A stretch of 64,000 nt of DNA from Bacillota bacterium. GTDB taxonomy: Bacteria; Bacillota_A; Clostridia; Lachnospirales; Lachnospiraceae. A program made the position numbers and the translations under genes. The stretch lies in the NCBI GenBank assembly GCA_023443625.1, contig JAEZTQ010000045.1, positions 1 through 64,000 of the forward strand, in the 5' to 3' direction. The notes below the pieces were generated by a model. It saw nothing but the letters and a program-made list of their open reading frames with translations, ran no database searches and was not told the DNA's origin. Positions 1 to 64,000 of this stretch are shown here, piece after piece; within the stretch, counting starts at the first letter, position 1, and each line of letters starts with the position of its first letter.

Positions 1-13
1 CGGCTCTTTTCAT
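1..13 (-). CDS. Start of a leftward gene cut by the window edge
   Basis: Reading leftward, an ATG at position 13 follows an AAAGGAG ribosome binding site about 10 bases upstream. Only four codons (M-K-R-A) fit before the edge, so no function can be given. The good RBS and the divergent arrangement with the pantothenate kinase gene are the only support. Confidence 0.4.
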
Positions 14-401
14 TAGTAAAATACTCCTTTGTGAAAAACTTTTATTCTAGTTTATCACAATAACAACTGACAAGTCCTATAAATACTCATTAAATTAGTG
101 CGAAAAATATTTACCTTTCATCGCTGACTATATACTCTAGTAAATTGTTACAGTTTAGCCAAAAGTAAATAATCAGTCTTTCACCTTTTATATAATCTTG
201 ACAAATGCTAGAGCTACCCCTAAAATAAACCATATTATTATGATATCCTATGTTTGATTTACATGTAAAAAAATAGTGGTGCTGATGAAATCAGCATGAG
301 AATTTGATACCCTATTAAATATAATTGATTTTCAACAAATAAGATATAGAAATCTTACCATATCATACTAATTCACTATAAAAATAGAAAGGAATACTGC
401 T
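14..401. other. Divergent intergenic region
   Basis: AT-rich spacer between the leftward gene fragment at the window edge and the rightward pantothenate kinase gene. It should hold both promoters. I see no hairpin, repeat or small gene in it that I would defend. Confidence 0.4.
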
Positions 402-1238
402 ATGAAAGTAATAATTGGGATAGATATCGGGGGTTCGACAACAAAAATAGCAGGCTTTACAGAAAATAGACAGCTTATTGGAACTTTGCAGGTAGGTGCC
501 ACAGATCAAATCACTTCAATGTATGGAGCTCTGGGACATTTTCTGCATAAATTCAGTATTTCCATAAAAGATATTTCCATAATCATATTAACCGGTGTTG
601 GTGCTTCTTTTATTAAGAATGACATCTATGGTATTCCCACCTGGAAAGTACCTGAATTTGAAGCCATAGGATATGGTGGTCTTTTAATTTCCAAATTAAA
701 GGAAGCTTACATCGTAAGTATGGGAACAGGTACTGCCTTTGTTAGAGCTACACCGGAGGAAATCAAACACATCGGAGGTAGTGGTGTCGGAGGCGGGACC
801 CTATATGGTCTTTCTACCAAGCTATTACAGGAAAGAGATATATCCATTGTATCAAAATTAGCACTTGAGGGTGATTTAAGCAGAGTTGATTTAGCAATCC
901 AAGATATCTTCAGCGGCAATATCCCATCCCTTCCCCCAGACCTAACAGCCTCTAATTTAGGAAAAATGAAAAATGATGCTACCGAAGGGGACATCGCTTT
1001 AGGATTAATCAATATGGTATTGGAAACCATCGGTGTATTATCCATCTTTGCTTGCCGCAATGATTCTATTAAGGATATTGTTTTAGTTGGAACTCTCTCC
1101 ACCTTGCCACAAGCCGGTAAGGTTTATGAAACCATGAGCCGTCTCTATGGAGTAAATATCATAATACCAGAAGATTCTGTATTTGCTACAGCCATGGGTG
1201 CAGTAATCGCCTATTTGGAGGGGACCAAACCACATTAA
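402..1238 (+). CDS. coaW: Type II pantothenate kinase
   Basis: Likely phosphorylates pantothenate, the first step of coenzyme A synthesis. The 278-residue protein belongs to the acetate/sugar kinase fold. An N-terminal phosphate-binding stretch (IGIDIGGSTTKIAGF) sits at about residues 4-18, a second phosphate loop MGTGTAF near 107, and GGSGVGGGTLYGLS near 124, which is typical of the type II (Staphylococcus CoaW/eukaryotic-like) enzymes. Length agrees with that family. The ATG follows AAAGGAA by eight bases. It is monocistronic, with no cofactor genes beside it. A BadF/BadG-type ATPase is the main alternative, but the second glycine-rich loop favours pantothenate kinase. Confidence 0.85.
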   Translation: MKVIIGIDIGGSTTKIAGFTENRQLIGTLQVGATDQITSMYGALGHFLHKFSISIKDISIIILTGVGASFIKNDIYGIPTWKVPEFEAIGYGGLLISKLKEAYIVSMGTGTAFVRATPEEIKHIGGSGVGGGTLYGLSTKLLQERDISIVSKLALEGDLSRVDLAIQDIFSGNIPSLPPDLTASNLGKMKNDATEGDIALGLINMVLETIGVLSIFACRNDSIKDIVLVGTLSTLPQAGKVYETMSRLYGVNIIIPEDSVFATAMGAVIAYLEGTKPH

Positions 1239-1445
1239 AAGAATTTTAAAGATTATACTGCTAAAATACATCAATATCTTTACTAGCTTCTATGAGCATA
1301 AATTTCCTTCCAATGAATGATTTTTAGAAACTTGCATCTATCTTTAGATAATGCTATCATAAGTAAATGAAGGCCGAATCACGCCTTAACATCTTAAAAT
1401 GATGGAATTACTTAAAATATAAATATACACAAAGGGAAAATTATC

Positions 1446-3428
1446 ATGATACTTGCATGCAACAATATAAATAAAGCTTTTGGAACCACAGATATCCTTC
1501 GCTCAGTATCCTTTCATATTAACGATAAGGAAAAGGCTGCTATCGTAGGCATTAATGGAGCCGGCAAATCCACCCTACTTAAAATAATCATGAAGGAAAT
1601 AACTGCCGATGACGGCGATGTAATCTTAGCAAAGGGAAGTACCATAGGATATCTTGCTCAGCATCAAAATCTTTCTTCAGAAAGTACCATCCTTGATGAG
1701 ATGCTAACGGTAAAGCAGGATATCATTGATTTAAATTCTAATATTCGTAGTTTAGAACAGGAAATGAAGCATGTAGAAGGCGCAAAGCTAGACCAGATGT
1801 TAAGTACTTATACCCGTCTTATGCATGAATTTGAAAGTAAGAATGGCTATGCCTATCAAAGTGAGGTCACAGGTATCTTAAAGGGTCTTGGGTTTTTAGA
1901 GGAGGAGTTTGATAAGAAGGTAAACACTCTTTCTGGAGGACAAAAAACAAGAATTGCTTTAGGTAAACTACTCCTATCCAAACCGGATATCATTCTGCTA
2001 GATGAACCTACCAACCATTTGGACCTCATCTCCATTGCTTGGCTGGAGACCTTCCTGCTTAATTACAACGGAGCCGTTATTGTTGTTGCCCATGACCGCT
2101 ATTTCCTTGATAAGGTAGTATCAAAGGTAATAGAGATTGACCGTACCAAATGCCACACCTACGAAGGCAATTATACGACTTATATAGAGAAAAAAGCTAT
2201 GATTGAGAGTGCACAGCTAAAACACTATCTTAATCAGCAGCAGGAAATTAAACATCAGGAGGAGGTTATCGCTAAGCTTCGTTCCTTCAACCGTGAAAAA
2301 TCCATCAAACGTGCAGAGAGCCGTGAGAAGATGCTGGAGAAAATTGAGCGGGTGGATCGACCCTTAGAGCATACCCAGATGCATTTTCAGCTTGAGCCTC
2401 GGATTATGAGTGGTAACGATGTATTAACGGTGACAGGACTTTCTAAATCCTTTGGTAATCTAGAACTTTTCAATAATTTGAATTTTGAAGTAAAACGTGG
2501 GGAAAAGGTGGCCATTATCGGGAACAACGGTACTGGCAAGACCACTATATTAAAAATGATAAGTGGTATGACGGAGGCCGACGCTGGTGATATAAAGCTG
2601 GGCTCAAAGGTGCATGTGGGCTATTATGATCAGGAGCATCAAGTCCTTGACCCGGAGAAAACCTTGTTTGACGAATTACAAGATGCCTATCCATATCTGG
2701 ATAATACTGCTGTTCGCAATATCTTAGCTGCTTTCCTATTTACAGAGGATGATGTATTTAAGCGGATTAAGGATATCAGTGGTGGAGAAAGGGGTCGTGT
2801 GTCCCTGGCAAAGCTAATGCTGTCTGAGGCAAATCTTCTCATCCTAGATGAGCCTACCAACCATTTAGACATCACCTCCAAGGAAATCTTAGAGAATGCC
2901 ATAAATAATTACAGCGGAACTGTGTTATATGTGTCCCATGATCGTTATTTTATTAATAAGACAGCTACAAGAATCCTTGATTTAACAGAACAAAATCTTC
3001 TAAACTATATTGGTAACTACGATTACTATCTGGAGAAGAAGCCGGAGGTGGAAGCAGCTTATCTAGGTAAGACTGCTAGTGCTACGCCCCCATCCACTGG
3101 TGGCAAACCCGGTGCTTTTCCAGCAGCTGCCTTCCAAAATCCCTCTTCTATCCCTGCCCAGGAGAATGATAGCGAGAACAAACAGAGTTGGCAACAGCAA
3201 AAGGAAGAACAGGCACGTCAGCGAAAAAGAAAGAACGACCTTAAAAAGACGGAAGAAGAAATCTCTAAACTAGAAAGTCGTAATGAGGAAATCGATGGAC
3301 TTCTTACTCAGGAAGACATCTATACCAATGTATCAAAGCTTCTGGAATTAAATAATGAGAAAAAAGAAATTGAGACCCGCCTGGAGGAACTCTTAGAACA
3401 ATGGGAGCTCCTGGCAGCTGAGGAATAA
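1446..3428 (+). CDS. ABC-F family ATPase (ribosome-associated type)
   Basis: A soluble protein of 660 residues with two ABC ATPase domains and no membrane segments. The first Walker A is GINGAGKST (about residues 36-44) with LSGGQKTR and LLDEPTNHLD; the second is GNNGTGKTT (about 360) with ISGGERGR and LILDEPTNHLD. A charged linker lies between the domains, and a C-terminal coiled coil rich in Lys and Glu follows a Pro/Ala/Gly-rich hinge. This is the YdiF/Uup-like layout of ABC-F translation factors, which act at the ribosomal E site. Some members protect against antibiotics; nothing here shows resistance, so a housekeeping role is more likely. Confidence 0.9.
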   Translation: MILACNNINKAFGTTDILRSVSFHINDKEKAAIVGINGAGKSTLLKIIMKEITADDGDVILAKGSTIGYLAQHQNLSSESTILDEMLTVKQDIIDLNSNIRSLEQEMKHVEGAKLDQMLSTYTRLMHEFESKNGYAYQSEVTGILKGLGFLEEEFDKKVNTLSGGQKTRIALGKLLLSKPDIILLDEPTNHLDLISIAWLETFLLNYNGAVIVVAHDRYFLDKVVSKVIEIDRTKCHTYEGNYTTYIEKKAMIESAQLKHYLNQQQEIKHQEEVIAKLRSFNREKSIKRAESREKMLEKIERVDRPLEHTQMHFQLEPRIMSGNDVLTVTGLSKSFGNLELFNNLNFEVKRGEKVAIIGNNGTGKTTILKMISGMTEADAGDIKLGSKVHVGYYDQEHQVLDPEKTLFDELQDAYPYLDNTAVRNILAAFLFTEDDVFKRIKDISGGERGRVSLAKLMLSEANLLILDEPTNHLDITSKEILENAINNYSGTVLYVSHDRYFINKTATRILDLTEQNLLNYIGNYDYYLEKKPEVEAAYLGKTASATPPSTGGKPGAFPAAAFQNPSSIPAQENDSENKQSWQQQKEEQARQRKRKNDLKKTEEEISKLESRNEEIDGLLTQEDIYTNVSKLLELNNEKKEIETRLEELLEQWELLAAEE

Positions 3429-3531
3429 ATACCAGCCAATCATGATTTGTTATGATATATCTCTGGTTACTAGGATGTAAAACAGAAGGAATAAGGGCAC
3501 CTAGAAGAATTACAAAAGTGTTTCATTAGAA

Positions 3532-3608
3532 AAGACCACGCAGGGAATTTGTTTGATCAGACAGACTTTTAATGTCTAGGCTGATACAAATAAAACCTGG
3601 GTGGTCTT
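3532..3608. terminator. Long two-part hairpin between convergent genes
   Basis: AAGACCACGCAGG pairs with CCTGGGTGGTCTT across about 50 bases with one mismatch. A second stem inside uses ATCAG/CTGAT and AGAC/GTCT. It lies between the end of the ABC-F gene and the end of the leftward GntR gene, so a bidirectional terminator is the simplest reading. There is no strong U tract, so it may instead be a small palindromic mobile element. Confidence 0.45.
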
Positions 3609-3701
3609 GGCTTTCATACACATGTAGATCTTCTGGGTTCTGAACACTATCTAGCTACCTGATGCTTTTAATTTCTGTCTAAACCTACAATACAGGAACA
3701 G

Positions 3702-4370
3702 TTAAAGCCCTTGTTCATTAATGTTTTTAATTGTATTTAGCATATGTTCATGAGCTAAGGCTTCTGCTAGGTTACCATCCCGTTTTTTGATGGCCTCTAG
3801 TATGGCAGCATGTTCCTGACTAGACTTAGAAGCCCGGCTAGGCATTGCTAAAGTAATCTTACGAACCCTCTCTACATAATGATGGAAATCAGAGAGAACA
3901 TGATATAAAATCTTACTCCCAGAGCCTTCATAGATGAGCTCATGAAATTTATTATCTAATTCTACCATCTGATCATGATGATTACGTTTGGCATGAAAAT
4001 CTGACAGATATAGAACTTCTTCCAGTGCTTCAATTTGAGCCTCGGTCATACGTTCACAAGCCCATTTTGCGCACAAGCCTTCCAGATGGGAACGTATCAT
4101 GTAGATATCATGTATATCCTTAGAGGTTATGCCGGTGACATAGGCCCCTTTATTGGGGATCATAGTGATTAACCCTTCCAGCTCCAGCTGTCTTAAAGCC
4201 TCTCTGACAGGAGTTCTGCTGACACCGAGCTCTAAAGCTATACTGTTCTCTTTCAACTCTTCATTCTCACGATAAAGACCAGCAAGAATATCCTCTCTCA
4301 GCTTATTAAAAACACGCCCTCTTAAGGAATAATTATCGCTCACATCTTTGTGAAGGTTTAATTCTTCCAA
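3702..4370 (-). CDS. GntR family regulator, FCD (FadR-like) type
   Basis: A 222-residue DNA-binding regulator. The N-terminal winged helix-turn-helix spans about residues 15-80 (SIALELGVSRTPVREALRQLE), followed by an all-helical FCD ligand-binding domain with the expected Asp/His metal or acid ligands. Translation probably starts at TTG 4370, which follows AAGGAGG at good spacing. It is the third gene of a leftward set: Re-citrate synthase, isocitrate dehydrogenase, then this. The position suggests it controls that pathway in response to an organic acid (inference). A GTATAC palindrome overlapping the -10 box of the citrate synthase promoter is a candidate operator. Confidence 0.85.
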   Translation of the reverse strand: MEELNLHKDVSDNYSLRGRVFNKLREDILAGLYRENEELKENSIALELGVSRTPVREALRQLELEGLITMIPNKGAYVTGITSKDIHDIYMIRSHLEGLCAKWACERMTEAQIEALEEVLYLSDFHAKRNHHDQMVELDNKFHELIYEGSGSKILYHVLSDFHHYVERVRKITLAMPSRASKSSQEHAAILEAIKKRDGNLAEALAHEHMLNTIKNINEQGL

Positions 4371-4412
4371 GGTTTTACCTCCTTAAATGGATCAAGTACA
4401 AGGTTTCCCCGA

Positions 4413-5582
4413 CTAATCCATCTTCTCAATGGTTTCCATTAAGTAATCAGCAAATTCAGCTCCAGTAGCCCCATTACTACGACCTGTAGTTACAACCTTT
4501 TTCTCGGTCACTGTACAGATATCAAGGGCACGATATAATTTATCTGCCTCTTTGGTATAACCAATATGTGCAAGCAGCATTGCACCAGCACGAATCATAC
4601 TACAAGGGTCTGCATAAATATCTCTACCTTCCAAAACCATACGAGGAGCAGATCCATGAATTGCCTCAAACATTGCATATTTCTTACCAATATTAGCACT
4701 ACCTGCTGTTCCTACGCCACCCTGGAACTCTGCAGCTTCATCCGTGATAATATCACCATATAGATTAGGAAGTACTACAACCTGGAAGTCCTTTCTTCTC
4801 TTTTCATCAATTAGCTTAGCTGTCATGATATCAATATACCAATCATCTGCGGTGATTTCCGGATAATCCTCTGCAATTTCTTTAAAGATATCTAAGAACT
4901 TGCCATCTGTAGTCTTAATAATATTAGCTTTGGTTACTGCGGTTACTCGAGTCTTGCCATTTGCTTTAGCAAATTCAAAGGCTGCTCTAATAATTCTCTC
5001 TGTTCCCTGGGTTGTTGCTATAGTGAAATCAACACCTAAATCTTCAGTAACATGAACACCCTTGCTTCCAACCGCATAAGCACCCTCTGTATTCTCACGA
5101 TAGAAGGTCCAATCGATACCCTGCTCAGGAATTCTCACCGGTCTTACATTGGCAAATAAGTCTAGCTCTTTTCTCATTGCAACATTGGCACTCTCAACAT
5201 TTGGCCATGGATCACCTTTTCTAGGTGTGGTAGTAGGCCCCTTTAAAATCACATGGCATTTCTTGATTTCTTCTAAAACCGCAGGAGGAATAGCAGCATT
5301 CTCAGCGGCTCTACGTTCAATAGTCAGACCGTCAATCACATTAAAAACTACTTTTTTAGATTGAATATCATCCTTTAATAGATACTCTAATACTCTCTGT
5401 GCCTGATCAGTAATTGCCTGTCCGATGCCATCTCCACCACAAACACCAATTTTAATTTGATCCAGAGATTTATAATCAATAAAATCTCCTTGTGCCTTCA
5501 TGTCATCTACTCTTTTTAATTGGCTTTCTAGTAATTCTCCGAATTTTTCCTTAGCTAAATTAATCTTCTCTGAAGTTGTCAT
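4413..5582 (-). CDS. icd: NAD-dependent isocitrate dehydrogenase
   Basis: Oxidises isocitrate to 2-oxoglutarate and CO2. The 389-residue sequence is of the isocitrate/isopropylmalate dehydrogenase family. It has GDGIGQAITDQ near residue 50, the substrate loop FYRENTEGAYAVGSKG in the middle, and the metal-binding PNLYGDIITDEAAE later. It carries about 40 extra N-terminal residues relative to short family members. The neighbouring Re-citrate synthase upstream on the same strand supports isocitrate rather than isopropylmalate as substrate. The gene lies 163 bases after the synthase and 42 before the GntR gene. Homoisocitrate dehydrogenase is a less likely alternative. Confidence 0.85.
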   Translation of the reverse strand: MTTSEKINLAKEKFGELLESQLKRVDDMKAQGDFIDYKSLDQIKIGVCGGDGIGQAITDQAQRVLEYLLKDDIQSKKVVFNVIDGLTIERRAAENAAIPPAVLEEIKKCHVILKGPTTTPRKGDPWPNVESANVAMRKELDLFANVRPVRIPEQGIDWTFYRENTEGAYAVGSKGVHVTEDLGVDFTIATTQGTERIIRAAFEFAKANGKTRVTAVTKANIIKTTDGKFLDIFKEIAEDYPEITADDWYIDIMTAKLIDEKRRKDFQVVVLPNLYGDIITDEAAEFQGGVGTAGSANIGKKYAMFEAIHGSAPRMVLEGRDIYADPCSMIRAGAMLLAHIGYTKEADKLYRALDICTVTEKKVVTTGRSNGATGAEFADYLMETIEKMD

Positions 5583-5745
5583 AATGATACCTGTACCTTT
5601 CCGTTTTTTATGACCTCATATTCTTTATTAATCCTAATAAATACTATATACAGGTCTAGCGTTTTTACGCAAGATAATAAGCAGTCATAGGTTAAATTGT
5701 AAGGTGTTTTGTATTTCTTGTCAATTTTTATTGCAAATTTAATTA

Positions 5746-7149
5746 TTATTTCATATTACTTATGCTAATTCCCATCTCTTTCTCTAAAGCATAAATCATT
5801 TCGAGTAATTCATCATCTGTAATTACGGTAACACGACCTGTTTCATATTCTTCATCAACTCTATCTTTAAGCTTAACAATTAAGGGATGAGATTTATTAA
5901 CTGCCTTATCCCCTTTTAATTTAAAGAAGGTATTAATCCAATGAGCAATTCCTGCTAGCCCTGAGGTATTAGATACAGCAACTAGTACTGGTCTATTCAG
6001 AAACTTATCCGTATCAAAGATATTATATATTTCTTCATTTTTAAGTAAGCCGTCAGCATGAATTCCTGCTCTGGTTACATTGAAATTCTTACCTACGAAG
6101 GGTGTCCTAGAAGGCACACGATATCCAATTTCCTTCTCATAGTATTCTGCGAGCTCAGTTATTACTGTGGTATCCATACCATCAAGTGTACCCTTTAACT
6201 GTGCATATTCAAATACCATTGCCTCTAGAGGTGTATTACCAGTTCTCTCACCAATACCAAATAGAGAACAGTTAACAGCACCTGCACCATATAACCATGC
6301 AGTAGTTGAGTTAGTAACTGCCTTGTAGAAGTCATTATGACCATGCCATTCCAACCACTTAGATGGAACCCCCGCATGGGCTTGAAGGCCATAGATAATT
6401 CCCTGTACAGATCTAGGTATTACCGCACCAGAGAAATTCACACCATAACCCATGGTGTCACAAGCTCTGATTTTAACTGGTATATTATATTCTTTACTTA
6501 GTTTCATTAGTTCATGACAGAATGGTATTACAAAACCATGGATATCAGAACGGGTAATATCTTCCAAATGACATCTGGCAGCAATTCCTGTTTCAAGACA
6601 TTCTCTTACCACACTGATATAATGATTCATTGCTTCTCTTCTACTCATTTTCATCTTATAGAAGATATGATAATCAGAGCAGCTTACTAAAATACCCGTT
6701 TCTTTCATACCAATTTCTTTAACAAGCTCAAAATCCTTCTTGCTTGCTCTAATCCATGAGGTTATCTCCGGAAATTCATAGCCTTTTTCCATACAGTGAT
6801 AAACTGCATCACGGTCTTTTTTACTGTAGAGGAAAAATTCGCTCTGACGGATTATCCCCTTTGGACCACCCAGACGATGAAGATACTCATACATAGTTAC
6901 AATCTGCTCCGTCGTATAGGGCGCTCTGGACTGCTGTCCATCACGAAAGGTAGTGTCCGTAATAAAGATCTCATCAGGTAAATTATGAGGTACGATACGG
7001 TCATTGAAGGCAATCTTCGGTATCTCGTTATAAGGAAATAGGTTACGAAATGTATTAGGTTCTGCTACATCCACAAGGGGATAGATGGGTTCTTCCAACT
7101 GAAGTAAATTGTTATGTGGGTTGATAAAAACTTTTCTCTGATCATCCAT
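5746..7149 (-). CDS. Re-citrate synthase (homocitrate synthase-like)
   Basis: Predicted to condense acetyl-CoA with oxaloacetate with Re-face stereochemistry. The 467-residue protein is a DRE-TIM metallolyase: TDTTFRDGQQSRAPYTTEQI near residue 44 and the metal-binding HGHNDFYKAV near residue 270. It has no similarity to ordinary Si-citrate synthases. The family was defined in anaerobes such as Clostridium kluyveri. Pairing with isocitrate dehydrogenase on the same strand makes citrate, rather than homocitrate or isopropylmalate, the probable product. Aconitase, needed between them, is not in this window. A consensus promoter lies 40-70 bases upstream. Confidence 0.8.
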   Translation of the reverse strand: MDDQRKVFINPHNNLLQLEEPIYPLVDVAEPNTFRNLFPYNEIPKIAFNDRIVPHNLPDEIFITDTTFRDGQQSRAPYTTEQIVTMYEYLHRLGGPKGIIRQSEFFLYSKKDRDAVYHCMEKGYEFPEITSWIRASKKDFELVKEIGMKETGILVSCSDYHIFYKMKMSRREAMNHYISVVRECLETGIAARCHLEDITRSDIHGFVIPFCHELMKLSKEYNIPVKIRACDTMGYGVNFSGAVIPRSVQGIIYGLQAHAGVPSKWLEWHGHNDFYKAVTNSTTAWLYGAGAVNCSLFGIGERTGNTPLEAMVFEYAQLKGTLDGMDTTVITELAEYYEKEIGYRVPSRTPFVGKNFNVTRAGIHADGLLKNEEIYNIFDTDKFLNRPVLVAVSNTSGLAGIAHWINTFFKLKGDKAVNKSHPLIVKLKDRVDEEYETGRVTVITDDELLEMIYALEKEMGISISNMK

Positions 7150-7188
7150 TATTTATTCTCCATTCTGTTCCATACATAAATTTGTTTT

Positions 7189-7217
7189 ATTGTATACAAT
7201 TATACTTGTATTGTCAA
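7189..7217 (-). promoter_or_regulatory. Promoter of citrate synthase gene with palindromic GTATAC operator candidate
   Basis: On the minus strand TTGACA (7212-7217) and TACAAT (7189-7194) are separated by 17 bases, a consensus vegetative promoter. The -10 overlaps the perfect palindrome ATTGTATACAAT (7189-7200). A GT..AC core is typical for GntR-family operators, and a GntR gene ends this gene set, so feedback control is plausible. Confidence 0.65.
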
Positions 7218-7346
7218 TAAGATAATTAGAAAAAAATTCTATTGTTATTTTCTTCTATTATTCACTGCAACATACTAATAATTTTTTGGCATATTCTATA
7301 AATTTGTATGAGAAATTCTCTGTAAAGTACTGGTAATACAAAGACA

Positions 7347-7381
7347 GGTTGCTGACATCAATGTTCTTAGTGTCAGCAACC
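7347..7381 (-). terminator. Hairpin terminator after the DUF554 gene
   Basis: GGTTGCTGACA pairs with TGTCAGCAACC around a 12-13 base loop, just past the stop of the DUF554 gene, reading into CTGTCTTTGT. It separates that gene from the citrate synthase promoter. Confidence 0.7.
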
Positions 7382-7385
7382 GTCC

Positions 7386-8117
7386 CTAAAAAGATACAGC
7401 GTTAATAATAATTTCATACAGGATGGGAATAAGTACTGCTGGAAGAATATTACCACATTTAATTTTCTTTCCAAAAATCATATTAATACCTATTCCAAAG
7501 ATCAAGACAGAACCTATGAAGGAGATATTTAAAATAAGCCTGTCATTTAAAAAAGGCTCTACATATTTTGCTAATAGGGTTATTAATCCTTGGTAAATGC
7601 CCAGGGGTATTATAGAAAAGAATACTCCAATCCCAAAAGTAGAAGCAATGAAGATAGATACTGTTCCGTCGATAACCGCTTTTGCATAAAGGGTTGATGC
7701 ATCTCCTGTAAGGCCATCATTTAATGCCCCGATAATTGCCATAGCACCAATACAAAAGAGTAAGGAACTGCTTACAAAGCCTTCTACAAAGTTAAGTCCC
7801 TTCTCCCCTTTTACCTTGAGAGAAGCCTTAATTAATTCACCCATACGATCTAATTTTGCTTCTATATTAATTATTTCACCAATCAAGGCACCTAGGGCAA
7901 GGGAAATAATCATCAGCATAATATTCGCTGTCTCAATTTTATTATCCTTAGTAACCACCAATAATCCTTGAAGAGCTCCACTTAATCCAACAAACAATAC
8001 AGCAAGACCTAAGGCATTCATTATAGTTTCTTGAAAACGCTGTTGCAAAAATCTCTTTATCAGTAAACCAATGGCTGATCCAATTAATATAGCAGCCATA
8101 TTAACCAATGTGCCCAT
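7386..8117 (-). CDS. DUF554 family membrane protein
   Basis: A 243-residue integral membrane protein with about seven hydrophobic segments and a conserved N-terminal GTLVNMAAILIGSAIGLLIK. It matches the DUF554 (YdfK/YqgA-like) family, whose function is not known; a transport role is usually assumed. It starts at the base after the stop codon of the HD-domain gene, so the two are probably translated together. Length is normal for the family. Confidence 0.75.
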   Translation of the reverse strand: MGTLVNMAAILIGSAIGLLIKRFLQQRFQETIMNALGLAVLFVGLSGALQGLLVVTKDNKIETANIMLMIISLALGALIGEIINIEAKLDRMGELIKASLKVKGEKGLNFVEGFVSSSLLFCIGAMAIIGALNDGLTGDASTLYAKAVIDGTVSIFIASTFGIGVFFSIIPLGIYQGLITLLAKYVEPFLNDRLILNISFIGSVLIFGIGINMIFGKKIKCGNILPAVLIPILYEIIINAVSF

Positions 8118-8690
8118 TTATACTAGTCCTTCCGTCTGTTCAACCTCTCTTAAAGCATAGATTGTCCTTTGTAGTAAATCGTCAAGTTCCCAGCCAAGCA
8201 TCTTAGCTCCTCTCTCAATTACCTCTCTGGAGCAACCCGCTGCAAATTTAGGGGTCTTGAATTTTTTCTTTACTGAACTTAGCTCTAAGTCCATTGTACT
8301 TTTTGACGGACGCATTACAGCAACGGCACCGATTAAGCCCGTGAGTTCATCCACAGCATATAATACTTTTTCCATCTCATGCTCCGGTACTATATCCACG
8401 GTCAAGGCATAGCCGTGGCTGGCGGTGGCATGAATAATTCCTGGATCAATATCTCTTTCCTGCAGGATTTCCTGGGTTTTAATACAGTGCTCCGTGGGAT
8501 ATACCTCAAAATCCAAATCATGTAATAACCCAACAATTCCCCAGAAATCTATTTCATCACCATAGCCTAGTTCTCTTGCAAAATATCTCATTACTCCTTC
8601 CACGACTCTTGCATGCTTTAGATGAAATTCTTCCTTGTTAAATTCTGTTAACAGCATCCAAGCTTCTTCTCTTGTTGGTATCTTACTCAT
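8118..8690 (-). CDS. HD-domain hydrolase
   Basis: A 190-residue soluble protein of the HDIG/HD phosphohydrolase superfamily. The metal-binding signature is visible as GLLHDLDFEV (about residues 50-59), an upstream His in KHARVVEGV, and a later HATASHG. The substrate is unknown; relatives act on nucleotides or phosphate esters. The stop codon abuts the DUF554 start, and the start lies about 100 bases after the TcdA-like gene in the same direction. Confidence 0.75.
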   Translation of the reverse strand: MSKIPTREEAWMLLTEFNKEEFHLKHARVVEGVMRYFARELGYGDEIDFWGIVGLLHDLDFEVYPTEHCIKTQEILQERDIDPGIIHATASHGYALTVDIVPEHEMEKVLYAVDELTGLIGAVAVMRPSKSTMDLELSSVKKKFKTPKFAAGCSREVIERGAKMLGWELDDLLQRTIYALREVEQTEGLV

Positions 8691-8718
8691 ATTAACTCAC
8701 CCTTTCTTATTATATTAA

Positions 8719-8814
8719 TAATATAACACTTATCATACACCACATTTATCTTACATAACATTTATCTTACGCCACATATATCTTACATAACATTTATCTT
8801 ACACCACATATATC
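8719..8814. repeat. Six tandem copies of a 16-bp repeat
   Basis: Read on the minus strand, units of the form GATATATGTGGTGTAA alternate with GATAAATGTTATGTAA. The boundaries fall exactly at 8814, 8798, 8782, 8766, 8750, 8734 and 8719. The two leftmost units are more diverged. The first unit is coding: it forms the last codons (D-I-C-G-V-R) and stop of the TcdA-like gene. The rest lies in the spacer before the HD gene. Confidence 0.9.
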
Positions 8815-9552
8815 TTTTATCACTTCACCTGCAATAATAAGCCCTGCTACAGAGGGAACGAAGCCATTACTTCCAGGTATCTGGCGCCTTGTGGTACATT
8901 TTCTTTCTGCTCCCGGAGGGCAGATACAGTGACTTTTACAACTAATTGACATGTCCTCTAGGGGCTTTCTTGCAGGTTCCTTGGAGTAGACAACCTTTAA
9001 TTTATCCACCCCTCTTTTCTTTAATTCCCTCCGCATTACTTTGGCTAAGGGGCATATGGAGGTCTCATAGATGTCAGCCACTTCAAAGCGGGTAGGATCC
9101 AGCTTATTGCCTGCTCCCATACAACTAATAATAGGAATATTCTTATTCTGAGCCCGTAATATCATCTCAATCTTAGCAGATACGGTATCTATAGCATCAA
9201 CAACATAATCATACTGAGTAAAGTCAAATTGATCCGCTGTTTCAGCAGAATAAAAACATTGATGGGTATGGACCTCTATGCCTGGATTTATTTCAAGAAC
9301 CCGTTCCTTCATAACATCAACTTTATATTTTCCTACAGTTTTTCTTGTAGCAATAATCTGTCGGTTAATATTCGTAAGGCATACCTTATCATCATCTATT
9401 AAATCTAAGCTGCCGATACCACTTCTTGCAAGGGCTTCTACTGTGTAACCACCTACACCACCAATCCCAAACACCGCAACTCTTGCATTCTCTAATGCCT
9501 TCATTCCCTCTTGCCCTAACATGAGCTCTGTTCTTGAAAACTGGTTTAGCAT
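8794..9552 (-). CDS. tcdA: TcdA-like tRNA threonylcarbamoyladenosine dehydratase (ThiF/E1 family)
   Basis: Predicted to cyclise t6A37 of tRNA to ct6A in an ATP-dependent reaction. The 252-residue protein has the E1-like adenylating fold: GIGGVGGYTVEALARSGIG (about residues 29-47) binds ATP, followed by D-D-D-K-V and N-I-N-R-Q-I. A later Cys-rich stretch (SCKSHCICPPGAERKC) resembles that of TcdA/CsdL proteins. Its start overlaps the end of the TtcA-like gene by seven bases. The C-terminus is encoded by the first unit of a 16-bp tandem repeat, so the natural end may have been altered by repeat growth. Confidence 0.8.
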   Translation of the reverse strand: MLNQFSRTELMLGQEGMKALENARVAVFGIGGVGGYTVEALARSGIGSLDLIDDDKVCLTNINRQIIATRKTVGKYKVDVMKERVLEINPGIEVHTHQCFYSAETADQFDFTQYDYVVDAIDTVSAKIEMILRAQNKNIPIISCMGAGNKLDPTRFEVADIYETSICPLAKVMRRELKKRGVDKLKVVYSKEPARKPLEDMSISCKSHCICPPGAERKCTTRRQIPGSNGFVPSVAGLIIAGEVIKDICGVR

Positions 9553-10394
9553 TCCGGACCACCTTTCTGATCATAATCATCCAGAAAGTTATAAGCTTTT
9601 TCCTTATCATGATAGCCAATGATTGTACTTAAATTCACATCATGTACACTTCTGAATATATTCATCTCAATACTTGAATTAATTTGTCTGAATTTTTTGA
9701 TTAAAGCTTTCATTTCCTGACGTTTGGAGCCTCCACCACCATTATCACATAGGGTACAGTTCTCTGTAAAACGGCAGGCACATTGAATAAAATGAAGGTC
9801 ATTATATTGTTTCCATGCCAATATATCTGCTTCCTTCACTAGATACATAGGTCTGATAAGCTGCATACCCGGATGGTTGGTGCTGTGTAATTTGGGCATC
9901 ATGGTCTGAATCTGCCCTCCGTAGAGCATACCCATCAATATTGTCTCAATTACATCATCAAAATGATGACCAAGGGCAATTTTATTGCACCCAAGAGCTT
10001 GGGCATTCTTATAAAGGTAACCTCTCCTCATCCTAGCGCAAAGATAACAAGGAGATTCGTCTACCTCTGCCACAATATCAAATATCTGGGTATTAAAAAT
10101 TGTAATAGGGATGTTTAATATTTTAGCATTATTAATAATTGTCTGTCTGTTGATTTCATTATATCCTGGATCCATTACCAGAAATTCCAGTTCAAAAGGT
10201 ATCTTACCATGCCTTTGCACCTCCTGCATTAGCTTTGCCAGGAGCATGGAATCCTTGCCACCAGAGATACATACGGCTATTTTATCTCCTTCTTCAATGA
10301 GCTTATACTCATTAACCCCATTAATAAATTTCTTCCATAGGGGTTTACGATATTTCTTAATAATACTTCTTTCAATCTCTTGATATCTTTCCAT
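9546..10394 (-). CDS. TtcA-like tRNA thiolation PP-loop ATPase
   Basis: Likely adds sulfur to a tRNA cytidine or a related base. The 282-residue protein carries the PP-loop CISGGKDSMLLAKLM near residue 42, a CYLCARMRRGYL Cys pair near 116, and a distal Cys cluster (CRFTENCTLCDNGGGG) near 200, the pattern of iron-sulfur dependent TtcA-type enzymes. It sits 34 bases after the cysteine desulfurase gene, a fitting sulfur donor. The exact base modified is not shown by the sequence. Confidence 0.8.
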   Translation of the reverse strand: MERYQEIERSIIKKYRKPLWKKFINGVNEYKLIEEGDKIAVCISGGKDSMLLAKLMQEVQRHGKIPFELEFLVMDPGYNEINRQTIINNAKILNIPITIFNTQIFDIVAEVDESPCYLCARMRRGYLYKNAQALGCNKIALGHHFDDVIETILMGMLYGGQIQTMMPKLHSTNHPGMQLIRPMYLVKEADILAWKQYNDLHFIQCACRFTENCTLCDNGGGGSKRQEMKALIKKFRQINSSIEMNIFRSVHDVNLSTIIGYHDKEKAYNFLDDYDQKGGPEC

Positions 10395-10428
10395 TTCTTA
10401 AATCACTTTCTAAGTATGTTTATAGTAA

Positions 10429-11553
10429 TCATGCCTTGGTTAGCTTTTCATAACATTTTCTAAAAGCTTCATGAAAATTTTCAATTTCCTCCATGGTTGT
10501 TAAATGACTTAGGCTTATTCGCCAAGAACACATGGCATTCTTTTTATCCCTTGAGACTGCATATACAGGTCTCGAGGGAGAACTTTGTACGGAGCAAGCC
10601 GATTTTATTGATACACAAATTCCTTCCTCTTCTAGAGCCTGACGAAATACCCCTGCCTTTACTCCTTGCACACTGATATTTAAAATATGGGGAATGGAAT
10701 ACTTTGTGCTGTTTATTCTTACCTTCTTATACTGAAGAAGCAGCTTTTTAAGTTCCTGATTCATATCTTCCACAGCACTGTAACGCTTTGACAAATGTAA
10801 GTGGGCAAGCTCCAATGCTTTCCAAAGAGAAGCAATTAGCCCTAGGGCTGGAGTGCCGCTTCGGTATATGGTAGTACTTGATCCACCATGAATGATTGGT
10901 TCTAGGATTACATCTTCCCTTTTTATTAGGATTCCACAGCCATTCATTCCAAAGAATTTATGGGGAGCCAGGGTCACACAGTCAACATCTTTAAAGTCCA
11001 CTGGTATTTTGCCCACAGCTTGGGTGGCATCTGTATGAAAATGGCAGTTGGGGTAATCATTAAGGAGTCTGCCGATTTCTTCTATGGGCTGTCTGATACC
11101 CAATTCACTATCTACAGTACAAATAGATACTAGAACTGTATCTCTACGAAGCAATTCCTTTAGATGGGTAAGATCTATCAAACCTTCTGGTGTAATATCT
11201 ACCAAATCTATCTCATATCCCAGAGTTTGAAGATAGGTTAAGGCACCACTTACGGAAGGATGTTCCAGACAGGTGGAGATAATATGCTTACCGTTATGCC
11301 TATAGGCTTGTACCAACCCTTTTATTGCCAGATTATTTCCTTCACTGGCACCAGAGGTATAGATAAGCTCTGATGTCTTTACACCCAAAAGTAAGGCTAT
11401 TTCTTCCGAAAGCTTTGTTAGCCTGTCCTTCGCCTCCCTGCCCAAAAGGTGGGTGGAATTGGGATTTGCTATATACTTATTACTTTCCTCTATGAAGCAG
11501 TTCATAACCTCTGGATCAATTGGTGTATTCGCTGCATAATCAAGATATATCAT
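10429..11553 (-). CDS. Cysteine desulfurase (NifS/IscS family)
   Basis: A PLP enzyme that moves sulfur from cysteine to a persulfide. The 374 residues include LDYAANTPID at the start, the PLP-binding HKFFGMNGCGIL near 200, HTDATQAVGKIPVD, and a late CSVQSS, the active-site Cys loop. The start ATG follows AGGTGA. It heads a leftward set of sulfur/tRNA genes (TtcA-like, TcdA-like), so supplying sulfur for tRNA thiolation is the most likely role, although a general Fe-S role is possible. Confidence 0.88.
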   Translation of the reverse strand: MIYLDYAANTPIDPEVMNCFIEESNKYIANPNSTHLLGREAKDRLTKLSEEIALLLGVKTSELIYTSGASEGNNLAIKGLVQAYRHNGKHIISTCLEHPSVSGALTYLQTLGYEIDLVDITPEGLIDLTHLKELLRRDTVLVSICTVDSELGIRQPIEEIGRLLNDYPNCHFHTDATQAVGKIPVDFKDVDCVTLAPHKFFGMNGCGILIKREDVILEPIIHGGSSTTIYRSGTPALGLIASLWKALELAHLHLSKRYSAVEDMNQELKKLLLQYKKVRINSTKYSIPHILNISVQGVKAGVFRQALEEEGICVSIKSACSVQSSPSRPVYAVSRDKKNAMCSWRISLSHLTTMEEIENFHEAFRKCYEKLTKA

Positions 11554-11698
11554 TTAGTCACCTCTATATAAAACCTAAATTAAAACAATAGTAATATCAT
11601 AATTCCAATATCCTACTATGTCAATGGAATATATAGTGGAAAGCAGAACCTTATGTAACAGGATATGAAAACTGCTTGTATGGCTATCTATAACCAAA

Positions 11699-11744
11699 AA
11701 AGCTACCTCATCCTACTCTTTTTGAGTTTAGTTGAGGTAGCTTT
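11699..11744 (-). terminator. Terminator of the rubredoxin gene
   Basis: AAGCTACCTCA pairs with TGAGGTAGCTT. On the minus strand the hairpin runs into TTTTTTGG, a proper intrinsic terminator 20 bases past the rubredoxin stop. Confidence 0.8.
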
Positions 11745-11762
11745 ATTCTTCTCTACTAATCA

Positions 11763-11921
11763 TTAAACTTCTTGGAAATCATCCTTACCTACTCCACAAA
11801 CAGGACAAACCCAATCTTCTGGGATATCATCCCACTTAGTGCCAGGAGCTATTCCACCATCTGGATCTCCAGTAGCTTCATCATAAATATAACCGCAAAC
11901 TGTACATTCATATTTTTTCAT
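11763..11921 (-). CDS. Rubredoxin
   Basis: A 52-residue one-iron electron carrier. Both Cys pairs are present (CTVCGYIYD at residue 6 and [11 protein letters not shown] at residue 39), with the usual [11 protein letters not shown] in between. The reading frame stays open far upstream, but the family start M-K-K-Y is at 11921, preceded by GGAAAGG. It is divergent from the ferritin gene; both suit iron handling and oxygen or peroxide defence in an anaerobe. Confidence 0.95.
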
Positions 11922-12171
11922 ATTAATAACCATACCTTTCCGTAACCTGCAAACTTTGGGCCGCAGGCACAAATTTGTGTGTGAAAATTTATTTTCCACA
12001 CTATCTCCATATTGTGAACTGTTATTACAATAATATTTATACCATATTTTCAAAATAATCTCAATATTAAAAATTCCTGTTAAAAGTATAACTTTATGTG
12101 ATATAATGTATGATATGTAGAAAGTAATTAAAATATTAATAATTCTATGATAAATGAAAGGATGGTATACC

Positions 12172-12684
12172 ATGTTAAATCAAGAAATCACTAAATTATT
12201 AAACGAGCAAATTACTAAGGAATTTTATTCTGCATATCTTTACATGGATATGGCTAATTATTACGCTGAGGAAAATTTGAATGGTTTTGAGAATTGGTTC
12301 TTTGTCCAAACACAAGAGGAAAGAGATCATGCCCTATTATTTCGTCAATATTTATTAAATAATGGCGAAGTTGTTAAATTGGCTGAGATTGCTGCCCCTA
12401 ACAAAACATTCTCTTCTTTTAAAGATCCCCTTGTAATGGCTTTGGAGCATGAGCAATATGTAACTGCTTCAATAAATAATATTTATGAAGCAGCAATAAA
12501 GCACAAAGATTTTAGAACAATGCAATTCTTAGATTGGTTTATCCAGGAGCAGGGCGAAGAAGAGAAAAATGCTGACGACAACATCAAGAGATTCGAATTA
12601 TTTGCCAGCGATCCCAAGGGCCTATATATGTTAGATAATGAAATGAAAGCTCGCGTATATACTCCTGCATCACTTGTACTATAG
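12172..12684 (+). CDS. ftnA: Ferritin
   Basis: Stores iron in a 24-mer shell. The 170-residue protein starts at ATG 12172 after GAAAGGA, giving M-L-N-Q-E-I. The ferroxidase ligands of bacterial ferritins are visible: Glu in [11 protein letters not shown], then EERDHALLF with the E..H pair, and E-Q-G-E-E-E-K in helix D. Length is normal. The gene is alone, divergent from rubredoxin, and followed by a strong terminator. Confidence 0.93.
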
Positions 12685-12738
12685 TATTGGATGAATTTAA
12701 CTTGAATGACTTATTCCATAGAGGATGTTTATTCAACA

Positions 12739-12769
12739 ATAAAGGCTGCTCAGATGAGCAGCCTTTATT
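12739..12769 (+). terminator. Terminator after ferritin
   Basis: AATAAAGGCTGCTC pairs with GAGCAGCCTTTATT, a 14-bp stem with a very small loop, about 55 bases after the ferritin stop. It may work both ways. Confidence 0.85.
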
Positions 12770-12853
12770 ATAGGAAAATGTGTCTCTTTGTTCTCAATAG
12801 GAAAGTGTGCCAAATACTCATGGTGATTTCTTCAGCACCACTTTTAATATAAA

Positions 12854-12887
12854 CCTACAAGAAAATTCTACCGACACTTTCTTGTAG
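12854..12887 (-). terminator. Probable terminator after xylose isomerase
   Basis: CTACAAGAAA pairs with TTTCTTGTAG around a 14-base loop, about 20 bases past the xylA stop on the minus strand. The U tract is weak. Confidence 0.5.
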
Positions 12888-12905
12888 TGCCCAGAGGGAA
12901 CAGAT

Positions 12906-14222
12906 TTATTTAGTTTCTAAAATGTATTGATTTAAGATACTTTCTAACATTTCCTGTCTGCCGGAGGTATTTGAAGTAGTACCATTTGCTAAAGCATATG
13001 CTTCTAATTCTTTAAAGCCTACCTTACCATCAACAATATCCTTACCAATGCCTTCTTTATAGCTAGCATAACGCTGCTCTTTGAAATCCTCAAACACTCT
13101 GTCTTCGATGAGTTTTGCAGCCACCTTTAAGCCCTTTGCAAAAGCATCCATACCTGCAATATATGAATAGAAGAGATCATCATCCTGGAAGGATGCACGG
13201 CGAACCTTAGAGTCAAAGTTAAGACCACCCTTTGAAAGTCCTCCATTTAATAAGATCTCATACATTGCTAAAGTTGTATCATACACGTTTGTAGGGAATT
13301 GATCTGTATCCCATCCAAGTAAAGGATCACCAGTATTGGCATCTACACTTCCAAGCACTCCGTTAATACGGCTCATGTTTAATTCATGTTGGAAAGTATG
13401 CTGTGCTAATGTAGCATGGTTAGCTTCGATATTCATCTTGAAGTCATCCTGTAAATTATACTTTCTTAAGAAAGCAAGTACAGTAGCTGTATCAAAATCA
13501 TACTGATGTTTAGTAGGTTCCTTCGGCTTAGGCTCGATTAGGAATTGTCCAGTAAAGCCAATTTCCTTCGCATAGTCTACTGCCATCTGAAGTAATCTGG
13601 CAAGGTTATCTAATTCCAATCCTGTATCGGTATTCAGTAATGTTTCATAACCTTCACGTCCGCCCCAGAATACATAGTTTTCACCACCTAATTCCTTGGT
13701 GATGTCCATAGCTTTTTTAATTTGAGCTGCAGCATAAGCAAATACAGAAGCATTACAGGAGGTTCCAGCACCATGCACAAATTTATGATCACTAAAAGCA
13801 TTGGTTGTGCCCCATAAACACTTAATTCCGGTGCGAGCCATCTCTTCTTTAATTACAGTAACAATTTCATCAAGTCTCTTATTGGTTTCCTCTAAAGTAT
13901 TTGCTCTAGGAGCAATATCCTGATCATGGAAGCAGAAGAAAGGAATTTGCATCTTCTCCATAAATTCAAAGGCTGCACGCACTCTCTCTTTCGCTTTATG
14001 CATTGCATCATCCGTATTATCCCAATCACGGAACATTGTTGCACTTCCGAAAGGATCATTACCCATATGTGTAAGAGTATGCCAATAAGACATTGCAAAA
14101 CGGCAGTGCTCTTTCATTGTCTTGCCCATTACTACTTCATCTGGATTATAGTACTTGAATGCAAGAGTATTTTTACTTTGTGGACCTTCATATTGAATTT
14201 TTCCAACTTTAAAATAAGACAT
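12906..14222 (-). CDS. xylA: Xylose isomerase
   Basis: Converts D-xylose to D-xylulose using divalent metals. The 438 residues match the long (class II) family: [12 protein letters not shown] holds the catalytic His, [14 protein letters not shown] follows, and [18 protein letters not shown] and [19 protein letters not shown] carry metal ligands. The closest relatives should be clostridial enzymes. No xylulokinase or transporter is next to it. The ATG follows GGAGG by about nine bases. Confidence 0.96.
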
Positions 14223-14673
14223 TTTTGATTTCCTCCTTAAAAATATTAAATATTTGAGTTAAATAATTCTTATGTAAGGAATTAGTTTTATCAAGAAACT
14301 AATTATAAATATATTATAATGGGTAAGATAAAATAATACAATAGTAATTTGTAAACTTATTAAACTAATTTTATAGCATTTCATATTTTCTTTTATTAGG
14401 AGTATAAAACACGTGAATATTTCTCCTTAATCTAGTAATAAAAGCTGCTAAAGAATATCTCTATTAACATAAGTCTTGAGATATATCTAGAGCAGCTTAA
14501 ACAAATCAAGGCAGATAAATACTGATTGTGGGAGTGCGCATCCTATTATTTTTATTAGGGAAGATTTAACACAAAAGGTTAAGCCAGCAGTTCCATATTT
14601 TTCATTTCGATTATTATTTTTTGCATAATCCTATGAGAAGGTTGAAGCACGAAATTCCTGCAACATAACTATA
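14223..14673. other. 451-bp spacer upstream of xylA
   Basis: AT-rich. It should hold the xylA promoter near 14240-14340, but I cannot pick boxes with confidence. The only clear structure is the hairpin at 14449-14502, listed separately. No coding potential was seen. Confidence 0.4.
14449..14502 (-). terminator. Hairpin downstream of the protease gene
   Basis: AAGCTGCT...ATATCTC pairs with GAGATAT...AGCAGCTT, an imperfect 18-bp stem. On the minus strand it leads into TTTATTAC. It is 170 bases past the protease stop and probably ends that transcript before xylA. Confidence 0.5.
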
Positions 14674-15831
14674 TTAGTCTTCTAATAATTTACGAATATT
14701 GAGTAATCCCCAGCCTTGCTTTTCCCAATGCTGTCCCAGGTCTATGGCACTATCCCTTAGCTTTAATTTAACATCTTTGTTTGTATATTCTGGATGTGCC
14801 GAAAGTAATAAAGCAATGGCGCCGGATACTACAGGAGTTGCCATTGATGTTCCACTTTTTATTGTATACATCATGGGGGATTTACTTAAGGACATGCGTA
14901 CCTCACCGTTTTTTTCCTTTGATGTATATCGGCTGATATTACAGGATATGATATTGGAACCAGGTGCAACAATATCGGGCTTCTTAATACAAAAAGGTGT
15001 CGGGCCCCGTCCGGAATAATCCTTGGTGCGCCCGCTGCCATACACTTCTGTAGCAACATTATCATCGGAGGAGCCTACGGTTATTACCTTTCTGCTTATA
15101 CCAGGGGTAGAGATGGACATGGGTCCCGGCCCGTTATTTCCTGCCGCTACTATAACTACAATTCCATTATCCCAAACTGCGTTTACCCCTTGAACCAATA
15201 AAGAATTCTCATCCAAGTTATCCTTCGAAGATGTTCCTACAGAAATATTTACAATGCGAATATTATATTTTTTACTATTATCAATTACCCATTGGAGCCC
15301 AGCCAATACATCAGAAATATTCCCATCACCCCGATGATCCAATACCTTTACGCCAATAAAATTGCATTCTGGCGCTATGCCCTTATACTTTCCTTTTGAA
15401 GAATAGCCATTCCCTCCAATAATTCCAGCCACATGGGTTCCATGACCGTTGTCATCGTAGGTTTCTGTTCTATGATTGATTAAATCTTTGAAGGCAATCA
15501 CACGATTGCCTCCCTCTATAAAATCCTTATGAAGGGCAATCCCTGTATCAACTACAGCCACCCCAACCCCTTGACCAAAATATCCGTGTTCATGAGCCCA
15601 GCTACTTTCGATGGCATCACCTACCCGGTTCATCTGGGTCGTTAATTGGGTATCCACCTCCATACTAAGAAGACCCTCAACGGACTTTACATAGTCTAAG
15701 CGATCCTCATCAATCTCAATTACATAGGCATTTATCATAGGAAGTTTATATTTTATGGAGCCTAAATTTTCAATTACTTGCTGTCTTTTTTCAAATTCGT
15801 TACAGTGAACAATAACCTGAATCTTATTCAT
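14674..15831 (-). CDS. Subtilisin-like serine protease (S8), no signal peptide
   Basis: A 385-residue peptidase with the catalytic triad in order: Asp in VAVVDTGIALHKDF (about 95), His in NGHGTHVAGIIGG (about 130), and Ser in SGTSMATPVVSGA (about 330), plus the oxyanion Asn in AAGNNGPGP. Residues 1-65 resemble an inhibitor I9-type propeptide. There is no N-terminal hydrophobic signal, so it may act inside the cell or leave by another route. ATG 15831 has GGAG seven bases upstream and is preferred over the GTG just before it. An AraC regulator lies upstream on the same strand. Confidence 0.9.
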   Translation of the reverse strand: MNKIQVIVHCNEFEKRQQVIENLGSIKYKLPMINAYVIEIDEDRLDYVKSVEGLLSMEVDTQLTTQMNRVGDAIESSWAHEHGYFGQGVGVAVVDTGIALHKDFIEGGNRVIAFKDLINHRTETYDDNGHGTHVAGIIGGNGYSSKGKYKGIAPECNFIGVKVLDHRGDGNISDVLAGLQWVIDNSKKYNIRIVNISVGTSSKDNLDENSLLVQGVNAVWDNGIVVIVAAGNNGPGPMSISTPGISRKVITVGSSDDNVATEVYGSGRTKDYSGRGPTPFCIKKPDIVAPGSNIISCNISRYTSKEKNGEVRMSLSKSPMMYTIKSGTSMATPVVSGAIALLLSAHPEYTNKDVKLKLRDSAIDLGQHWEKQGWGLLNIRKLLED

Positions 15832-15937
15832 CACAAAGCTCCACTGTCTTTTTTTATTATCCTATTCTGACAGCTTTACCAATATACACTCATATCTTCC
15901 ATAAATTATATAAAAATTATTAATTATGACAAGCTTA

Positions 15938-16849
15938 TTAGTATAGCTCATGGTTATGCATACGTCGATATTCTGACGGAGTACAATATAACCCTTTTTT
16001 AAAAACCTTACTAAAATAACTGATATCATTAAAACCTGTTCGTTCACATATCTCATCAATTCTAAGCTCGGTGTCACGCAGTAGTGTGGAAGCCATAGTT
16101 AATCTTAGCTCAGTCAAATAACTATTCACTGATTTCCCTGTATACTTTTTAAAATCATTCATCAAGGTAGTACGGTTGGTATGGAATATATCAGCCAATT
16201 GATGAATTGTTATTTTTTTATTATAGCAGGACTGAAGGTAATAGATAATGTCAACTACATGCTGGGAACTGACTTCGTATAATAGCATATTTTGAGGTTC
16301 ATTGGTGTCTTCTTCCTGTCTTAGCAGACAGAATAAAATCTCGAAAAGGTAGGATCTGCTGTTACAGGGCCAATTTTTAGTATTCTGGTTAACCAACAGA
16401 TCTTTTGCCATATGGAACTTGTACTCTATTCCAGCAACATCGGTTGTATGTAAGGATATGATTTTCATAGTTTCCTGTAGATCTTTATGAAAATGTTTTA
16501 TTAAATGTAAATCCTGATACTCGGTCATAGTCAATTTAGTTTTTGGGTTATTAATCAGGTCGTAGGTAAATTTCAAATTAATAATAGTTGGTTTAAACCA
16601 CAGTATTTTAACTCCTTCACTGCAAACACGATTAAATATTATTTTATCATTTTCATTCATACATATGGCACATGAACCCGTCAATACAAATTCTTTATCA
16701 TTCAGAAAGAAATGACTAGTTCCTGATTTTATAAATATAATTTTGTAATATTTCTTTTGCTCCTTAAGTTTTAGTCCCTCCAGCCCCTCAGTTACTTTCA
16801 TATAATGTCTGTAACAAATATAATATTTTGACCCCACTGTATATAACAT
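15938..16849 (-). CDS. AraC family transcriptional regulator
   Basis: A 303-residue regulator. The last 100 residues form two helix-turn-helix motifs (HQLADIFHTNRTTLMNDFKKY and ICERTGFNDISYFSKVFKK) ending in TPSEYRR. The N-terminal 190 residues look like a divergent cupin sensor domain (KSGTSHFFLNDKEFVLTGSC), as in sugar-responsive members. The start ATG has AGGTG eight bases upstream. The target is unknown; the downstream protease gene or the more distant xylA are possible. Confidence 0.87.
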   Translation of the reverse strand: MLYTVGSKYYICYRHYMKVTEGLEGLKLKEQKKYYKIIFIKSGTSHFFLNDKEFVLTGSCAICMNENDKIIFNRVCSEGVKILWFKPTIINLKFTYDLINNPKTKLTMTEYQDLHLIKHFHKDLQETMKIISLHTTDVAGIEYKFHMAKDLLVNQNTKNWPCNSRSYLFEILFCLLRQEEDTNEPQNMLLYEVSSQHVVDIIYYLQSCYNKKITIHQLADIFHTNRTTLMNDFKKYTGKSVNSYLTELRLTMASTLLRDTELRIDEICERTGFNDISYFSKVFKKGLYCTPSEYRRMHNHELY

Positions 16850-17264
16850 GATAAATCACCTATAACCCTTTCTAATATCTGCCAATATTATAATAGATTA
16901 CAGGTACCTTGTAAATGCCTCTGTATCAGACCTTTGCCAACCTTATTATTCGAACATCCCAGAAGTATAAAGGTAAATAATATAATTCTCATATAATATA
17001 AATCCCATGTTCCTATGATTTAAATAAGACAGATCATACCACAAAAGATATTTCTACCCAATGTAATATCAACAATGGAATTTGTGTTTTTAATAAAAAG
17101 CTGATTATTTCACTAAATATATCACATTTAGAATTTAGCTACATATTATCGGATTAATATGTCGAATAATCTATTAAACTCAATTTTATAAATTTAAAAT
17201 TTTAGGAAATCAGGCAAGCTAAACCTCATATGATACAATGTAATTATTATTAGGAGGAACATCA
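16850..17264. other. 415-bp divergent spacer
   Basis: Very AT-rich region between the AraC gene and the Cys/Gly-rich gene. It should hold both promoters. No repeat or hairpin stood out. Confidence 0.4.
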
Positions 17265-17474
17265 ATGAGTGATTTACAAGCAACACATTGTGACTCAGGA
17301 AGCGGTAATAATTGTAGTTTTATAATTATAATATTACTCTTATTATGCTGCTGTGGTGGTGACAACAATGGCTTCGGTGGAAGCGGCTTATTTGGAGGCG
17401 AAGGTGGCTGTGGTATTATCCTGATTATCATCATCCTCTGCTGCTGCTGTGGTGGAAATAATGGCTTCTTCTAA
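17265..17474 (+). CDS. Small Cys/Gly-rich hydrophobic repeat protein
   Basis: A 69-residue protein of unknown function. After a polar start (about 17 residues) come two copies of one module: an isoleucine/leucine run, then a Cys cluster, then GG-N-N-G-F. The first is at about 19-37 (IIIILLLLCCCGGDNNGFGG), the second at about 50-68 (IILIIIILCCCCGGNNGFF), with SGLFGGEGGCG between. Proteins like this occur in Lachnospiraceae and are sometimes labelled chorion-class high-cysteine proteins from composition alone. TAGGAGGA gives a strong RBS and a good terminator follows, so it is a real gene. Confidence 0.75.
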   Translation: MSDLQATHCDSGSGNNCSFIIIILLLLCCCGGDNNGFGGSGLFGGEGGCGIILIIIILCCCCGGNNGFF

Positions 17475-17517
17475 AAGCAATTGATCCCTCGCAAAAATGA
17501 TCTCTGTTATACGAAAA

Positions 17518-17549
17518 GAAAAGCTGCCTTTGCCGCAGCTTTTCTTTTT
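17518..17549. terminator. Bidirectional terminator
   Basis: GAAAAGCTGC pairs with GCAGCTTTTC around a seven-base loop, then TTTTTG. It is placed between the converging Cys/Gly-rich gene and the 17566 gene. Confidence 0.85.
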
Positions 17550-17565
17550 GTATTCCAAGATGACT

Positions 17566-17769
17566 TTATCGTTTTTTTTGTCTCTTTAACCTTTCAACAC
17601 ATTCTCTGTCTATTTCATATACCGTATTATCTTCAATAATTAAATCATCATCACTTTCTTTTCGATTTTTCTTAATATCGCTTGATCTCAATTGACTTTT
17701 ACTAATATCATTTTTTTTCTCATATTGTAATCCGGCGGGTTTTCCGGAATGATCAATCTTATCTCCCAT
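17566..17769 (-). CDS. Small charged protein of unknown function
   Basis: Sixty-seven residues, rich in Lys, Asp and Glu, no membrane segment (begins M-G-D-K-I-D-H-S-G-K). No family recognised. ATG 17769 has a weak GGTG seven bases upstream; a TTG at 17781 is an alternative start. Its stop lies close to a shared terminator and it diverges from aroC. Being real is more likely than not, but codon use alone cannot settle it. Confidence 0.5.
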   Translation of the reverse strand: MGDKIDHSGKPAGLQYEKKNDISKSQLRSSDIKKNRKESDDDLIIEDNTVYEIDRECVERLKRQKKR

Positions 17770-17942
17770 TACATGCACCAAAATTATGTTATCAATTTTA
17801 ATATATGATACTTTTCTACAAATGTCCTTAAAAATGATTGAATCTATATTTAATTTCCTTTATACTATTCATAAATTTTATAAAACCAATATCAGCCCTA
17901 GTGCTGCAATATTGACAGTGCTTATACAGAATGGAGGATTAT

Positions 17943-19055
17943 ATGTCTGGATCCACATATGGAACAATATTTACAATAACAACTTGGGGCGAGTCTCATG
18001 GTACTGGCTTAGGAGCAGTAATTGATGGCTGCCCAGCCGGTCTTGCGTTGGATGAACAATATATTCAAACTTATCTAAATAGGAGAAAACCGGGTCAAAC
18101 AAAATATTCTACTCCCCGTAAGGAGGAGGACAAAGTCAGCATCCTATCCGGTATTTTTGAGGGACGTACTACAGGAACACCCATCTCCCTTGCTGTATAT
18201 AATGAAAATCAGAAATCCCAAGATTATACAAATATTGCTTTGGCCTACCGTCCTGGACACGCAGATTATTCCTTTGATCAAAAATATGGTTTCAGGGATT
18301 ATCGAGGTGGAGGACGTTCCTCAGGAAGGGAAACCATAGGCAGGGTTGCTGCAGGTGCAATTGCCTGTGCAATATTGCAAGAACTAGGCATCAAAGTACA
18401 AGCTTATACGAAAGCTATTGGACCAATTTCCATTGATCCTGCTAAAACCGATCTTAGCAAGGTACATTTAAGTCCCATATTCATGCCTGATATGGATGCT
18501 TCTCAAAGAGCTGAAGATTATTTATTAGAACAGATGCAGGACCATAATTCAGCAGGAGGGATTATTGAATGCCTTGTAACAGGAATGCCTGCTGGTATTG
18601 GAGAACCTGTTTTTCGTAAACTAGACGCTTCTTTTGCACAAGCTCTTATGTCCATCGGTGCTGTTAAGGGTGTTGAAATTGGAGACGGTTTTAAGGCTGC
18701 AACCCTTACAGGAGCAGAGAATAATGACGGCTTTACATGTGATAGTCAAGGGAAGGTTACCAAATCCAGCAATCATGCAGGAGGCATCCTAGGTGGTATC
18801 AGTGATGGCTCAGAGATTATCCTTCGTGCTGCTATTAAGCCAACTCCTTCTATCTTTAAGCCCCAGAAGACCATGAATCAAGATAAGGAAAATATTGAAT
18901 TACAAATCAAAGGTCGTCACGATCCTATCATTGTACCTCGTGCCGTTGTAGTGGTTGAATCCATGGTTGCCATAACACTTGTTGATCAGCTCTTCATGGG
19001 AATGACCTCCCAGATAAGTAAAATTAAAGACTTCTATAAGAATAGTACTAGTTAG
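17943..19055 (+). CDS. aroC: Chorismate synthase
   Basis: Last step of the shikimate pathway: converts EPSP to chorismate, needing reduced FMN. The 370 residues show the family hallmarks GESHGTGLGAVIDGCPAG near the start, RPGHADYSFDQKYGFRDYRGGGRSSGRET near 100-130, and HAGGILGGISDG near 275. ATG 17943 is preferred because GGAGG lies five bases upstream; an earlier ATG at 17931 overlaps that RBS. No other aro genes adjoin it. Confidence 0.95.
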   Translation: MSGSTYGTIFTITTWGESHGTGLGAVIDGCPAGLALDEQYIQTYLNRRKPGQTKYSTPRKEEDKVSILSGIFEGRTTGTPISLAVYNENQKSQDYTNIALAYRPGHADYSFDQKYGFRDYRGGGRSSGRETIGRVAAGAIACAILQELGIKVQAYTKAIGPISIDPAKTDLSKVHLSPIFMPDMDASQRAEDYLLEQMQDHNSAGGIIECLVTGMPAGIGEPVFRKLDASFAQALMSIGAVKGVEIGDGFKAATLTGAENNDGFTCDSQGKVTKSSNHAGGILGGISDGSEIILRAAIKPTPSIFKPQKTMNQDKENIELQIKGRHDPIIVPRAVVVVESMVAITLVDQLFMGMTSQISKIKDFYKNSTS

Positions 19056-19158
19056 AATAATCATCCACGGTGAATAGAATAATAATGCACATCCAGACCT
19101 TTCACTGCATATACATTAGTAAGATTACTTTACCACTCTTGTGGTTGAATGGATTAAT

Positions 19159-19386
19159 ATGGATGAGTGTGAATTAATTGCTTTGATTACTGCCGTTGCC
19201 TGTGCCATCTCAAAAAATTGTTCTGAAGATGATATATCTATACTAGCCGCCGTATTTACCCAGCTTGGTGATACTTTAGCTACAATTCTCGTAAAGAGAG
19301 AATTACAGGAAAAAAATAGTGAAAATCAAAATACTATAGATTCTCATTGCAATAGCTCAAATGATCATGAAATAACAACTAAGTAA
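19159..19386 (+). CDS. Small acidic protein, unknown function
   Basis: About 75 residues. It begins M-D-E-C-E-L-I-A-L-I-T-A, a hydrophobic and Cys-containing helix, then an acidic segment and a polar tail. The pattern resembles short uncharacterised Lachnospiraceae proteins (DUF6774-like; recalled, not searched). The RBS is weak, and GTG 19141 is an alternative start. It follows aroC by about 100 bases and has a terminator about 110 bases later. Confidence 0.55.
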   Translation: MDECELIALITAVACAISKNCSEDDISILAAVFTQLGDTLATILVKRELQEKNSENQNTIDSHCNSSNDHEITTK

Positions 19387-19497
19387 AAAAGGAGATTAAA
19401 GAAAAGCATAGTATCAAATCTGTAGTCCCAGAATTTAAAGGAATTAATCGTCATCCTTTCAATATAGAGCATTTAATTAAATACAGCATTTAATAAA

Positions 19498-19539
19498 GTA
19501 CCGTAATTGTTAATTAAGCAACAATTACAGTACTTTTTT
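19498..19539 (+). terminator. Intrinsic terminator
   Basis: GTACCGTAATTGTT pairs with AACAATTACAGTAC with one mismatch, followed by TTTTTTG. It isolates the pot operon from upstream transcription. Confidence 0.85.
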
Positions 19540-19636
19540 GATGGTTAGTAATGCCACTATTTGGCTGGTTTTCCACATCTTTTAAAATCCTTAAATCTTA
19601 GTAAAAAAAATCGTTAAATCTTTATAATAAAAGTTA

Positions 19637-19664
19637 TTGACAATATAGAATATCTTAGTATAAT
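19637..19664 (+). promoter_or_regulatory. Consensus promoter of the pot operon
   Basis: TTGACA at 19637-19642 and TATAAT at 19659-19664, both perfect, separated by 16 bases. It lies about 70 bases before the regulator start. Confidence 0.8.
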
Positions 19665-19733
19665 TTATATTGTTGTTTAGCATAATTAAACTTTAAGTTT
19701 ATTCTATGTAAGAATTCGAAAGGAAGAGCATTG

Positions 19734-20273
19734 ATGCAAATCGGTTCTAAAATCAAGGAATTACGTATTCAAAAAAGTTTGACACAGGAGGAGCTTGCTG
19801 ACAGAGCTGAATTATCAAAAGGCTTTATTTCTCAGCTTGAAAGAGATTTGACATCTCCCTCCATTGCTACTCTCGTGGATATACTACAATGTCTTGGAAC
19901 GAATCTTGAGGAATTTTTCAGTGGAACAACTGCTGAACAGGTAGTATTCAAAAAAGCTGATTATTTTGAAAAATATGATGCGGAGCTTAAGAATGAAATA
20001 AAGTGGATTATACCTAACGCTCAGAAGAATATGATGGAACCCATATTATTAAGTTTGGATGCTGGTGGTTCTACCTACCCTGATAATCCTCATGAAGGTG
20101 AAGAATTTGGATATATCTTAAACGGAAGCATTACTCTTCATATTGGTAATCGGACTCACAAGGTAAGAAAGGGTGAATCATTTTATTTTACTGCCAATAA
20201 ACAGCACTATATTACAGCTTCAGATAAAACTGGTGCAACTCTTTTATGGATTTCCACTCCACCGAGTTTTTAA
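19734..20273 (+). CDS. XRE-cupin regulator of polyamine uptake
   Basis: A 179-residue regulator. The N-terminal helix-turn-helix (about 5-60) contains LTQEELADRAELSKGFISQLERDLTSPS. The C-terminal cupin (about 105-175) has H-E-G-E-E-F-G-Y and G-E-S-F-Y-F. This layout is shared with PuuR and with regulators placed before potABCD in Gram-positive bacteria, so polyamine-responsive control of the genes that follow is likely. ATG 19734 is used, with AAAGGAAG upstream. Confidence 0.85.
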   Translation: MQIGSKIKELRIQKSLTQEELADRAELSKGFISQLERDLTSPSIATLVDILQCLGTNLEEFFSGTTAEQVVFKKADYFEKYDAELKNEIKWIIPNAQKNMMEPILLSLDAGGSTYPDNPHEGEEFGYILNGSITLHIGNRTHKVRKGESFYFTANKQHYITASDKTGATLLWISTPPSF

Positions 20274-20360
20274 CCTTAACAAATTTTGCACTTTACTAGA
20301 ATTAAATGAAAAGATAGATTACATCACTCTTATGATTTTTACATATAAGGAGGAACCCCA

Positions 20361-21437
20361 ATGACGGATAATAAATTAATTAGCCTTGTAAATATATCAA
20401 AATCCTATGGTGACAATGTCATAATTGATGACTTAAACCTATATATTCGTGAAAATGAATTCGTTACGCTACTTGGTCCCTCCGGCTGTGGTAAAACTAC
20501 CACTCTGCGAATTATTGGAGGTTTTGAAACTCCTAACCAAGGTCAGGTTATTTTTGAAGGGAAGGATATTACCCATCTGCCACCTAATGAGAGAGCCTTA
20601 AATACAGTATTTCAAAAATATGCCCTATTCTCCCATATGACAATTGCAGAGAATATCGCTTTTGGTCTTAAAATCAAAAAGAAAAGCAATGCCTATATTA
20701 AGGATAAAATAAAATATGCCCTAAAGCTTGTTAATCTGGATGGCTACGAGAATCGTATGCCCGACTCCTTAAGTGGTGGTCAACAGCAACGTATTGCTAT
20801 CGCTAGAGCTATTGTGAATGAACCAAAAGTTCTTCTCCTAGACGAGCCTTTAGGCGCTCTGGATTTAAAACTTCGTCAGGATATGCAATATGAATTAATC
20901 CGCTTAAAAAATGAACTGGGAATTACCTTTGTCTATGTTACCCATGATCAGGAAGAGGCTCTGACCATGTCCGATACCATCGTTGTTATGAATCAGGGCT
21001 ATATTCAACAAATCGGAACGCCAGAGCATATTTATAATGAACCGGAGAATGCCTTTGTAGCAGACTTTATTGGTGATAGCAACATTATTCCCTCTACTAT
21101 GGTGGAAGACAAATTGGTGAATATTCTTGGTGCTAAATTCCCTTGTGTCGATGTTGGTTTTGGTAAAAACAAACCAGTAGATGTTGTAATTCGTCCTGAA
21201 GATATTGATTTAGTGAAACCAGAAGATGGAACCATACAAGGTACTGTTACTTCCTTGTTGTTTAAGGGTGTTCATTATGAGATGGATGTTCTGGCAGGTG
21301 GACGGGAATGGCTGGTACATTCCACAGATTTATTCCCTGTAGGAACAAAGGTAGGTATTCACGTGGATCCTTATGATATTCAGATCATGAATAAGCCCGC
21401 CTCAGAGGATGAGCAGGCTGTGGAAATCTCAGAATAA
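20361..21437 (+). CDS. potA: Spermidine/putrescine ABC transporter ATPase
   Basis: Energises polyamine import. The 358 residues contain Walker [11 protein letters not shown] (about 39-48), signature [15 protein letters not shown], Walker [12 protein letters not shown], the H-loop VTHDQEEAL, and a C-terminal TOBE regulatory domain (about 275-350). The RBS AAGGAGG is strong. It is followed 165 bases later by potB; the spacer carries dispersed repeats. Confidence 0.95.
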
Positions 21438-21453
21438 GTCCTTATTACTAACA

Positions 21454-21575
21454 CACACTAACAGTACAGTCCTTCCCTTTGAGTTAGTTTGTGCCGAGGA
21501 TTACGCAGGCATAAACTTCTAGGTGTGAAAATTGCTTTTTATTTTCACGCTAAGTACAGTCCTTCCCTAATCTTA
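21454..21575. repeat. Repeat-bearing spacer between potA and potB
   Basis: The string GTACAGTCCTTCCCT occurs twice (near 21465 and 21555). The first lies in a 31-base segment (21454-21484) that recurs with two mismatches at 31267-31297. A hairpin GTGAAAAT/ATTTTCAC sits between them, preceded by a GCAGGCATAAA segment that resembles 11962-11975. It looks like a dispersed non-coding element within an operon. Confidence 0.6.
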
Positions 21576-21602
21576 TAAATTATAATTTGGAGTTGAGTTC
21601 CT

Positions 21603-22484
21603 ATGAAAGAAAATAACAAAGGAAAACACCGGCCTGGGAAAACCCCTTCAGAAAAAGTGCGTATGCCACTTTTTAGAAGTGTTAAATGGCTTTCCTTTCC
21701 CTATCTTATCTGGATGGCTGGATTTATTATTGTTCCTCTGATTTTAATAGTATATTATGGTTTAACTGCTAAGGATGGCGGCTTTTCCTTTGAGAATATT
21801 GCATTAATTTTAAATCCCATTAATCGTGAAGCATTACTTCTCTCCTTAGGGCTTTCCATCGTTAGTACAATCATATGTCTTTTGTTAGCTTATCCGCTGG
21901 CCATGATATTAAGTAATGCAAAGATGAAAAGTAGTAATTTTATAGTACTGATTATTATTCTTCCTATGTGGATGAACTTCCTGTTAAGGACTATAGCTTG
22001 GCAGAATATTTTAGAAAAAACAGGTATACTAAATAGTATCTTAAATTTCCTTCACTTACCGGATTTAAGGATTATTAATACACCATATGCTATTGTCCTT
22101 GGTATGGTTTATAATTTCCTGCCCTTTATGGTACTTCCAATTTACAATGTATTATCAAAAATTGATAATAACGTAGTAAATGCTGCTAGAGATTTGGGTG
22201 CCAACGGCCTACAAACCTTTAGTAAGATAATATTTCCTCTCAGCTTTCCGGGTGTTGTGAGTGGTATCACTATGGTATTTGTACCTTCCCTTACCACTTT
22301 TGCTATCTCAACCATTCTTGGAGGAAGTAAAATATTACTCATAGGAAATGTAATCGAACAACAATTCCGCTTGGATAATTGGAATGCAGGCTCCGGTTTG
22401 TCCTTGGTATTAATGATATTTATTTTATTCAGCATGGCTGTTTTATCTAAATATGATAAAGGAAATGATGGTGGTGCCTTATGA
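21603..22484 (+). CDS. potB: Polyamine ABC transporter permease 1
   Basis: A 293-residue inner membrane permease with six predicted transmembrane segments. The cytoplasmic coupling loop is visible as A-A-R-D-L-G-A-N-G-L-Q-T-F-S-K-I-I-F-P (EAA motif). The N-terminal 30 residues are basic. Its stop overlaps the start of potC (ATGA), implying coupled translation and a PotB-PotC heterodimer. Confidence 0.93.
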   Translation: MKENNKGKHRPGKTPSEKVRMPLFRSVKWLSFPYLIWMAGFIIVPLILIVYYGLTAKDGGFSFENIALILNPINREALLLSLGLSIVSTIICLLLAYPLAMILSNAKMKSSNFIVLIIILPMWMNFLLRTIAWQNILEKTGILNSILNFLHLPDLRIINTPYAIVLGMVYNFLPFMVLPIYNVLSKIDNNVVNAARDLGANGLQTFSKIIFPLSFPGVVSGITMVFVPSLTTFAISTILGGSKILLIGNVIEQQFRLDNWNAGSGLSLVLMIFILFSMAVLSKYDKGNDGGAL

Positions 22485-23269
22485 TAAAACGAATAATAAG
22501 TAGACTTTATGTCGGCCTGATAGTGCTATTTTTATATGCCCCCATCCTAATTCTTATTGTCCTATCCTTTAATAAATCAAAGTCCAGGGCAAAATGGGGC
22601 GGCTTCACCTTACACTGGTATAAGGAACTCTTTCAAAATGAAAATATAATGAATGCTCTTACCACAACATTAATCATAGCATTTCTATCAGCTATTATTG
22701 CAACGGTTATTGGTACAGCAGCATCCATCGCAATCAACAGTATGAGAAAGACACCCAAAACAATTCTTATTAGTATAACTAATATACCTATGCTCAATGC
22801 GGATATTGTTACAGGTATTTCCCTTATGTTAGTCTTTGTTGCTGTTCGTTTTACCTTAGGTTTTTCTAGCGTTCTACTAGCACACATAACCTTTAATATA
22901 CCTTATGTAATCCTTAGTGTCATGCCAAAGCTCAGACAATTAAACCCCCATACCTTTGAGGCGGCGCTAGATCTGGGAGCCACACCATTGTATGCATTTT
23001 TCAAAGTAATACTTCCAGACATCTTCTCTGGTGTTATATCCGGCTTCTTTTTAGCCTTTACCATGTCCCTGGATGATTTTGTTATTACTTACTTTACAAA
23101 GGGTCCGGAGGTAAATACCTTATCTACTATCATTTATACAGAAGTAAAAAAGGGAATCAAACCAGAGATATACGCATTATCAACTCTGATGTTCACTTCA
23201 GTATTATTACTACTTGTCTTAATTAACCGAAAAAATGCAGGTAAGAGTGCTCCAATGCGTAAATTTTAA
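22481..23269 (+). CDS. potC: Polyamine ABC transporter permease 2
   Basis: A 262-residue permease with six transmembrane segments and the EAA-type loop E-A-A-L-D-L-G-A-T-P-L-Y-A-F-F-K-V-I-L-P. The LDDFVITYFTKGP segment is typical of PotC. It overlaps potB by four bases and is followed 24 bases later by potD. Confidence 0.93.
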   Translation: MIKRIISRLYVGLIVLFLYAPILILIVLSFNKSKSRAKWGGFTLHWYKELFQNENIMNALTTTLIIAFLSAIIATVIGTAASIAINSMRKTPKTILISITNIPMLNADIVTGISLMLVFVAVRFTLGFSSVLLAHITFNIPYVILSVMPKLRQLNPHTFEAALDLGATPLYAFFKVILPDIFSGVISGFFLAFTMSLDDFVITYFTKGPEVNTLSTIIYTEVKKGIKPEIYALSTLMFTSVLLLLVLINRKNAGKSAPMRKF

Positions 23270-23293
23270 TAAATAAGAGGAGAATTAGAAAGA

Positions 23294-24349
23294 ATGAAAA
23301 AACTTATTGCATTAATGTCTATCTTAGCAATATCCATAGGTACCCTTACTGCTTGTGGCCAAGATAGTGGCGAAAAAGTATATGTCTACAACTGGGGACA
23401 ATATATTGATGAGGATGTTTTAAAAGAATTTAAAAAACAAACTGGAATCACTGTGGTCTATGAAGAATTTGAATCCAATGAAGATATGTATTCAAAAATT
23501 AAAGCTGGTGCTGTATCCTATGACGTAGTTTGTCCTTCTGACTACATGATTCAGAAAATGATTGAAGAAGATATGTTAGCTGAAATCAATTTTGATAATG
23601 TACCAAACCTCAAAAACATCGATACCACATATATTGAAGCTTCCAAGGGTTTTGATCCTGAGAATAAATATAGTGTACCTTATTGCTGGGGAACTGTAGG
23701 TATTCTTTACAATAAGACCTTGGTAGATGGCCCAATCGATAGCTGGAGCGCTATCTTTGATGAGAAATACTCCGGTGATATCTTAATGATAGACAGTGTT
23801 CGCGATGCCTTTGCCATTGCTTCTTCTTACTTAGGTTATGATATCAACACCACAGATGCTACCCAGATTGAAGAAGCAAAGAAGCTTCTGCAAGCCCAAT
23901 ATCCACTGGTTCAAGCCTATGTAGTAGATCAGGTTCGTGATAAGATGATTGGTAAAGAGGCTGCCCTTGGCGTAATCTATTCCGGTGAAGCAATCTATAC
24001 CCAAAGAGAAAATTCAGATCTAGAGTATGTTGTTCCCAAGGAAGGCTCCAATGTATGGATTGATGGTTGGGTAATTCCTAAGAACAACAGAAGCAAAGAA
24101 AATGCAGAAGCCTTTATTAATTTCATGTGTGATGGTGACATCGCTCTGAAGAATTTTGAATACATCACCTACTCTACTCCAAATAAGGTTGCTAGAGATA
24201 TGATTACAGATGAGGATATTAAAAATAGTACTACTGCTTTTCCTGAACAAGCTGTTTTGGACAGATGCACTACCTTTAAATATCTAGGCGAGGAACTAGA
24301 AAATACTTATATCGAAAAATGGAATGAAGTAAAATCAGGGATAAAATAA
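23294..24349 (+). CDS. potD: Polyamine-binding lipoprotein
   Basis: A 351-residue substrate-binding protein. The signal peptide ends in a lipobox (L-T-A-C, Cys about residue 21). The mature part starts V-Y-V-Y-N-W-G-Q-Y-I-D, the usual PotD opening, and has the ligand-side PYCWGTVGILYNK and VWIDGWVIPK. It is the last gene of the operon, ending at a strong terminator. Confidence 0.94.
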   Translation: MKKLIALMSILAISIGTLTACGQDSGEKVYVYNWGQYIDEDVLKEFKKQTGITVVYEEFESNEDMYSKIKAGAVSYDVVCPSDYMIQKMIEEDMLAEINFDNVPNLKNIDTTYIEASKGFDPENKYSVPYCWGTVGILYNKTLVDGPIDSWSAIFDEKYSGDILMIDSVRDAFAIASSYLGYDINTTDATQIEEAKKLLQAQYPLVQAYVVDQVRDKMIGKEAALGVIYSGEAIYTQRENSDLEYVVPKEGSNVWIDGWVIPKNNRSKENAEAFINFMCDGDIALKNFEYITYSTPNKVARDMITDEDIKNSTTAFPEQAVLDRCTTFKYLGEELENTYIEKWNEVKSGIK

Positions 24350-24380
24350 TCAAATTAAGTTACTTTTTTTCTACATTTAT

Positions 24381-24430
24381 AAGTAAAAGAACGTTGTAAA
24401 GCATAAAAGCTTTACAACGTTCTTTTACTT
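24381..24430. terminator. Perfect 22-bp bidirectional terminator
   Basis: Bases 24381-24402 are the exact reverse complement of 24409-24430, with a six-base loop. Both ends are AT-rich, so it can stop transcription of potD (rightward) and of the btuF-like gene (leftward). Confidence 0.9.
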
Positions 24431-24499
24431 TTAATCCTTGGGGGTTATTCATAGCATTGATTTAAACATTTCCTTTTTACAAAAAGCTTGTCTATTATG

Positions 24500-25561
24500 C
24501 TAATTAAGCTTCTCCATTAGCTCTGGATACATATATCTTGCTAGCTCTTTTATACCATCGAGATAGCGGAAGGAAGGTGATGATATAATTTTCTCATCTA
24601 TTACATATACTCTCCCTTCTTTCACTGCTTTGATGGTGTCAAAACCAGGACGATTGCTAATTGTTTCCACATCTCCTCCCGAATTCATAGAACCACTTTG
24701 GGATACATAAACATCAATTTCATTGGCATTTTCTAATACTTTTTCAACTCCGTATTCTGCAATAGAGCCACCCTCTGTCATTGCCTTGATTCCCTGTGCT
24801 ATATTAATACCTCCAGCAAAGGTTATAGCTAAACCTGGCATACTTGTATCGGATACGGTTCTCAACTCATTTTCAGTAGACTCAAAGAATACTGTTTGCT
24901 TGTTATCAACAGCAGAAGTAAGCTCTGTTATTGCTTCGATATCAGCATGAAACTGTTCTAATTTTTCTTTTGCTTTTTCCTCTTTACCTAAAAGAACACC
25001 CAATTTCTCAATATAGGAATCAAATTCCTCGAAGGACTCTGAATACAAGGAAACCACTTGTATTCCAGCTTTCTCAAGGGCCTCAACAAATTCAGGATTT
25101 TTCTTAGCGATAAAAGGTCTAATTAGTACAACATCAGGAGCTGCTGCAATAACTTCTTCTGGATCACCAGCATAATCAAATACAGGTAAAGAGGCCGCCT
25201 CAGCTGGATAAGTAGCTGTCTTATAATTACCAATTAATTGATCTCCACCACCTAAATAGTAAATATTTTCTGTATGTGCAGAATAGAGGCTAATAATTCT
25301 CTCCGCAGGTTTCTCTAAATTAATCTCTTTTCCATCATCATCTACAAAGTGTATTAAAGTATCTTCCACTACTTTCTCATCTTCTGTAGTATCTTCAGTA
25401 TCTGTTTGATCTGCTTGATCTTCTTCATCTGCATTACCCTCTTCTTGTGATGTTGTCGCTGGAGCCTCTTTCTTCTCTTCGGCCTTTTGTGTACATCCAA
25501 TTAATAAAATCATACACATAAATAGCATTACTAGTAAAACTTTTGCATTCTTCATTTTCAT
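24500..25561 (-). CDS. btuF: Corrinoid (BtuF-like) ABC transporter binding lipoprotein
   Basis: A 353-residue extracellular lipoprotein. The signal peptide ends LLIGC (Cys about 23), then an acidic Thr/Glu/Asp linker (about 25-68), then a class III periplasmic-binding fold with PAERIISLYSAHTENIYYLGGGD. Iron-siderophore binding proteins look similar, but the cobalamin riboswitch upstream of this three-gene operon and the adjoining cobalamin operon favour a corrinoid ligand. Confidence 0.8.
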   Translation of the reverse strand: MKMKNAKVLLVMLFMCMILLIGCTQKAEEKKEAPATTSQEEGNADEEDQADQTDTEDTTEDEKVVEDTLIHFVDDDGKEINLEKPAERIISLYSAHTENIYYLGGGDQLIGNYKTATYPAEAASLPVFDYAGDPEEVIAAAPDVVLIRPFIAKKNPEFVEALEKAGIQVVSLYSESFEEFDSYIEKLGVLLGKEEKAKEKLEQFHADIEAITELTSAVDNKQTVFFESTENELRTVSDTSMPGLAITFAGGINIAQGIKAMTEGGSIAEYGVEKVLENANEIDVYVSQSGSMNSGGDVETISNRPGFDTIKAVKEGRVYVIDEKIISSPSFRYLDGIKELARYMYPELMEKLN

Positions 25562-25582
25562 ATCCTCTTTCTTTTTACTTTT

Positions 25583-26353
25583 TTATTCTTTATATATAAC
25601 AAATCTATTATTTGGATAGATTTGAATATCCACATCAAATACCTTACTAAAAAAAGAATGGTTCAGTAGTTCATCTGGGGAGCCACATGCAGCCAATTTT
25701 CCATTTTGTAGCGCCATAATTTGATCACTATAGTTGAAAGCAATGTTTAGGTCATGATGAATGGCTAATATACTCATTTTATTTTTCTTCTTCAATTCAT
25801 TTAGTAATTGATTCATTTGAAATTTAGCTGATATATCTAAATCCGACATTGCCTCGTCAATAATGAGTAATTTGGGGTTTTGGACTAAGGACCTGGCTAG
25901 CAATACTCTCTGGAGCTCCCCCCCACTAATATTGGTTAATTCTTTTTCAGCAAGATGAATTGCTCCTGTTAATCTAAGTACTTCTTCCACTTGTTTCAGC
26001 TGTTCTTCTCCAACCTTTTCAAATCGAGCGATATGAGGGTGTAATCCCATAAGTACAGCTTCAAAACAGGTATAGGGGAAATTGCATATTGTGTTTTGAT
26101 AAATTACAGCGATTTCTTTTGCAGTATCCTTAATTTTCATATCCTGTAGCTTTCTTCCTCTATACTGTATACTTCCACTACTTTCTTTTAGCTGCCTGGT
26201 TACCAGATTTAATAAGGTCGTTTTTCCACTTCCATTTGGACCAATAATTGTGTTATAAGTTCCTTCTTCAATTTCAAAACTAATATCTGAAAGTATAGTT
26301 GTTGCCCCATAGGAAAATGATAATCTATCTACTTTCATTAACTTGCTATTCAT
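25583..26353 (-). CDS. btuD: Corrinoid ABC transporter ATPase
   Basis: A 256-residue FecE/BtuD-type ATPase: Walker A GPNGSGKTT (about 38-46), ISGGELQRVLLARSL, LLIIDEAMSDLD, and H-loop IHHDLN. The start overlaps the end of the permease gene by eight bases. Substrate is inferred from riboswitch control. Confidence 0.85.
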   Translation of the reverse strand: MNSKLMKVDRLSFSYGATTILSDISFEIEEGTYNTIIGPNGSGKTTLLNLVTRQLKESSGSIQYRGRKLQDMKIKDTAKEIAVIYQNTICNFPYTCFEAVLMGLHPHIARFEKVGEEQLKQVEEVLRLTGAIHLAEKELTNISGGELQRVLLARSLVQNPKLLIIDEAMSDLDISAKFQMNQLLNELKKKNKMSILAIHHDLNIAFNYSDQIMALQNGKLAACGSPDELLNHSFFSKVFDVDIQIYPNNRFVIYKE

Positions 26354-27404
26354 CCAAGCATCCTCTCTTTCTCTTTTTCGTAAAAATATAGATAAAGAAA
26401 GGTCCTCCCAACAGACTTGTTATTACACCTACAGGTACCTCACTTCCTGACATTACTCTTGAAGCATTATCAGCAAGTAGTAACAATATCCCCCCTGTTG
26501 CAGAGGATAACATAATTAAACTTCTGTTATCTGAAGTGAACCAAAATCTCAAAATATGAGGAACAACCAATCCAACAAATCCAATTACGCCGCAAGAAGC
26601 CACACATACTGCCGTGATAACAGCTCCCAAGATCAAATAAAAGGTTCGCAATACCGAGGTATTCACACCCAAGGTTTTTGCATTTTTTTCACCCATAGTC
26701 ATAATATTTAAATCATTTGCAAAGATATAAGCCAAAATGCTAGCTATTAATATAACCGGTACTAAAAGCACTAAATCGTCCCAACTTTTTGAAGATAAAC
26801 TTCCCATAAGCCAAAATACAATGGCACTAACATTTTCTCCTGCCAACATTTTCATGTAAGTCAATCCTGCTGATAAGATGGAACTAACAATAATACCCGC
26901 AATAATTAGATTTGAACTTTTCATACCTCCACCAGAATTAGCAATTGTGATGACAATCACTAAGGTTAGAAATGCCATTACCAATGCCGATAAAGTCGTT
27001 GATATTACAATGGAAAACATAAGATTAATAAGTATTGCTATAGAGGCACCAAAGGCTGCTCCCGTTGAAACTCCCAATGTATAAGGGTCTGCAAGGGGGT
27101 TTTGTAAAATCCCCTGAAAGATGACACCTGCTACTGATAGCCCCATACCCACAAAGAAACCACACAGAATTCTCGGAAGTCTAATCTCCCAAACTACTGC
27201 CACCACGTTCTTTGGTATATCCTCAATCCATTGTGGCTGTGCAAAGAATTTCGCAAATACTATTTTACTAACTTCTGAAATGGAAATCTTCATATCCCCC
27301 ATATTTACATTTAGAATGATTATCATTGCACCTAACAACAGAAGCACCAAAAAGATACATCGATATTTATGTTGTTTTTTCATGTACTTATCTTTTAATG
27401 TCAT
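26346..27404 (-). CDS. btuC: Corrinoid ABC transporter permease (FecCD family)
   Basis: A 352-residue permease with about ten transmembrane segments. Family landmarks include RLPRILCGFFVGMGLSVAG, LADPYTLGVSTGAAFGA and GVIGFVGLVVPHILR. The frame is open further upstream, but that stretch is riboswitch RNA. ATG 27404 has GAAGGTG about ten bases upstream and gives the family's usual N-terminus, so it is taken as the start. Confidence 0.88.
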   Translation of the reverse strand: MTLKDKYMKKQHKYRCIFLVLLLLGAMIIILNVNMGDMKISISEVSKIVFAKFFAQPQWIEDIPKNVVAVVWEIRLPRILCGFFVGMGLSVAGVIFQGILQNPLADPYTLGVSTGAAFGASIAILINLMFSIVISTTLSALVMAFLTLVIVITIANSGGGMKSSNLIIAGIIVSSILSAGLTYMKMLAGENVSAIVFWLMGSLSSKSWDDLVLLVPVILIASILAYIFANDLNIMTMGEKNAKTLGVNTSVLRTFYLILGAVITAVCVASCGVIGFVGLVVPHILRFWFTSDNRSLIMLSSATGGILLLLADNASRVMSGSEVPVGVITSLLGGPFFIYIFTKKRKRGCLDE

Positions 27405-27421
27405 CTTGTCACCTTCTTTAA

Positions 27422-27685
27422 CAAAAAAATAGATATCATACCCGAGCAAAATTTCGAGTTGATATCTATGTAGCATAAATTGGATAGATAGACTGCAATT
27501 GCAGTCTACTTCCTTTGATATCCAAACGAAATACCCCGGTGCCCGCAGAGCATTCGACAAGACATAGGCAAGTATCTCGACTTAACGTTGAAAGATGCTT
27601 CAACGAAATACGGTAACGGCCTTGCGCAGGATTCTAACCTGACTTCCTTTTATACCAAATGGTACCTATATCCCTGAATTATGAA
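27422..27685 (-). ncRNA. Cobalamin riboswitch with terminator, upstream of btuCDF
   Basis: Read on the minus strand: GGAAGTCAGGTTAGAATCC followed by TGCGC near 27646-27624 matches the conserved aptamer core, and AAGTCGAGATACTTGCC (27583-27567) is the B12 box. The aptamer is followed by a palindrome at 27490-27507 (AGACTGCAATTGCAGTCT) and then an intrinsic terminator (27431-27467, AGATATCA/TGATATCT plus ACTCG/CGGGT) with a run of seven T. Control is thus likely by premature termination when adenosylcobalamin is plentiful. Confidence 0.9.
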
Positions 27686-27698
27686 GTTTTATTGGTCT

Positions 27699-28376
27699 TT
27701 ATTTAATGATTACAATGGTATAATAACTAGCTTCATTCCCTATATTATCTAATCCAATGGCTATTTTTTCATCTTCCCATCCACATTTTTCTACCATTGC
27801 AATATAGAGTTTTTTTTCTTTTACTACCTTTTTGATTTCTTCTAACTTTTTTCCTGCTTTTAGTAAAATTTTAGTACCAGATAACTGAAAGATCTGGTCA
27901 ATCCCGTAGGTTGCAGGAATAATATGAATTTCCTCTTCCTTCTCGCCCAGTGCAATCCCTAATTTTGCAGCGATTGCGCAAAAGGAGGGAACACCACTAA
28001 TCATCTGGGCATGATAACCCATTTCACAAATCCTTGTATGCAAATACTGATAAGTAGAATAAATAGAGGGATCTCCCAGAGTCAGAAAAGCAATATTTTT
28101 ATCTTTTTTTAATACCTCTGCTAATTTTTCTATATTCTTCTTATGGCTCATTTCTAAGATTTCATTATTTTTTGTCATGGGACAATCAAGATAAATACAT
28201 TCCTTCTCTTCAATCTCTGAATAAATCTCCTTTACAATCCCATAGGAAGCACAAGAATCCTTCTCCTTATTAGGAAGTGCTATATAATCGCACTCCTTAA
28301 TCATTCTCAATGCTTTTATGGTTATGAGCTCCGGATCACCTGGACCTACGCCTATTCCATATAAGGTTCCACCCAT
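27699..28376 (-). CDS. cbiL: Precorrin-2/cobalt-factor II C20-methyltransferase
   Basis: Methylates C20 of the corrin precursor using S-adenosylmethionine. The 225 residues open G-T-L-Y-G-I-G-V-G-P-G-D-P-E-L-I, the SAM loop of tetrapyrrole methylases, with LTLGDPSIYSTY near residue 85. ATG 28376 has AGGAGG upstream and is used rather than the longer frame. It is the last gene of the cobalamin operon, ending about ten bases before the second riboswitch. Confidence 0.9.
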   Translation of the reverse strand: MGGTLYGIGVGPGDPELITIKALRMIKECDYIALPNKEKDSCASYGIVKEIYSEIEEKECIYLDCPMTKNNEILEMSHKKNIEKLAEVLKKDKNIAFLTLGDPSIYSTYQYLHTRICEMGYHAQMISGVPSFCAIAAKLGIALGEKEEEIHIIPATYGIDQIFQLSGTKILLKAGKKLEEIKKVVKEKKLYIAMVEKCGWEDEKIAIGLDNIGNEASYYTIVIIK

Positions 28377-28419
28377 AATAATCCTCCTTTCTCTTCTGCA
28401 ATTCATTTTAATATGCAAT

Positions 28420-29058
28420 CTAATCTCTCTTATTATCTAACATATATAATAAAGCATTACAGATTGCGGCAGCGACATTGCTACCACCCTTTCTTCCCTT
28501 TGCTACGATATAAGGTACCTCTGTAGTCATTATCAATTCTTTAGACTGAACCACATTAACGAAACCAACCGGTACTCCTATGACTAACTCTGGATTTAAT
28601 TTTCCCTCTTTCACCAACTCATAAATTCTAATTAATGCTGTTGGTGCATTACCAATAGCAAAAATAATCTTGCGATTTAATGACAAAGCCTTCTCTACAC
28701 TGGCAACTGCTCTTGTTGTTCCCATTTCTTTAGCCTTTTTGGCTATATCCTCATCTGACATAAAGCAAAAAACTTCGCCCTGAAATCGCCCTAATACATT
28801 CTTATTAATACCGGCCTTTACCATTTGTGTATCTGTTACTATACAGGCTCCTTCTCTTAAGGCTTGTAATCCACGATTTATAGAATCCTTAGAGAACATC
28901 ATAGTATTGGCATAATCAAAATCTGCTGTGGTATGAATAACTCGCTTTATGATTGGCTCCTGCTCTGCTGGCAATAGCCTATCCCCCATTTCTTCTCTAA
29001 TGATTGCAAAGCTTCTTTGTTCAATCTCATTGGGCAATACTTGCTCTAACTTAATATC
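28420..29058 (-). CDS. cbiC: Precorrin-8X methylmutase
   Basis: Moves a methyl group from C11 to C12 to form (hydrogeno)cobyrinate. The 212 residues include I-I-K-R-V-I-H-T-T-A-D-F-D with the catalytic His, then I-V-T-D-T-Q-M-V-K-A-G-I and GVPVGFVNVVQSKE. ATG 29058 lies 20 bases after the cobO stop and gives the usual M-D-I...E-Q-R-S-F N-terminus. A longer reading from TTG 29121 would overlap cobO and is not preferred. Confidence 0.92.
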   Translation of the reverse strand, partial: DIKLEQVLPNEIEQRSFAIIREEMGDRLLPAEQEPIIKRVIHTTADFDYANTMMFSKDSINRGLQALREGACIVTDTQMVKAGINKNVLGRFQGEVFCFMSDEDIAKKAKEMGTTRAVASVEKALSLNRKIIFAIGNAPTALIRIYELVKEGKLNPELVIGVPVGFVNVVQSKELIMTTEVPYIVAKGRKGGSNVAAAICNALLYMLDNKRD

Positions 29059-29080
29059 CATAGCAATTAACCTGGCCTTT

Positions 29081-29626
29081 CTATTTTTCAATCCCTCTTC
29101 TGGCACGAATCCCCCTATCAAAGGGGTGTTTCACCTTATTAATTTCAGATACATAATCAGCAATAGATAACAATTTGTCTCCCGGATTTCTTCCCGTAAG
29201 AACAACTTCCAAATTCCCTGGCTTATTCTTCATAAAATCTATTAAATACTCCTCATCCACCAGTTGATTTTGTATTGTTGATATTATTTCATCAAGTATT
29301 AATAGAGTCCCTCCTGCAAGAGCTTTCTCCACTGCTGTTTGTAGAGTCTCTTCAAGTAAATCCGTATAGAATTGCCTAGCCTCTATCTTATCTGCTTCTG
29401 ACATATTTTTATAAAATCCAAAGTTCTTCCTACTATGTAGTACTGTAATACCTGAAATGTTTTTTAGTATTTTAATTTCTCCGGAAGTATCCTTTTTCGA
29501 GAATTGTGCAAATACTACCGGGATATCATGCCCTAGGGCTCTTATTGCCAATCCAATACCAGCCGTTGACTTTCCCTTGCCATCCCCGCAATAAATATGA
29601 ATTAACCCAAGTGAAGCATTGTCCAC
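29081..29626 (-). CDS. cobO: Cob(I)yrinic acid a,c-diamide adenosyltransferase
   Basis: Adds the adenosyl group to the cobalt. The 181-residue BtuR/CobA-type P-loop protein has GDGKGKSTAGIGLAIRALGH near residue 14 and LLILDEIISTI near 108. It starts with GTG 29626. Its RBS region is peculiar: GAGGAG sits at the end of a 13-bp tandem repeat made of GAGAGGATAGTAA-like units. Confidence 0.9.
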   Translation of the reverse strand: MDNASLGLIHIYCGDGKGKSTAGIGLAIRALGHDIPVVFAQFSKKDTSGEIKILKNISGITVLHSRKNFGFYKNMSEADKIEARQFYTDLLEETLQTAVEKALAGGTLLILDEIISTIQNQLVDEEYLIDFMKNKPGNLEVVLTGRNPGDKLLSIADYVSEINKVKHPFDRGIRARRGIEK

Positions 29627-29635
29627 AGTAACCAG

Positions 29636-29683
29636 ACTCCTCTCTTACTATCCTCTCTTACTATCCTCTCTTACTATCCTCCC
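29636..29683 (-). repeat. 13-bp tandem repeat carrying RBS-like cores before cobO
   Basis: Three full units of 13 bases plus a partial one, ending at 29648, 29661 and 29674. On the coding (minus) strand the unit reads GTAAGAGAGGATA, so each holds a GAGAGGA or GAGGAG core. The array fills the 60-base gap between cbiP and cobO. Confidence 0.85.
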
Positions 29684-29686
29684 AAA

Positions 29687-31222
29687 CTATAATCCTAAAT
29701 CTATGATTTCATAAACCTTATTCATATCCATATGTTCCCTTAAAATTTTAGCTAATTTATCATATTGTTGCTCCTTATAAGCTTCATAGGAGAGCACCAT
29801 TTGTTCTTTAGGATCCAAACCCTTTCTGGTATATAAGAGGTTTGCTAACCCTATTCTCACGGACTCTGTATCAAAAACACCATGGAGATAGGTACCGCAT
29901 ACATTATCCTTACACATTCCATCTAGTTGGTGAGATTCTAACTCTACAAAGGGATAGCAATTATCTGCCCTACCTTTATCATACGCTTCTTGTAAAGGTA
30001 CTTTATTTGCAGCTTTCGTTATACCCATATGAATTTCATAGCCTTCAACTTCTGCACCGGATAACAAGGAGAATTCTTGGGAAAGAGTATGAATTCTTCC
30101 TTTCACTCTGGTTCTTATTTTTTCTTCTTGGAATACTGTTGCTACAGGTAAAAGCCCCATGCCTCTAATACTTTCCTGTCCTTCAACTCCATGAGGGTCG
30201 CTAATATGTTCCCCTAGCATCTGATAGCCACCACAGATACCAAAGATCAATGTTCCTTTTTTTGCTTCCTGTAAAATAGTACTTTCCAGCCCATTTTGCC
30301 TCATCCACTTTAAATCTTCTATGGTATTTTTTGTACCAGGAAGTATTATCATATCTGGTTCTCCTATTTGATATGCATGTTTGACATAACGAATGGAAAC
30401 TCCCTCCAGGGTTTCAAGAGCATTAAAATCTGTAAAGTTGGATATTCTAGGCAGATGAATCACCGCAATATCAATGATTGCCTTATTAGCCGTATACTGA
30501 AGCCTTTCAGATAAACTATCCTCATCATCAATATCAACATGCATATGAGGAACCACTCCAATAACCGGAATTCTACATTTCTCTTCTAGCATAGCAAGGC
30601 CTGGAGTAAGTATCTTTTCATCCCCACGGAACTTATTAATGATCAGTCCTTTGACCATCTCTCGTTCCTCATCCTCAAGGAGGGAGGTTGTACCATATAA
30701 CTGAGCAAATACACCCCCACGGTCTATATCACCCACCAATAATACTGGTGATTTTGCCAGCTTTGCCATCCCCATATTTACTATATCTTCACTTTTTAGA
30801 TTAATCTCTGCTGGACTACCCGCTCCTTCGATTACGATAATATCATACTCCCTATCTAAGGCCTCATAAGCTTTCATAATATCTGGAATTAGTTTCTTCT
30901 TATGTTTAAAATAGTCTATAGCGTGCATATTGCCGCGTACCTCTCCATTGACAATTACCTGGGACCCCATATCTGTCGTGGGTTTTAATAATATGGGATT
31001 CATTAGAACAGACGGTTTAATGCTGCAAGCCTCCGCTTGCATTACCTGTGCTCGCCCCATTTCTAATCCTTCCTCTGTTATAAAGGAGTTTAGGGCCATA
31101 TTCTGAGATTTAAATGGTGCTACTTTATAGCCATCCTGTTTAAAGATACGACACAGTCCGGCTACTATAAAGCTTTTTCCTGCATTTGACATAGTTCCCT
31201 GTATCATGATTGATTTAGCCAT
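29687..31222 (-). CDS. cbiP: Cobyric acid synthase
   Basis: Amidates four side chains of adenosylcobyrinic acid a,c-diamide using glutamine and ATP. The 511 residues split into an N-terminal dethiobiotin-synthetase-like domain ([15 protein letters not shown], about 8-22) and a C-terminal class I glutaminase-like domain with [15 protein letters not shown] (Cys near 330) and a late YLHGVFD His. It overlaps the upstream aminotransferase gene by 19 bases. Confidence 0.95.
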
Positions 31223-32328
31223 CTCTTATCCTCCGAACTTGTAACTTCATTGTCTAGTTCTTTCTTCACACTAACAGTACATGCCTTCCCTTTGAGTGCT
31301 TCTTTCCAAATCTGTATCAGCTTTTCATTCTCATTATGTCCCCTAATTGCTATTCGGTAATACCCCTTTTTTAACCCAAGGTAATTACTACAATCTCTTA
31401 TCAAAATTCCTTTCTTTCTTAACATTTCTCCTAATTCCTCCGAGGCTTGAAAGAAGATAAAATTAGCACTTGCTCCATAAGTTTTTACTACTAATCCTTG
31501 CTTTAACTCTGTTAATAGATACTTTCTTTCTATCTTCATTAATCTGTGTGTCTTGGCAAGATAAACTTTCTCCTTTAAGGCTGCGATACCCGCTGCTTCG
31601 GCAGGAACTGATATACTCCAGGGTTGGCACACTTCCTTCATTTTAGAAAGTATACCCTTATTCCTTGTAAAACCGTATCCTAATCGTAATCCTGGCATTC
31701 CATATATCTTAGTAAAGGCTTTCAATAAGAATAATGTATTAAATTGTGAGACATATTCTTTCATAGAAAATTCCTCTGGAGATTGTATAAAATCTATAAA
31801 ACATTCATCTAATACCAACAAAGTATTTTGCTTTTCACAACGCTGGGCTATTTGCAGCAAAAGCCTTTGATCTATTAATTGTCCTGTAGGATTATTGGGA
31901 TTGCACAAAAACACCATATCTATGTCGTCCTCTAAATAAGTTAAAAAATCCTCTTGCAGGATAAACCCCTTCTCCTCCTCTAATGTATAGTAATTGATTT
32001 CACAATCTACACTGCGAAGGGCCTGCTCATATTCTGCAAAGGTTGGAGCAAGAAGTAGCGCCTTTCTTGGTTTTCTAGCCAAACAAACCATAAAAATTAA
32101 TTCCGAAGCTCCGTTGCCGCATATGATATATTCCTTAGGAATATTCTCTGCTTCTTCTATGGCACTAAGTAACAATTCATATTCCACATCTGGATAATGT
32201 ATACACCTAGATATGGCTTCTTGTGCAGCTTTTTTTGCAGAAGGAGGAATGCCCAAAGGGTTTATATTAGCTGAATAATCCAACTTAATATTATTGCGAT
32301 AAATATCTCCACCATGTTTATGTTTCAT
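31204..32328 (-). CDS. cobD: L-threonine-O-3-phosphate decarboxylase
   Basis: Makes (R)-1-aminopropan-2-ol phosphate, the linker of the nucleotide loop. The 374-residue PLP protein is HisC-like: [22 protein letters not shown] at the start, NPNNPTGQ, and the PLP lysine in [19 protein letters not shown]. The last roughly 25 residues are unusual. They are encoded by a copy of the 31-bp dispersed repeat (31267-31297) and by sequence overlapping cbiP, so they probably extend past the normal domain end. Confidence 0.88.
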
Positions 32329-32366
32329 CCTATTACCCCATTGTTTTTAAGACTTATTATATAGAT

Positions 32367-33344
32367 TTAAAAGGAAAGAAAGCTCTTCATTATAAGAATT
32401 TTTAATGATACCAGCAGCACCATCCCTAAAAGACTAGATACATAAAGTAACCTATTCGCTATTTTAATATCCTCATAATGTATCTCACGCAATGGATTTC
32501 CAATCCCTTTCTTTTTTACTAGTTTCCCAAAATAATAAGCATCTCCAGCCAAGGCAATGCCTAATGCTCCTGCACAGACTGCTTCTGTATGAGCGGAATT
32601 AGGGCTGGCATGGTTATAGCGATCCCGTTTATAAATGCCATATGCCTCCTTCCAATTAAGTCTCAAGACAAAACTTGCGCCCATCATTAAAAATGCTGAT
32701 ATTCTAGCTGGTATGTAATTAAGCACATCATCAAGGCGAGCTGCTGCCCATCCGAAATATAAATATCTATCATTCTTGTAACCTATCATAGAATCCATGG
32801 TATTAATGGCTTTATAGAAGAAGCCTCCCATTACCCCAAAAAGGATCATATAAATCATAGGGGCAATAATACCATCTGAGGTGTTTTCGGCTACGGTTTC
32901 AACAGCCGCCTTTGCTACACCTTCTTGGGTTAACTGATCCGTATCTCGTCCCACAATCATGGATACCGCTTGTCTCGCTTTTGATAAATCCCCTTTTTTT
33001 AATTCATGGTATACCTTCATACTCTCAACCTTCAGTGATTTAGTAGCCAATAGTTGGTAGCACATAATACACTCTAATCCAAATCCCAAGTAGGGATGAA
33101 TATGATAGCCAAGAGTTAACAGACTATAGGAAATGCCTAGTGTAAAAAGAAGCACAAGAAAAATCAGCCCTACTCCTGCCAGCCTTTCTCCCTTTTTCGT
33201 TTTAGGAAATACTTTTCTTAAAAACTTTTCAAATAAATTAATAGAGCTACCTATTCCCTGTACTGGGTGCCATATCCCATGGGGATCTCCAACCACTAAA
33301 TCAATCAAATATCCGATGCAAAGCGCCAATAACGATTCCTTCAT
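32367..33344 (-). CDS. cbiB: Adenosylcobinamide-phosphate synthase
   Basis: Attaches the aminopropanol linker to cobyric acid. A 325-residue membrane protein with about five hydrophobic segments and the conserved LIDLVVGDPHGIWHPVQGIG opening, AETVAENTSDGIIAPM near 180, and NSAHTEAVCAGALG near 260. ATG 33344 with GAGGAG is the start; the longer frame only overlaps the preceding gene. It overlaps the phosphatase gene by 44 bases. Confidence 0.92.
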   Translation of the reverse strand: MKESLLALCIGYLIDLVVGDPHGIWHPVQGIGSSINLFEKFLRKVFPKTKKGERLAGVGLIFLVLLFTLGISYSLLTLGYHIHPYLGFGLECIMCYQLLATKSLKVESMKVYHELKKGDLSKARQAVSMIVGRDTDQLTQEGVAKAAVETVAENTSDGIIAPMIYMILFGVMGGFFYKAINTMDSMIGYKNDRYLYFGWAAARLDDVLNYIPARISAFLMMGASFVLRLNWKEAYGIYKRDRYNHASPNSAHTEAVCAGALGIALAGDAYYFGKLVKKKGIGNPLREIHYEDIKIANRLLYVSSLLGMVLLVSLKILIMKSFLSF

Positions 33345-33885
33345 CCTTCTCCTCACACTTTCCCAAATACCCATTACCATTCTCAATATTCCAATGAAAA
33401 TAATCCTTATGGGGATAAGAATATGCGTCCAATATGGACATAATTGTTCCTCCATGAACAACGAAAGCTATTTTTTTCTTACCCTCTTTTCTGGCCTTTT
33501 GGAGGATAGTTTTAAAAGCACCCACACATCTGCGTTGAAATTCCCTCTTGCTTTCACCCTCCATAAGCTTCAGCTCACAATAACTATCAATCCATTGCTG
33601 ATAGATGGGATTCCCATTTAATTCATGATAATTTTTATATTCAAAAATACCAAAGTCCATTTCTTTAAAATCTGTTATTATCTCATAATCCATACCCGGA
33701 TAGAGCAGCTGACAGGTTTCTAAACACCTCTTCATTGGACTAACATAAAGAAGATCTACCTCTGGCAATGTTTTAAATTTTAAATCCTCTATGGAGTCCT
33801 GTAGAATTCCTTCATCCGTGCTTCCTACATATCTTCCCTCCAAATTACCCTTGGTTTTTCCATGGCGAATGAGATATAGCTCCAC
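33301..33885 (-). CDS. cobC: Alpha-ribazole phosphatase-like histidine phosphatase
   Basis: Predicted to remove phosphate from alpha-ribazole 5-phosphate. The 194 residues begin M-E-L-Y-L-I-R-H-G-K-T, the RHG catalytic motif of the histidine phosphatase superfamily, with a later VVHGGTIMSI carrying the second His. Placement among nucleotide-loop genes supports the assignment; other superfamily members look alike. It starts at the stop codon of the CobU-like gene. Confidence 0.82.
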   Translation of the reverse strand: MELYLIRHGKTKGNLEGRYVGSTDEGILQDSIEDLKFKTLPEVDLLYVSPMKRCLETCQLLYPGMDYEIITDFKEMDFGIFEYKNYHELNGNPIYQQWIDSYCELKLMEGESKREFQRRCVGAFKTILQKARKEGKKKIAFVVHGGTIMSILDAYSYPHKDYFHWNIENGNGYLGKCEEKDEGIVIGALHRIFD

Positions 33886-34325
33886 TATTTAAGTCTCCTT
33901 CCCAAACCACAGGAAACACGAACCACTTCCTCGGCTATATGAGCCAGATAGGAGCAAATCCTACCAACCATTTCCCTGTATTCTCTATCAAATACACTCA
34001 TAGGTACAACCCCGCATCCAATTTCATCACTAATAATAATAAAGTTTGGATTACTATCTAGAAAACCCTCCATCTCTTTTATAAGATTTTCTTTCACGCT
34101 ACCTTCATCCAGCTTTGGATTTCCTGCCTCAACAAGATTATTTACTTCCATAAGATATCTTTTTATATAAGAATGAAAATCTCGGATTCCTTTATAAGTT
34201 GTAGTAGGAATACTTGATAAGAATGGGCAGGTGTTTCCATCTAAGATATCCTCTGCGTCTACTGCATAGTGGCTTCGTACATAATCTAGCTTTCCTTGAT
34301 AAGCTCCACCAATTACCAGTTTCAT
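33885..34325 (-). CDS. Short CobU-like protein with altered P-loop
   Basis: A 146-residue relative of adenosylcobinamide kinase/guanylyltransferase. The P-loop position reads GGAYQGKLDY, without the usual G-S-G-K-S/T, and the RxxRH segment holding the catalytic His of CobU is replaced. The C-terminal half (SDEIGCGVVPMSVFDREYREMVGRI) fits the family well. A complete CobU is encoded two genes upstream. It may bind nucleotide weakly, or serve as a partner or regulator. The function is not known to me. Confidence 0.7.
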   Translation of the reverse strand: MKLVIGGAYQGKLDYVRSHYAVDAEDILDGNTCPFLSSIPTTTYKGIRDFHSYIKRYLMEVNNLVEAGNPKLDEGSVKENLIKEMEGFLDSNPNFIIISDEIGCGVVPMSVFDREYREMVGRICSYLAHIAEEVVRVSCGLGRRLK

Positions 34326-34341
34326 CTATTCATCCTCCATC

Positions 34342-35088
34342 CTACCTTTCTAGTATGACTGCCATAATTAAGATAGCCAATTCACAGATCTGAATAAAAT
34401 ATCCGGCTAAGTCCCCTGTTATCCCACCAAATTCCTTATAAGATATATAGCGATAGTAAAGAAAGGTAAGGATTCCAATCATTGATGTTGCAATTCCTCC
34501 AACAGGAGATATCAACAGCATTCCTACTATGGATAAGATAATATATAGGATCATCATTGCTTGTACCAATGGTTTTCTAGCCATATCTGCAAAGGTAGCT
34601 ACCAAACCATTGGCTTTCGCTCCTTTTAAGGTTACAACTCCCAAACCACTAAGTGCTCTTGATAGTACAAATCCTATAGCAACTAACCAGATGCTATTGG
34701 AAGTAATTTCACTCATAAATGCCAATGATATGAAGAAGTATATCAAGCTGCAAATAAGAGCAAAGGCGCCAATATGAGGGTCTTGAAGGATGGCAAGTTT
34801 TTTCTCCTTTTCCTGATAGGATCTTCTTGCATCCATGGTATCGATAAATCCATCTAAGTGAATTCCTCCGGTAATAACAAGGGGTGTTATAATGAAAATT
34901 GCTGTTCTAAAAATTACTCCCAGCTGAAAATATTGAAAAAGATAGTATTCCAGAAGTACAAATCCGCCAATTACCATTCCAATTAGAGGGAAAAAGCATA
35001 AGGCATTTTTCATACTCTTTTGGGTCCAGGAAACCTTAGGCATTGGTATTTTAGAATACATTGAAAAAGCAATAATCAATGCTTTCAT
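34342..35088 (-). CDS. cobS: Adenosylcobinamide-GDP ribazoletransferase (cobalamin synthase)
   Basis: Joins adenosylcobinamide-GDP to alpha-ribazole at the membrane. The 248 residues have about six hydrophobic segments and the acidic GGIHLDGFIDTMDAR (about 75-90) that binds Mg. Its start overlaps the cobU stop by four bases. Confidence 0.93.
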   Translation of the reverse strand: MKALIIAFSMYSKIPMPKVSWTQKSMKNALCFFPLIGMVIGGFVLLEYYLFQYFQLGVIFRTAIFIITPLVITGGIHLDGFIDTMDARRSYQEKEKKLAILQDPHIGAFALICSLIYFFISLAFMSEITSNSIWLVAIGFVLSRALSGLGVVTLKGAKANGLVATFADMARKPLVQAMMILYIILSIVGMLLISPVGGIATSMIGILTFLYYRYISYKEFGGITGDLAGYFIQICELAILIMAVILER

Positions 35089-35618
35089 AAATGCTTACCT
35101 CCCTCTAAAGAAGAAATAGCTATCGGTATAGAATATACTACCTCCCAAGCCCTGTCTGCCATTTTTCCAATTCTTTGATTGATTTTCCCCAGATAAGATA
35201 AATAGCGTATCGTTTCACTATCATAGTCAGATCCATCTGAGAACACTTCATTGGTAACTATGATGAGATTTTTCACGCAGCTGTTAATCCTATCAATATC
35301 CTTAAGGATGGCATCAACGGTATGTTCTCTGGCACCATCCTCTCGGTACATTTCATTGGCAACTAAGTTTGACATGCATTCTAGTAACACTGTCATATCT
35401 TTATGTAGAAGGAGTTTACCTAAGGATATATAGCATTCTATGGTCTTAAAATTCTTCCTTTCCCGCATTATCTGATGTCGTTTGATTCGTTTTCTACACT
35501 CATCATCAAAGGGCTGCATAGTAGCAATATATATCAAGTCATCACCTAAGGAAACTGCTAAATTCTCTGCATATTCGGATTTACCACTCCCGCTTCCACC
35601 AGTAATCAAATAAAGCAT
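35085..35618 (-). CDS. cobU: Adenosylcobinamide kinase/guanylyltransferase
   Basis: Phosphorylates adenosylcobinamide and then transfers GMP. The 177 residues have an intact P-loop GGSGSGKSEYAE (about 7-18), RIKRHQIMR with the catalytic His, LLECMSNLVANEM and TNEVFSDG. It is three bases from cobT and overlaps cobS. Contrast this with the degenerate paralogue two genes downstream. Confidence 0.93.
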   Translation of the reverse strand: MLYLITGGSGSGKSEYAENLAVSLGDDLIYIATMQPFDDECRKRIKRHQIMRERKNFKTIECYISLGKLLLHKDMTVLLECMSNLVANEMYREDGAREHTVDAILKDIDRINSCVKNLIIVTNEVFSDGSDYDSETIRYLSYLGKINQRIGKMADRAWEVVYSIPIAISSLEGGKHL

Positions 35619-35621
35619 ATA

Positions 35622-36716
35622 CTACTCTCCTTCATCATAATTATGGTACTTTTCAATGGCATGATCTAAAAACGTTCCCATCTCTTCATAGACCGCTGCT
35701 GCCATAGTAATGACCGGAATCGCTGCAATTGCTCCAGTTCCCTCTCCCAGTCTCATGTCACCCTGCAATATAGGTTCCATATCCAGTGCTTGTAATAGAA
35801 GTCTGCTTGCTGGTTCCCTAGATTCATGGGTCGCAATCATATATTTCTTTACTTTCGGCTCAATTTGATAAGCTGCCAGTGCAGCTACACAGGATATCAC
35901 ACCATCGATGAGGATTGGAATACCATAGATAGCTCCACCCAAAAAAGCTCCAACCATACCTGCAATTTCATATCCTCCAATATCCGCCAAAGTATCTAGA
36001 ATAGTAGCTTGATCTTCTCTATCATAGTAGCGCTTAATAATACCTTCAATGACACTTATCTTATGCTCGTACTTATCCTTAGATAGACCTGCGCCTTTTC
36101 CAGTTACCTGTTTAGCGCTTTGATTAAGAAAAACAGCAGCTAATGCACTGGTTGGTGTTGTATTGCCTATTCCCATCTCTCCTGTTGCTATGAGTCCATA
36201 ACCCATTTCCTTTAAATCTCTTACAACCTGAACACCTGCTATAATAGCAGCCCGGCATTGCTTTATTGTCATAGCCGATTCTTTTGCTATATTTTTCGTA
36301 CCTCTATTAATCTTTCTATCAATAACCTGTGTAGTCCTCAATTCCTTATTGGGATAAGGCTCAACATCCATCCCCATATCAATAGGGTATACATCTACAT
36401 TGGCTACCTTAGCCATTGTATTCACTGTCGAGTTGCCTTTGGCAAAATTCTCAGATACAATTCTAGTCACATAAGCTCCAGTCTGCGTAACACCCTCCTT
36501 AACCACACCATGGTCGGCACAAAATATAACAAGTGCCTTCTTTTCTAAGTTAAGGTCTTTTGCATCTCTTTTTATTCCCGTTATCTGAGTTATAATATGT
36601 TCCAGTTTCCCAAGACTACCGATTGGCTTTGCTATAGAGTTCCACCTAGTAACAGACTGTTCCATAGCTATCTTATCCAGTTCCTGTATTTGCTTTAAAA
36701 GTTCCTCTAGCTCCAT
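35622..36716 (-). CDS. cobT: Nicotinate-nucleotide-dimethylbenzimidazole phosphoribosyltransferase
   Basis: Activates the lower-ligand base as an alpha-ribotide. The 364 residues show ADHGVVKEGVTQTGAYVT (about 67-85), TGEMGIGNTTPTSALAA near 178 and the C-terminal GEGTGAIAAIPVI, with the catalytic Glu in the last stretch. No base-making genes (bza) are present here, so the base may be imported or made elsewhere. Confidence 0.95.
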   Translation of the reverse strand: MELEELLKQIQELDKIAMEQSVTRWNSIAKPIGSLGKLEHIITQITGIKRDAKDLNLEKKALVIFCADHGVVKEGVTQTGAYVTRIVSENFAKGNSTVNTMAKVANVDVYPIDMGMDVEPYPNKELRTTQVIDRKINRGTKNIAKESAMTIKQCRAAIIAGVQVVRDLKEMGYGLIATGEMGIGNTTPTSALAAVFLNQSAKQVTGKGAGLSKDKYEHKISVIEGIIKRYYDREDQATILDTLADIGGYEIAGMVGAFLGGAIYGIPILIDGVISCVAALAAYQIEPKVKKYMIATHESREPASRLLLQALDMEPILQGDMRLGEGTGAIAAIPVITMAAAVYEEMGTFLDHAIEKYHNYDEGE

Positions 36717-36787
36717 ATGTAATTTGCATTAGTTCGTTACTACTAATACTTCCTCCTAACCTAAACCAGTTGTATTTCATTCATCTT

Positions 36788-38161
36788 CTACTTATTATCC
36801 CTATACCTTAAGCATGCTTCAATCAATTGATAGGCTGCCTCCACATTCCCGTATAAATACAGATGTGGGAAACCTGCCAGTACATTCTCCTTCCCATGAA
36901 TACAAGGATAAGTCCTATTACCGATTGGTTTTGTAGCCATGAAATCATCTCCTGGCATCCCACTCTCATAATAATGAAATTCGTGAGCCCGAAGATGGCT
37001 CCTTGGCTCTCCTATAACTGAAGTACACAAGCTTTCTAACTCAATGTAACCAAATCTCTGTAGCCTATGTGTTTTATAGGCTTTGGCCTGGATAACGCCC
37101 ACCATAGGATAACTCACGCCCTGAGCATCTTCTAATTCATCATGTAGGTATAAGAAACCACCGCATTCTCCGATACAGGGCATACCATCTACTACCGCTT
37201 TCATTATACTTGCCCTCATTGATTTATTGCTCGATAGCTCCTTCGCATGTAGTTCAGGATATCCTCCGCCAAAGATCAGTCCATCTAATCCTTTTGGTAG
37301 TTCTTTATCTTTTATGGGTGAAAAATAACATAACTCTGCCCCCATTTGCTTAAGCAAATCCAAATTATCTTCATAATAGAAGGAAAAGGCCTCATCCCTT
37401 GCTATTCCAATTCGGACTGTATGTTTACAATAAGGGATTTTAGGTATCTCATACTCTAGTACAGGGGCACTCTTTGCTATTTCTATAATTTTATCTAAGT
37501 CCAAGGTCTCTTCGAATACCTTTGCCAGTGAAATAATCTTTTCTTTAAATCCTTCCACTTCATCCGGTGATATTAATCCAAGATGTCTACTATCAATGGA
37601 TAACTCCTGTAATTTTGGAACATATCCCAGTACAGGTATTTTTAACTCCTCTTCCACTTTACCTTTGATTGTCTCATAAAACATAGGGGACATATGGTTT
37701 AGAATAATTCCCTTGATATTACTGTCTTTTCTATAGGATAGGAATCCCAAAAGGGTGGCAATTAAAGAAAGACTCATTCCTTTTCCATTCAAAATAAGTA
37801 TCGTTGGACTTTGGGTTATGGAAGCAATATCATAGGTACTAGCCTTGGTAGATACTCCTCCTAAACCGTCATAATATCCCATTACACCTTCTATCACTGA
37901 TAGATCCATATCAAAGGAAGTATTAGCAAAAAGATATTTCACTATATTCTCAGGTGCTAAATAAGAATCCAAATTTCTTGATTTAGTCCCTATCACTTTG
38001 CTGTGAAACATGGGGTCTATATAATCTGGACCACATTTAAAGGAAGCCACTTCTAATCCCCTGTTTTTTAAGGCCTGTAATATTCCACAGGTGATGGTAG
38101 TTTTGCCACTGCCACTGGATGCTGCTCCAAATACAATTCTTGGTATTTGTATCTGCTTCAT
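36788..38161 (-). CDS. cbiA: Cobyrinate a,c-diamide synthase
   Basis: Amidates the a and c side chains. The 457 residues carry an N-terminal P-loop A-A-S-S-G-S-G-K-T-T and a C-terminal glutaminase-like domain with the Cys in PCIGECGGFLYLHDEL and a late HLY. ATG 38161 has GAGGAA five bases away; an ATG 12 bases earlier is the alternative. Confidence 0.94.
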   Translation of the reverse strand: MKQIQIPRIVFGAASSGSGKTTITCGILQALKNRGLEVASFKCGPDYIDPMFHSKVIGTKSRNLDSYLAPENIVKYLFANTSFDMDLSVIEGVMGYYDGLGGVSTKASTYDIASITQSPTILILNGKGMSLSLIATLLGFLSYRKDSNIKGIILNHMSPMFYETIKGKVEEELKIPVLGYVPKLQELSIDSRHLGLISPDEVEGFKEKIISLAKVFEETLDLDKIIEIAKSAPVLEYEIPKIPYCKHTVRIGIARDEAFSFYYEDNLDLLKQMGAELCYFSPIKDKELPKGLDGLIFGGGYPELHAKELSSNKSMRASIMKAVVDGMPCIGECGGFLYLHDELEDAQGVSYPMVGVIQAKAYKTHRLQRFGYIELESLCTSVIGEPRSHLRAHEFHYYESGMPGDDFMATKPIGNRTYPCIHGKENVLAGFPHLYLYGNVEAAYQLIEACLRYRDNK

Positions 38162-38245
38162 ACGGTTCCTCATTCCTGTGCATGTTTTTTATACATTAAA
38201 TTAGTGCTAAGTGTATTATTCACACAAGTTACCTTGTTGCCTTTG

Positions 38246-40348
38246 TTATCCATTTCCTGTAAATGAGATAACGTATACTGGGTTCTGCCCCATCATCAAA
38301 TGATAATCACCAAGCTCCTTTGATTTGGCAACAGACACTTGAACAATCTCTGTCTCCTTAACAGGAAGTGTTTTTACTAAATTAACCGTTTCTCCCAGGC
38401 ATTCTAAAGAAACAGCATTGAGCACTACTCTGGCTTTGGGATTTTTTGAAAAGACCAGCTCCAAAATTCTAGACAAATTGCCCGACGACCCTCCAATAAA
38501 CACATGGGTTGGTATGGGTAAAGAATCTATACAGGCTGTAGCTTCTTCTCCAACAATCTTCACATTAGACAGATGAAATTTCTTTCGATTCTCCTCAATC
38601 AATTTTTGTGCCTCAGCATTCTTCTCAATGGCATATACTTTTCCATCTTCTAATAATCTGGCAACCTCAATTGAAACAGATCCCGTACCTGCTCCTACAT
38701 CATACACTATGGCGTTTTTCCTTAAATCTAATTTTGAAATAGAAACACTACGAACTTCACATTTCGTCATGGGGGTATGGCCACGAATAAATTCCTCATC
38801 CCTTATTCCGTGGGTTATAGCATGATTTCCCTCTAGAAACCTTTGATCATTCTCCTTATCCTCCATATTAGGATGATAACTTTGTGCTGGGACACTTTCA
38901 TTTTCAATATAAATAACAGCTAGGGGGTCAAAGGTTATATCGATCAACTCTCCCGGTAACCTTGTTATAATTCTCTCGTTCTCGTAAGATAGATTCTCAC
39001 CTACGGTTATTCGGACCTTCCCAAGCTTTTCTTTAAGAAGCTCCTTACTGATATCACTTACACTCTTATTTCCGCCAAGAAGAGCAAAAACTTTTCTATT
39101 GGATTTGACCTTCTCTACGATATCTGTTTCTAGTCCATGAAGACTGATAAAGGTTACATCCTCCCAGGTAAGTCCCATTTTACTTAGTAAATAGATAGGG
39201 GATGAAATGCCTGGTATATTATTCACTTCAAAGGCTTGTAGATAAGGGCGAAGGCGCTTTGCTCCACTATAAAAGCCAATATCTCCAGAAAAAGCAATCA
39301 CAATATCCTCATATTCTATATGTTCATTGATATATTCAATAATTTCATCATTTTTACTGCTTACAAAAGTATCCTTATGAAAGCTTAATAATCCCTTGAT
39401 CACCCTTTTAGCGCCAATGATCAATTGACATCCTTTCAGCACTTCTATTCCCTCAGTGGTCAGCGTTTTTTCATTGCCCATCCCTATTCCTAGCAAAGTT
39501 ACACGACGTTTTTTGGTAACCAAATAACGTTGATGAATCATTTCTTTCGCTTCTTTAATTGTTAGACCTTGACAATCCTTGGGACGCCCTATAACAATGG
39601 GAATAGTACCTGTTTCCCTTGCTGCTTCCAGCTTATCCATAAAGCCACCGGCATCTCCTGACTCTTTTGTTACTAGATATGTGGCTTTGATTTGCTTAAG
39701 TAAACCTACATTCAACTCTTTCTGAAAAGGTCCTTGCATACAAATAATCTGACTTTCTAGAAACCCCAATGCTAGACAATCCTTTATTACCTCAACAGAA
39801 GTAAGTACTCTTGCATAACATCGCTCCTTGTAGTGAGCTAATGCAGTAAATTCCCTTAATTCTTTACTTCCTGTGGTGATCAAAATCCTCCCACTGGTAT
39901 TTTTTAGGTATTCCACTGCCTCTTTTAAACTATTAACCCATACCACAGTTTTTTCCAAGTCTTTCCCTGCTGCTTGTCCAAAATCATCACCAGTTTTTTG
40001 ATCTATAGCTTGTCCTATTTTTGGTCCTTCTACTTGTCCTTTTTTTCTTAAAACTCGGACATATTCCAGATTTCTTTTTTCACATGCCTTGCGTATATTC
40101 TCCGATACAACAAGGGCATAAGGATGGGTTGCGTCAATTACCATTTGAAAAGCATGTTCTTTCATCAGCACTTCCATCTGCTTTTCTGTCAGTCTCTCTG
40201 ATAAGATCTTTATATGTTTTCCCTTAGGAAGAAGCTTTTCACCATATTCAGTGGCAACACATACACATGTAGGAATCTCTTTTTCATTTAAAAGCTCCGC
40301 AAGTATTCTCCCTTCCATAGTACCGCCAAACAGTAATATTTTAGTCAT
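38246..40348 (-). CDS. cbiJET: CbiJ-CbiE-CbiT three-domain fusion
   Basis: One 700-residue chain with three activities of the anaerobic pathway. About 1-270: precorrin-6A reductase (CbiJ) with LLFGGTMEGRILAELL and DATHPYALVVSENIRKAC. About 280-490: the C5-methyltransferase CbiE, opening RVTLLGIGMGNEKTLT and containing AFSGDIGFYSGA. About 510-700: the C15-methyltransferase/decarboxylase CbiT, with GIRDEEFIRGHTPMTK and YDVGAGTGSVSIEVA. CbiE-CbiT fusions (CobL) are common; adding the reductase is less so. No frameshift is seen. Confidence 0.93.
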   Translation of the reverse strand: MTKILLFGGTMEGRILAELLNEKEIPTCVCVATEYGEKLLPKGKHIKILSERLTEKQMEVLMKEHAFQMVIDATHPYALVVSENIRKACEKRNLEYVRVLRKKGQVEGPKIGQAIDQKTGDDFGQAAGKDLEKTVVWVNSLKEAVEYLKNTSGRILITTGSKELREFTALAHYKERCYARVLTSVEVIKDCLALGFLESQIICMQGPFQKELNVGLLKQIKATYLVTKESGDAGGFMDKLEAARETGTIPIVIGRPKDCQGLTIKEAKEMIHQRYLVTKKRRVTLLGIGMGNEKTLTTEGIEVLKGCQLIIGAKRVIKGLLSFHKDTFVSSKNDEIIEYINEHIEYEDIVIAFSGDIGFYSGAKRLRPYLQAFEVNNIPGISSPIYLLSKMGLTWEDVTFISLHGLETDIVEKVKSNRKVFALLGGNKSVSDISKELLKEKLGKVRITVGENLSYENERIITRLPGELIDITFDPLAVIYIENESVPAQSYHPNMEDKENDQRFLEGNHAITHGIRDEEFIRGHTPMTKCEVRSVSISKLDLRKNAIVYDVGAGTGSVSIEVARLLEDGKVYAIEKNAEAQKLIEENRKKFHLSNVKIVGEEATACIDSLPIPTHVFIGGSSGNLSRILELVFSKNPKARVVLNAVSLECLGETVNLVKTLPVKETEIVQVSVAKSKELGDYHLMMGQNPVYVISFTGNG

Positions 40349-40391
40349 TGCCCTTCTCCTTCTTAGTTACAGAAATTCTCTCTTTTAACCT

Positions 40392-41120
40392 CTATAGTTG
40401 GTATCCTCTTGGCGTAACCATATAATTTCCTACTCTTTTTGTTGAAGAATTTCCTATATATACAGTGGTAAACATATCAACTTCTTTATGAGCTAATTCA
40501 GATAATGATAATACTTCCATAACCTGACCTTCTCTTCCTATATTCTTAGCTATTCCGCAGACTGTATCAGGACTTCGATGTTCCAATACATAGCTACAGG
40601 CTTTACTTAAATAATCTTTTCGCTTTATACTGGAAGGATTATAAATACATAAGACAAAATCTCCTTCGGCAGCAAGCTTTATTCTCTTCTCAATTTTTTC
40701 CCAAGGTGTTAACAAATCACTAAGACTGATAATAGCAAAATCATGCATTAAGGGAGCGCCCAGAACTGCTGCACCACTGGAGGCTGCAGTAATTCCTGGA
40801 ATAATCTCAACCTTTACTTCAGGATAATCCCCTCCAAGCTCTAGGATTAATCCCGACATACCATATATTCCCGAATCCCCACTACATATGATAGCCGTTA
40901 TTTTTCCCTGCTTTGCTTCTTCAAAAGCTAAGATACAGCGTTCCTTTTCCTGCTTCATTGGTGTTGATAAAAACTTTTTCTCACCAAAATGTTCCTTGAT
41001 TAAATCTATGTATACATTGTAACCAACAATGACGGCACTCTCGACCAGTACATCCACTGCCTTTTTTGTTAATTGATCAAACTCACCCGGACCAATCCCT
41101 ACCACATATAATTTATTCAA
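40392..41120 (-). CDS. cbiH: Precorrin-3B/cobalt-factor III C17-methyltransferase
   Basis: Contracts the ring while methylating C17. The 242 residues open with KLYVVGIGPGEFDQLT and have ICSGDSGIYGM near 80 and PGITAASSGAAVLGAPL near 105, as in CbiH/CobJ. Its start overlaps the end of cbiG by eight bases. Confidence 0.93.
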   Translation of the reverse strand: MNKLYVVGIGPGEFDQLTKKAVDVLVESAVIVGYNVYIDLIKEHFGEKKFLSTPMKQEKERCILAFEEAKQGKITAIICSGDSGIYGMSGLILELGGDYPEVKVEIIPGITAASSGAAVLGAPLMHDFAIISLSDLLTPWEKIEKRIKLAAEGDFVLCIYNPSSIKRKDYLSKACSYVLEHRSPDTVCGIAKNIGREGQVMEVLSLSELAHKEVDMFTTVYIGNSSTKRVGNYMVTPRGYQL

Positions 41121-42174
41121 AGCTAATCCTCCTGTCCATTCTTGCTATTGATAAAGTCATTCCCTGTTCTACCACTTTTCCCACCTTTAATGTTCCATAA
41201 CGACTTCCCAGCACAGCAGCTCTTTCGCAAATATTTCCTACTCCTGTTACTGATTTTACAAAGTCAGAATCATTATATTCTCCTGGTACTGCCTCTAATT
41301 CCTTGGCAGTATAGGTAAAGAAAGGCCATCCGTATTTCATAGTAAGTGAAGTTATTGCCTCTTCCTTTTCTTTTAAATCAATGCTTGCTACTGCATATAT
41401 ACTTTGAATGGATAGTTCATGTTCTTTTAATACCCTTAGAAGGAAATTTTCCAAATCAGTACTAGGGGTTCCTTTTCTGCATCCAACACCTAAACAGAGT
41501 ACCTTTGGTACTAATTTTAAGGTTTGCTCACGAAATACCTCAATTTCATTAAAATGACCTTCCCTTGTGGTAATAAGAATCCTTAAGTTAGCATCCTTCT
41601 TTGTTCTTTGAACAATGCCCTTAGGATAAGCATTTTCCACAGGTAACTCACTTTCTAATATGACCTTTTTTCCTTCTAATAAAGCGGCGGATATTTTCGT
41701 TACCATATGTCTATCTGTTATTACCAAGTTGTTCTTCTTCGCAAATATATCTACTGCAAAGACCTCATGTAAATCTGTTGCTGTAGAAATAACAGGTTCT
41801 CCGCCAGTTATTTTTGCTATTTGTATTGCCAAGGCATTGGCCCCGCCAATATGACCTGATAACAGGGGAATGATATACTTACCCATATCATCTAATGCAA
41901 TAACTGCAGGATCAAGATATTTATCACGAACAAAAGGTGCAATTGCCCTGACTGCAATTCCACAGGCTCCGATATAAACCACATATTGACTCTCCTTAAA
42001 TGCTTTTTTAGTCCACTGATGTATATTCTCATCTAAAGGAATAAGCCCATATTCTAAAGCAAACTGTTTTACAGCATAGCCCCGACACAAAAATTCACCT
42101 TCACTAAGTTTCTCACATAACTTCTTGTTTAACTCACTGCCATATTTGGTAAAGCTAATAAGATGTATTTTCAT
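41113..42174 (-). CDS. cbiG: Cobalt-precorrin-5A hydrolase
   Basis: Opens the lactone and releases acetaldehyde, the hallmark step of the anaerobic route. The 353 residues include YIGACGIAVRAIAPFVRDKYLDPAV, PLLSGHIGGANALA and the C-terminal GVGCRKGTPSTDLENFL. ATG 42174 is one base after the cbiF stop, with GGAAGG upstream; the longer frame only overlaps cbiF. Confidence 0.93.
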   Translation of the reverse strand: MKIHLISFTKYGSELNKKLCEKLSEGEFLCRGYAVKQFALEYGLIPLDENIHQWTKKAFKESQYVVYIGACGIAVRAIAPFVRDKYLDPAVIALDDMGKYIIPLLSGHIGGANALAIQIAKITGGEPVISTATDLHEVFAVDIFAKKNNLVITDRHMVTKISAALLEGKKVILESELPVENAYPKGIVQRTKKDANLRILITTREGHFNEIEVFREQTLKLVPKVLCLGVGCRKGTPSTDLENFLLRVLKEHELSIQSIYAVASIDLKEKEEAITSLTMKYGWPFFTYTAKELEAVPGEYNDSDFVKSVTGVGNICERAAVLGSRYGTLKVGKVVEQGMTLSIARMDRRISFE

Positions 42175-42175
42175 C

Positions 42176-42934
42176 TTATGAAATCCTTCCCTGTCTAAAT
42201 TCCGTAGTAAATGTGGCATCATAGAGTTTTGACAACTCATACTCCTCTCCAAGAACATTTCCTACAATAATCAGTGCAGTCTTTGTAATTTCTGCTTCCT
42301 TAGCAGTCTGAGCTAACGTTGATACTGTACAGAGCCTCTTTATCTCCTCAGGCCAGGTAGCCTTATATACAATCGCTGCTGGTGTATTAGAAGCATAGCC
42401 ACCTAATACTAACTCTTTTGATAATTCATCCAATAATCCAGTACTAAGAAATATGACCATTGTTGCCTGATGAGCGGCTAACTTCCATATCTCTTCTCTA
42501 TGAGGTACAGCTGTTCGACCAGCCATCCTAGTAATAATAACGGTCTGGGAGACATCAGGAAGGGTATACTCCATTCCTAGACTTGCCGCTGCACCACAAA
42601 AGGAACTGACACCTGGACATACATCATATTGTATTCCAAGGTCCTTTAGGCTATCCATCTGTTCTCTGATTGCTCCGTATAGTGATGGATCTCCCGTATG
42701 GAGCCGAACTGTGATTAGTTCTTTCTCCTCAGCTTCCTTCATAACTTCTATTACTTCTTGTAAATTCATAAAAGCGCTATTGTATACCAGACAGCTTGCC
42801 TTCTTATTCTCCAATAGTTTGGGATTTACCAAGGATCCTGCATAAATTATAACATCTGCTTCCTGTAATAATTTCAAACCTCTTACGGTGATTAAATCTT
42901 CTGCTCCCGAACCTGATCCTACAAAATGTACCAT
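42176..42934 (-). CDS. cbiF: Precorrin-4/cobalt-precorrin-4 C11-methyltransferase
   Basis: Methylates C11. The 252-residue SAM-dependent tetrapyrrole methylase opens V-H-F-V-G-S-G-S-G-A-E-D-L-I-T-V-R-G and has RLHTGDPSLYGAI near 80 and GVSSFCGAAASLG near 108. It overlaps cbiD by 16 bases. Confidence 0.94.
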   Translation of the reverse strand: MVHFVGSGSGAEDLITVRGLKLLQEADVIIYAGSLVNPKLLENKKASCLVYNSAFMNLQEVIEVMKEAEEKELITVRLHTGDPSLYGAIREQMDSLKDLGIQYDVCPGVSSFCGAAASLGMEYTLPDVSQTVIITRMAGRTAVPHREEIWKLAAHQATMVIFLSTGLLDELSKELVLGGYASNTPAAIVYKATWPEEIKRLCTVSTLAQTAKEAEITKTALIIVGNVLGEEYELSKLYDATFTTEFRQGRIS

Positions 42935-44043
42935 ATGAGTTCCTCCACTCCATTGCTTTTTCCCAATAATCCGTGCTTAGTTGAAAAGGTGATAACACCT
43001 AGCTTTAACTTTCCCTGGGCTCTTTTATCCAAATGATAAATCATTCTCTCTAATAGCAGCTCCATGGTTTTCTCTAATAATCCTTCTTCCTCTATATACT
43101 CCACTGCTTCTTCTGTTGTTATGGAATTGATAATTTTCCTTAACAAATCATGACTTCCTCCAACCATAGTTGCATATGCTGCCAAAATTTCCATACGACA
43201 ATCACCATACTTAGAATGGGTATTCATAATGCCACCCGCAACTTTTACTAACTTACCTATATGCCCCACGAAGACAACTCCTTCCATTGACTCAATCACT
43301 GCTAAGTCAAGGGTATCTCCTATGTAATTACTACATTTAACAACATCCTCTAAATGAACTCCCAAACTATCCCTTATAAATTCTTCGCCATAATTTCCAG
43401 GTGTGGTTAAGAAGATTTTTCTGCCTGAGGCTCTTTGCATTCTTATCTCTAGATGTATGGTATCTTTGAGTGCATCTTCACTCATTGGTTCAACAATTCC
43501 TGTTGTACCCAAGATGGAGATTCCTCCCTCAATCCCCAGTCTCGGATTGAAAGTTCTCTTTGCTATTTCGATCCCTTCAGGAATGGATATCATAACCTTG
43601 ATACCGAAGGGATTATCATATTCTTCTAAAACTTCTTCTACAGCGCTTTTAATCATAGCTCTAGGAACTTTATTGATGGCTGCTTCACCAATTTGCTGTT
43701 CTAATCCCTTTTTTGTTATTCTGCCTACACCTTCTCCTCCATCAATACAGATACTTTGCTCCTTATGGGCTTGAACATGGGCATAAACCATAATTCCATT
43801 GGTAACATCAGGATCATCACCACTGTCTTTTTTTATTCCGCAAAGAGCACTGTCTTTTGTAAAGGTACCTTCCAATACATTTAATTCCAATAATAACCCT
43901 TTGGGAGTCATTAAGGAGATCGTATCAACGGCTTTTTGTTGCAGCAACATAAGCACCGCAGCTTTCGCCGCTGCAGCAGCACAGGAACCTGTTGTATAAC
44001 CACATCTTAGTTTTTGATGACCTTTGACTATAAACTCGTTCAT
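42919..44043 (-). CDS. cbiD: Cobalt-precorrin-5B C1-methyltransferase
   Basis: First gene of the cobalamin operon; methylates C1. The 374 residues have KLRCGYTTGSCAAAAAKAA (about 11-29), NPRLGIEGGISILGTTGIVEPMSEDA near 175 and FVGHIGKLVKVAGGIMNTHSK near 260. It occurs only in the anaerobic pathway. The RBS is weak (AGAAGA). The riboswitch terminator lies about 70 bases upstream. Confidence 0.95.
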   Translation of the reverse strand: MNEFIVKGHQKLRCGYTTGSCAAAAAKAAVLMLLQQKAVDTISLMTPKGLLLELNVLEGTFTKDSALCGIKKDSGDDPDVTNGIMVYAHVQAHKEQSICIDGGEGVGRITKKGLEQQIGEAAINKVPRAMIKSAVEEVLEEYDNPFGIKVMISIPEGIEIAKRTFNPRLGIEGGISILGTTGIVEPMSEDALKDTIHLEIRMQRASGRKIFLTTPGNYGEEFIRDSLGVHLEDVVKCSNYIGDTLDLAVIESMEGVVFVGHIGKLVKVAGGIMNTHSKYGDCRMEILAAYATMVGGSHDLLRKIINSITTEEAVEYIEEEGLLEKTMELLLERMIYHLDKRAQGKLKLGVITFSTKHGLLGKSNGVEELIWYIL

Positions 44044-44104
44044 GTAATCTTCTTTTATTTTTCCCCTTTATTCTGTATTTGGATTAGGGTGTCAAATCCT
44101 ATAA

Positions 44105-44425
44105 CATAAAAAACCCTATTGTTGGATTAGCAACAATAGGGGCATGATTTATTCTATATTTATTAAAAATGGGTACCGAAAGAAAACCTGCTGGTAGGCC
44201 TACAATAAATATAGCTTTTCCTGTCCTCACAGAATTGCTATCCATATCAAACTTAGGCAGGTATTCTGACTTATAGATCAACATACATTTTCGTCTTCCC
44301 AGATTACTCCAGTGACTGATTATTTAAAATCTAGAAAATGTACTCCTTACATACAGCAATGGGATTGTGCAGGATTCTCACCTGGCTTCCCTATTAATTC
44401 CACAACGTATACGCCTGGAAACCTA
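44105..44425 (-). ncRNA. Cobalamin riboswitch with terminator, upstream of the cob operon
   Basis: On the minus strand: a 5' stem start at about 44425, the core AGGGAAGCCAGGTGAGAATCC then TGCAC near 44390-44365, and the B12 box AAGTCAGAATACCTGCC (44271-44255). A terminator follows: CCCTATTGTTG pairs with CAACAATAGGG (44114-44141), then a T tract. This is a standard class-I cobalamin riboswitch acting by termination. Confidence 0.95.
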
Positions 44426-44436
44426 AATTCTTTCTC

Positions 44437-44465
44437 AGTATACTATGATAATTTCATACTGTCAA
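44437..44465 (-). promoter_or_regulatory. Promoter of the cobalamin operon
   Basis: On the minus strand TTGACA (44460-44465) and TATACT (44437-44442) are separated by 17 bases, and transcription would start about ten bases before the aptamer. Confidence 0.8.
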
Positions 44466-44597
44466 TCAATGACCTAATATTTTCACAAAAAATATTCTAT
44501 CACTTCCATAATAATATAAACAATTACCAAATAGCTATGTTATATTAAAAATGAAACTATTTATTATTATAGGCTTACCCAAACTATTCTCTCAATT

Positions 44598-45557
44598 TTA
44601 TTCCTTAACAATATTTCTTTCTTCTCCTCTAAGGAAGGCCTTGATATTATGGTACACTTCTTCTGTCACTCTTTGTCTTGCCTCGACTGTAGCCCAGGCT
44701 ATATGAGGGGTAATAATTAGTTTGGTGCTATCCTGTATCTCAATAAGGGGATTATCTGCAGACATGGGTTCCTTACTAAGTACATCAAGCCCTGCAGCTG
44801 CAATCTGATTTTCCTTTAGTCCCTTTGCCAGGGCGTGTTCATTCACAATCGGCCCCCTTCCCAAATTTAGTAATACTGCTGTTTCTTTCATCAATGCAAT
44901 TTCTTTCTCTCCGATTAAATCCCTTGTGGTATTATTTAAAGGGGCATGAATAGATACAATATCCGATCTGGTTAAAAGTTCTTCCAAACTCACCTGGACA
45001 TAATCCGGATTAGCATTCTTTCCTGTGGTAGAATAATAAATCACCTTGCAGCCAAAGTCCTCTGCCACCTTGGCAACACCTCTTCCAATCTCACCAAGTC
45101 CAATAATTCCCCAGGTCTTACCTGCCAATTCATTGAACTTTACATTAAAATGACTGAATATATCTGACTTAATATACTGTCCGGATTTTACAAACTGATC
45201 ATAATAACTTAGCTTCTCATAGACATAGAATAAAAGGGCAAAGGTATGCTGTACCACGGATCTTGTGGAATAGCCTTTTACATTGCAAACACAAATGTTT
45301 TTTCCATTGGTATAAGCAAAATCAATGATATTTGTTCCTGTTCCTGTAACACAGATTAATTTAACATTTTGTGCCTTACCTATGGTCTTCTCATTCATAG
45401 GTATTTTATTGGTAATGATTATATCAGCATCCTGTACTCTTTCTTCTATCTCATGATGACCTGTGAGGGGATACTTAATTACTTCTCCTAATTGATCAAA
45501 CATAGTTAAATCCACATCTGATCCTAAGGTATCTGTTTCCATAAATACTATTTTCAT
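44598..45557 (-). CDS. D-2-hydroxyacid dehydrogenase
   Basis: A 319-residue NAD-dependent dehydrogenase. The Rossmann motif is GLGEIGRGVAKVAEDFG (about 150), with catalytic Arg in LNLGRGPIVNE, Glu in LDVLSKEPMS and His in ITPHIAWAT. It resembles hydroxypyruvate/glycerate dehydrogenases, but substrate cannot be fixed from sequence. ATG 45557 with AAAGGA is the start; the longer frame is not supported. It is monocistronic, placed between two terminators or promoters. Confidence 0.85.
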   Translation of the reverse strand: MKIVFMETDTLGSDVDLTMFDQLGEVIKYPLTGHHEIEERVQDADIIITNKIPMNEKTIGKAQNVKLICVTGTGTNIIDFAYTNGKNICVCNVKGYSTRSVVQHTFALLFYVYEKLSYYDQFVKSGQYIKSDIFSHFNVKFNELAGKTWGIIGLGEIGRGVAKVAEDFGCKVIYYSTTGKNANPDYVQVSLEELLTRSDIVSIHAPLNNTTRDLIGEKEIALMKETAVLLNLGRGPIVNEHALAKGLKENQIAAAGLDVLSKEPMSADNPLIEIQDSTKLIITPHIAWATVEARQRVTEEVYHNIKAFLRGEERNIVKE

Positions 45558-45627
45558 ACACATGTCCTTTCTAATATGGGCGGGTTTAGTAGTTTTCATA
45601 TTATATCTTATTTTCTCTAAATAAAAT

Positions 45628-45648
45628 GGGTGGCACAACATGCCACCC
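45628..45648 (-). terminator. Terminator after trpS
   Basis: GGGTGGCA pairs with TGCCACCC around a five-base loop, then ATTTTATTT on the minus strand, about 35 bases past the trpS stop. Confidence 0.8.
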
Positions 45649-45681
45649 TTGTTTTAAAAAGCTCTCCGCTTCTCTCACAAA

Positions 45682-46686
45682 TTATCTAATTCTTTCAGGG
45701 AAGCCTACCTTCTTTTGCGCCTTACGTAAGGTCTTATTTGCATAGTAATTTGCCTTCTCTGCATTGGTCTTTATAATATTGTCAACATATCCCTTATCCT
45801 TTGAAAGCTCTGCAAATCTATCCTGAAGAGGTTTTAACAGGCTGACAACAGCTTCACCGACAGCTAGCTTGAAATCACCATAACCAGAGGAAGCAAATTC
45901 CTTCTCAACATCAGTCACAGATTTACCTGTAGCTGCACTGTATATATCAATCAAATTCATGATACCCGGTTTCTCTTTGGAATATATGATTTGGTTATCC
46001 GAATCCGTTACAGCTCTTTTAAACTTACGAATTATAGTATCAGTATCATCCATTAGATAAATACTTGCATTGGCATTCTCATCGGATTTAGACATTTTCT
46101 TATCGGGATCTTGAAGACTCATTATCCTGGCTCCTTGTTTACCGATATAAGGTTCTGGTACTGTGAAGACATCACCATACAGACTGTTAAAACGCTCAGC
46201 AATATCACGAGTAATCTCCAGGTGCTGCTTTTGATCTGATCCCACTGGAACAACATCCGCTTGGAACAAGAGAATATCTGCCGCCATAAGTACTGGATAA
46301 GTGTATAAACCAGCATTAATATTATCTGCATGCTTTGCTGCCTTATCCTTAAACTGGGTCATACGGTTTAACTCACCCATATAAGTAAAGCAGTTTAATA
46401 TCCAGCTAAGTTCAGCATGAGCAGGTACATGGGACTGATAATAAATACAGTTCTTCTCTGGATTAAGTCCTGCCGCTATATAAAGGGTAAGTAATGCCCT
46501 AGCTCTTTTACGAAGTTCTGCAGGGTCTTGACGAACAGTTATTGAATGCATATCGACAACACAATAGAAGCATTCATATTCGTCTTCAAGCTCAACCCAA
46601 TTCTTTAAGGCTCCTAAATAATTACCTAAGGTAAGTGTTCCCGTAGCCTGCATTCCACTAAATATAGATTTCTTTCCATCCAGCAT
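45682..46686 (-). CDS. trpS: Tryptophanyl-tRNA synthetase
   Basis: Charges tRNA(Trp). The 334-residue class I synthetase has the HIGH-equivalent T-L-G-N-Y-L-G-A-L near residue 20 and the KMSKS loop in DKKMSKSDENA near 195. Length is normal. RBS AGGATG. No T-box or leader was seen upstream, unlike leuS in this window. Confidence 0.96.
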   Translation of the reverse strand: MLDGKKSIFSGMQATGTLTLGNYLGALKNWVELEDEYECFYCVVDMHSITVRQDPAELRKRARALLTLYIAAGLNPEKNCIYYQSHVPAHAELSWILNCFTYMGELNRMTQFKDKAAKHADNINAGLYTYPVLMAADILLFQADVVPVGSDQKQHLEITRDIAERFNSLYGDVFTVPEPYIGKQGARIMSLQDPDKKMSKSDENANASIYLMDDTDTIIRKFKRAVTDSDNQIIYSKEKPGIMNLIDIYSAATGKSVTDVEKEFASSGYGDFKLAVGEAVVSLLKPLQDRFAELSKDKGYVDNIIKTNAEKANYYANKTLRKAQKKVGFPERIR

Positions 46687-46799
46687 ATATTCACATCCTA
46701 TTTATTTGTCAAGGTATATCCTTGCATTCTAATTAAAAACATATATTCAATATATAAAGAAAGCACATAAATGTCAATGTCTACTTTCCTATCCTATAG

Positions 46800-47432
46800 C
46801 TATGATAATAATAGATCAGGCAGCTGTTTAAGAGAGTCAATGGCTTCTGCATATTCCTCTACATCCCCAAATCCATATCGGGCATAGATGAATGGGATTC
46901 CTACTTCTTTTACTGCCTTTGCATCTCCTTGGGTATCTCCTACATACACTGGACTCTTAAGGTCATTGCGTTCTATTACCATACGGATATTATCTGCTTT
47001 AAGTTTACCGGAACGTCCTGGATACTCATAATCAATAAAATATCTTTCTAAAGAAGGATAAGCTTCAAAAAAGCACTGAATATAGCCTTCTTGGCAATTA
47101 CTTACAATAAAAAGTTTGTATTTTCTAGATAATATCTCAAGAGTCTCCTCTAGCCCGTCAAAGAGCCTAGCTCCATTCTTAGCTAAGTATTCACACTCAT
47201 ATTTACAACATTCATCCATTATAACTATTGCACGCTCTGCAGGTACACTTTCAAATAATTTCACTGCGATAACATCAAGAGGAAGTCCAAATAAAGCTTT
47301 AAGCCTCTCTGCTGTCACCACTTCCTTAACCTCAGGATAATCTTCTCTTAGAACTTTATTAAAGGCAATTGCCACTTCAGGTGTGGAATCCCATAATGTC
47401 CCATCCAAATCAAAAATTATACTATCAAACAT
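46800..47432 (-). CDS. HAD hydrolase, phosphoglycolate phosphatase-like
   Basis: A 210-residue HAD-superfamily phosphatase: DLDGTLWDST (about 8-17) with the nucleophile Asp, IVSNCQEGY as motif II, and VYVGDTQGDAKA as motif IV. A cap of about 60 residues sits between motifs I and II. Substrate unknown. RBS GAGGAAAG. It is preceded by the hairpin-rich repeat element. Confidence 0.85.
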   Translation of the reverse strand: MFDSIIFDLDGTLWDSTPEVAIAFNKVLREDYPEVKEVVTAERLKALFGLPLDVIAVKLFESVPAERAIVIMDECCKYECEYLAKNGARLFDGLEETLEILSRKYKLFIVSNCQEGYIQCFFEAYPSLERYFIDYEYPGRSGKLKADNIRMVIERNDLKSPVYVGDTQGDAKAVKEVGIPFIYARYGFGDVEEYAEAIDSLKQLPDLLLS

Positions 47433-47521
47433 ATTATCTTTCCTCAGCTCTTATTATTCGTATTAATGTAGTTTAAAATACGTCAATTTATATATTGCCC
47501 TTTTATTACTGTAATGTCAAG

Positions 47522-47604
47522 AACAAAGAGTTTCGTTTACGAAACTCTCGCGCCGCAAAGGCGTCGCGTTTATGCGACATATTTCCATACTTTTGCGTGC
47601 GCAT
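47522..47604. repeat. Hairpin-rich dispersed element, copy 1
   Basis: An 83-base segment that recurs at 60809-60890 with about 87% identity by eye. It contains AGAGTTTCG/CGAAACTCT, CGCC/GGCG and GTCGC/GCGAC hairpins, then an invariant TTTCCATACTTTTGCGTGCG. The differences between copies keep the stems paired. Here it also has a TGCGTG/CACGCA stem and lies next to an ATTTCATAGG/CCTATGAAAT inverted repeat (47626-47678). Confidence 0.8.
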
Positions 47605-47682
47605 GCTTCACGCAGTGATTTTTTATTTCATAGGGTTATAATTTAACACTGACCGTAACGAGAATTTTCCTATGAAATAAGA

Positions 47683-47720
47683 AATCCGCATTTCAACTAC
47701 ATAAGCTGACATTGCGGATT
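47683..47720 (-). terminator. Hairpin after the ABC ATPase gene
   Basis: AATCCGCA pairs with TGCGGATT around a 22-base loop just after the ATPase stop on the minus strand. The following TTTCTTATTTC is moderately T-rich. It is the probable end of the peptide-array transcript. Confidence 0.55.
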
Positions 47721-47732
47721 ATCATACACTAA

Positions 47733-48413
47733 TTATGAAATTCTTCGATCTTCTACTATTTCTCCATCCTTTAGCCTAATAATATGATCAACAAAAAGAT
47801 CAATCTCAGAATCATTGGTAACCATAATCAAAGTCTTCTTATGATAATATACCATGTTGAGCAAGAAATCTAAAAGCTCCTTATTCATCTGGTAATCGTA
47901 ATTATCAGTAAAGTCATCCACTAATATTATATTCGGCTTATTGATCAGAGCTCTTGCATAAGTTACACAGGCTAGTTGATTTTTGGCTAATTGCTTAGGA
48001 TAATGATTTAATAATTCTCCTATGTTTAACCATTCAATAAGCTCCTGATAATAGGTTTTATCATACTTCTTGCGAGCTAATATAGAGGGAATAATTATAT
48101 TTTCATGAACTGTCAATTCTGGGATTAAGCTATCATTTTGAAATAAGTATCCAATTTCATTTCTTCTCATTTTGGCTAGTTGATCGTCAGTAAAATTTGT
48201 TATATTTTTATGATTAATATACACCTCTCCACTAGTAGGGCGTTCAAGTCCTCCTAGTATGCGCAGCAATGTGGTCTTACCTGATGCTTTTGATCCACTA
48301 ATTGCAACGCACTCCCCTTTTTTGATTTCAATATTACAATTAACAATGGCTCTGATTAAGTTATCATCCTTTTGAAAAGACTTATTCAAAGCTGTGATCT
48401 TACATATCGGCAT
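47733..48413 (-). CDS. ABC ATPase with degenerate catalytic motifs
   Basis: A 226-residue ATPase of the LolD/MacB type that pairs with FtsX-like permeases. Walker A is intact (GSKASGKT, residues 40-47), as is the Q-loop (LFQNDS, Q92). The signature LSGGQ is replaced by LAKNQ (142-146), the Walker B catalytic Glu by Asp (ILVDD, 167), and the H-loop His by Asn (VTND, 200). It should bind ATP but may hydrolyse it slowly or not at all. It closes the peptide/permease array. The start could instead be the ATG at 48425. Confidence 0.8.
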   Translation of the reverse strand: MPICKITALNKSFQKDDNLIRAIVNCNIEIKKGECVAISGSKASGKTTLLRILGGLERPTSGEVYINHKNITNFTDDQLAKMRRNEIGYLFQNDSLIPELTVHENIIIPSILARKKYDKTYYQELIEWLNIGELLNHYPKQLAKNQLACVTYARALINKPNIILVDDFTDNYDYQMNKELLDFLLNMVYYHKKTLIMVTNDSEIDLFVDHIIRLKDGEIVEDRRIS

Positions 48414-48490
48414 AAATCTTACCATCCTTACCAAGCTTATGACTGTTAGATAATATGTAGGCTACCTTTCTCTTGCTTCACTAGGCACAG

Positions 48491-48577
48491 AATGCTTGAA
48501 TTGATCTTCTCAATCCAAGCATTCTGTGTACTATCACTAATGAACTGGTAAAGTATTTATTCCCCAATAGATACTTT
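48491..48577 (-). other. Conserved hairpin pair A+B, unit 3
   Basis: Hairpin A (48550-48577) is AAAGTATTTATT/AATAGATACTTT with a CCCC loop on the plus strand. Hairpin B (48491-48523) is AATGCTTG.../...CCAAGCATT. Both recur in units 1 and 2. They follow the broken peptide gene and precede the ATPase gene. Confidence 0.75.
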
Positions 48578-48603
48578 CAACGCTAGAAATTATTTGCCAT
48601 ATA

Positions 48604-48642
48604 TTATCTGTCGGTATCAAGAAAATCCTGATATATTCTCAT
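48604..48642 (-). pseudogene. Broken third copy of the tiny peptide gene
   Basis: The frame reads M-R-I-Y-Q-D-F-L-D-T-D-R, twelve codons. Against unit 2, the D-F-L-D part aligns with D-L-L-E. A one-base loss near AGA then shifts the frame into an early TAA, although the nucleotides beyond still align (AATATATGGCAAATAA against AATATTTGGAAAATAA). The original start position reads ATA and an upstream ATG is used; the RBS is weakened to AAGGTAGT. A short functional peptide is possible but decay is likelier. Confidence 0.55.
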
Positions 48643-48718
48643 ACTACCTTAAGAAAGAACAACCTTGATTACAAGCTATTTATAGCATATCAACATAATT
48701 GCTTCAATAAGAGGGGAC

Positions 48719-48748
48719 ATGAACGTCGCATTTTGCTGTATGAACGTC
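48719..48748 (-). promoter_or_regulatory. Paired LytTR-type operator, unit 3
   Basis: ATGAACGTC at 48719-48727 and again at 48740-48748, with exactly 12 bases between. On the minus strand this is GACGTTCAT twice, close to the LytTR consensus (two 9-base direct repeats around a GTT core with a 12-13 base spacer). It sits ten bases after the permease 2 stop. The -10-like TATGCTATAAA follows downstream. Confidence 0.75.
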
Positions 48749-48757
48749 GACTGTCAA

Positions 48758-49378
48758 TTACCCTTCCTCATAAAACATAGGTTTCTCAGATAAAAAATGA
48801 GATATGGACATTCTACGAATTCCTATATCAAGATAAATACCAATGGATATAATAATACAGCAAGTAACTATAACTGCCATATAATATGTGGTAGATGAAG
48901 CAATCCATTCAATGGTGTGATTTACCAAATTGAAACTTCCTAGGTATTCAACAATAAAACATATCAGTAAATAACCTCCTAATAATCCTATGGATGTCGA
49001 AATGATTATCAAGAAAAATGCCTGAACTAATAATAAGGTTCTCATTGTACTCTTTGTTGCTCCTAATCCACTTAAAATATTAAAATCACCCACACTGGAT
49101 TTCATAATATTATAATACTGGCTAAGTAAATAAGTAATGCCTCCGATAAAAAAAACTGTTCGTAAGCTGAGAAATATATATCGCAAATTCGAATATATAT
49201 CATCCGTGACAAATACAAGTATATTATCCATATATATTATAGTGACTGCCATCAATATATAGGCCACAATATTGGATAGGGCTACAAAAATATAGTTCTT
49301 ATAGTTTCGCATAAATATAAGTTTAGAATAGGTAGGTATTAAAGACATAAGCTTCCTTTCTGCTAATTCCATAGGCAC
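48758..49378 (-). CDS. Minimal FtsX-type permease, copy 2
   Basis: A 206-residue membrane protein with four predicted segments (about 28-50, 68-90, 115-145, 165-187) and no large outer domain. The coupling stretch SGLGATKSTMRTLLLVQAFFL is the FtsX/MacB permease core. It is nearly identical to the 49651 copy; differences cluster in a few residues (for example SFNLVN for NYNMVN). It probably dimerises, with itself or with the paralogue, and pairs with the ATPase encoded at 47733-48413. RBS GGAAGC. Substrate unknown; the neighbouring tiny peptides are candidates. Confidence 0.8.
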   Translation of the reverse strand: MPMELAERKLMSLIPTYSKLIFMRNYKNYIFVALSNIVAYILMAVTIIYMDNILVFVTDDIYSNLRYIFLSLRTVFFIGGITYLLSQYYNIMKSSVGDFNILSGLGATKSTMRTLLLVQAFFLIIISTSIGLLGGYLLICFIVEYLGSFNLVNHTIEWIASSTTYYMAVIVTCCIIISIGIYLDIGIRRMSISHFLSEKPMFYEEG

Positions 49379-49380
49379 AA

Positions 49381-49466
49381 AATGCTTGGAATTGATGATC
49401 TCAATCCAAGCATTCTATGTATTATAACAAGAATTGGTAAAGTATTTATTCCCCAATAGATACTTT
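49381..49466 (-). other. Conserved hairpin pair A+B, unit 2
   Basis: Hairpin A at 49439-49466 and hairpin B at 49381-49414, between the tiny peptide gene and permease 2. On the minus strand B ends CCAAGCATTTTG, so it may be a leaky terminator that makes peptide transcripts more abundant than permease transcripts. Confidence 0.75.
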
Positions 49467-49478
49467 CATCGTGAGTAA

Positions 49479-49526
49479 TTATTTTCCAAATATTTTTCTA
49501 AAGATTTCAAGAAGATCTGGATACAT
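49479..49526 (-). CDS. Tiny peptide gene, unit 2 (15 codons)
   Basis: Encodes M-Y-P-D-L-L-E-I-F-R-K-I-F-G-K, then TAA. GGGAGG lies seven bases before the ATG. The peptide has no leader and would form an amphipathic helix with a basic end. It shares the pattern M-x-x-D-(L/F)-L-E-I-(F/L)-x-x-(I/L)-F-x-K with the unit 1 peptide. A LytTR operator lies about 85 bases upstream. It could be a signal, a bacteriocin-like or phenol-soluble-modulin-like peptide. Function is inferred from context only. Confidence 0.7.
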   Translation of the reverse strand: MYPDLLEIFRKIFGK

Positions 49527-49611
49527 TTTTTATCCTCCCTTATAAAAAGAACAACCTTGGTTACAAGCTGTTTATAGCATATAACCAAAGTTGCTTTCAA
49601 TAAGGTAGGAC

Positions 49612-49641
49612 ATGAACGTCGATTTTAAGTGCATGAACGTC
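49612..49641 (-). promoter_or_regulatory. Paired LytTR-type operator, unit 2
   Basis: ATGAACGTC at 49612-49620 and at 49633-49641, a 12-base spacer. It lies ten bases after the permease 1 stop and about 85 bases before the unit 2 peptide start; the intervening TATGCTATAAAC supplies a -10-like box. Confidence 0.78.
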
Positions 49642-49650
49642 GACTGTACT

Positions 49651-50271
49651 CTACCCTTCCTCATAAAACATAGGCTTCTCAGATAAAAAATGAGTTAAGG
49701 ACATTCTGCGAATTCCTATATCAAGATAGATACCAATGGATATTATAATACAGCAGGTAGCTATAGCTGCCATATAATATGTAGTAGAAGAAGCAATCCA
49801 TTCTATGGTATGATTTACCATATTATAGTTTCCAAGATATTCTACGATGAAACAAATCAGTAAATAGCCTCCTAATAATCCTATGGCTGTCGAAATGATT
49901 ATCAAGAAAAAAGCCTGAACTAATAATAAGGTTCTCATTGTACTCTTTGTTGCCCCTAATCCACTTAAAATACTAAAATCACCCACACTGGATTTCATAA
50001 TATTATAATACTGGCTAAGCAAATAAATAATGCCTCCGATAAATAACATAGTTCGTAAGCTGATAAATATATATCGCAAGTTCGAATATATATCATCAGT
50101 GACAAATACAAGTACATTATCCATATATACTGTGGTGACTGCCATCAATATATAGGCCACTATATTAGATAGTATTACAAAAATATAGTTCTTATAGTTT
50201 CTCATAAATATGATTTTAGAATAGGTACGTATTAAAGACATAAGCTTCCTTTCTGTTAATTCAATAGTCAC
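49651..50271 (-). CDS. Minimal FtsX-type permease, copy 1
   Basis: A 206-residue membrane protein, near-identical to the copy at 48758. Same four segments and FtsX core (SGLGATKSTMRTLLLVQA). The two begin alike (E-L/A...E-R-K-L-M-S-L-I) and both end F-Y-E-E-G. The high nucleotide match, extending into flanking non-coding DNA, indicates a recent tandem duplication of a unit of about 893 bp. A heterodimer of the two copies would make an ordinary two-permease ABC exporter. Confidence 0.8.
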   Translation of the reverse strand: MTIELTERKLMSLIRTYSKIIFMRNYKNYIFVILSNIVAYILMAVTTVYMDNVLVFVTDDIYSNLRYIFISLRTMLFIGGIIYLLSQYYNIMKSSVGDFSILSGLGATKSTMRTLLLVQAFFLIIISTAIGLLGGYLLICFIVEYLGNYNMVNHTIEWIASSTTYYMAAIATCCIIISIGIYLDIGIRRMSLTHFLSEKPMFYEEG

Positions 50272-50273
50272 AA

Positions 50274-50359
50274 AATGCTTGGAATTGATGTTCTCAATCC
50301 AAGCATTCTATGTATTATAATTAGAATTGGTAAAGTATTTATTCCCCAATAGATACTTT
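50274..50359 (-). other. Conserved hairpin pair A+B, unit 1
   Basis: Hairpin A at 50332-50359 and hairpin B at 50274-50307, between the unit 1 peptide gene and permease 1. Hairpin A is identical in sequence in all three units while the DNA just upstream of it has diverged, suggesting selection on the RNA or DNA structure. Confidence 0.75.
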
Positions 50360-50400
50360 CGTTGGAAGAATCTTAATCTTGTAAAGTAAAATTGTCCCAA

Positions 50401-50451
50401 TTATTTTTTACGAAATAAACTCATTAAAATTTCCAAAAAATCTCCAGCCAT
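50401..50451 (-). CDS. Tiny peptide gene, unit 1 (16 codons)
   Basis: Encodes M-A-G-D-F-L-E-I-L-M-S-L-F-R-K-K, then TAA. GGGAGG is nine bases before the ATG. It is amphipathic with a basic C-terminus, and homologous in position and pattern to the unit 2 peptide although most residues differ. It is the first gene after the sensor kinase and is preceded by a LytTR operator. Too short for normal gene finders; support comes from the RBS, the recurrence in each unit and the conserved D..LE-I..F..K pattern. Confidence 0.7.
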   Translation of the reverse strand: MAGDFLEILMSLFRKK

Positions 50452-50497
50452 ATTAATTAACCTCCCTATGTAAAAACCTTGGTTACAAGCTGTTTAT

Positions 50498-50562
50498 AGC
50501 ATATAACCAAGGCTTCATCAATAAGGTCAAACATGAACGTCGATTTTTCCTGCATGAACGTC
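50498..50562 (-). promoter_or_regulatory. Paired LytTR-type operator and promoter, unit 1
   Basis: ATGAACGTC at 50533-50541 and 50554-50562 (12-base spacer), directly after the sensor kinase stop. Downstream on the minus strand follow TTGACC (50525-50530) and TATATGCTATAAA. A palindrome CCTTGGTTA.../...TAACCAAGG overlaps the -10 region in units 1 and 2. Spacing fits activation by a LytTR regulator such as the one encoded just upstream. Confidence 0.78.
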
Positions 50563-50567
50563 TATAT

Positions 50568-51881
50568 TTAATTTAATCCTCTGTTTTTCATATGTATATC
50601 CACTATGAACTCATTATTCTCTATTATGAAATTATAGGATCCCATATAATTTTTCACCCTGTTAATTACATTCTTAACACCGAATCCATGCAGGCTTTTA
50701 TCCTTCTTTGAGGTAATAAGAACGCCATTTATAACATTTACATCACTCATAATAGGATTTTTTACATTTATAAATAAATCATCTTTATAGCTTGTAATTT
50801 TTACATCAATATAGTGTTGCTTATCATCTTTTGACTCTATTCGCTGTATAGCTTCCACTGCATTATTTATAATATTGGCAAATATAACACATAAGTCCAT
50901 AGGAGCCACATAAAGTTTCTCAGGAAAACCACCTATCAATCTGATAATAATATTTTCATTCTTATATCTACTTTGTATATCATTAAGTATTGCATTTACA
51001 ATATCATTACCACAATCAAATAAATCCTCTTGATTATTTGAAGATTCAATTAATTCATGTATATATTGCTGCAATTCCCATTGCTTACCTGATTGATATA
51101 AACTATATATACATGTTAAATGGTTCTTCATCTCATGTCTGATACTATGGATTTCCTTTTGTTTTTCATTAACCAATGTATAATACTTCTGTTGTGACTC
51201 AATTACGTTTTGGCTGATTAATGAAAGGGCTTTGTAATTATCTCTAGATTCTATAATGATAATCATCATAAAGCAAACCAAACAATAGGTGACTACAATA
51301 ATAATAGTTATTACAATCAAAGCTCGCCTTCCAGCATCCGATATATTACTATTTAAACTTACTAATAGTGCTGATATAAAAAGCATTCCTGTTCCTATCC
51401 CTAGAAAAAGCAATGCATAAATACTTTTTGATATTTTAATCTGTATATTATTCTTTCTTCTCTTTTTAATAAATACTAAAATTATTAAAGGTATATTAAT
51501 AAACATCATATAGAAATAACGAGAAATCCCCTCATTTCCCGGGTACATATTTAACGTTGTTCCAATTCCTATAATGCAAGTATCTATGAATAAAATAAGA
51601 GCATATGCCAGTAAAGCATTAGTTAATTTTTTTATGTATCTACCTTCAAACCAAAAGCATATAGCCATAAATAACATGCACATCGTAACCAAAGTAACAG
51701 TCTCCGTACTGTATTTACGAAACAACCCCGCCAAAATCAATAAAAAAATTTGAAAAAAACCTGTTATGAGGTAAATACTTTTTCTTTTATTTGGCTTGAA
51801 GTTAAAAAACCCCCATAATATTAACCATATTTTTATTAAATCTGTCAAATAGCTATAAAAAATATGTATTATATCACTCAT
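50568..51881 (-). CDS. AgrC-like sensor histidine kinase (GHKL)
   Basis: A 437-residue kinase with about six N-terminal membrane segments (1-215), a dimer/His region S-I-R-H-E-M-K-N-H-L near 250, and a GHKL ATPase domain with N-I-I-N-N-A-V-E-A-I and GFGVKNV. This is the peptide-sensing AgrC/ComD layout. It follows the response regulator by 15 bases with RBS AAGGAG. AgrB and AgrD genes are absent; the tiny downstream peptides are the obvious candidate ligands (inference). Confidence 0.88.
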   Translation of the reverse strand: MSDIIHIFYSYLTDLIKIWLILWGFFNFKPNKRKSIYLITGFFQIFLLILAGLFRKYSTETVTLVTMCMLFMAICFWFEGRYIKKLTNALLAYALILFIDTCIIGIGTTLNMYPGNEGISRYFYMMFINIPLIILVFIKKRRKNNIQIKISKSIYALLFLGIGTGMLFISALLVSLNSNISDAGRRALIVITIIIVVTYCLVCFMMIIIIESRDNYKALSLISQNVIESQQKYYTLVNEKQKEIHSIRHEMKNHLTCIYSLYQSGKQWELQQYIHELIESSNNQEDLFDCGNDIVNAILNDIQSRYKNENIIIRLIGGFPEKLYVAPMDLCVIFANIINNAVEAIQRIESKDDKQHYIDVKITSYKDDLFINVKNPIMSDVNVINGVLITSKKDKSLHGFGVKNVINRVKNYMGSYNFIIENNEFIVDIHMKNRGLN

Positions 51882-51896
51882 AAAAACATATTCTCC

Positions 51897-52595
51897 TTAT
51901 CTCGCATTCCTTCTACGGTACTCTTTACAGGCTTTTTTTAACTTACCAATCTGGCGAATTGACACCTCTACCTTTTCTCCATTATCAAGGAGTACTTCCT
52001 TGTTAATCTCATCAATAAAAGCCAAATTTACAATATAAGCTTTATGAACACGAAAGAAATCTCCTATATTTAATATCTCTTCCCACTCATTCATGGTTGT
52101 AGTGCTTTCAAATGTTCCCCTTTGCGTTCTAATAAGGGTATATCGATTAACATATTCAATATATATAATATCCATCAATTTGATGAAAAGAATCTCTCCA
52201 TCCTTGCTCACAATGGTTTTACAGTTTTTGGTTAAATCTCCTACAGCTTCTGTTAAAGCTCTTATGCATTCCATTTCATTTACAGGCTTTAACAGATAAC
52301 GAAAAGCCCTCACCCTATAGCCTGCCTGTATAAACCCCTTATAGCCCGTAAGAAATATGATAATCATACTTTCATCAAATTCACGAATCTTCTCTGCTGT
52401 CCTTAAACCATTTAATCCCTTCATCTGAATGTCTAAAAACAGTATATCAATTGGTCTTTGGCATGAAATTAGCTCTTCCCCAGAGGCAAAAGTAATTATC
52501 TCTATTTGTGATAAATTTGATATCTTAAATTTATTACATATTCGAAGGATTTCATCTCGAATAATTTCTTCATCATCACATATTCCAATTAGCAC
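51897..52595 (-). CDS. LytTR response regulator
   Basis: A 232-residue AgrA/LytR-type regulator: receiver domain with D-D-E-E near the start and phosphoacceptor Asp in IDILFLDIQMKGLNG, then a LytTR DNA-binding domain (about 135-232) with FFRVHKAYIVNLAFI. GTG 52595 is chosen because GAGAGG lies seven bases upstream; TTG 52613 is an alternative. The three paired repeats downstream of the kinase match the site type this domain binds. Confidence 0.9.
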   Translation of the reverse strand: MLIGICDDEEIIRDEILRICNKFKISNLSQIEIITFASGEELISCQRPIDILFLDIQMKGLNGLRTAEKIREFDESMIIIFLTGYKGFIQAGYRVRAFRYLLKPVNEMECIRALTEAVGDLTKNCKTIVSKDGEILFIKLMDIIYIEYVNRYTLIRTQRGTFESTTTMNEWEEILNIGDFFRVHKAYIVNLAFIDEINKEVLLDNGEKVEVSIRQIGKLKKACKEYRRRNAR

Positions 52596-52888
52596 AAAAT
52601 TACCTCTCTTCAAATAATTACCAAGTTCTATTATATTTTAACAATCGTATTTTGTTTCGTCAAGATATTACACTAAAACACAGTAATTTTATATAATATT
52701 TTTTAAATAAATTAAATTTAACAATATAAGCAATCATTCTATGGCAGTATTGGCCATATTCATCTTATTGTCTGGAATTATGTTTTAACTCCTCCTGTCT
52801 ACTTATATGATATGGACCCTTGCGTTCACAGTAGTTTTATATTACAATATTTCAAATAAAACTCTTTGACTATGAAAGGAAGGTATAT
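52596..52888. other. Divergent spacer between the response regulator and luxS
   Basis: About 290 AT-rich bases. No copy of the ATGAACGTC operator is present, so the regulator/kinase pair and luxS probably have separate control. No gene or hairpin was recognised. Confidence 0.45.
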
Positions 52889-53368
52889 ATGAAGCAAATT
52901 GCAAGCTTTACTATTGATCATATGAAATTGCTCCCAGGTGTATATGTGTCCCGAAAGGACAAAATTGGCAGTGAGACAATAACAACTTTTGATATAAGAA
53001 TGACTCGTCCTAATTTTGATTCCCCCATGCTTACCGGTGAAATTCATACCATTGAACATCTGGGAGCAACCTACTTACGAAATCATAAGGACTTCGCAGA
53101 TAAAACTGTTTATTTTGGACCTATGGGCTGCAGAACAGGCTTTTATCTATTACTAGGCGGTGATTACGAATCAAAAGATATCCTCCCCCTGATAACAGAA
53201 ATGTTTGAATTCACCCGAGACTTTGAAGGGGAAATTCCCGGAGCATCAGCCGTCAACTGTGGAAATTATTCGGATATGAACTTAAGTTTAGCAAAATACT
53301 ATGCTAAGAAATTTCTTGACGAGATTCTCTACAAAATAGATGAAGATCACCTAATCTATCCAGAATAA
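52889..53368 (+). CDS. luxS: S-ribosylhomocysteine lyase (autoinducer-2 synthase)
   Basis: Cleaves S-ribosylhomocysteine to homocysteine and DPD, the AI-2 precursor. The 159 residues carry the Zn-binding HTIEH (His near 54 and 58), the catalytic Cys in GPMGCRTGFYLLL, and a later Cys ligand in SAVNCGNYSDMNL. RBS GAAAGGAAGG. It diverges from the response regulator. No pfs/mtn nucleosidase gene is adjacent. Confidence 0.97.
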   Translation: MKQIASFTIDHMKLLPGVYVSRKDKIGSETITTFDIRMTRPNFDSPMLTGEIHTIEHLGATYLRNHKDFADKTVYFGPMGCRTGFYLLLGGDYESKDILPLITEMFEFTRDFEGEIPGASAVNCGNYSDMNLSLAKYYAKKFLDEILYKIDEDHLIYPE

Positions 53369-53460
53369 GTGCTCTTACTACTTCCTCTCTCTTCTACCTA
53401 GGATTCATTTTTATTTATTCCCTGAATATAATGTTATGAGTATGAATAAAGGGAGAAGCT

Positions 53461-54198
53461 ATGGCAGACCAGGACCTAAACCACACCGCAGATATTATAA
53501 AAGCTGCATTACCATATGTTGATAGCAAGCTAAAAGGCATGGCAGAATTATTTGCCAAACTATTAGATTTAATGGGAAGTCTTAAATCAACAGCTAAGTC
53601 CGATACTTTGGCTGCCAGCGGCTTAAAGAGCACAAAAATCGATCTTGAAGGTCTTTTAAACGGTATTAGACCTGTTTGTACAAATAAAGAGAGAGAAATT
53701 GTAGATAAAATTCTAAATATATTTAATATAAAAAGAATGTTTGAAATGTATAATAATATGATGTCCGCTATGAATGTCATGCAGGAGTTCGGTGGGTTTA
53801 ACTTCGGTGATTCAGGTACCGCAAGCGATACAGATGATATTACCGGCAATTTTTCCAGTTCTAATTTCGAATCAATTTTTAAAGCCGCCAGCACTAATTT
53901 TGAAAATGAAACTCCTAATACAGTTGACGAAGAAAAAGAAGGGGAAGACCCTTCCAATAGCTTTAATCCATTTATTGAAAATAACCTCAAAGAAGATACC
54001 CCTGCTGGAAGCCCAATACATGCAGATAACCCCAATAAGACAATTAACCCCATGAATAATAAGATGGTTGATATGCTGAAAGCCATGATTCCCCCAGAAC
54101 AAATGAGTACCTTTGAAAACCTTAGCATGCTTTTAAATACTATGTCATATGATGATACTAGTAAAGAAAATGAAAATAAGGAGCAAATTGATGGCTGA
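53461..54198 (+). CDS. Unknown protein with helical N-terminus and acidic linker
   Basis: A 245-residue soluble protein I cannot assign. About 1-115 is helical and mildly hydrophobic (ALPYVDSKLKGMAELFAKLL, IFNIKRMFEMYNNMMSAMN). About 120-190 is Ser/Asp/Glu/Asn-rich and likely disordered. About 195-230 is a methionine-rich helix (MVDMLKAMIPPEQMSTFENL). The next gene starts inside its end. Similar Met-rich helical proteins are seen in spore-forming Lachnospiraceae (impression, not searched). Confidence 0.65.
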   Translation: MADQDLNHTADIIKAALPYVDSKLKGMAELFAKLLDLMGSLKSTAKSDTLAASGLKSTKIDLEGLLNGIRPVCTNKEREIVDKILNIFNIKRMFEMYNNMMSAMNVMQEFGGFNFGDSGTASDTDDITGNFSSSNFESIFKAASTNFENETPNTVDEEKEGEDPSNSFNPFIENNLKEDTPAGSPIHADNPNKTINPMNNKMVDMLKAMIPPEQMSTFENLSMLLNTMSYDDTSKENENKEQIDG

Positions 54199-54466
54199 TG
54201 CCTCTTGGACCAATAATCCAAAGATAAAGAATATCGACCCCCGCAAGCTTGCCATTTTACTAGATTTGATGAAAGAAGCTGAGGGAAAACCAATGGATAA
54301 ATTACTACCTTTATTAATGAGCACAAATAAAAAGCTACAGCAGCAAAATCTAACCTTTTCCAAAGATGAAAGTGATCTTATGATTGATATTCTTACGAAG
54401 AATTTAACAGCAAAAGAAAAAGCACAATTTGAAATGATAAAAAAGATGATGTCCACTATGAAGTAA
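54191..54466 (+). CDS. Small helical protein coupled to the preceding gene
   Basis: Ninety-one residues, unknown function. ATG 54191 overlaps the previous stop by eight bases and has AAGGAG upstream, indicating translational coupling. The protein is helical, with IDPRKLAILLDLMKEAEGKP and a C-terminal Lys/Met-rich helix that echoes the Met-rich end of its partner, so the two may form a complex (inference). Confidence 0.65.
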   Translation: MADASWTNNPKIKNIDPRKLAILLDLMKEAEGKPMDKLLPLLMSTNKKLQQQNLTFSKDESDLMIDILTKNLTAKEKAQFEMIKKMMSTMK

Positions 54467-54482
54467 TACCTAAACTATTAAG

Positions 54483-54558
54483 GGGGCTGTTACATATACA
54501 GGGACTTAGGTTATGAAGTCATATATCATAAGCCTAATCCTTTGTATGTAACAGCCCC
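54483..54558. terminator. Long palindromic terminator or small mobile element
   Basis: GGGGCTGTTACATA pairs with TATGTAACAGCCCC, and the stem continues with GGGACTTAGG/CCTAATCC and TTATGA/TCATAA. It separates convergent genes, so it works as a bidirectional terminator. Its ends resemble those of the 58186-58358 element (GGGGCTGTTG), hinting at an insertion origin. Confidence 0.65.
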
Positions 54559-54572
54559 AATCTTAAGATAGG

Positions 54573-56909
54573 TTACTTCCAGATATCATCAAAATATTCC
54601 TTTATGGATCTATCACTAGAGAATTTACCTGCATTCGCCGTGTTAAGTAAACATTTTCTACGGAAGGAATACATATCAGAATAATCTCTATTAGCAGTAA
54701 GCTTAGCCTCACAATAGGGGATAAAATCCAGTAGCAGATAGTAATGATCCCCTTTATGCCAACTTGCTCCATCAAGGATTGCATGATAGAGTTCTTTAAA
54801 CATTCCTGTATCAGCATCATCAAAGGTACCATCAATAAGCGTATCAAGTACTCTCTTCACTCTAGGGTTTTGTTCGTAAATTTCTCTTGGATTATAAGAG
54901 CTTTCAATATCTTTAATGTCCTCAACTCTTGCACCAAAGATATAATTATTCTCTATGCCCGCTTGTTCAACAATTTCAACATTTGCGCCGTCATAGGTTC
55001 CTAGGGTTACTGCTCCATTGAGCATAAATTTCATATTGCCAGTGCCGGAAGCCTCAGTGCCTGCCGTTGATATCTGCTCTGAAATATCTGCTGCAGGCGT
55101 CAACTTCTCTGCATAGGATACATTATAGTTCTGAACAAAGACCACCTTAAGCTTATCCTTGACCCCTTCATCCTCATCAATACACTTAGCAATTTCATTG
55201 ATAAATTTAATTATTCCTTTTGCTCTAAAGTATCCAGGCGCCGATTTTGCACCAAAAATAAACACAGTAGGATTAAACTCCTGTATTCTTCCATCTTTTA
55301 GCCCGAAATAGATATCCAAAATAGAAAATGCATTTAATAACTGACGTTTGTATTCATGAAGACGTTTTACCTGTATGTCATAAATGAAATCCGGATTGAT
55401 TTTTATTCCTTCATGTTTAAAGATATATTCTGCCAACTGTATTTTCTTAATGCGTTTAATATCATTAAATTGCTTAATTACTGTTTTGTCATTCCCATAT
55501 TTCTCCAAATCACAAAGCCGCTCTAAATCGGTAATCCAAGAGCTTCCTATCTTGTCAGTTATAAAGCCTGACAATTCCATATTAGCGATAGCAAGCCATC
55601 TGCGTTGGGTGATTCCATTGGTTTTATTATTAAAACGTTCAGGATATATCTCATACCAATCCTTAAGTACATCCTTCTTCAGTATATCTGTATGAAGGGC
55701 GGCAACGCCATTGGTAGAATGGCTAGCACACACAGCTAATCTTGCCATATGAATTGTATCTCCTTCGATAATTAAATAGGGTTGATGAGCTTGCCAGCTA
55801 TCCTTACCAAAAGCATTCAACTCCTTAAGAAGAGCCTTTTGAATTAATAAAATGTATTTAAATATCTTAGGTATGACTGACTTAAATAGTCCTGTATTCC
55901 ATTTTTCCAAAGCTTCAGACATCACTGTATGATTTGTATAGGCAAAGGTTTCTTTAGCAATCCGAAAGGCCTTAGCAAAGGTCATCTTCTGTTCTTCCAT
56001 AAAAATTCGGATTAATTCCGGAATTGCTACAACAGGATGGGTATCATTAAGCTGAATAGCATACTCCGATGAAAAGTGAGAAAAATCATCTCCGAATTGC
56101 ACCTTATATTTCTTTACAATATCCTTCAAGGTTGCTGATGAGAAGAAATATTCTTGCTTAAGTCTAAGTTTTTTTCCTTCCTCTGTACTGTCATTGGGAT
56201 AGAGAAGGCTGCTGATTGCTTCGGCTTCATTTTTATTTTTAAAAGCTTTATCATATTTTTGTTGATTAAATAAGTCAAAATTAAAATCTTCTATAGGCTC
56301 CGCCTGCCATAGACGTAGAGTATTAACCTTTCTGTTACCATAGCCTATGATTGGCATGTCATAAGGAACGGCATATACTGACTGTCCCTTGAAATCAATT
56401 CTTACCTTTTCCTCTTCCCTGCGTATGGACCAGGGATCTCCAAATTGCTGCCAGTCATCCGGTATTTCTTTCTGAAAACCATTTTCAAAATATTGTTTGA
56501 AGAGGCCATACTTATATCGAATACCATAACCATTCATGGTAATCCCTATGGTTGCTGCTGAATCTAAATAGCAAGCTGCCAGACGTCCCAGTCCACCATT
56601 GCCCAGTGCAGCATCCTCTATATCTTCAAACATGCGAATGTCCAGGTTATTTTCACTCATAAGCTCATTAAATTGGTTCAGCAATCCCATATTATACAAA
56701 TTACTGTAAATCAATCTGCCAACGAGAAATTCTGCGGATAGATAACACACCTTTTTATCAGGGGAATTAAGACTCCATTCCTTGTTAAGGTTATTCCTTG
56801 CTGCCTTGGAAACAGCCTGATACATCTCGATGGCACCCGCTTCCTTAATTGTCTTTTGATATTCTAATTCAAGTATTGCAATAACATTTGATTTAAAGTT
56901 ACTTTCCAT
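54573..56909 (-). CDS. glgP: Glycogen/maltodextrin phosphorylase
   Basis: Releases glucose-1-phosphate from alpha-1,4-glucans. The 778 residues show GNGGLGRLAACYLDS (about 105-119), the active-site region FIFGAKSAPGY, and the PLP lysine in EASGTGNMKFMLNGA (about 645-659). Slightly shorter than the roughly 810-residue norm, without visible truncation. RBS AGGAGG. No other glycogen genes are next to it. Confidence 0.94.
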   Translation of the reverse strand: MESNFKSNVIAILELEYQKTIKEAGAIEMYQAVSKAARNNLNKEWSLNSPDKKVCYLSAEFLVGRLIYSNLYNMGLLNQFNELMSENNLDIRMFEDIEDAALGNGGLGRLAACYLDSAATIGITMNGYGIRYKYGLFKQYFENGFQKEIPDDWQQFGDPWSIRREEEKVRIDFKGQSVYAVPYDMPIIGYGNRKVNTLRLWQAEPIEDFNFDLFNQQKYDKAFKNKNEAEAISSLLYPNDSTEEGKKLRLKQEYFFSSATLKDIVKKYKVQFGDDFSHFSSEYAIQLNDTHPVVAIPELIRIFMEEQKMTFAKAFRIAKETFAYTNHTVMSEALEKWNTGLFKSVIPKIFKYILLIQKALLKELNAFGKDSWQAHQPYLIIEGDTIHMARLAVCASHSTNGVAALHTDILKKDVLKDWYEIYPERFNNKTNGITQRRWLAIANMELSGFITDKIGSSWITDLERLCDLEKYGNDKTVIKQFNDIKRIKKIQLAEYIFKHEGIKINPDFIYDIQVKRLHEYKRQLLNAFSILDIYFGLKDGRIQEFNPTVFIFGAKSAPGYFRAKGIIKFINEIAKCIDEDEGVKDKLKVVFVQNYNVSYAEKLTPAADISEQISTAGTEASGTGNMKFMLNGAVTLGTYDGANVEIVEQAGIENNYIFGARVEDIKDIESSYNPREIYEQNPRVKRVLDTLIDGTFDDADTGMFKELYHAILDGASWHKGDHYYLLLDFIPYCEAKLTANRDYSDMYSFRRKCLLNTANAGKFSSDRSIKEYFDDIWK

Positions 56910-57427
56910 CCCATCCTCCTGTTTACATAAGAAAGTTTTTAATCCCTTTTCAATTCTACCTTGCCTTCTGTTACTAAGAAATACTTATTACTTTACTTAA
57001 TAAAACTTATCAGTAAATGAAACTCAAAGCCTTAGATATTTTCGTAAATTTTCGTATTACTTAGCACAGAATAACATTTTTAACTAATTATGTCAATACC
57101 AAATGCAAAATTAATACTCATAGCCGAATTATCACTAAATATGATACATTTCATCCCTATAATCAAAGACGAAACTTATAAATGGTAAAATCTAAGTTAT
57201 ATTCTACAATATGCTATAAAGCCTTATTGTGATAGATGTACTTACATAGAACCCCAGGGGATTGCGAAGCAATATACATCCTTGCCGCAAGGTTGGCATG
57301 CAATATTTATTATGTTATAGGACACAATTTCTATAAGATAATAAAAACCAGCTAAATTTATATGAATGTACCTCATTCACATAAATTCAGCTGGTCCTTA
57401 AGAGAATCATCTAAAATAATTGTATTT
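56910..57427. other. 518-bp intergenic region with small hairpins
   Basis: Holds the glgP promoter region near the left end and the pgsA terminator near the right. At 57252-57292 three short hairpins follow one another (CCCC/GGGG, ATTGC/GCAAT, CCTTG/CAAGG), then GGCATGCAATATT. The style resembles the dispersed hairpin element but the sequence differs. No gene was seen. Confidence 0.5.
57348..57394 (-). terminator. Terminator after pgsA
   Basis: CCAGCTAAATTTAT pairs with ATAAATTCAGCTGG, extended by GAATG/CATTC. On the minus strand it runs into GGTTTTTATT, about 35 bases past the pgsA stop. Confidence 0.85.
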
Positions 57428-57997
57428 TTATAATTTCTGATACAGCTTAATATATTCATTAATGTATAATAGGAAGGAAAGTAATAAAAAGCCACCACAG
57501 ACAAGCATCAATGAATTTACTGCAATGGGATTGAGTGAAGGTAATGAGACCAGTACCAGCATAACAGCATAGAATACAGTTGTAGATACTTTTCCAAACC
57601 ATTTTGCTCCATTTAGCTTGGTACCTTTCTTTAACATTACTATTCCAGCCACCAATAAGAATAATTGCATCAGTACAAATAGTATCAATAATAAGAACAT
57701 CCATTTGATTTTTACAACTAAAACAAAAATAAGTGCTGCTTGTGTCAGTTTATCCGCTAAAGGATCAATCAGTTTTCCTAGCTCCGTTATCATGTTAAAT
57801 TTACGTGCAATAAAGCCATCCATAAAATCCGTTATTCCTGATAGGAGTATAATAACTGCCGCTCTCATATATTCTCTAGGATAAGTAGCTCTCATATAAA
57901 AGAATACAAATACCGGAATTAACAAAAATCTTATATAGCATAAAATATTAGGTATTTTAAACAAATCCTTTTTTGAAAATTTCGTTATTAATTTCAT
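57428..57997 (-). CDS. pgsA: CDP-diacylglycerol-glycerol-3-phosphate phosphatidyltransferase
   Basis: Makes phosphatidylglycerophosphate in the membrane. The 189 residues have about five hydrophobic segments and the CDP-alcohol phosphotransferase motif D-G-(x)2-A-R-(x)8-G-(x)3-D-(x)3-D, seen as MDGFIARKFNMITELGKLID then PLAD. The N-terminus IPNILCYIRFLLIPVFVF is typical. Monocistronic. Confidence 0.9.
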   Translation of the reverse strand: MKLITKFSKKDLFKIPNILCYIRFLLIPVFVFFYMRATYPREYMRAAVIILLSGITDFMDGFIARKFNMITELGKLIDPLADKLTQAALIFVLVVKIKWMFLLLILFVLMQLFLLVAGIVMLKKGTKLNGAKWFGKVSTTVFYAVMLVLVSLPSLNPIAVNSLMLVCGGFLLLSFLLYINEYIKLYQKL

Positions 57998-58185
57998 GAT
58001 TTCTCCCTTATCGTTATGCGTTATGTTATATGATTTCTAATATTATTTTATGCTCCGTATTCATAAAATCTCATGAATAGAACTCCCACATTGTATTTTA
58101 TCATAAAATATTTCAATATGGTAGAAAAATTTGATATATCCTTGTTATATCCAAAGTTTAGATAAAATAACACTAATACACAAAC

Positions 58186-58358
58186 AAGGGCTGTTGCTAA
58201 ACATCATATCTCTTTATTCCTGTAAGTATTACCCCTGTCTTTTGGATATTTCATGAACAAGCAGCTGCTATCAGGTGCTTAGTTACACAGAAAAATATAA
58301 AAGATGCAAGGTTATGCTTACAAAAAATTATAGATAATGAATTTATCAACAGCCCCTT
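58186..58358. mobile_element. Putative 173-bp MITE-like element
   Basis: Bounded by imperfect inverted ends AAGGGCTGTTGCTAAACATC and AAGGGGCTGTTGATAAATTC (the second read from the right). The interior has no coding frame. Ends of this style are seen in some insertion sequences (IS1182-like, from memory). No clear target duplication was found. It lies between pgsA and leuS, both leftward, and could also serve as a leuS terminator. Confidence 0.4.
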
Positions 58359-58369
58359 ATAACACTATT

Positions 58370-60778
58370 CTATTTAACTACAATATTAACAATTTTACCC
58401 GGTACATAGATTTCTTTTACGATTGTTCCCGTCAATTTATCAGCCAGCGCTTCTTTTGATGCCAGGATAATATCATCCTTTGTTGCATCTGCTAGAGCCT
58501 TTATAGTTGTTTTGGTCTTGCCATTGATTTGTACTGCAATTTCGATCTCATTGTCCTTCATCTTCTCTTCGTCATATTCAGGCCAACTATTTTCAAATAC
58601 AGTGGAGCTATGACCCAACTGTTCCCACAGCTCCTCGCTGACATGTGGGATGAAGGGAGCAAGTAAAACAACCGCTGTCTCTAGGGTTTCCTTATCAATG
58701 GACCCAGTCTTCTTAACCATATCCATCATCTTATTGTTATATTCCATAAAACCACTAATTACGGTATTTAAGCTAAAAGTCTCAAGTCTTGTAGTAATAT
58801 CATAAATCATGCGATGGCGTAGTTTTTCCATCTCCTTAGTAGGCACAGTTGTAGTGTCTTTATTCTCCATAACAAGATTGTAGAATCGGTTAATGAAGCG
58901 GAAAACACCGTCAATTCCTCTGTCATCCCACTCTGAATCCAGTTCCGGTGGTCCTACAAAGAGCTCATACATTCTTAAGGAATCACAACCATAATCATTT
59001 ACAAGGTCATCTGGCGATACAACATTACCTTTTGACTTACTCATCTTAGCACCATTCTTACCAATCATACCCTGATTAAAGAGCTTGGTGAAGGGTTCAT
59101 CAAAATCTACAACACCGATATCGTATAAGAATTTTGTATAAAATCTGGAGTAAAGCAAGTGTAGTACCGCATGCTCCACACCACCGATATACATGTCAAC
59201 TGGCAGAAACTCCTTGGCTTTTTCTTTAGAAACTAGTTCCTTATCATTCTGACTATCTACATAACGTAGGAAATACCAAGAAGAACCAGCCCATTGAGGC
59301 ATGGTATTGGTCTCTCTTTTTGCAGGAGCCTTACATACAGGACAGGTAGTATTTACCCACTCATGTATATCTGCTAGGGGTGATTCTCCAGTACCTGTGG
59401 GCTGATATTTTTCAACCACAGGTAAAAGTAAAGGAAGCTGATCCTCAGGTACAGGTACTGCCCCACAGTGTTCACAGTGAACAATGGGAATTGGCTCTCC
59501 CCAATATCGTTGTCTGGAGAATACCCAGTCACGAAGTTTGTAGTTCACAGTCTTCTTACCAATACCCATCTTATCTAACATATCAGGAACTTCCATCTTA
59601 GCCTTGTTAGAATCCATTCCTGTCCATTCTCCGGAATTAATCATAATACCCGCTTCTGTGTAAGCTTCGGTCATATTAGGATTTTCTTTACCATCAGGAG
59701 AGATTACCTGAACAATAGGAATATTAAATTTTCTTGCAAAATCAAAGTCTCTGTCATCATGAGCAGGAACACACATGATGGCACCAGTACCATAATCAGC
59801 AAGTACATAATCAGATAACCAAATAGGAATGGTCTTGCCTGTGATAGGGTTGATGGCATAGCTTCCAGTAAATACACCGGTCTTCTCTTTATCCTGCATA
59901 CGATCTACAGAAGATCTCATGGAAGACTTGAAGATATAATCTTCTACCTCTGCCTTTGTCTCCTTATTTGCAAGCTCCTTTGCCATCTCATGTTCAGGAG
60001 CTAGAACCATGAAGGTTGCACCATAGAGGGTATCCGGTCTGGTGGTATAGACCCGTATTGCTTTATCTGTACCATCAACTTTAAAATCTACCTCTGCACC
60101 ATAGCTCTTACCAATCCAGTCAGACTGCATCTTCTTAACCTTCTCAGGCCAATCCAGCTTATTCAAGTCTTCTAATAGACGCTCTGCATAAGCAGTTATT
60201 TTCAACATCCATTGTTTTAAATTCTTCTTGGTAACTGAGGAACCACAACGTTCGCATCCGCCATTCACCACTTCCTCATTGGCAAGACCTGTCTTACAGG
60301 AAGGACACCAGTTAATGGGCATTTCCTTCTCATAAGCTAAACCAGCTTTAAACATCTTGACAAAGATCCACTGGGTCCATTTATAGAAATTAGGGTCTGT
60401 GGTATTAACCTCCATATCCCAGTCGTAGATTGCTGCAATTTCATTAATCTGTCGTTTAATATTTGCTACGTTCTCCGCAGTAGATTTACTTGGGTGAACT
60501 CCCATCTTAATAGCATAGTTTTCAGCAGGTAGACCAAAAGCATCCCATCCCATTGGATGAACAAGATAATGTCCCTTTAATATCTTATACCTGCTCCATA
60601 CATCACTTATTACATACCCTCTCCAATGCCCTACATGCAAACCGCTACCGGAGGGATAAGGAAACATATCAAGACAGTAATATTTCGGTTTCTTACCATC
60701 ATTAACGTTAATAGGATTAGCTTCCCAATACTTTCTCCATTTCTTTTCAATTTCCTTATAATTATAAGGTGCTGCCAT
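58370..60778 (-). CDS. leuS: Leucyl-tRNA synthetase
   Basis: Charges tRNA(Leu). The 802-residue class I synthetase has the HIGH-type PSGSGLHVGHWRGY near 45, a Cys-rich zinc segment (CPSCKTGLANEEVVNGGCERC), an editing domain in the middle and AKMSKSKGNV near 600. ATG 60778 with AGGAGG is the start; the extra upstream frame is leader. Expression is controlled by the T-box leader, with a repeat element inserted between leader and gene. Confidence 0.96.
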   Translation of the reverse strand: MAAPYNYKEIEKKWRKYWEANPINVNDGKKPKYYCLDMFPYPSGSGLHVGHWRGYVISDVWSRYKILKGHYLVHPMGWDAFGLPAENYAIKMGVHPSKSTAENVANIKRQINEIAAIYDWDMEVNTTDPNFYKWTQWIFVKMFKAGLAYEKEMPINWCPSCKTGLANEEVVNGGCERCGSSVTKKNLKQWMLKITAYAERLLEDLNKLDWPEKVKKMQSDWIGKSYGAEVDFKVDGTDKAIRVYTTRPDTLYGATFMVLAPEHEMAKELANKETKAEVEDYIFKSSMRSSVDRMQDKEKTGVFTGSYAINPITGKTIPIWLSDYVLADYGTGAIMCVPAHDDRDFDFARKFNIPIVQVISPDGKENPNMTEAYTEAGIMINSGEWTGMDSNKAKMEVPDMLDKMGIGKKTVNYKLRDWVFSRQRYWGEPIPIVHCEHCGAVPVPEDQLPLLLPVVEKYQPTGTGESPLADIHEWVNTTCPVCKAPAKRETNTMPQWAGSSWYFLRYVDSQNDKELVSKEKAKEFLPVDMYIGGVEHAVLHLLYSRFYTKFLYDIGVVDFDEPFTKLFNQGMIGKNGAKMSKSKGNVVSPDDLVNDYGCDSLRMYELFVGPPELDSEWDDRGIDGVFRFINRFYNLVMENKDTTTVPTKEMEKLRHRMIYDITTRLETFSLNTVISGFMEYNNKMMDMVKKTGSIDKETLETAVVLLAPFIPHVSEELWEQLGHSSTVFENSWPEYDEEKMKDNEIEIAVQINGKTKTTIKALADATKDDIILASKEALADKLTGTIVKEIYVPGKIVNIVVK

Positions 60779-60808
60779 AATAATTCCTCCTATAAAATTA
60801 TATCCTAT

Positions 60809-60890
60809 AACAAAGAGTTTGCCTTGCAAACTCTTGCGCCGCAAAAGCGTCGCATTTATGCGATATATTTCCATACTTTTGCGTGCGCAT
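60809..60890. repeat. Hairpin-rich dispersed element, copy 2
   Basis: Partner of 47522-47604. Here the first stem is AGAGTTTGC/GCAAACTCT, where the other copy has CG pairs: both sides changed together. The third stem TCGCA/TGCGA likewise stays paired. It is flanked by CCTATAAAATTATATCCTATA (60790-60810) and an ATTTTATAGGA/TCCTATAAAGT inverted repeat (60903-60930). It lies in the leuS mRNA leader between T-box terminator and start codon. Confidence 0.8.
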
Positions 60891-60937
60891 CCTAATTTTT
60901 TTATTTTATAGGATGCTCTTTCCTATAAAGTAAAAAA

Positions 60938-61200
60938 ACCTCCCGTCTCACATAAAGAGACGAAAGGTTAGCTTCCGTGGTACCACTCTGTTTCGTATAC
61001 AAATCAATATAACTATAAATTCTCTAATATGAAAATAAACAGTCTATAATTTGCTGCGCACTTTATTTCGATAACGGGAATCCCGCTCTGACCTACTTAA
61101 CTTCAATCAGAGAGCTCAAAGGCGAGTTGGGAGTCTGTTGCTACTGCCTTCCACCACCCGGCAGCTCTCTGTAAGCCCATTGTCTCTTATTACTCCTTGT
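60938..61200 (-). ncRNA. T-box leader of leuS
   Basis: On the minus strand a stem I region begins CAGAGAGCTGCCGGG and closes GAGCTCTCTG. The T-box itself is AGAGTGGTACCACGGAAGC (near 60971-60989). The terminator AACCTTTCGTCTC/GAGACGGGAGGTT follows with a T run (60938-60969). Candidate specifier codon: CUC (Leu) at 61124-61126, uncertain. Uncharged tRNA(Leu) should favour the antiterminator. Confidence 0.92.
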
Positions 61201-61236
61201 CAATGCTTCTTTATTATTTAATTCATAATACTATTT

Positions 61237-61265
61237 AATATAAACTTGACTATTACTTTTGTCAA
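61237..61265 (-). promoter_or_regulatory. Promoter of the leuS T-box transcript
   Basis: On the minus strand TTGACA (61260-61265), 17-base spacer, TATATT (61237-61242), just upstream of the T-box leader. The sequence also overlaps the start region of the divergent DedA gene's promoter zone. Confidence 0.75.
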
Positions 61266-61320
61266 GTTTTTTGTTATCATGAATATATTTAAATAAATAT
61301 TTCTAACTCTGGGAGCCTTT

Positions 61321-61941
61321 ATGAATCAATTACTCAATTTTATCAAAGATTATGGCTCTACTGCTATATTTATCATAATCTTGCTGGAATATGCCTGCTT
61401 TCCTGTATCCAGTGAAATCGTTCTTCCCTTTTCTGGTGCTGTAGCCTCAATTAATAACACGAATTTTCTTTTTATTCTATTCTTAAGTGTCATCGCAGGA
61501 TTAATCGGCACAGGAATCTGTTATACCATTGGTTGGTTTGGAGGAGGTGCCTTGCTTACCGCCATAAGCCGCAAATTTCCTAAGACAAAAAAGGGAATTG
61601 ACTCTGCCTACAAAAGATTCAAGGAGTATGGGGCTGCAACCGTTTGTATTTGCAGAGTAATTCCACTAGTTCGAACTTACATAGCTCTAGTAGCCGGTGC
61701 TGCCAGGTTAAACCCCCTTACCTATTTTTCTGCCTCTGCCATCGGCATTACAATCTGGAATACCTTACTAATGGGTCTAGGTTATATTTTAGGAGAAAAT
61801 TATCGAAAAGTAGGTGAATATTACATCCGCTATAAACATAATCTTATTCCTGTTTTTATTATCTTTGCTTTAATCCTCATAGCAAAATTGATTCATGGTA
61901 AAAGAAAAAGACAAAGGAGCCTAAATTCTGATTCTTTGTGA
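61321..61941 (+). CDS. DedA family membrane protein
   Basis: A 206-residue membrane protein with about five hydrophobic segments. DedA features are present: E-Y-A-C-F-P-V-S-S-E-I-V-L-P near 23 and the Arg-containing C-R-V-I-P-L-V-R-T-Y-I-A-L-V-A-G-A near 118. The family is linked to lipid carrier (C55-P or phosphatidylethanolamine) flipping and membrane potential. RBS GGGAG. The basic tail is normal. Confidence 0.88.
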   Translation: MNQLLNFIKDYGSTAIFIIILLEYACFPVSSEIVLPFSGAVASINNTNFLFILFLSVIAGLIGTGICYTIGWFGGGALLTAISRKFPKTKKGIDSAYKRFKEYGAATVCICRVIPLVRTYIALVAGAARLNPLTYFSASAIGITIWNTLLMGLGYILGENYRKVGEYYIRYKHNLIPVFIIFALILIAKLIHGKRKRQRSLNSDSL

Positions 61942-61955
61942 TTTAGGTTAAAACA

Positions 61956-61997
61956 AAGGCAGACGCTGCTTAAAATATTATAAGCTGTGCCTGCCTT
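61956..61997. terminator. Bidirectional terminator between DedA and the DtxR-like gene
   Basis: AAGGCAGACGCTGCTT pairs imperfectly with AAGCTGTGCCTGCCTT around an AT loop, lying between two converging genes. Confidence 0.65.
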
Positions 61998-62032
61998 ATA
62001 GAATATATTAAATATCATAGATGTATTAAATA

Positions 62033-62395
62033 TCATAGATTTAATAAATAGTTCTTAATTCCCCGAAAGGTTTCCTCACTGATAACGTGTTCTATTCTAC
62101 AGGCATCCTCTTCTGCAGTATTTAAAGTCACACCAGCCGTCTTCATCAAAAATTCAGTTAAAAGCTCATGTCTTTCATATACACTGTCGGCTTTCTTTTT
62201 ACCCGTCTTTGTCAGCTTTATATTACCCTCAGGGTCGATTGTGATTAAACCATCTTCTTTTAAAATCCCAACCGCACGGCTTACACTAGGTTTGCTATAG
62301 TCAAGCTCTCTTGCAATATCAATTGATCTTACTACACCATTACGCTTACTCAAAACCAGTATTGTTTCCAGATAATTTTCACCTGATTCGTGCAA
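62033..62395 (-). CDS. DtxR/MntR family metalloregulator
   Basis: A 120-residue winged helix repressor: ENYLETILVLSKRNGVVRSIDIARELDYSKPSVSRAV at the N-terminus, then a dimer/metal domain with ERHELLTEFL and EEDACRIEHVIS, where Glu, Cys and His would bind Fe(II) or Mn(II). It starts at TTG 62395 after GAAGGAGG. No SH3-like third domain, as in MntR. Last of the iron-transport cluster; it probably senses iron. Confidence 0.9.
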   Translation of the reverse strand: MHESGENYLETILVLSKRNGVVRSIDIARELDYSKPSVSRAVGILKEDGLITIDPEGNIKLTKTGKKKADSVYERHELLTEFLMKTAGVTLNTAEEDACRIEHVISEETFRGIKNYLLNL

Positions 62396-62455
62396 AGCGG
62401 TACCTCCTTCTCTAGTAATAGCTTAATCATACCGCATTTTATAAAAACTATCCAG

Positions 62456-62632
62456 CTATTTATTCTTATGCAGACTTCCCATTTCCTCTGGGTGGCATAA
62501 GGATGAAGACGAGCAACCTCCGCAACCACTGCCACAACCGACACTTTTCCCTTCACGACGATTTTTGACAAAACGTACTCCCAGGAAGGCCAGGAAGGCA
62601 ATAATGATACCAATTACAATAAAATCTATCAT
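62456..62632 (-). CDS. FeoB-associated Cys-rich membrane protein
   Basis: A 58-residue protein with one N-terminal transmembrane helix (IVIGIIIAFLAFLGVRFV), a basic stretch, then the Cys/Gly cluster VGCGSGCGGCSSSSLC. It matches the small FeoB-associated family placed after feoB in Firmicutes. The Cys residues may handle Fe(II). ATG 62632 is preferred over GTG 62638, which sits too close to the RBS GGAG. Confidence 0.88.
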   Translation of the reverse strand: MIDFIVIGIIIAFLAFLGVRFVKNRREGKSVGCGSGCGGCSSSSLCHPEEMGSLHKNK

Positions 62633-62656
62633 ATGCACAGCTCCTTTCTTACTCCA

Positions 62657-62914
62657 TTATATGTTAACTTCTTCTTGCATATTTAAGCGATATATATTAC
62701 TTCGATTAATAGCTCCGATGTCCTCCAAAGATTTAAGCATACGATATACAGTCGCAATACCTATGGATGGATCCTTCTGTATAACTTCCCAATAAATTTC
62801 TTTGCAATAAGAAAATTCATTATTCAGTATTATATCAATAATAAGTATTCTTTGCTTGGTAATTCTGCAACCTTGTTTTCTCAGCAACTTTAGAATACTG
62901 TTTCTCTGTTCCAT
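62657..62914 (-). CDS. Fur-like protein lacking the metal/dimer domain
   Basis: Eighty-five residues matching only the DNA-binding half of Fur: GCRITKQRILIIDIIL (about 15-30) and G-I-A-T-V-Y-R-M-L-K-S-L-E-D-I-G (about 52-67). Full Fur is about 140 residues; the His-rich C-terminal domain is absent and no continuation was seen downstream (the next gene's start region follows at once). It may be a decayed repressor or a short regulator working with the DtxR-like protein in this iron operon. Confidence 0.7.
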   Translation of the reverse strand: MEQRNSILKLLRKQGCRITKQRILIIDIILNNEFSYCKEIYWEVIQKDPSIGIATVYRMLKSLEDIGAINRSNIYRLNMQEEVNI

Positions 62915-63004
62915 TGTCTTATCATAAACGAAATCATTATTAGAGTTTATACTTAAAGCACCTACTTTCTAGCTAACAGGTTCTATTGTATAGCTTTTTA
63001 ACTG

Positions 63005-64000
63005 TTAAAAGATAAGATTACCAATTACATTGATCAACAAGGCAACAATGTAAGCAACAGCCATCTGAAATCCTACAGCTCTCAAAGTCCATTTCCAGGA
63101 CCCCATTTCTCTTTTTATTGCACCTACTGCTGCAAAGCATGGCATGCAAAGCAGGTTAAAGGCCATATAAGACCAAGCGCTTACACTGTTAAATACACTA
63201 TTGAGGTGGGGCAGAGCCTCTTCACCCGCCATATATGCTTCAATCATAGCATCATCACTTATTCCAGCAAAGAGCTGTCCGAAGGTAGCAACAATATTTT
63301 CCTTTGCAATCCAACCAGTAACAACTGCTACGGATGCTCTCCAATCGGAAAAACCAAGAGGAGCAAAGACTATTTTAATTCCATTACCGATATAGGCTAA
63401 GAAGCTATTCTCCATATCTGTCATACCGCTAAAGTTAAAATTAGAAAGTAACCAGATTAATATAGTGGAAGCAAAGATAATAGTTCCAGCTTTAATTGCA
63501 AATCCCTTCACCTTTTCCCATGCATGGATTAATACGCTTTTTAAGGTTGGAATACGGTACTGGGGTAATTCCATAATAAAGTTTGAAGCTTCTCCTTTAA
63601 AGAAGAATTTATTTAATATAAAGGAACTTAAGATAGCAATAGCTATACCTATCATATAAATAATAAATACAACAAGTGTCTGATTACCATCTGCAAATAT
63701 GGTTGCAGCAAACATCATATAAATGGGAAGCTTTGCCCCACAGGACATAAATGGTGTAATCATCATGGTTATCTTACGGTCCTTATCACTCTCTAAGGTA
63801 CGGGAAGCCATCAATGCTGGTACGGAGCAACCAAAGCCCATTAATAGGGGAATAAAGGAACGACCTGATAATCCAAAACGTCTGAAAATACGGTCCATAA
63901 CAAAAGCAATTCTTGCCATATATCCACTGTCCTCTAGGAAGGAAAGTAATAAGAATAATACTAATACCAGGGGTAAGAAACCAGCTACGGCACCAATACC
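63005..64000 (-). CDS. feoB: Ferrous iron transporter FeoB, C-terminal part (cut by window edge)
   Basis: The frame is open from the right edge to a stop at 63005, giving at least 331 residues of the FeoB membrane domain: FLEDSGYMARIAFVMDR, F-I-P-L-L-M-G-F-G-C-S-V-P-A (Gate motif with Cys), MMITPFMSCGAKLPIY (second Gate) and VTGWIAKENIVATFG. The N-terminal G-domain lies outside the window. It is followed on the same strand by the Fur-like, Cys-rich and DtxR-like genes, forming an iron uptake cluster. Confidence 0.95.
   Translation of the reverse strand, partial: GIGAVAGFLPLVLVLFLLLSFLEDSGYMARIAFVMDRIFRRFGLSGRSFIPLLMGFGCSVPALMASRTLESDKDRKITMMITPFMSCGAKLPIYMMFAATIFADGNQTLVVFIIYMIGIAIAILSSFILNKFFFKGEASNFIMELPQYRIPTLKSVLIHAWEKVKGFAIKAGTIIFASTILIWLLSNFNFSGMTDMENSFLAYIGNGIKIVFAPLGFSDWRASVAVVTGWIAKENIVATFGQLFAGISDDAMIEAYMAGEEALPHLNSVFNSVSAWSYMAFNLLCMPCFAAVGAIKREMGSWKWTLRAVGFQMAVAYIVALLINVIGNLIF

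Follow-up and report, generated by a model that had tools for sequence, protein, structure and literature searches.

A locus in the window (the whole 64,000-nucleotide stretch of DNA analyzed here) joins a LytTR response regulator and an AgrC-like kinase to three tandem units of paired operator, promoter, tiny ORF and RNA hairpins. We propose that it is an AgrB-independent LytTR/AgrC-type peptide autoinduction circuit using leaderless peptides, a reading that we regard as evenly poised between right and wrong. The parts, their synteny, the covariation of the hairpins and the motif loss of the ATPase are observed directly; the peptide as ligand and signal, and the autoinduction itself, are predicted from sequence. 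The kinase would sense a leaderless peptide of 15 to 20 residues, or the effect of the peptide on the membrane, and would phosphorylate the regulator, which would bind the paired 9-mers upstream of the promoter. The bound regulator would then raise expression of the peptide and of the small ABC module, together with that of unlinked genes for secreted proteins.

Judging from its genes, the locus looks like a bacterial peptide-signaling system with a new layout. AgrC-type peptide quorum sensing generally comes with machinery that processes or exports the peptide, either AgrB or a peptidase ABC. A recurrent circuit made up almost entirely of a kinase, a regulator and a 15- to 20-residue ORF would be a simpler signaling route and would help gene finders to spot peptides missed by annotation. 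New here are the promoter within a hairpin, the slots with 15- to 20-codon ORFs, the covarying hairpins, the motif loss throughout an ATPase clade and the exact unlinked operators. Tentatively, and with considerable doubt, we also consider a distinct architecture in which unprocessed micro-peptides would be both autoinducer and product, the promoter in the terminator loop would limit survival to regulator-started transcripts, the peptide message would serve at the same time as a structured GGGG-loop RNA, and the dedicated, catalytically silent ABC complex would act as a receptor or gate and not as a pump.

The locus, its relatives and its operators

A Pfam/NCBIfam scan of the five genes identified the LytTR regulator, the GHKL kinase, two FtsX-domain permeases and one ABC ATPase (Table 1). 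Together with the operator search it confirmed the original prediction: the LytTR regulator and the AgrC-like kinase are there, and with them a tandem of three operator-peptide units. The paired operator pattern, also predicted, occurs at three sites in the 64 kb (with 0, 0 and 1 mismatches) and in none of 100 shuffles. The predicted repeat spacing of about 893 bp was measured as 889 to 893 bp, with one segment of 922 bp. An ancestral unit has been triplicated in the window, and only there: every relative locus read carries one unit. The source bacterium is a relative of Herbinix.

Table 1. Features of the locus and its flank in the window
Feature	Coordinates	Strand	Evidence or remark
LytTR response regulator, AgrA-like architecture	51897..52613	-	Pfam Response_reg + LytTR
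GHKL histidine kinase, H-box IRHEMKNH	50568..51881	-	Pfam HATPase_c_5, H-box, hydropathy
Unit 3 paired LytTR operator	50533..50563	-	1 mismatch
Unit 3 promoter hairpin, TATAAA (-10-like) in loop, U-run behind	50474..50514	-	-25.0 kcal/mol, z -6.2
Unit 3 tiny peptide MAGDFLEILMSLFRKK	50401..50451	-	
Unit 3 hairpin HP1, GGGG tetraloop	50332..50359	-	
Unit 3 hairpin HP2	50269..50312	-	
Permease 2, FtsX domain, 196 aa from internal ATG	49651..50241	-	
Unit 2 paired LytTR operator	49612..49642	-	exact
Unit 2 promoter hairpin	49552..49593	-	-27.8 kcal/mol, z -7.5
Unit 2 tiny peptide MYPDLLEIFRKIFGK	49479..49526	-	
Unit 2 HP1	49439..49466	-	
Unit 2 HP2	49376..49419	-	
Permease 1, FtsX domain, 196 aa from internal ATG	48758..49348	-	
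Unit 1 paired LytTR operator	48719..48749	-	exact
Unit 1 promoter hairpin, weakened	48661..48702	-	-13.1 kcal/mol, z -2.0
Unit 1 ORF MRIYQDFLDTDR, probably decayed	48604..48642	-	slot test: no strong-SD ORF
Unit 1 HP1, intact	48550..48577	-	
Unit 1 HP2, intact; stem changed yet still paired	48486..48528	-	
ABC ATPase without LSGGQ and H-loop His	47733..48413	-	
luxS, locus flank	52889..53368	+	Pfam LuxS

Regulator, kinase, operator-like repeats, intact peptide ORF and hairpin occur together in 9 genomes out of the 34 in the closest genus group. Recurrence of these parts was seen within one genus-level group, not across several distant genera. A HAD phosphatase follows in eight of the nine loci, luxS flanks the other side in six, and a permease gene lies directly behind the hairpins in eight; empty sites exist. 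We make no claim of a family-wide spread, because an RNA model search under strict filters matched a single genome of 397, the source genome itself; of the model's 10 matches within the genus, 9 are training genomes and G034 alone is independent. G034 keeps an operator and the hairpins but has no good ORF, and the surrounding 8 kb encodes none of the six proteins of the locus; G029 keeps the regulator, the kinase and HP1 with no peptide. Hence, the link between peptide and sensor is not a strict one.

Operator sites with at most one mismatch number 16 in total versus 12 in the reversed control, and one-mismatch sites were therefore dropped as bulk members of the regulon. By our estimate the 7 exact operators stand out against this control, whose 12 sites are one count across mismatch classes. 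We used the exact sites and those beside an RNA element or a syntenic locus. Three exact operators are unlinked, and two of these, in G006 and G033, lie upstream of signal-peptide-like proteins; a site with one mismatch, G033:C21, is at most a possible target.

Promoter hairpins, peptides and downstream RNA

Just downstream of the paired 9-mers lies a TTG-N17-TATAAA-like promoter, and each peptide promoter sits within a terminator-like hairpin that shows compensatory changes. Two conserved hairpins per unit had been predicted; both are real and covary, but this third one, around the promoter, had been overlooked. Its folding is strong in 12 of 13 units (z of -3.9 to -9.8) and weaker in unit 1 (z -2.0), while all four unlinked operator promoters lack a hairpin (z -0.8 to +1.1). 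The alignment holds 22 double-sided cells versus a maximum of 9 when slid. Two other measures were not raised: five pairs show double-sided change, a number reached by 150 of 500 shuffles and exceeded at slide +1 (seven), and 494 of 500 shuffles reach the observed number of pair types. The U-run behind the hairpin is short in L001 and L024.

Start sites and termination at this hairpin are predictions. A polymerase arriving from the kinase gene or from a preceding unit would halt there, and a transcript started at the promoter, lacking the 5' arm, would escape termination, so that the peptide would be made only with the operator occupied. The weak terminator of unit 1 may permit read-through from unit 2 into the ATPase gene. 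Such a hairpin would be a compact insulation device and would explain how autoinduced copies can stand side by side without cross-reading; we found no matching description of a promoter inside a terminator in the open-access literature searched.

Of the predicted genes of 12 to 16 codons, those of unit 3 (16 aa) and unit 2 (15 aa) stand, whereas the 12-aa ORF of unit 1 looks decayed: its slot has no strong-SD ORF, its promoter hairpin is weakened and no permease lies behind it. A third working peptide in unit 1 is unlikely, given the slot. Units 3 and 2 thus carry divergent intact peptides, and unit 1 has lost both peptide and permease. No other part of the array diverges as much as the peptide ORF: its identity between units 3 and 2 is 64.7% (68.8% when gap columns are left out), whereas the stretch from operator to terminator reaches 81.1% (87.8%), the permease 91.2% and the hairpins 93.8%. 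Across loci, 11 of 14 slots hold an ATG ORF of 15 to 20 codons with a strong SD; shuffles of the same 11 slots yield one in 0.2 to 1.6% of cases (0.05 to 1.05% with shorter slots), and the predicted peptide ORF is therefore beyond chance.

The 11 intact peptides have net charges of -2 to +1, no C-terminal extension and one Cys among them (by eye), and no double-glycine leader appears in the peptides read, as predicted. They are weakly amphipathic: the helical moment has mean z values of 1.20 (100 degrees), 1.34 (90 degrees) and -0.10 (120 degrees), lower still beyond, and a Fisher p of 8e-4 over the 11 peptides, with 3 of 11 below p 0.05 singly and L027 negative, in a set that is not fully independent (the G008/G026 pair and the two window peptides).

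HP1 and HP2 follow the peptide ORF and probably separate or stabilize the peptide message. The HP1 stem, with its GGGG loop, is paired in 145 of 168 cells. UUGGGGAAU is identical in all 14 HP1 sequences, of which that of G029 alone was recovered through the motif itself, and UAUUGGGGAAU in 13 of 14, while the stem covaries. A pseudoknot with crossing AAAGTAT and ATTGG arms was dropped by eye, as the second arm is lost in distant rows, and so was HP1 as a coding stretch, because the rows have no reading frame in common and its stem covaries. HP1 may or may not bind CsrA, which is present in 29 of the 34 genomes and was not found in the carriers G008 and G034.

The invariant loop raises the question of whether the RNA comes first, with a LytTR-driven regulatory RNA that incidentally carries a peptide gene and has the GGGG-loop hairpin as its working part. 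HP1 indeed outlasts the peptide, which is decayed in unit 1, absent in G029 and without a good ORF in G034, and also the permease, which is missing behind it in the latter two genomes. RNAIII, which is AgrA controlled and encodes delta-haemolysin, is described in PMC10482373 and offers a parallel. We nevertheless consider this explanation improbable: no U-run was seen behind HP2, and with a permease following in eight of nine intact relatives the hairpins may simply belong to an ordinary mRNA. The position of the ORF upstream of the permease, with hairpins in between, would also suit attenuation, with translation of a leader peptide controlling the permease. However, G023 keeps the ORF and HP1 with no ATPase and with a 139-aa membrane protein without an FtsX match in place of the permease, and no single-codon run recurs in the peptides (by eye), which makes attenuation very unlikely.

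The ABC module

The predicted permease does contain an FtsX domain but is more likely 196 than 206 residues long, because an internal ATG has a Shine-Dalgarno site and the closest database relatives are also of 196 aa. Its predicted fold (pLDDT 70.7) gives weak FtsX-type matches (best E 0.03, none at 0.001), and at 196 aa, versus 635 to 645 aa for BceB, it lacks an extracellular domain as large as that of BceB. The ATPase is a separate protein of 226 aa without a peptidase domain, and the best solved relatives of its profile include PsdA and BceA. As predicted, it is degenerate, and the loss of LSGGQ and of the H-loop histidine extends over the whole clade (35 of 35 clusters). None of the 35 clusters has Gly at signature position 4, and none has His at the H-loop position (one has it at the next position). 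The Walker A Lys is kept in all 34 clusters with a letter there, the Walker B Asp in 34 of 35 and the Glu after it in 28 of 35, so that the clade is a natural test of an ABC protein without normal hydrolysis.

The prediction that the system has its own exporter found no support. An ordinary self-contained pump for the peptide would agree with gene adjacency and the weak FtsX-type fold match, and PMC10482373 reports that PmtCD and AbcA can export staphylococcal PSMs. However, the clade-wide motif loss, despite the largely kept Walker residues, and the two loci that retain the peptide without the ATPase (G026, and G023, which also lacks a recognizable permease) make a normal export pump doubtful; a partner ATPase may be encoded elsewhere, and we give this explanation very little weight. 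From these sequences we infer that the permease/ATPase module is more likely a non-pumping partner, for sensor tuning or self-protection, than a conventional exporter.

The peptide could instead be an effector only, PSM-like or leaderless-bacteriocin-like, with the kinase sensing another cue and the ABC module protecting the producer in the manner of BceAB. The short, leaderless, weakly amphipathic and diverging peptides agree with this, as do PsdA and BceA among the solved relatives of the ATPase, the secreted-effector-like proteins encoded by further operator-linked genes and the AgrA motifs reported at PSM genes (PMC10482373). We find it rather unlikely. The near-neutral charges differ from those of the cationic leaderless bacteriocins of PMC6131525, the permease lacks the extracellular domain of BceB, and immunity through an ABC protein without LSGGQ and the H-loop His is hard to picture.

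Comparison with known peptide systems

Under the preferred reading, in which the leaderless peptide is the signal, the kinase would be its sensor. It has 7 hydrophobic segments by hydropathy, and its sensor region shows a mean identity of 29% versus 53% for the rest (11 kinases). Divergent sensor domains are usual among kinases, also those without peptide ligands. No AgrB lies in the window, as predicted (tblastn with 8 AgrB queries, E up to 0.01); as a control, 7 of the 8 queries recovered the AgrB of G026. Among the 11 carrier genomes, remnants included, AgrB is absent from 5 and present in 6, and in G026, where it is adjacent, an AIP could be the ligand. The check for LanM, radical-SAM and double-glycine genes was the scan of the five locus genes, among which there is no peptidase-ABC transporter. 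We found no matching description of the whole system in the open-access literature searched.

The FtsX-fold ABC systems (BceAB/PsdAB, MacB, LolCDE, HrtBA and FtsEX) are sequence relatives of the ATPase and weak fold matches of the permease, but the permease here, at 196 aa, has no large extracellular domain, and the ATPase has neither LSGGQ nor the H-loop His. PSMs are likewise short and leaderless, and leaderless bacteriocins are cationic peptides of about 30 residues or more. The latter are made without a leader as short peptides, for which rows of a table in PMC6131525 give charges of +3 to +4 and 30 to 31 aa. The predicted peptides described here are near-neutral, 15 to 20 aa long and encoded beside their own kinase and regulator. 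Blp/ComD-type circuits also pair a LytTR regulator with a kinase, and in the GSP-BlpHR system of S. gallolyticus a 30-bp operator lies upstream of bacteriocin genes and at further sites (PMC8545106); those circuits differ in the GG leader and the peptidase-ABC exporter, neither of which is found in the peptides and the five genes scanned here.

The staphylococcal agr system is alike in its multipass GHKL kinase and LytTR regulator, in a small peptide gene carried on an operator-driven transcript and in operators of paired 9-mers with a 12-bp gap (PMC10482373). A polytopic GHKL kinase, a LytTR regulator and a predicted operator of paired direct repeats are thus agr features present here. Unlike agr, the window has no AgrB, and its peptides lack the AIP core, with its cyclizing Cys/Ser, and the charged tail of an AgrD-like precursor; the locus instead has a promoter inside a terminator-like hairpin, an FtsX/ATPase module and a triplicated unit.

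The cassette and its distribution

The system is most simply read as an AgrC/LytTR switch that itself yields a leaderless peptide, encoded in insulated units. The window contains three such units, numbered 3, 2 and 1 in reading order, and each includes HP1, a hairpin with a GGGG loop 3' of the tiny open reading frame (ORF), and a second hairpin, HP2. Two ordinary regulatory RNAs also lie in the window.

Features of the window (first six rows) and of loci in relatives (genomes, G; loci read, L)
Feature	Location	Strand	Content
Array	window 47733-52613	minus	begins LytTR response regulator, GHKL kinase, unit 3
Unit 3		minus	operator, promoter, 16-aa ORF, two hairpins, permease 2
Unit 2		minus	operator, promoter, 15-aa ORF, two hairpins, permease 1
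Unit 1		minus	operator, promoter, 12-aa ORF, two hairpins; then ABC ATPase
Cobalamin riboswitch	window 44239-44441		
T-box leader	window 60953-61212		
Repeats behind HP1, G029	L096, about 1936-2036	minus	GTGAGAC/GTCTCAC and CTGGATTTG/CAAATCCAG
Agr-like pair, G026	L025:8371-9829		AgrB gene and AgrD-like 46-aa ORF
Unlinked exact operator, G006	L052:3026-4060		precedes 344-aa protein with signal-peptide-like start
Unlinked exact operator, G033	L053:1884-4039		precedes 163-aa signal-peptide-like protein, then ABC ATPase, 311-aa membrane protein
Unlinked exact operator, G001			precedes stretch reading N

A profile search of 5.8 billion proteins with the permease matched 14 protein clusters at E<=0.001; one named relative locus is from a Herbinix sp. 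MAG (L001; permease identity, 57%). In the genus group of this MAG the permease search matched 9 of 34 genomes, and a stand-alone permease lies at the syntenic locus in 8 (G001, G004, G005, G006, G008, G026, G032, and G033); G011, with weak, partial matches inside longer frames, was left out of the count. Regulator, kinase, operator-like repeats, peptide ORF and GGGG hairpin occur together in 9/34 genomes, with one unit each. The ATPase is present in six of these nine and missing in G026 and G023; the G008 contig ends within the permease gene. At the G023 locus, regulator, kinase, operator, peptide ORF and hairpins are all in place, but the permease position holds a 139-aa membrane protein lacking an FtsX match. 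Two further genomes hold remnants. G029 keeps regulator, kinase and HP1, peptide and transporter being absent, and has two other short inverted repeats behind HP1. In G034 the operator and hairpins stand at a different site with no good ORF beside them; none of the six locus proteins lies within the 8 kb read around its operator.

Recurrence of the whole arrangement, the check proposed with the original prediction, was found within one genus group but not more widely. Over 295 relatives the permease profile gave nine matches, the eight known carriers and G089, whose match is weak, partial and in a 1076-aa frame. A covariance model of the hairpins matched 10/34 genus genomes, nine of them its training set, and 1/397 genomes of the family sample, G001 itself.

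At 30 loci of the HAD phosphatase that flanks the cassette, the cassette itself or a remnant adjoins in 9, luxS stands in its place with nothing between in 8, and other genes occupy the 1.5 kb read in 13. luxS adjoins the regulator in G004, G005, G006, G023, G029, G032, and G033; the sequence read for G026 and G008 did not include it, and in G001 the contig breaks off on this side. The whole cassette was probably acquired or deleted together.

RNA hairpins

Two conserved hairpins per unit had been predicted, and both HP1 and HP2 covary and are kept even in the decayed unit 1. The HP1 stem varies around a nearly constant core: of 14 sequences, 13 have TATTGGGGAAT and the one from G005 has TGTTGGGGAAT. 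In alignment A1 (12 rows) 86.8% of cells pair and 9 show double-sided change, compared with at most 59.7% and 3 in slid controls; the observed count of pairs with double-sided change was reached in 15/500 shuffles and that of pair types in 80/500. HP2 of G034 is GC-rich and, by eye, changed in both arms. CsrA is encoded in 29/34 genomes, a distribution that does not settle the role of HP1.

A separate, terminator-like hairpin spans the promoter, from the -35-like TTG to the following U-rich stretch, with the -10-like box in its loop (13 operator units: 12 clear, window unit 1 weak). Its energies range from -18.7 to -31.8 kcal/mol (unit 1, -13.1) and its z values against shuffles from -3.9 to -9.8 in 12 units (unit 1, -2.0); promoters at four unlinked operators gave no such signal (z, -0.8 to +1.1). 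On folding, transcripts from the assumed start no longer form the stem and retain 0 to -5.2 kcal/mol. The U-run behind the hairpin is variable, and short in L001 and L024. In alignment A4 (12 distinct rows of 13, row L027 apparently off by one) 88.1% of cells pair and 22 show double-sided change, compared with at most 48.2% and 9 in slid controls. Neither the pairs with double-sided change (5; reached in 150/500 shuffles, with 7 at slide +1) nor the pair types (observed reached in 494/500 shuffles) were raised. We infer that this hairpin terminates transcription, with start sites as assumed.

Peptide, kinase and transporter

By a fixed rule (strong SD, ATG, 11-30 codons), 11 of 14 slots contain an ORF, of 15-20 codons, compared with 0.2-1.6% of matched dinucleotide shuffles of those 11 slots; unit 1, G034 and G029 have none that passes. 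The peptides carry a net charge of -2 to +1, and their helical moment exceeds that of shuffles (mean z 1.20 at 100 degrees; Fisher p 8e-4 for 11 peptides that include two close-kin pairs and so are not all independent); singly, 3/11 fall below 0.05, and L027 is negative. The tiny ORF is the least conserved part of the array. Between units 3 and 2 it shows 64.7% identity (68.8% without gap columns; 49.5% for the whole peptide slot including gaps), compared with 81.1% from operator to terminator (87.8% without gap columns); the hairpins reach 93.8% and the permease 91.2%. In 11 kinases the sensor half averages 29% identity, against 53% for the rest. We give even chances to autoinduction; the peptide is a candidate ligand of the kinase.

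AgrB occurs in 13/34 genomes and in 6 of 11 carriers, remnants counted; it was not found in the possibly incomplete assemblies of carriers G005, G006, G008, G023, and G032. In G026 an AgrB gene and an AgrD-like ORF lie ~1.2 kb upstream of the regulator. A 96-112-aa membrane protein stands between that pair and the regulator, and recurs in G008.

The permease model (pLDDT 70.7, built on 9 sequences) finds no structural counterpart at E<=0.001; the top matches of this predicted structure, all weak, include FtsX, LolCDE, HrtB and BceB. The ATPase profile matches MJ0796, PsdA, BceA, MacB and LolD. Among 39 ATPase relatives at E<=1e-40, 35 share 50-100% identity. None of these 35 has Gly at position 4 of the ABC signature (one has it at position 3) or His at the H-loop position (one has it one place on). 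The Walker A Lys is kept in all 34 with a letter there, the Walker B Asp in 34/35 and the next Glu in 28/35. The four outsiders, at 37-38% identity, have LSGGQ and His. Because the signature Gly and H-loop His are missing in the 35, a pump needing normal hydrolysis appears doubtful, unless the module pairs with another ATPase. The prediction that the system has its own exporter is not supported in that form. Two observations from sequence speak against an exporter being essential: G026 and G023 have lost the ATPase but retain the peptide, and the ABC motifs are gone across the whole clade.

Operators and regulon

Paired LytTR operators, also predicted, were found at all three units, two exact and one with one mismatch to CGACGTTCAT-N11-CGACGTTCAT; the pattern did not occur in any of 100 shuffled versions of the window. 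The repeats of L024 and L027 (G005 and G032) escaped the pattern search, having drifted to CGTTTAT and CCGTTC forms; this drift suggests that regulator specificity shifts between lineages.

Operator sites with <=1 mismatch number 16 in the 34 genomes, compared with 12 in the reversed control. Seven are exact, four at home loci and three unlinked. The 344-aa and 163-aa proteins behind two of the latter, whose signal-peptide calls were made by eye, have no Pfam or NCBIfam family above cut-off. In G006 the next protein has a membrane-anchor-like start. The unlinked G033 locus resembles a secreted effector encoded with its own protection; a one-mismatch site in the same genome precedes membrane proteins.

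The operators in the window have a period of 21 bp, that is, 9-mers with a 12-bp gap. They share this spacing with the AgrA sites at P2 described in PMC10482373.
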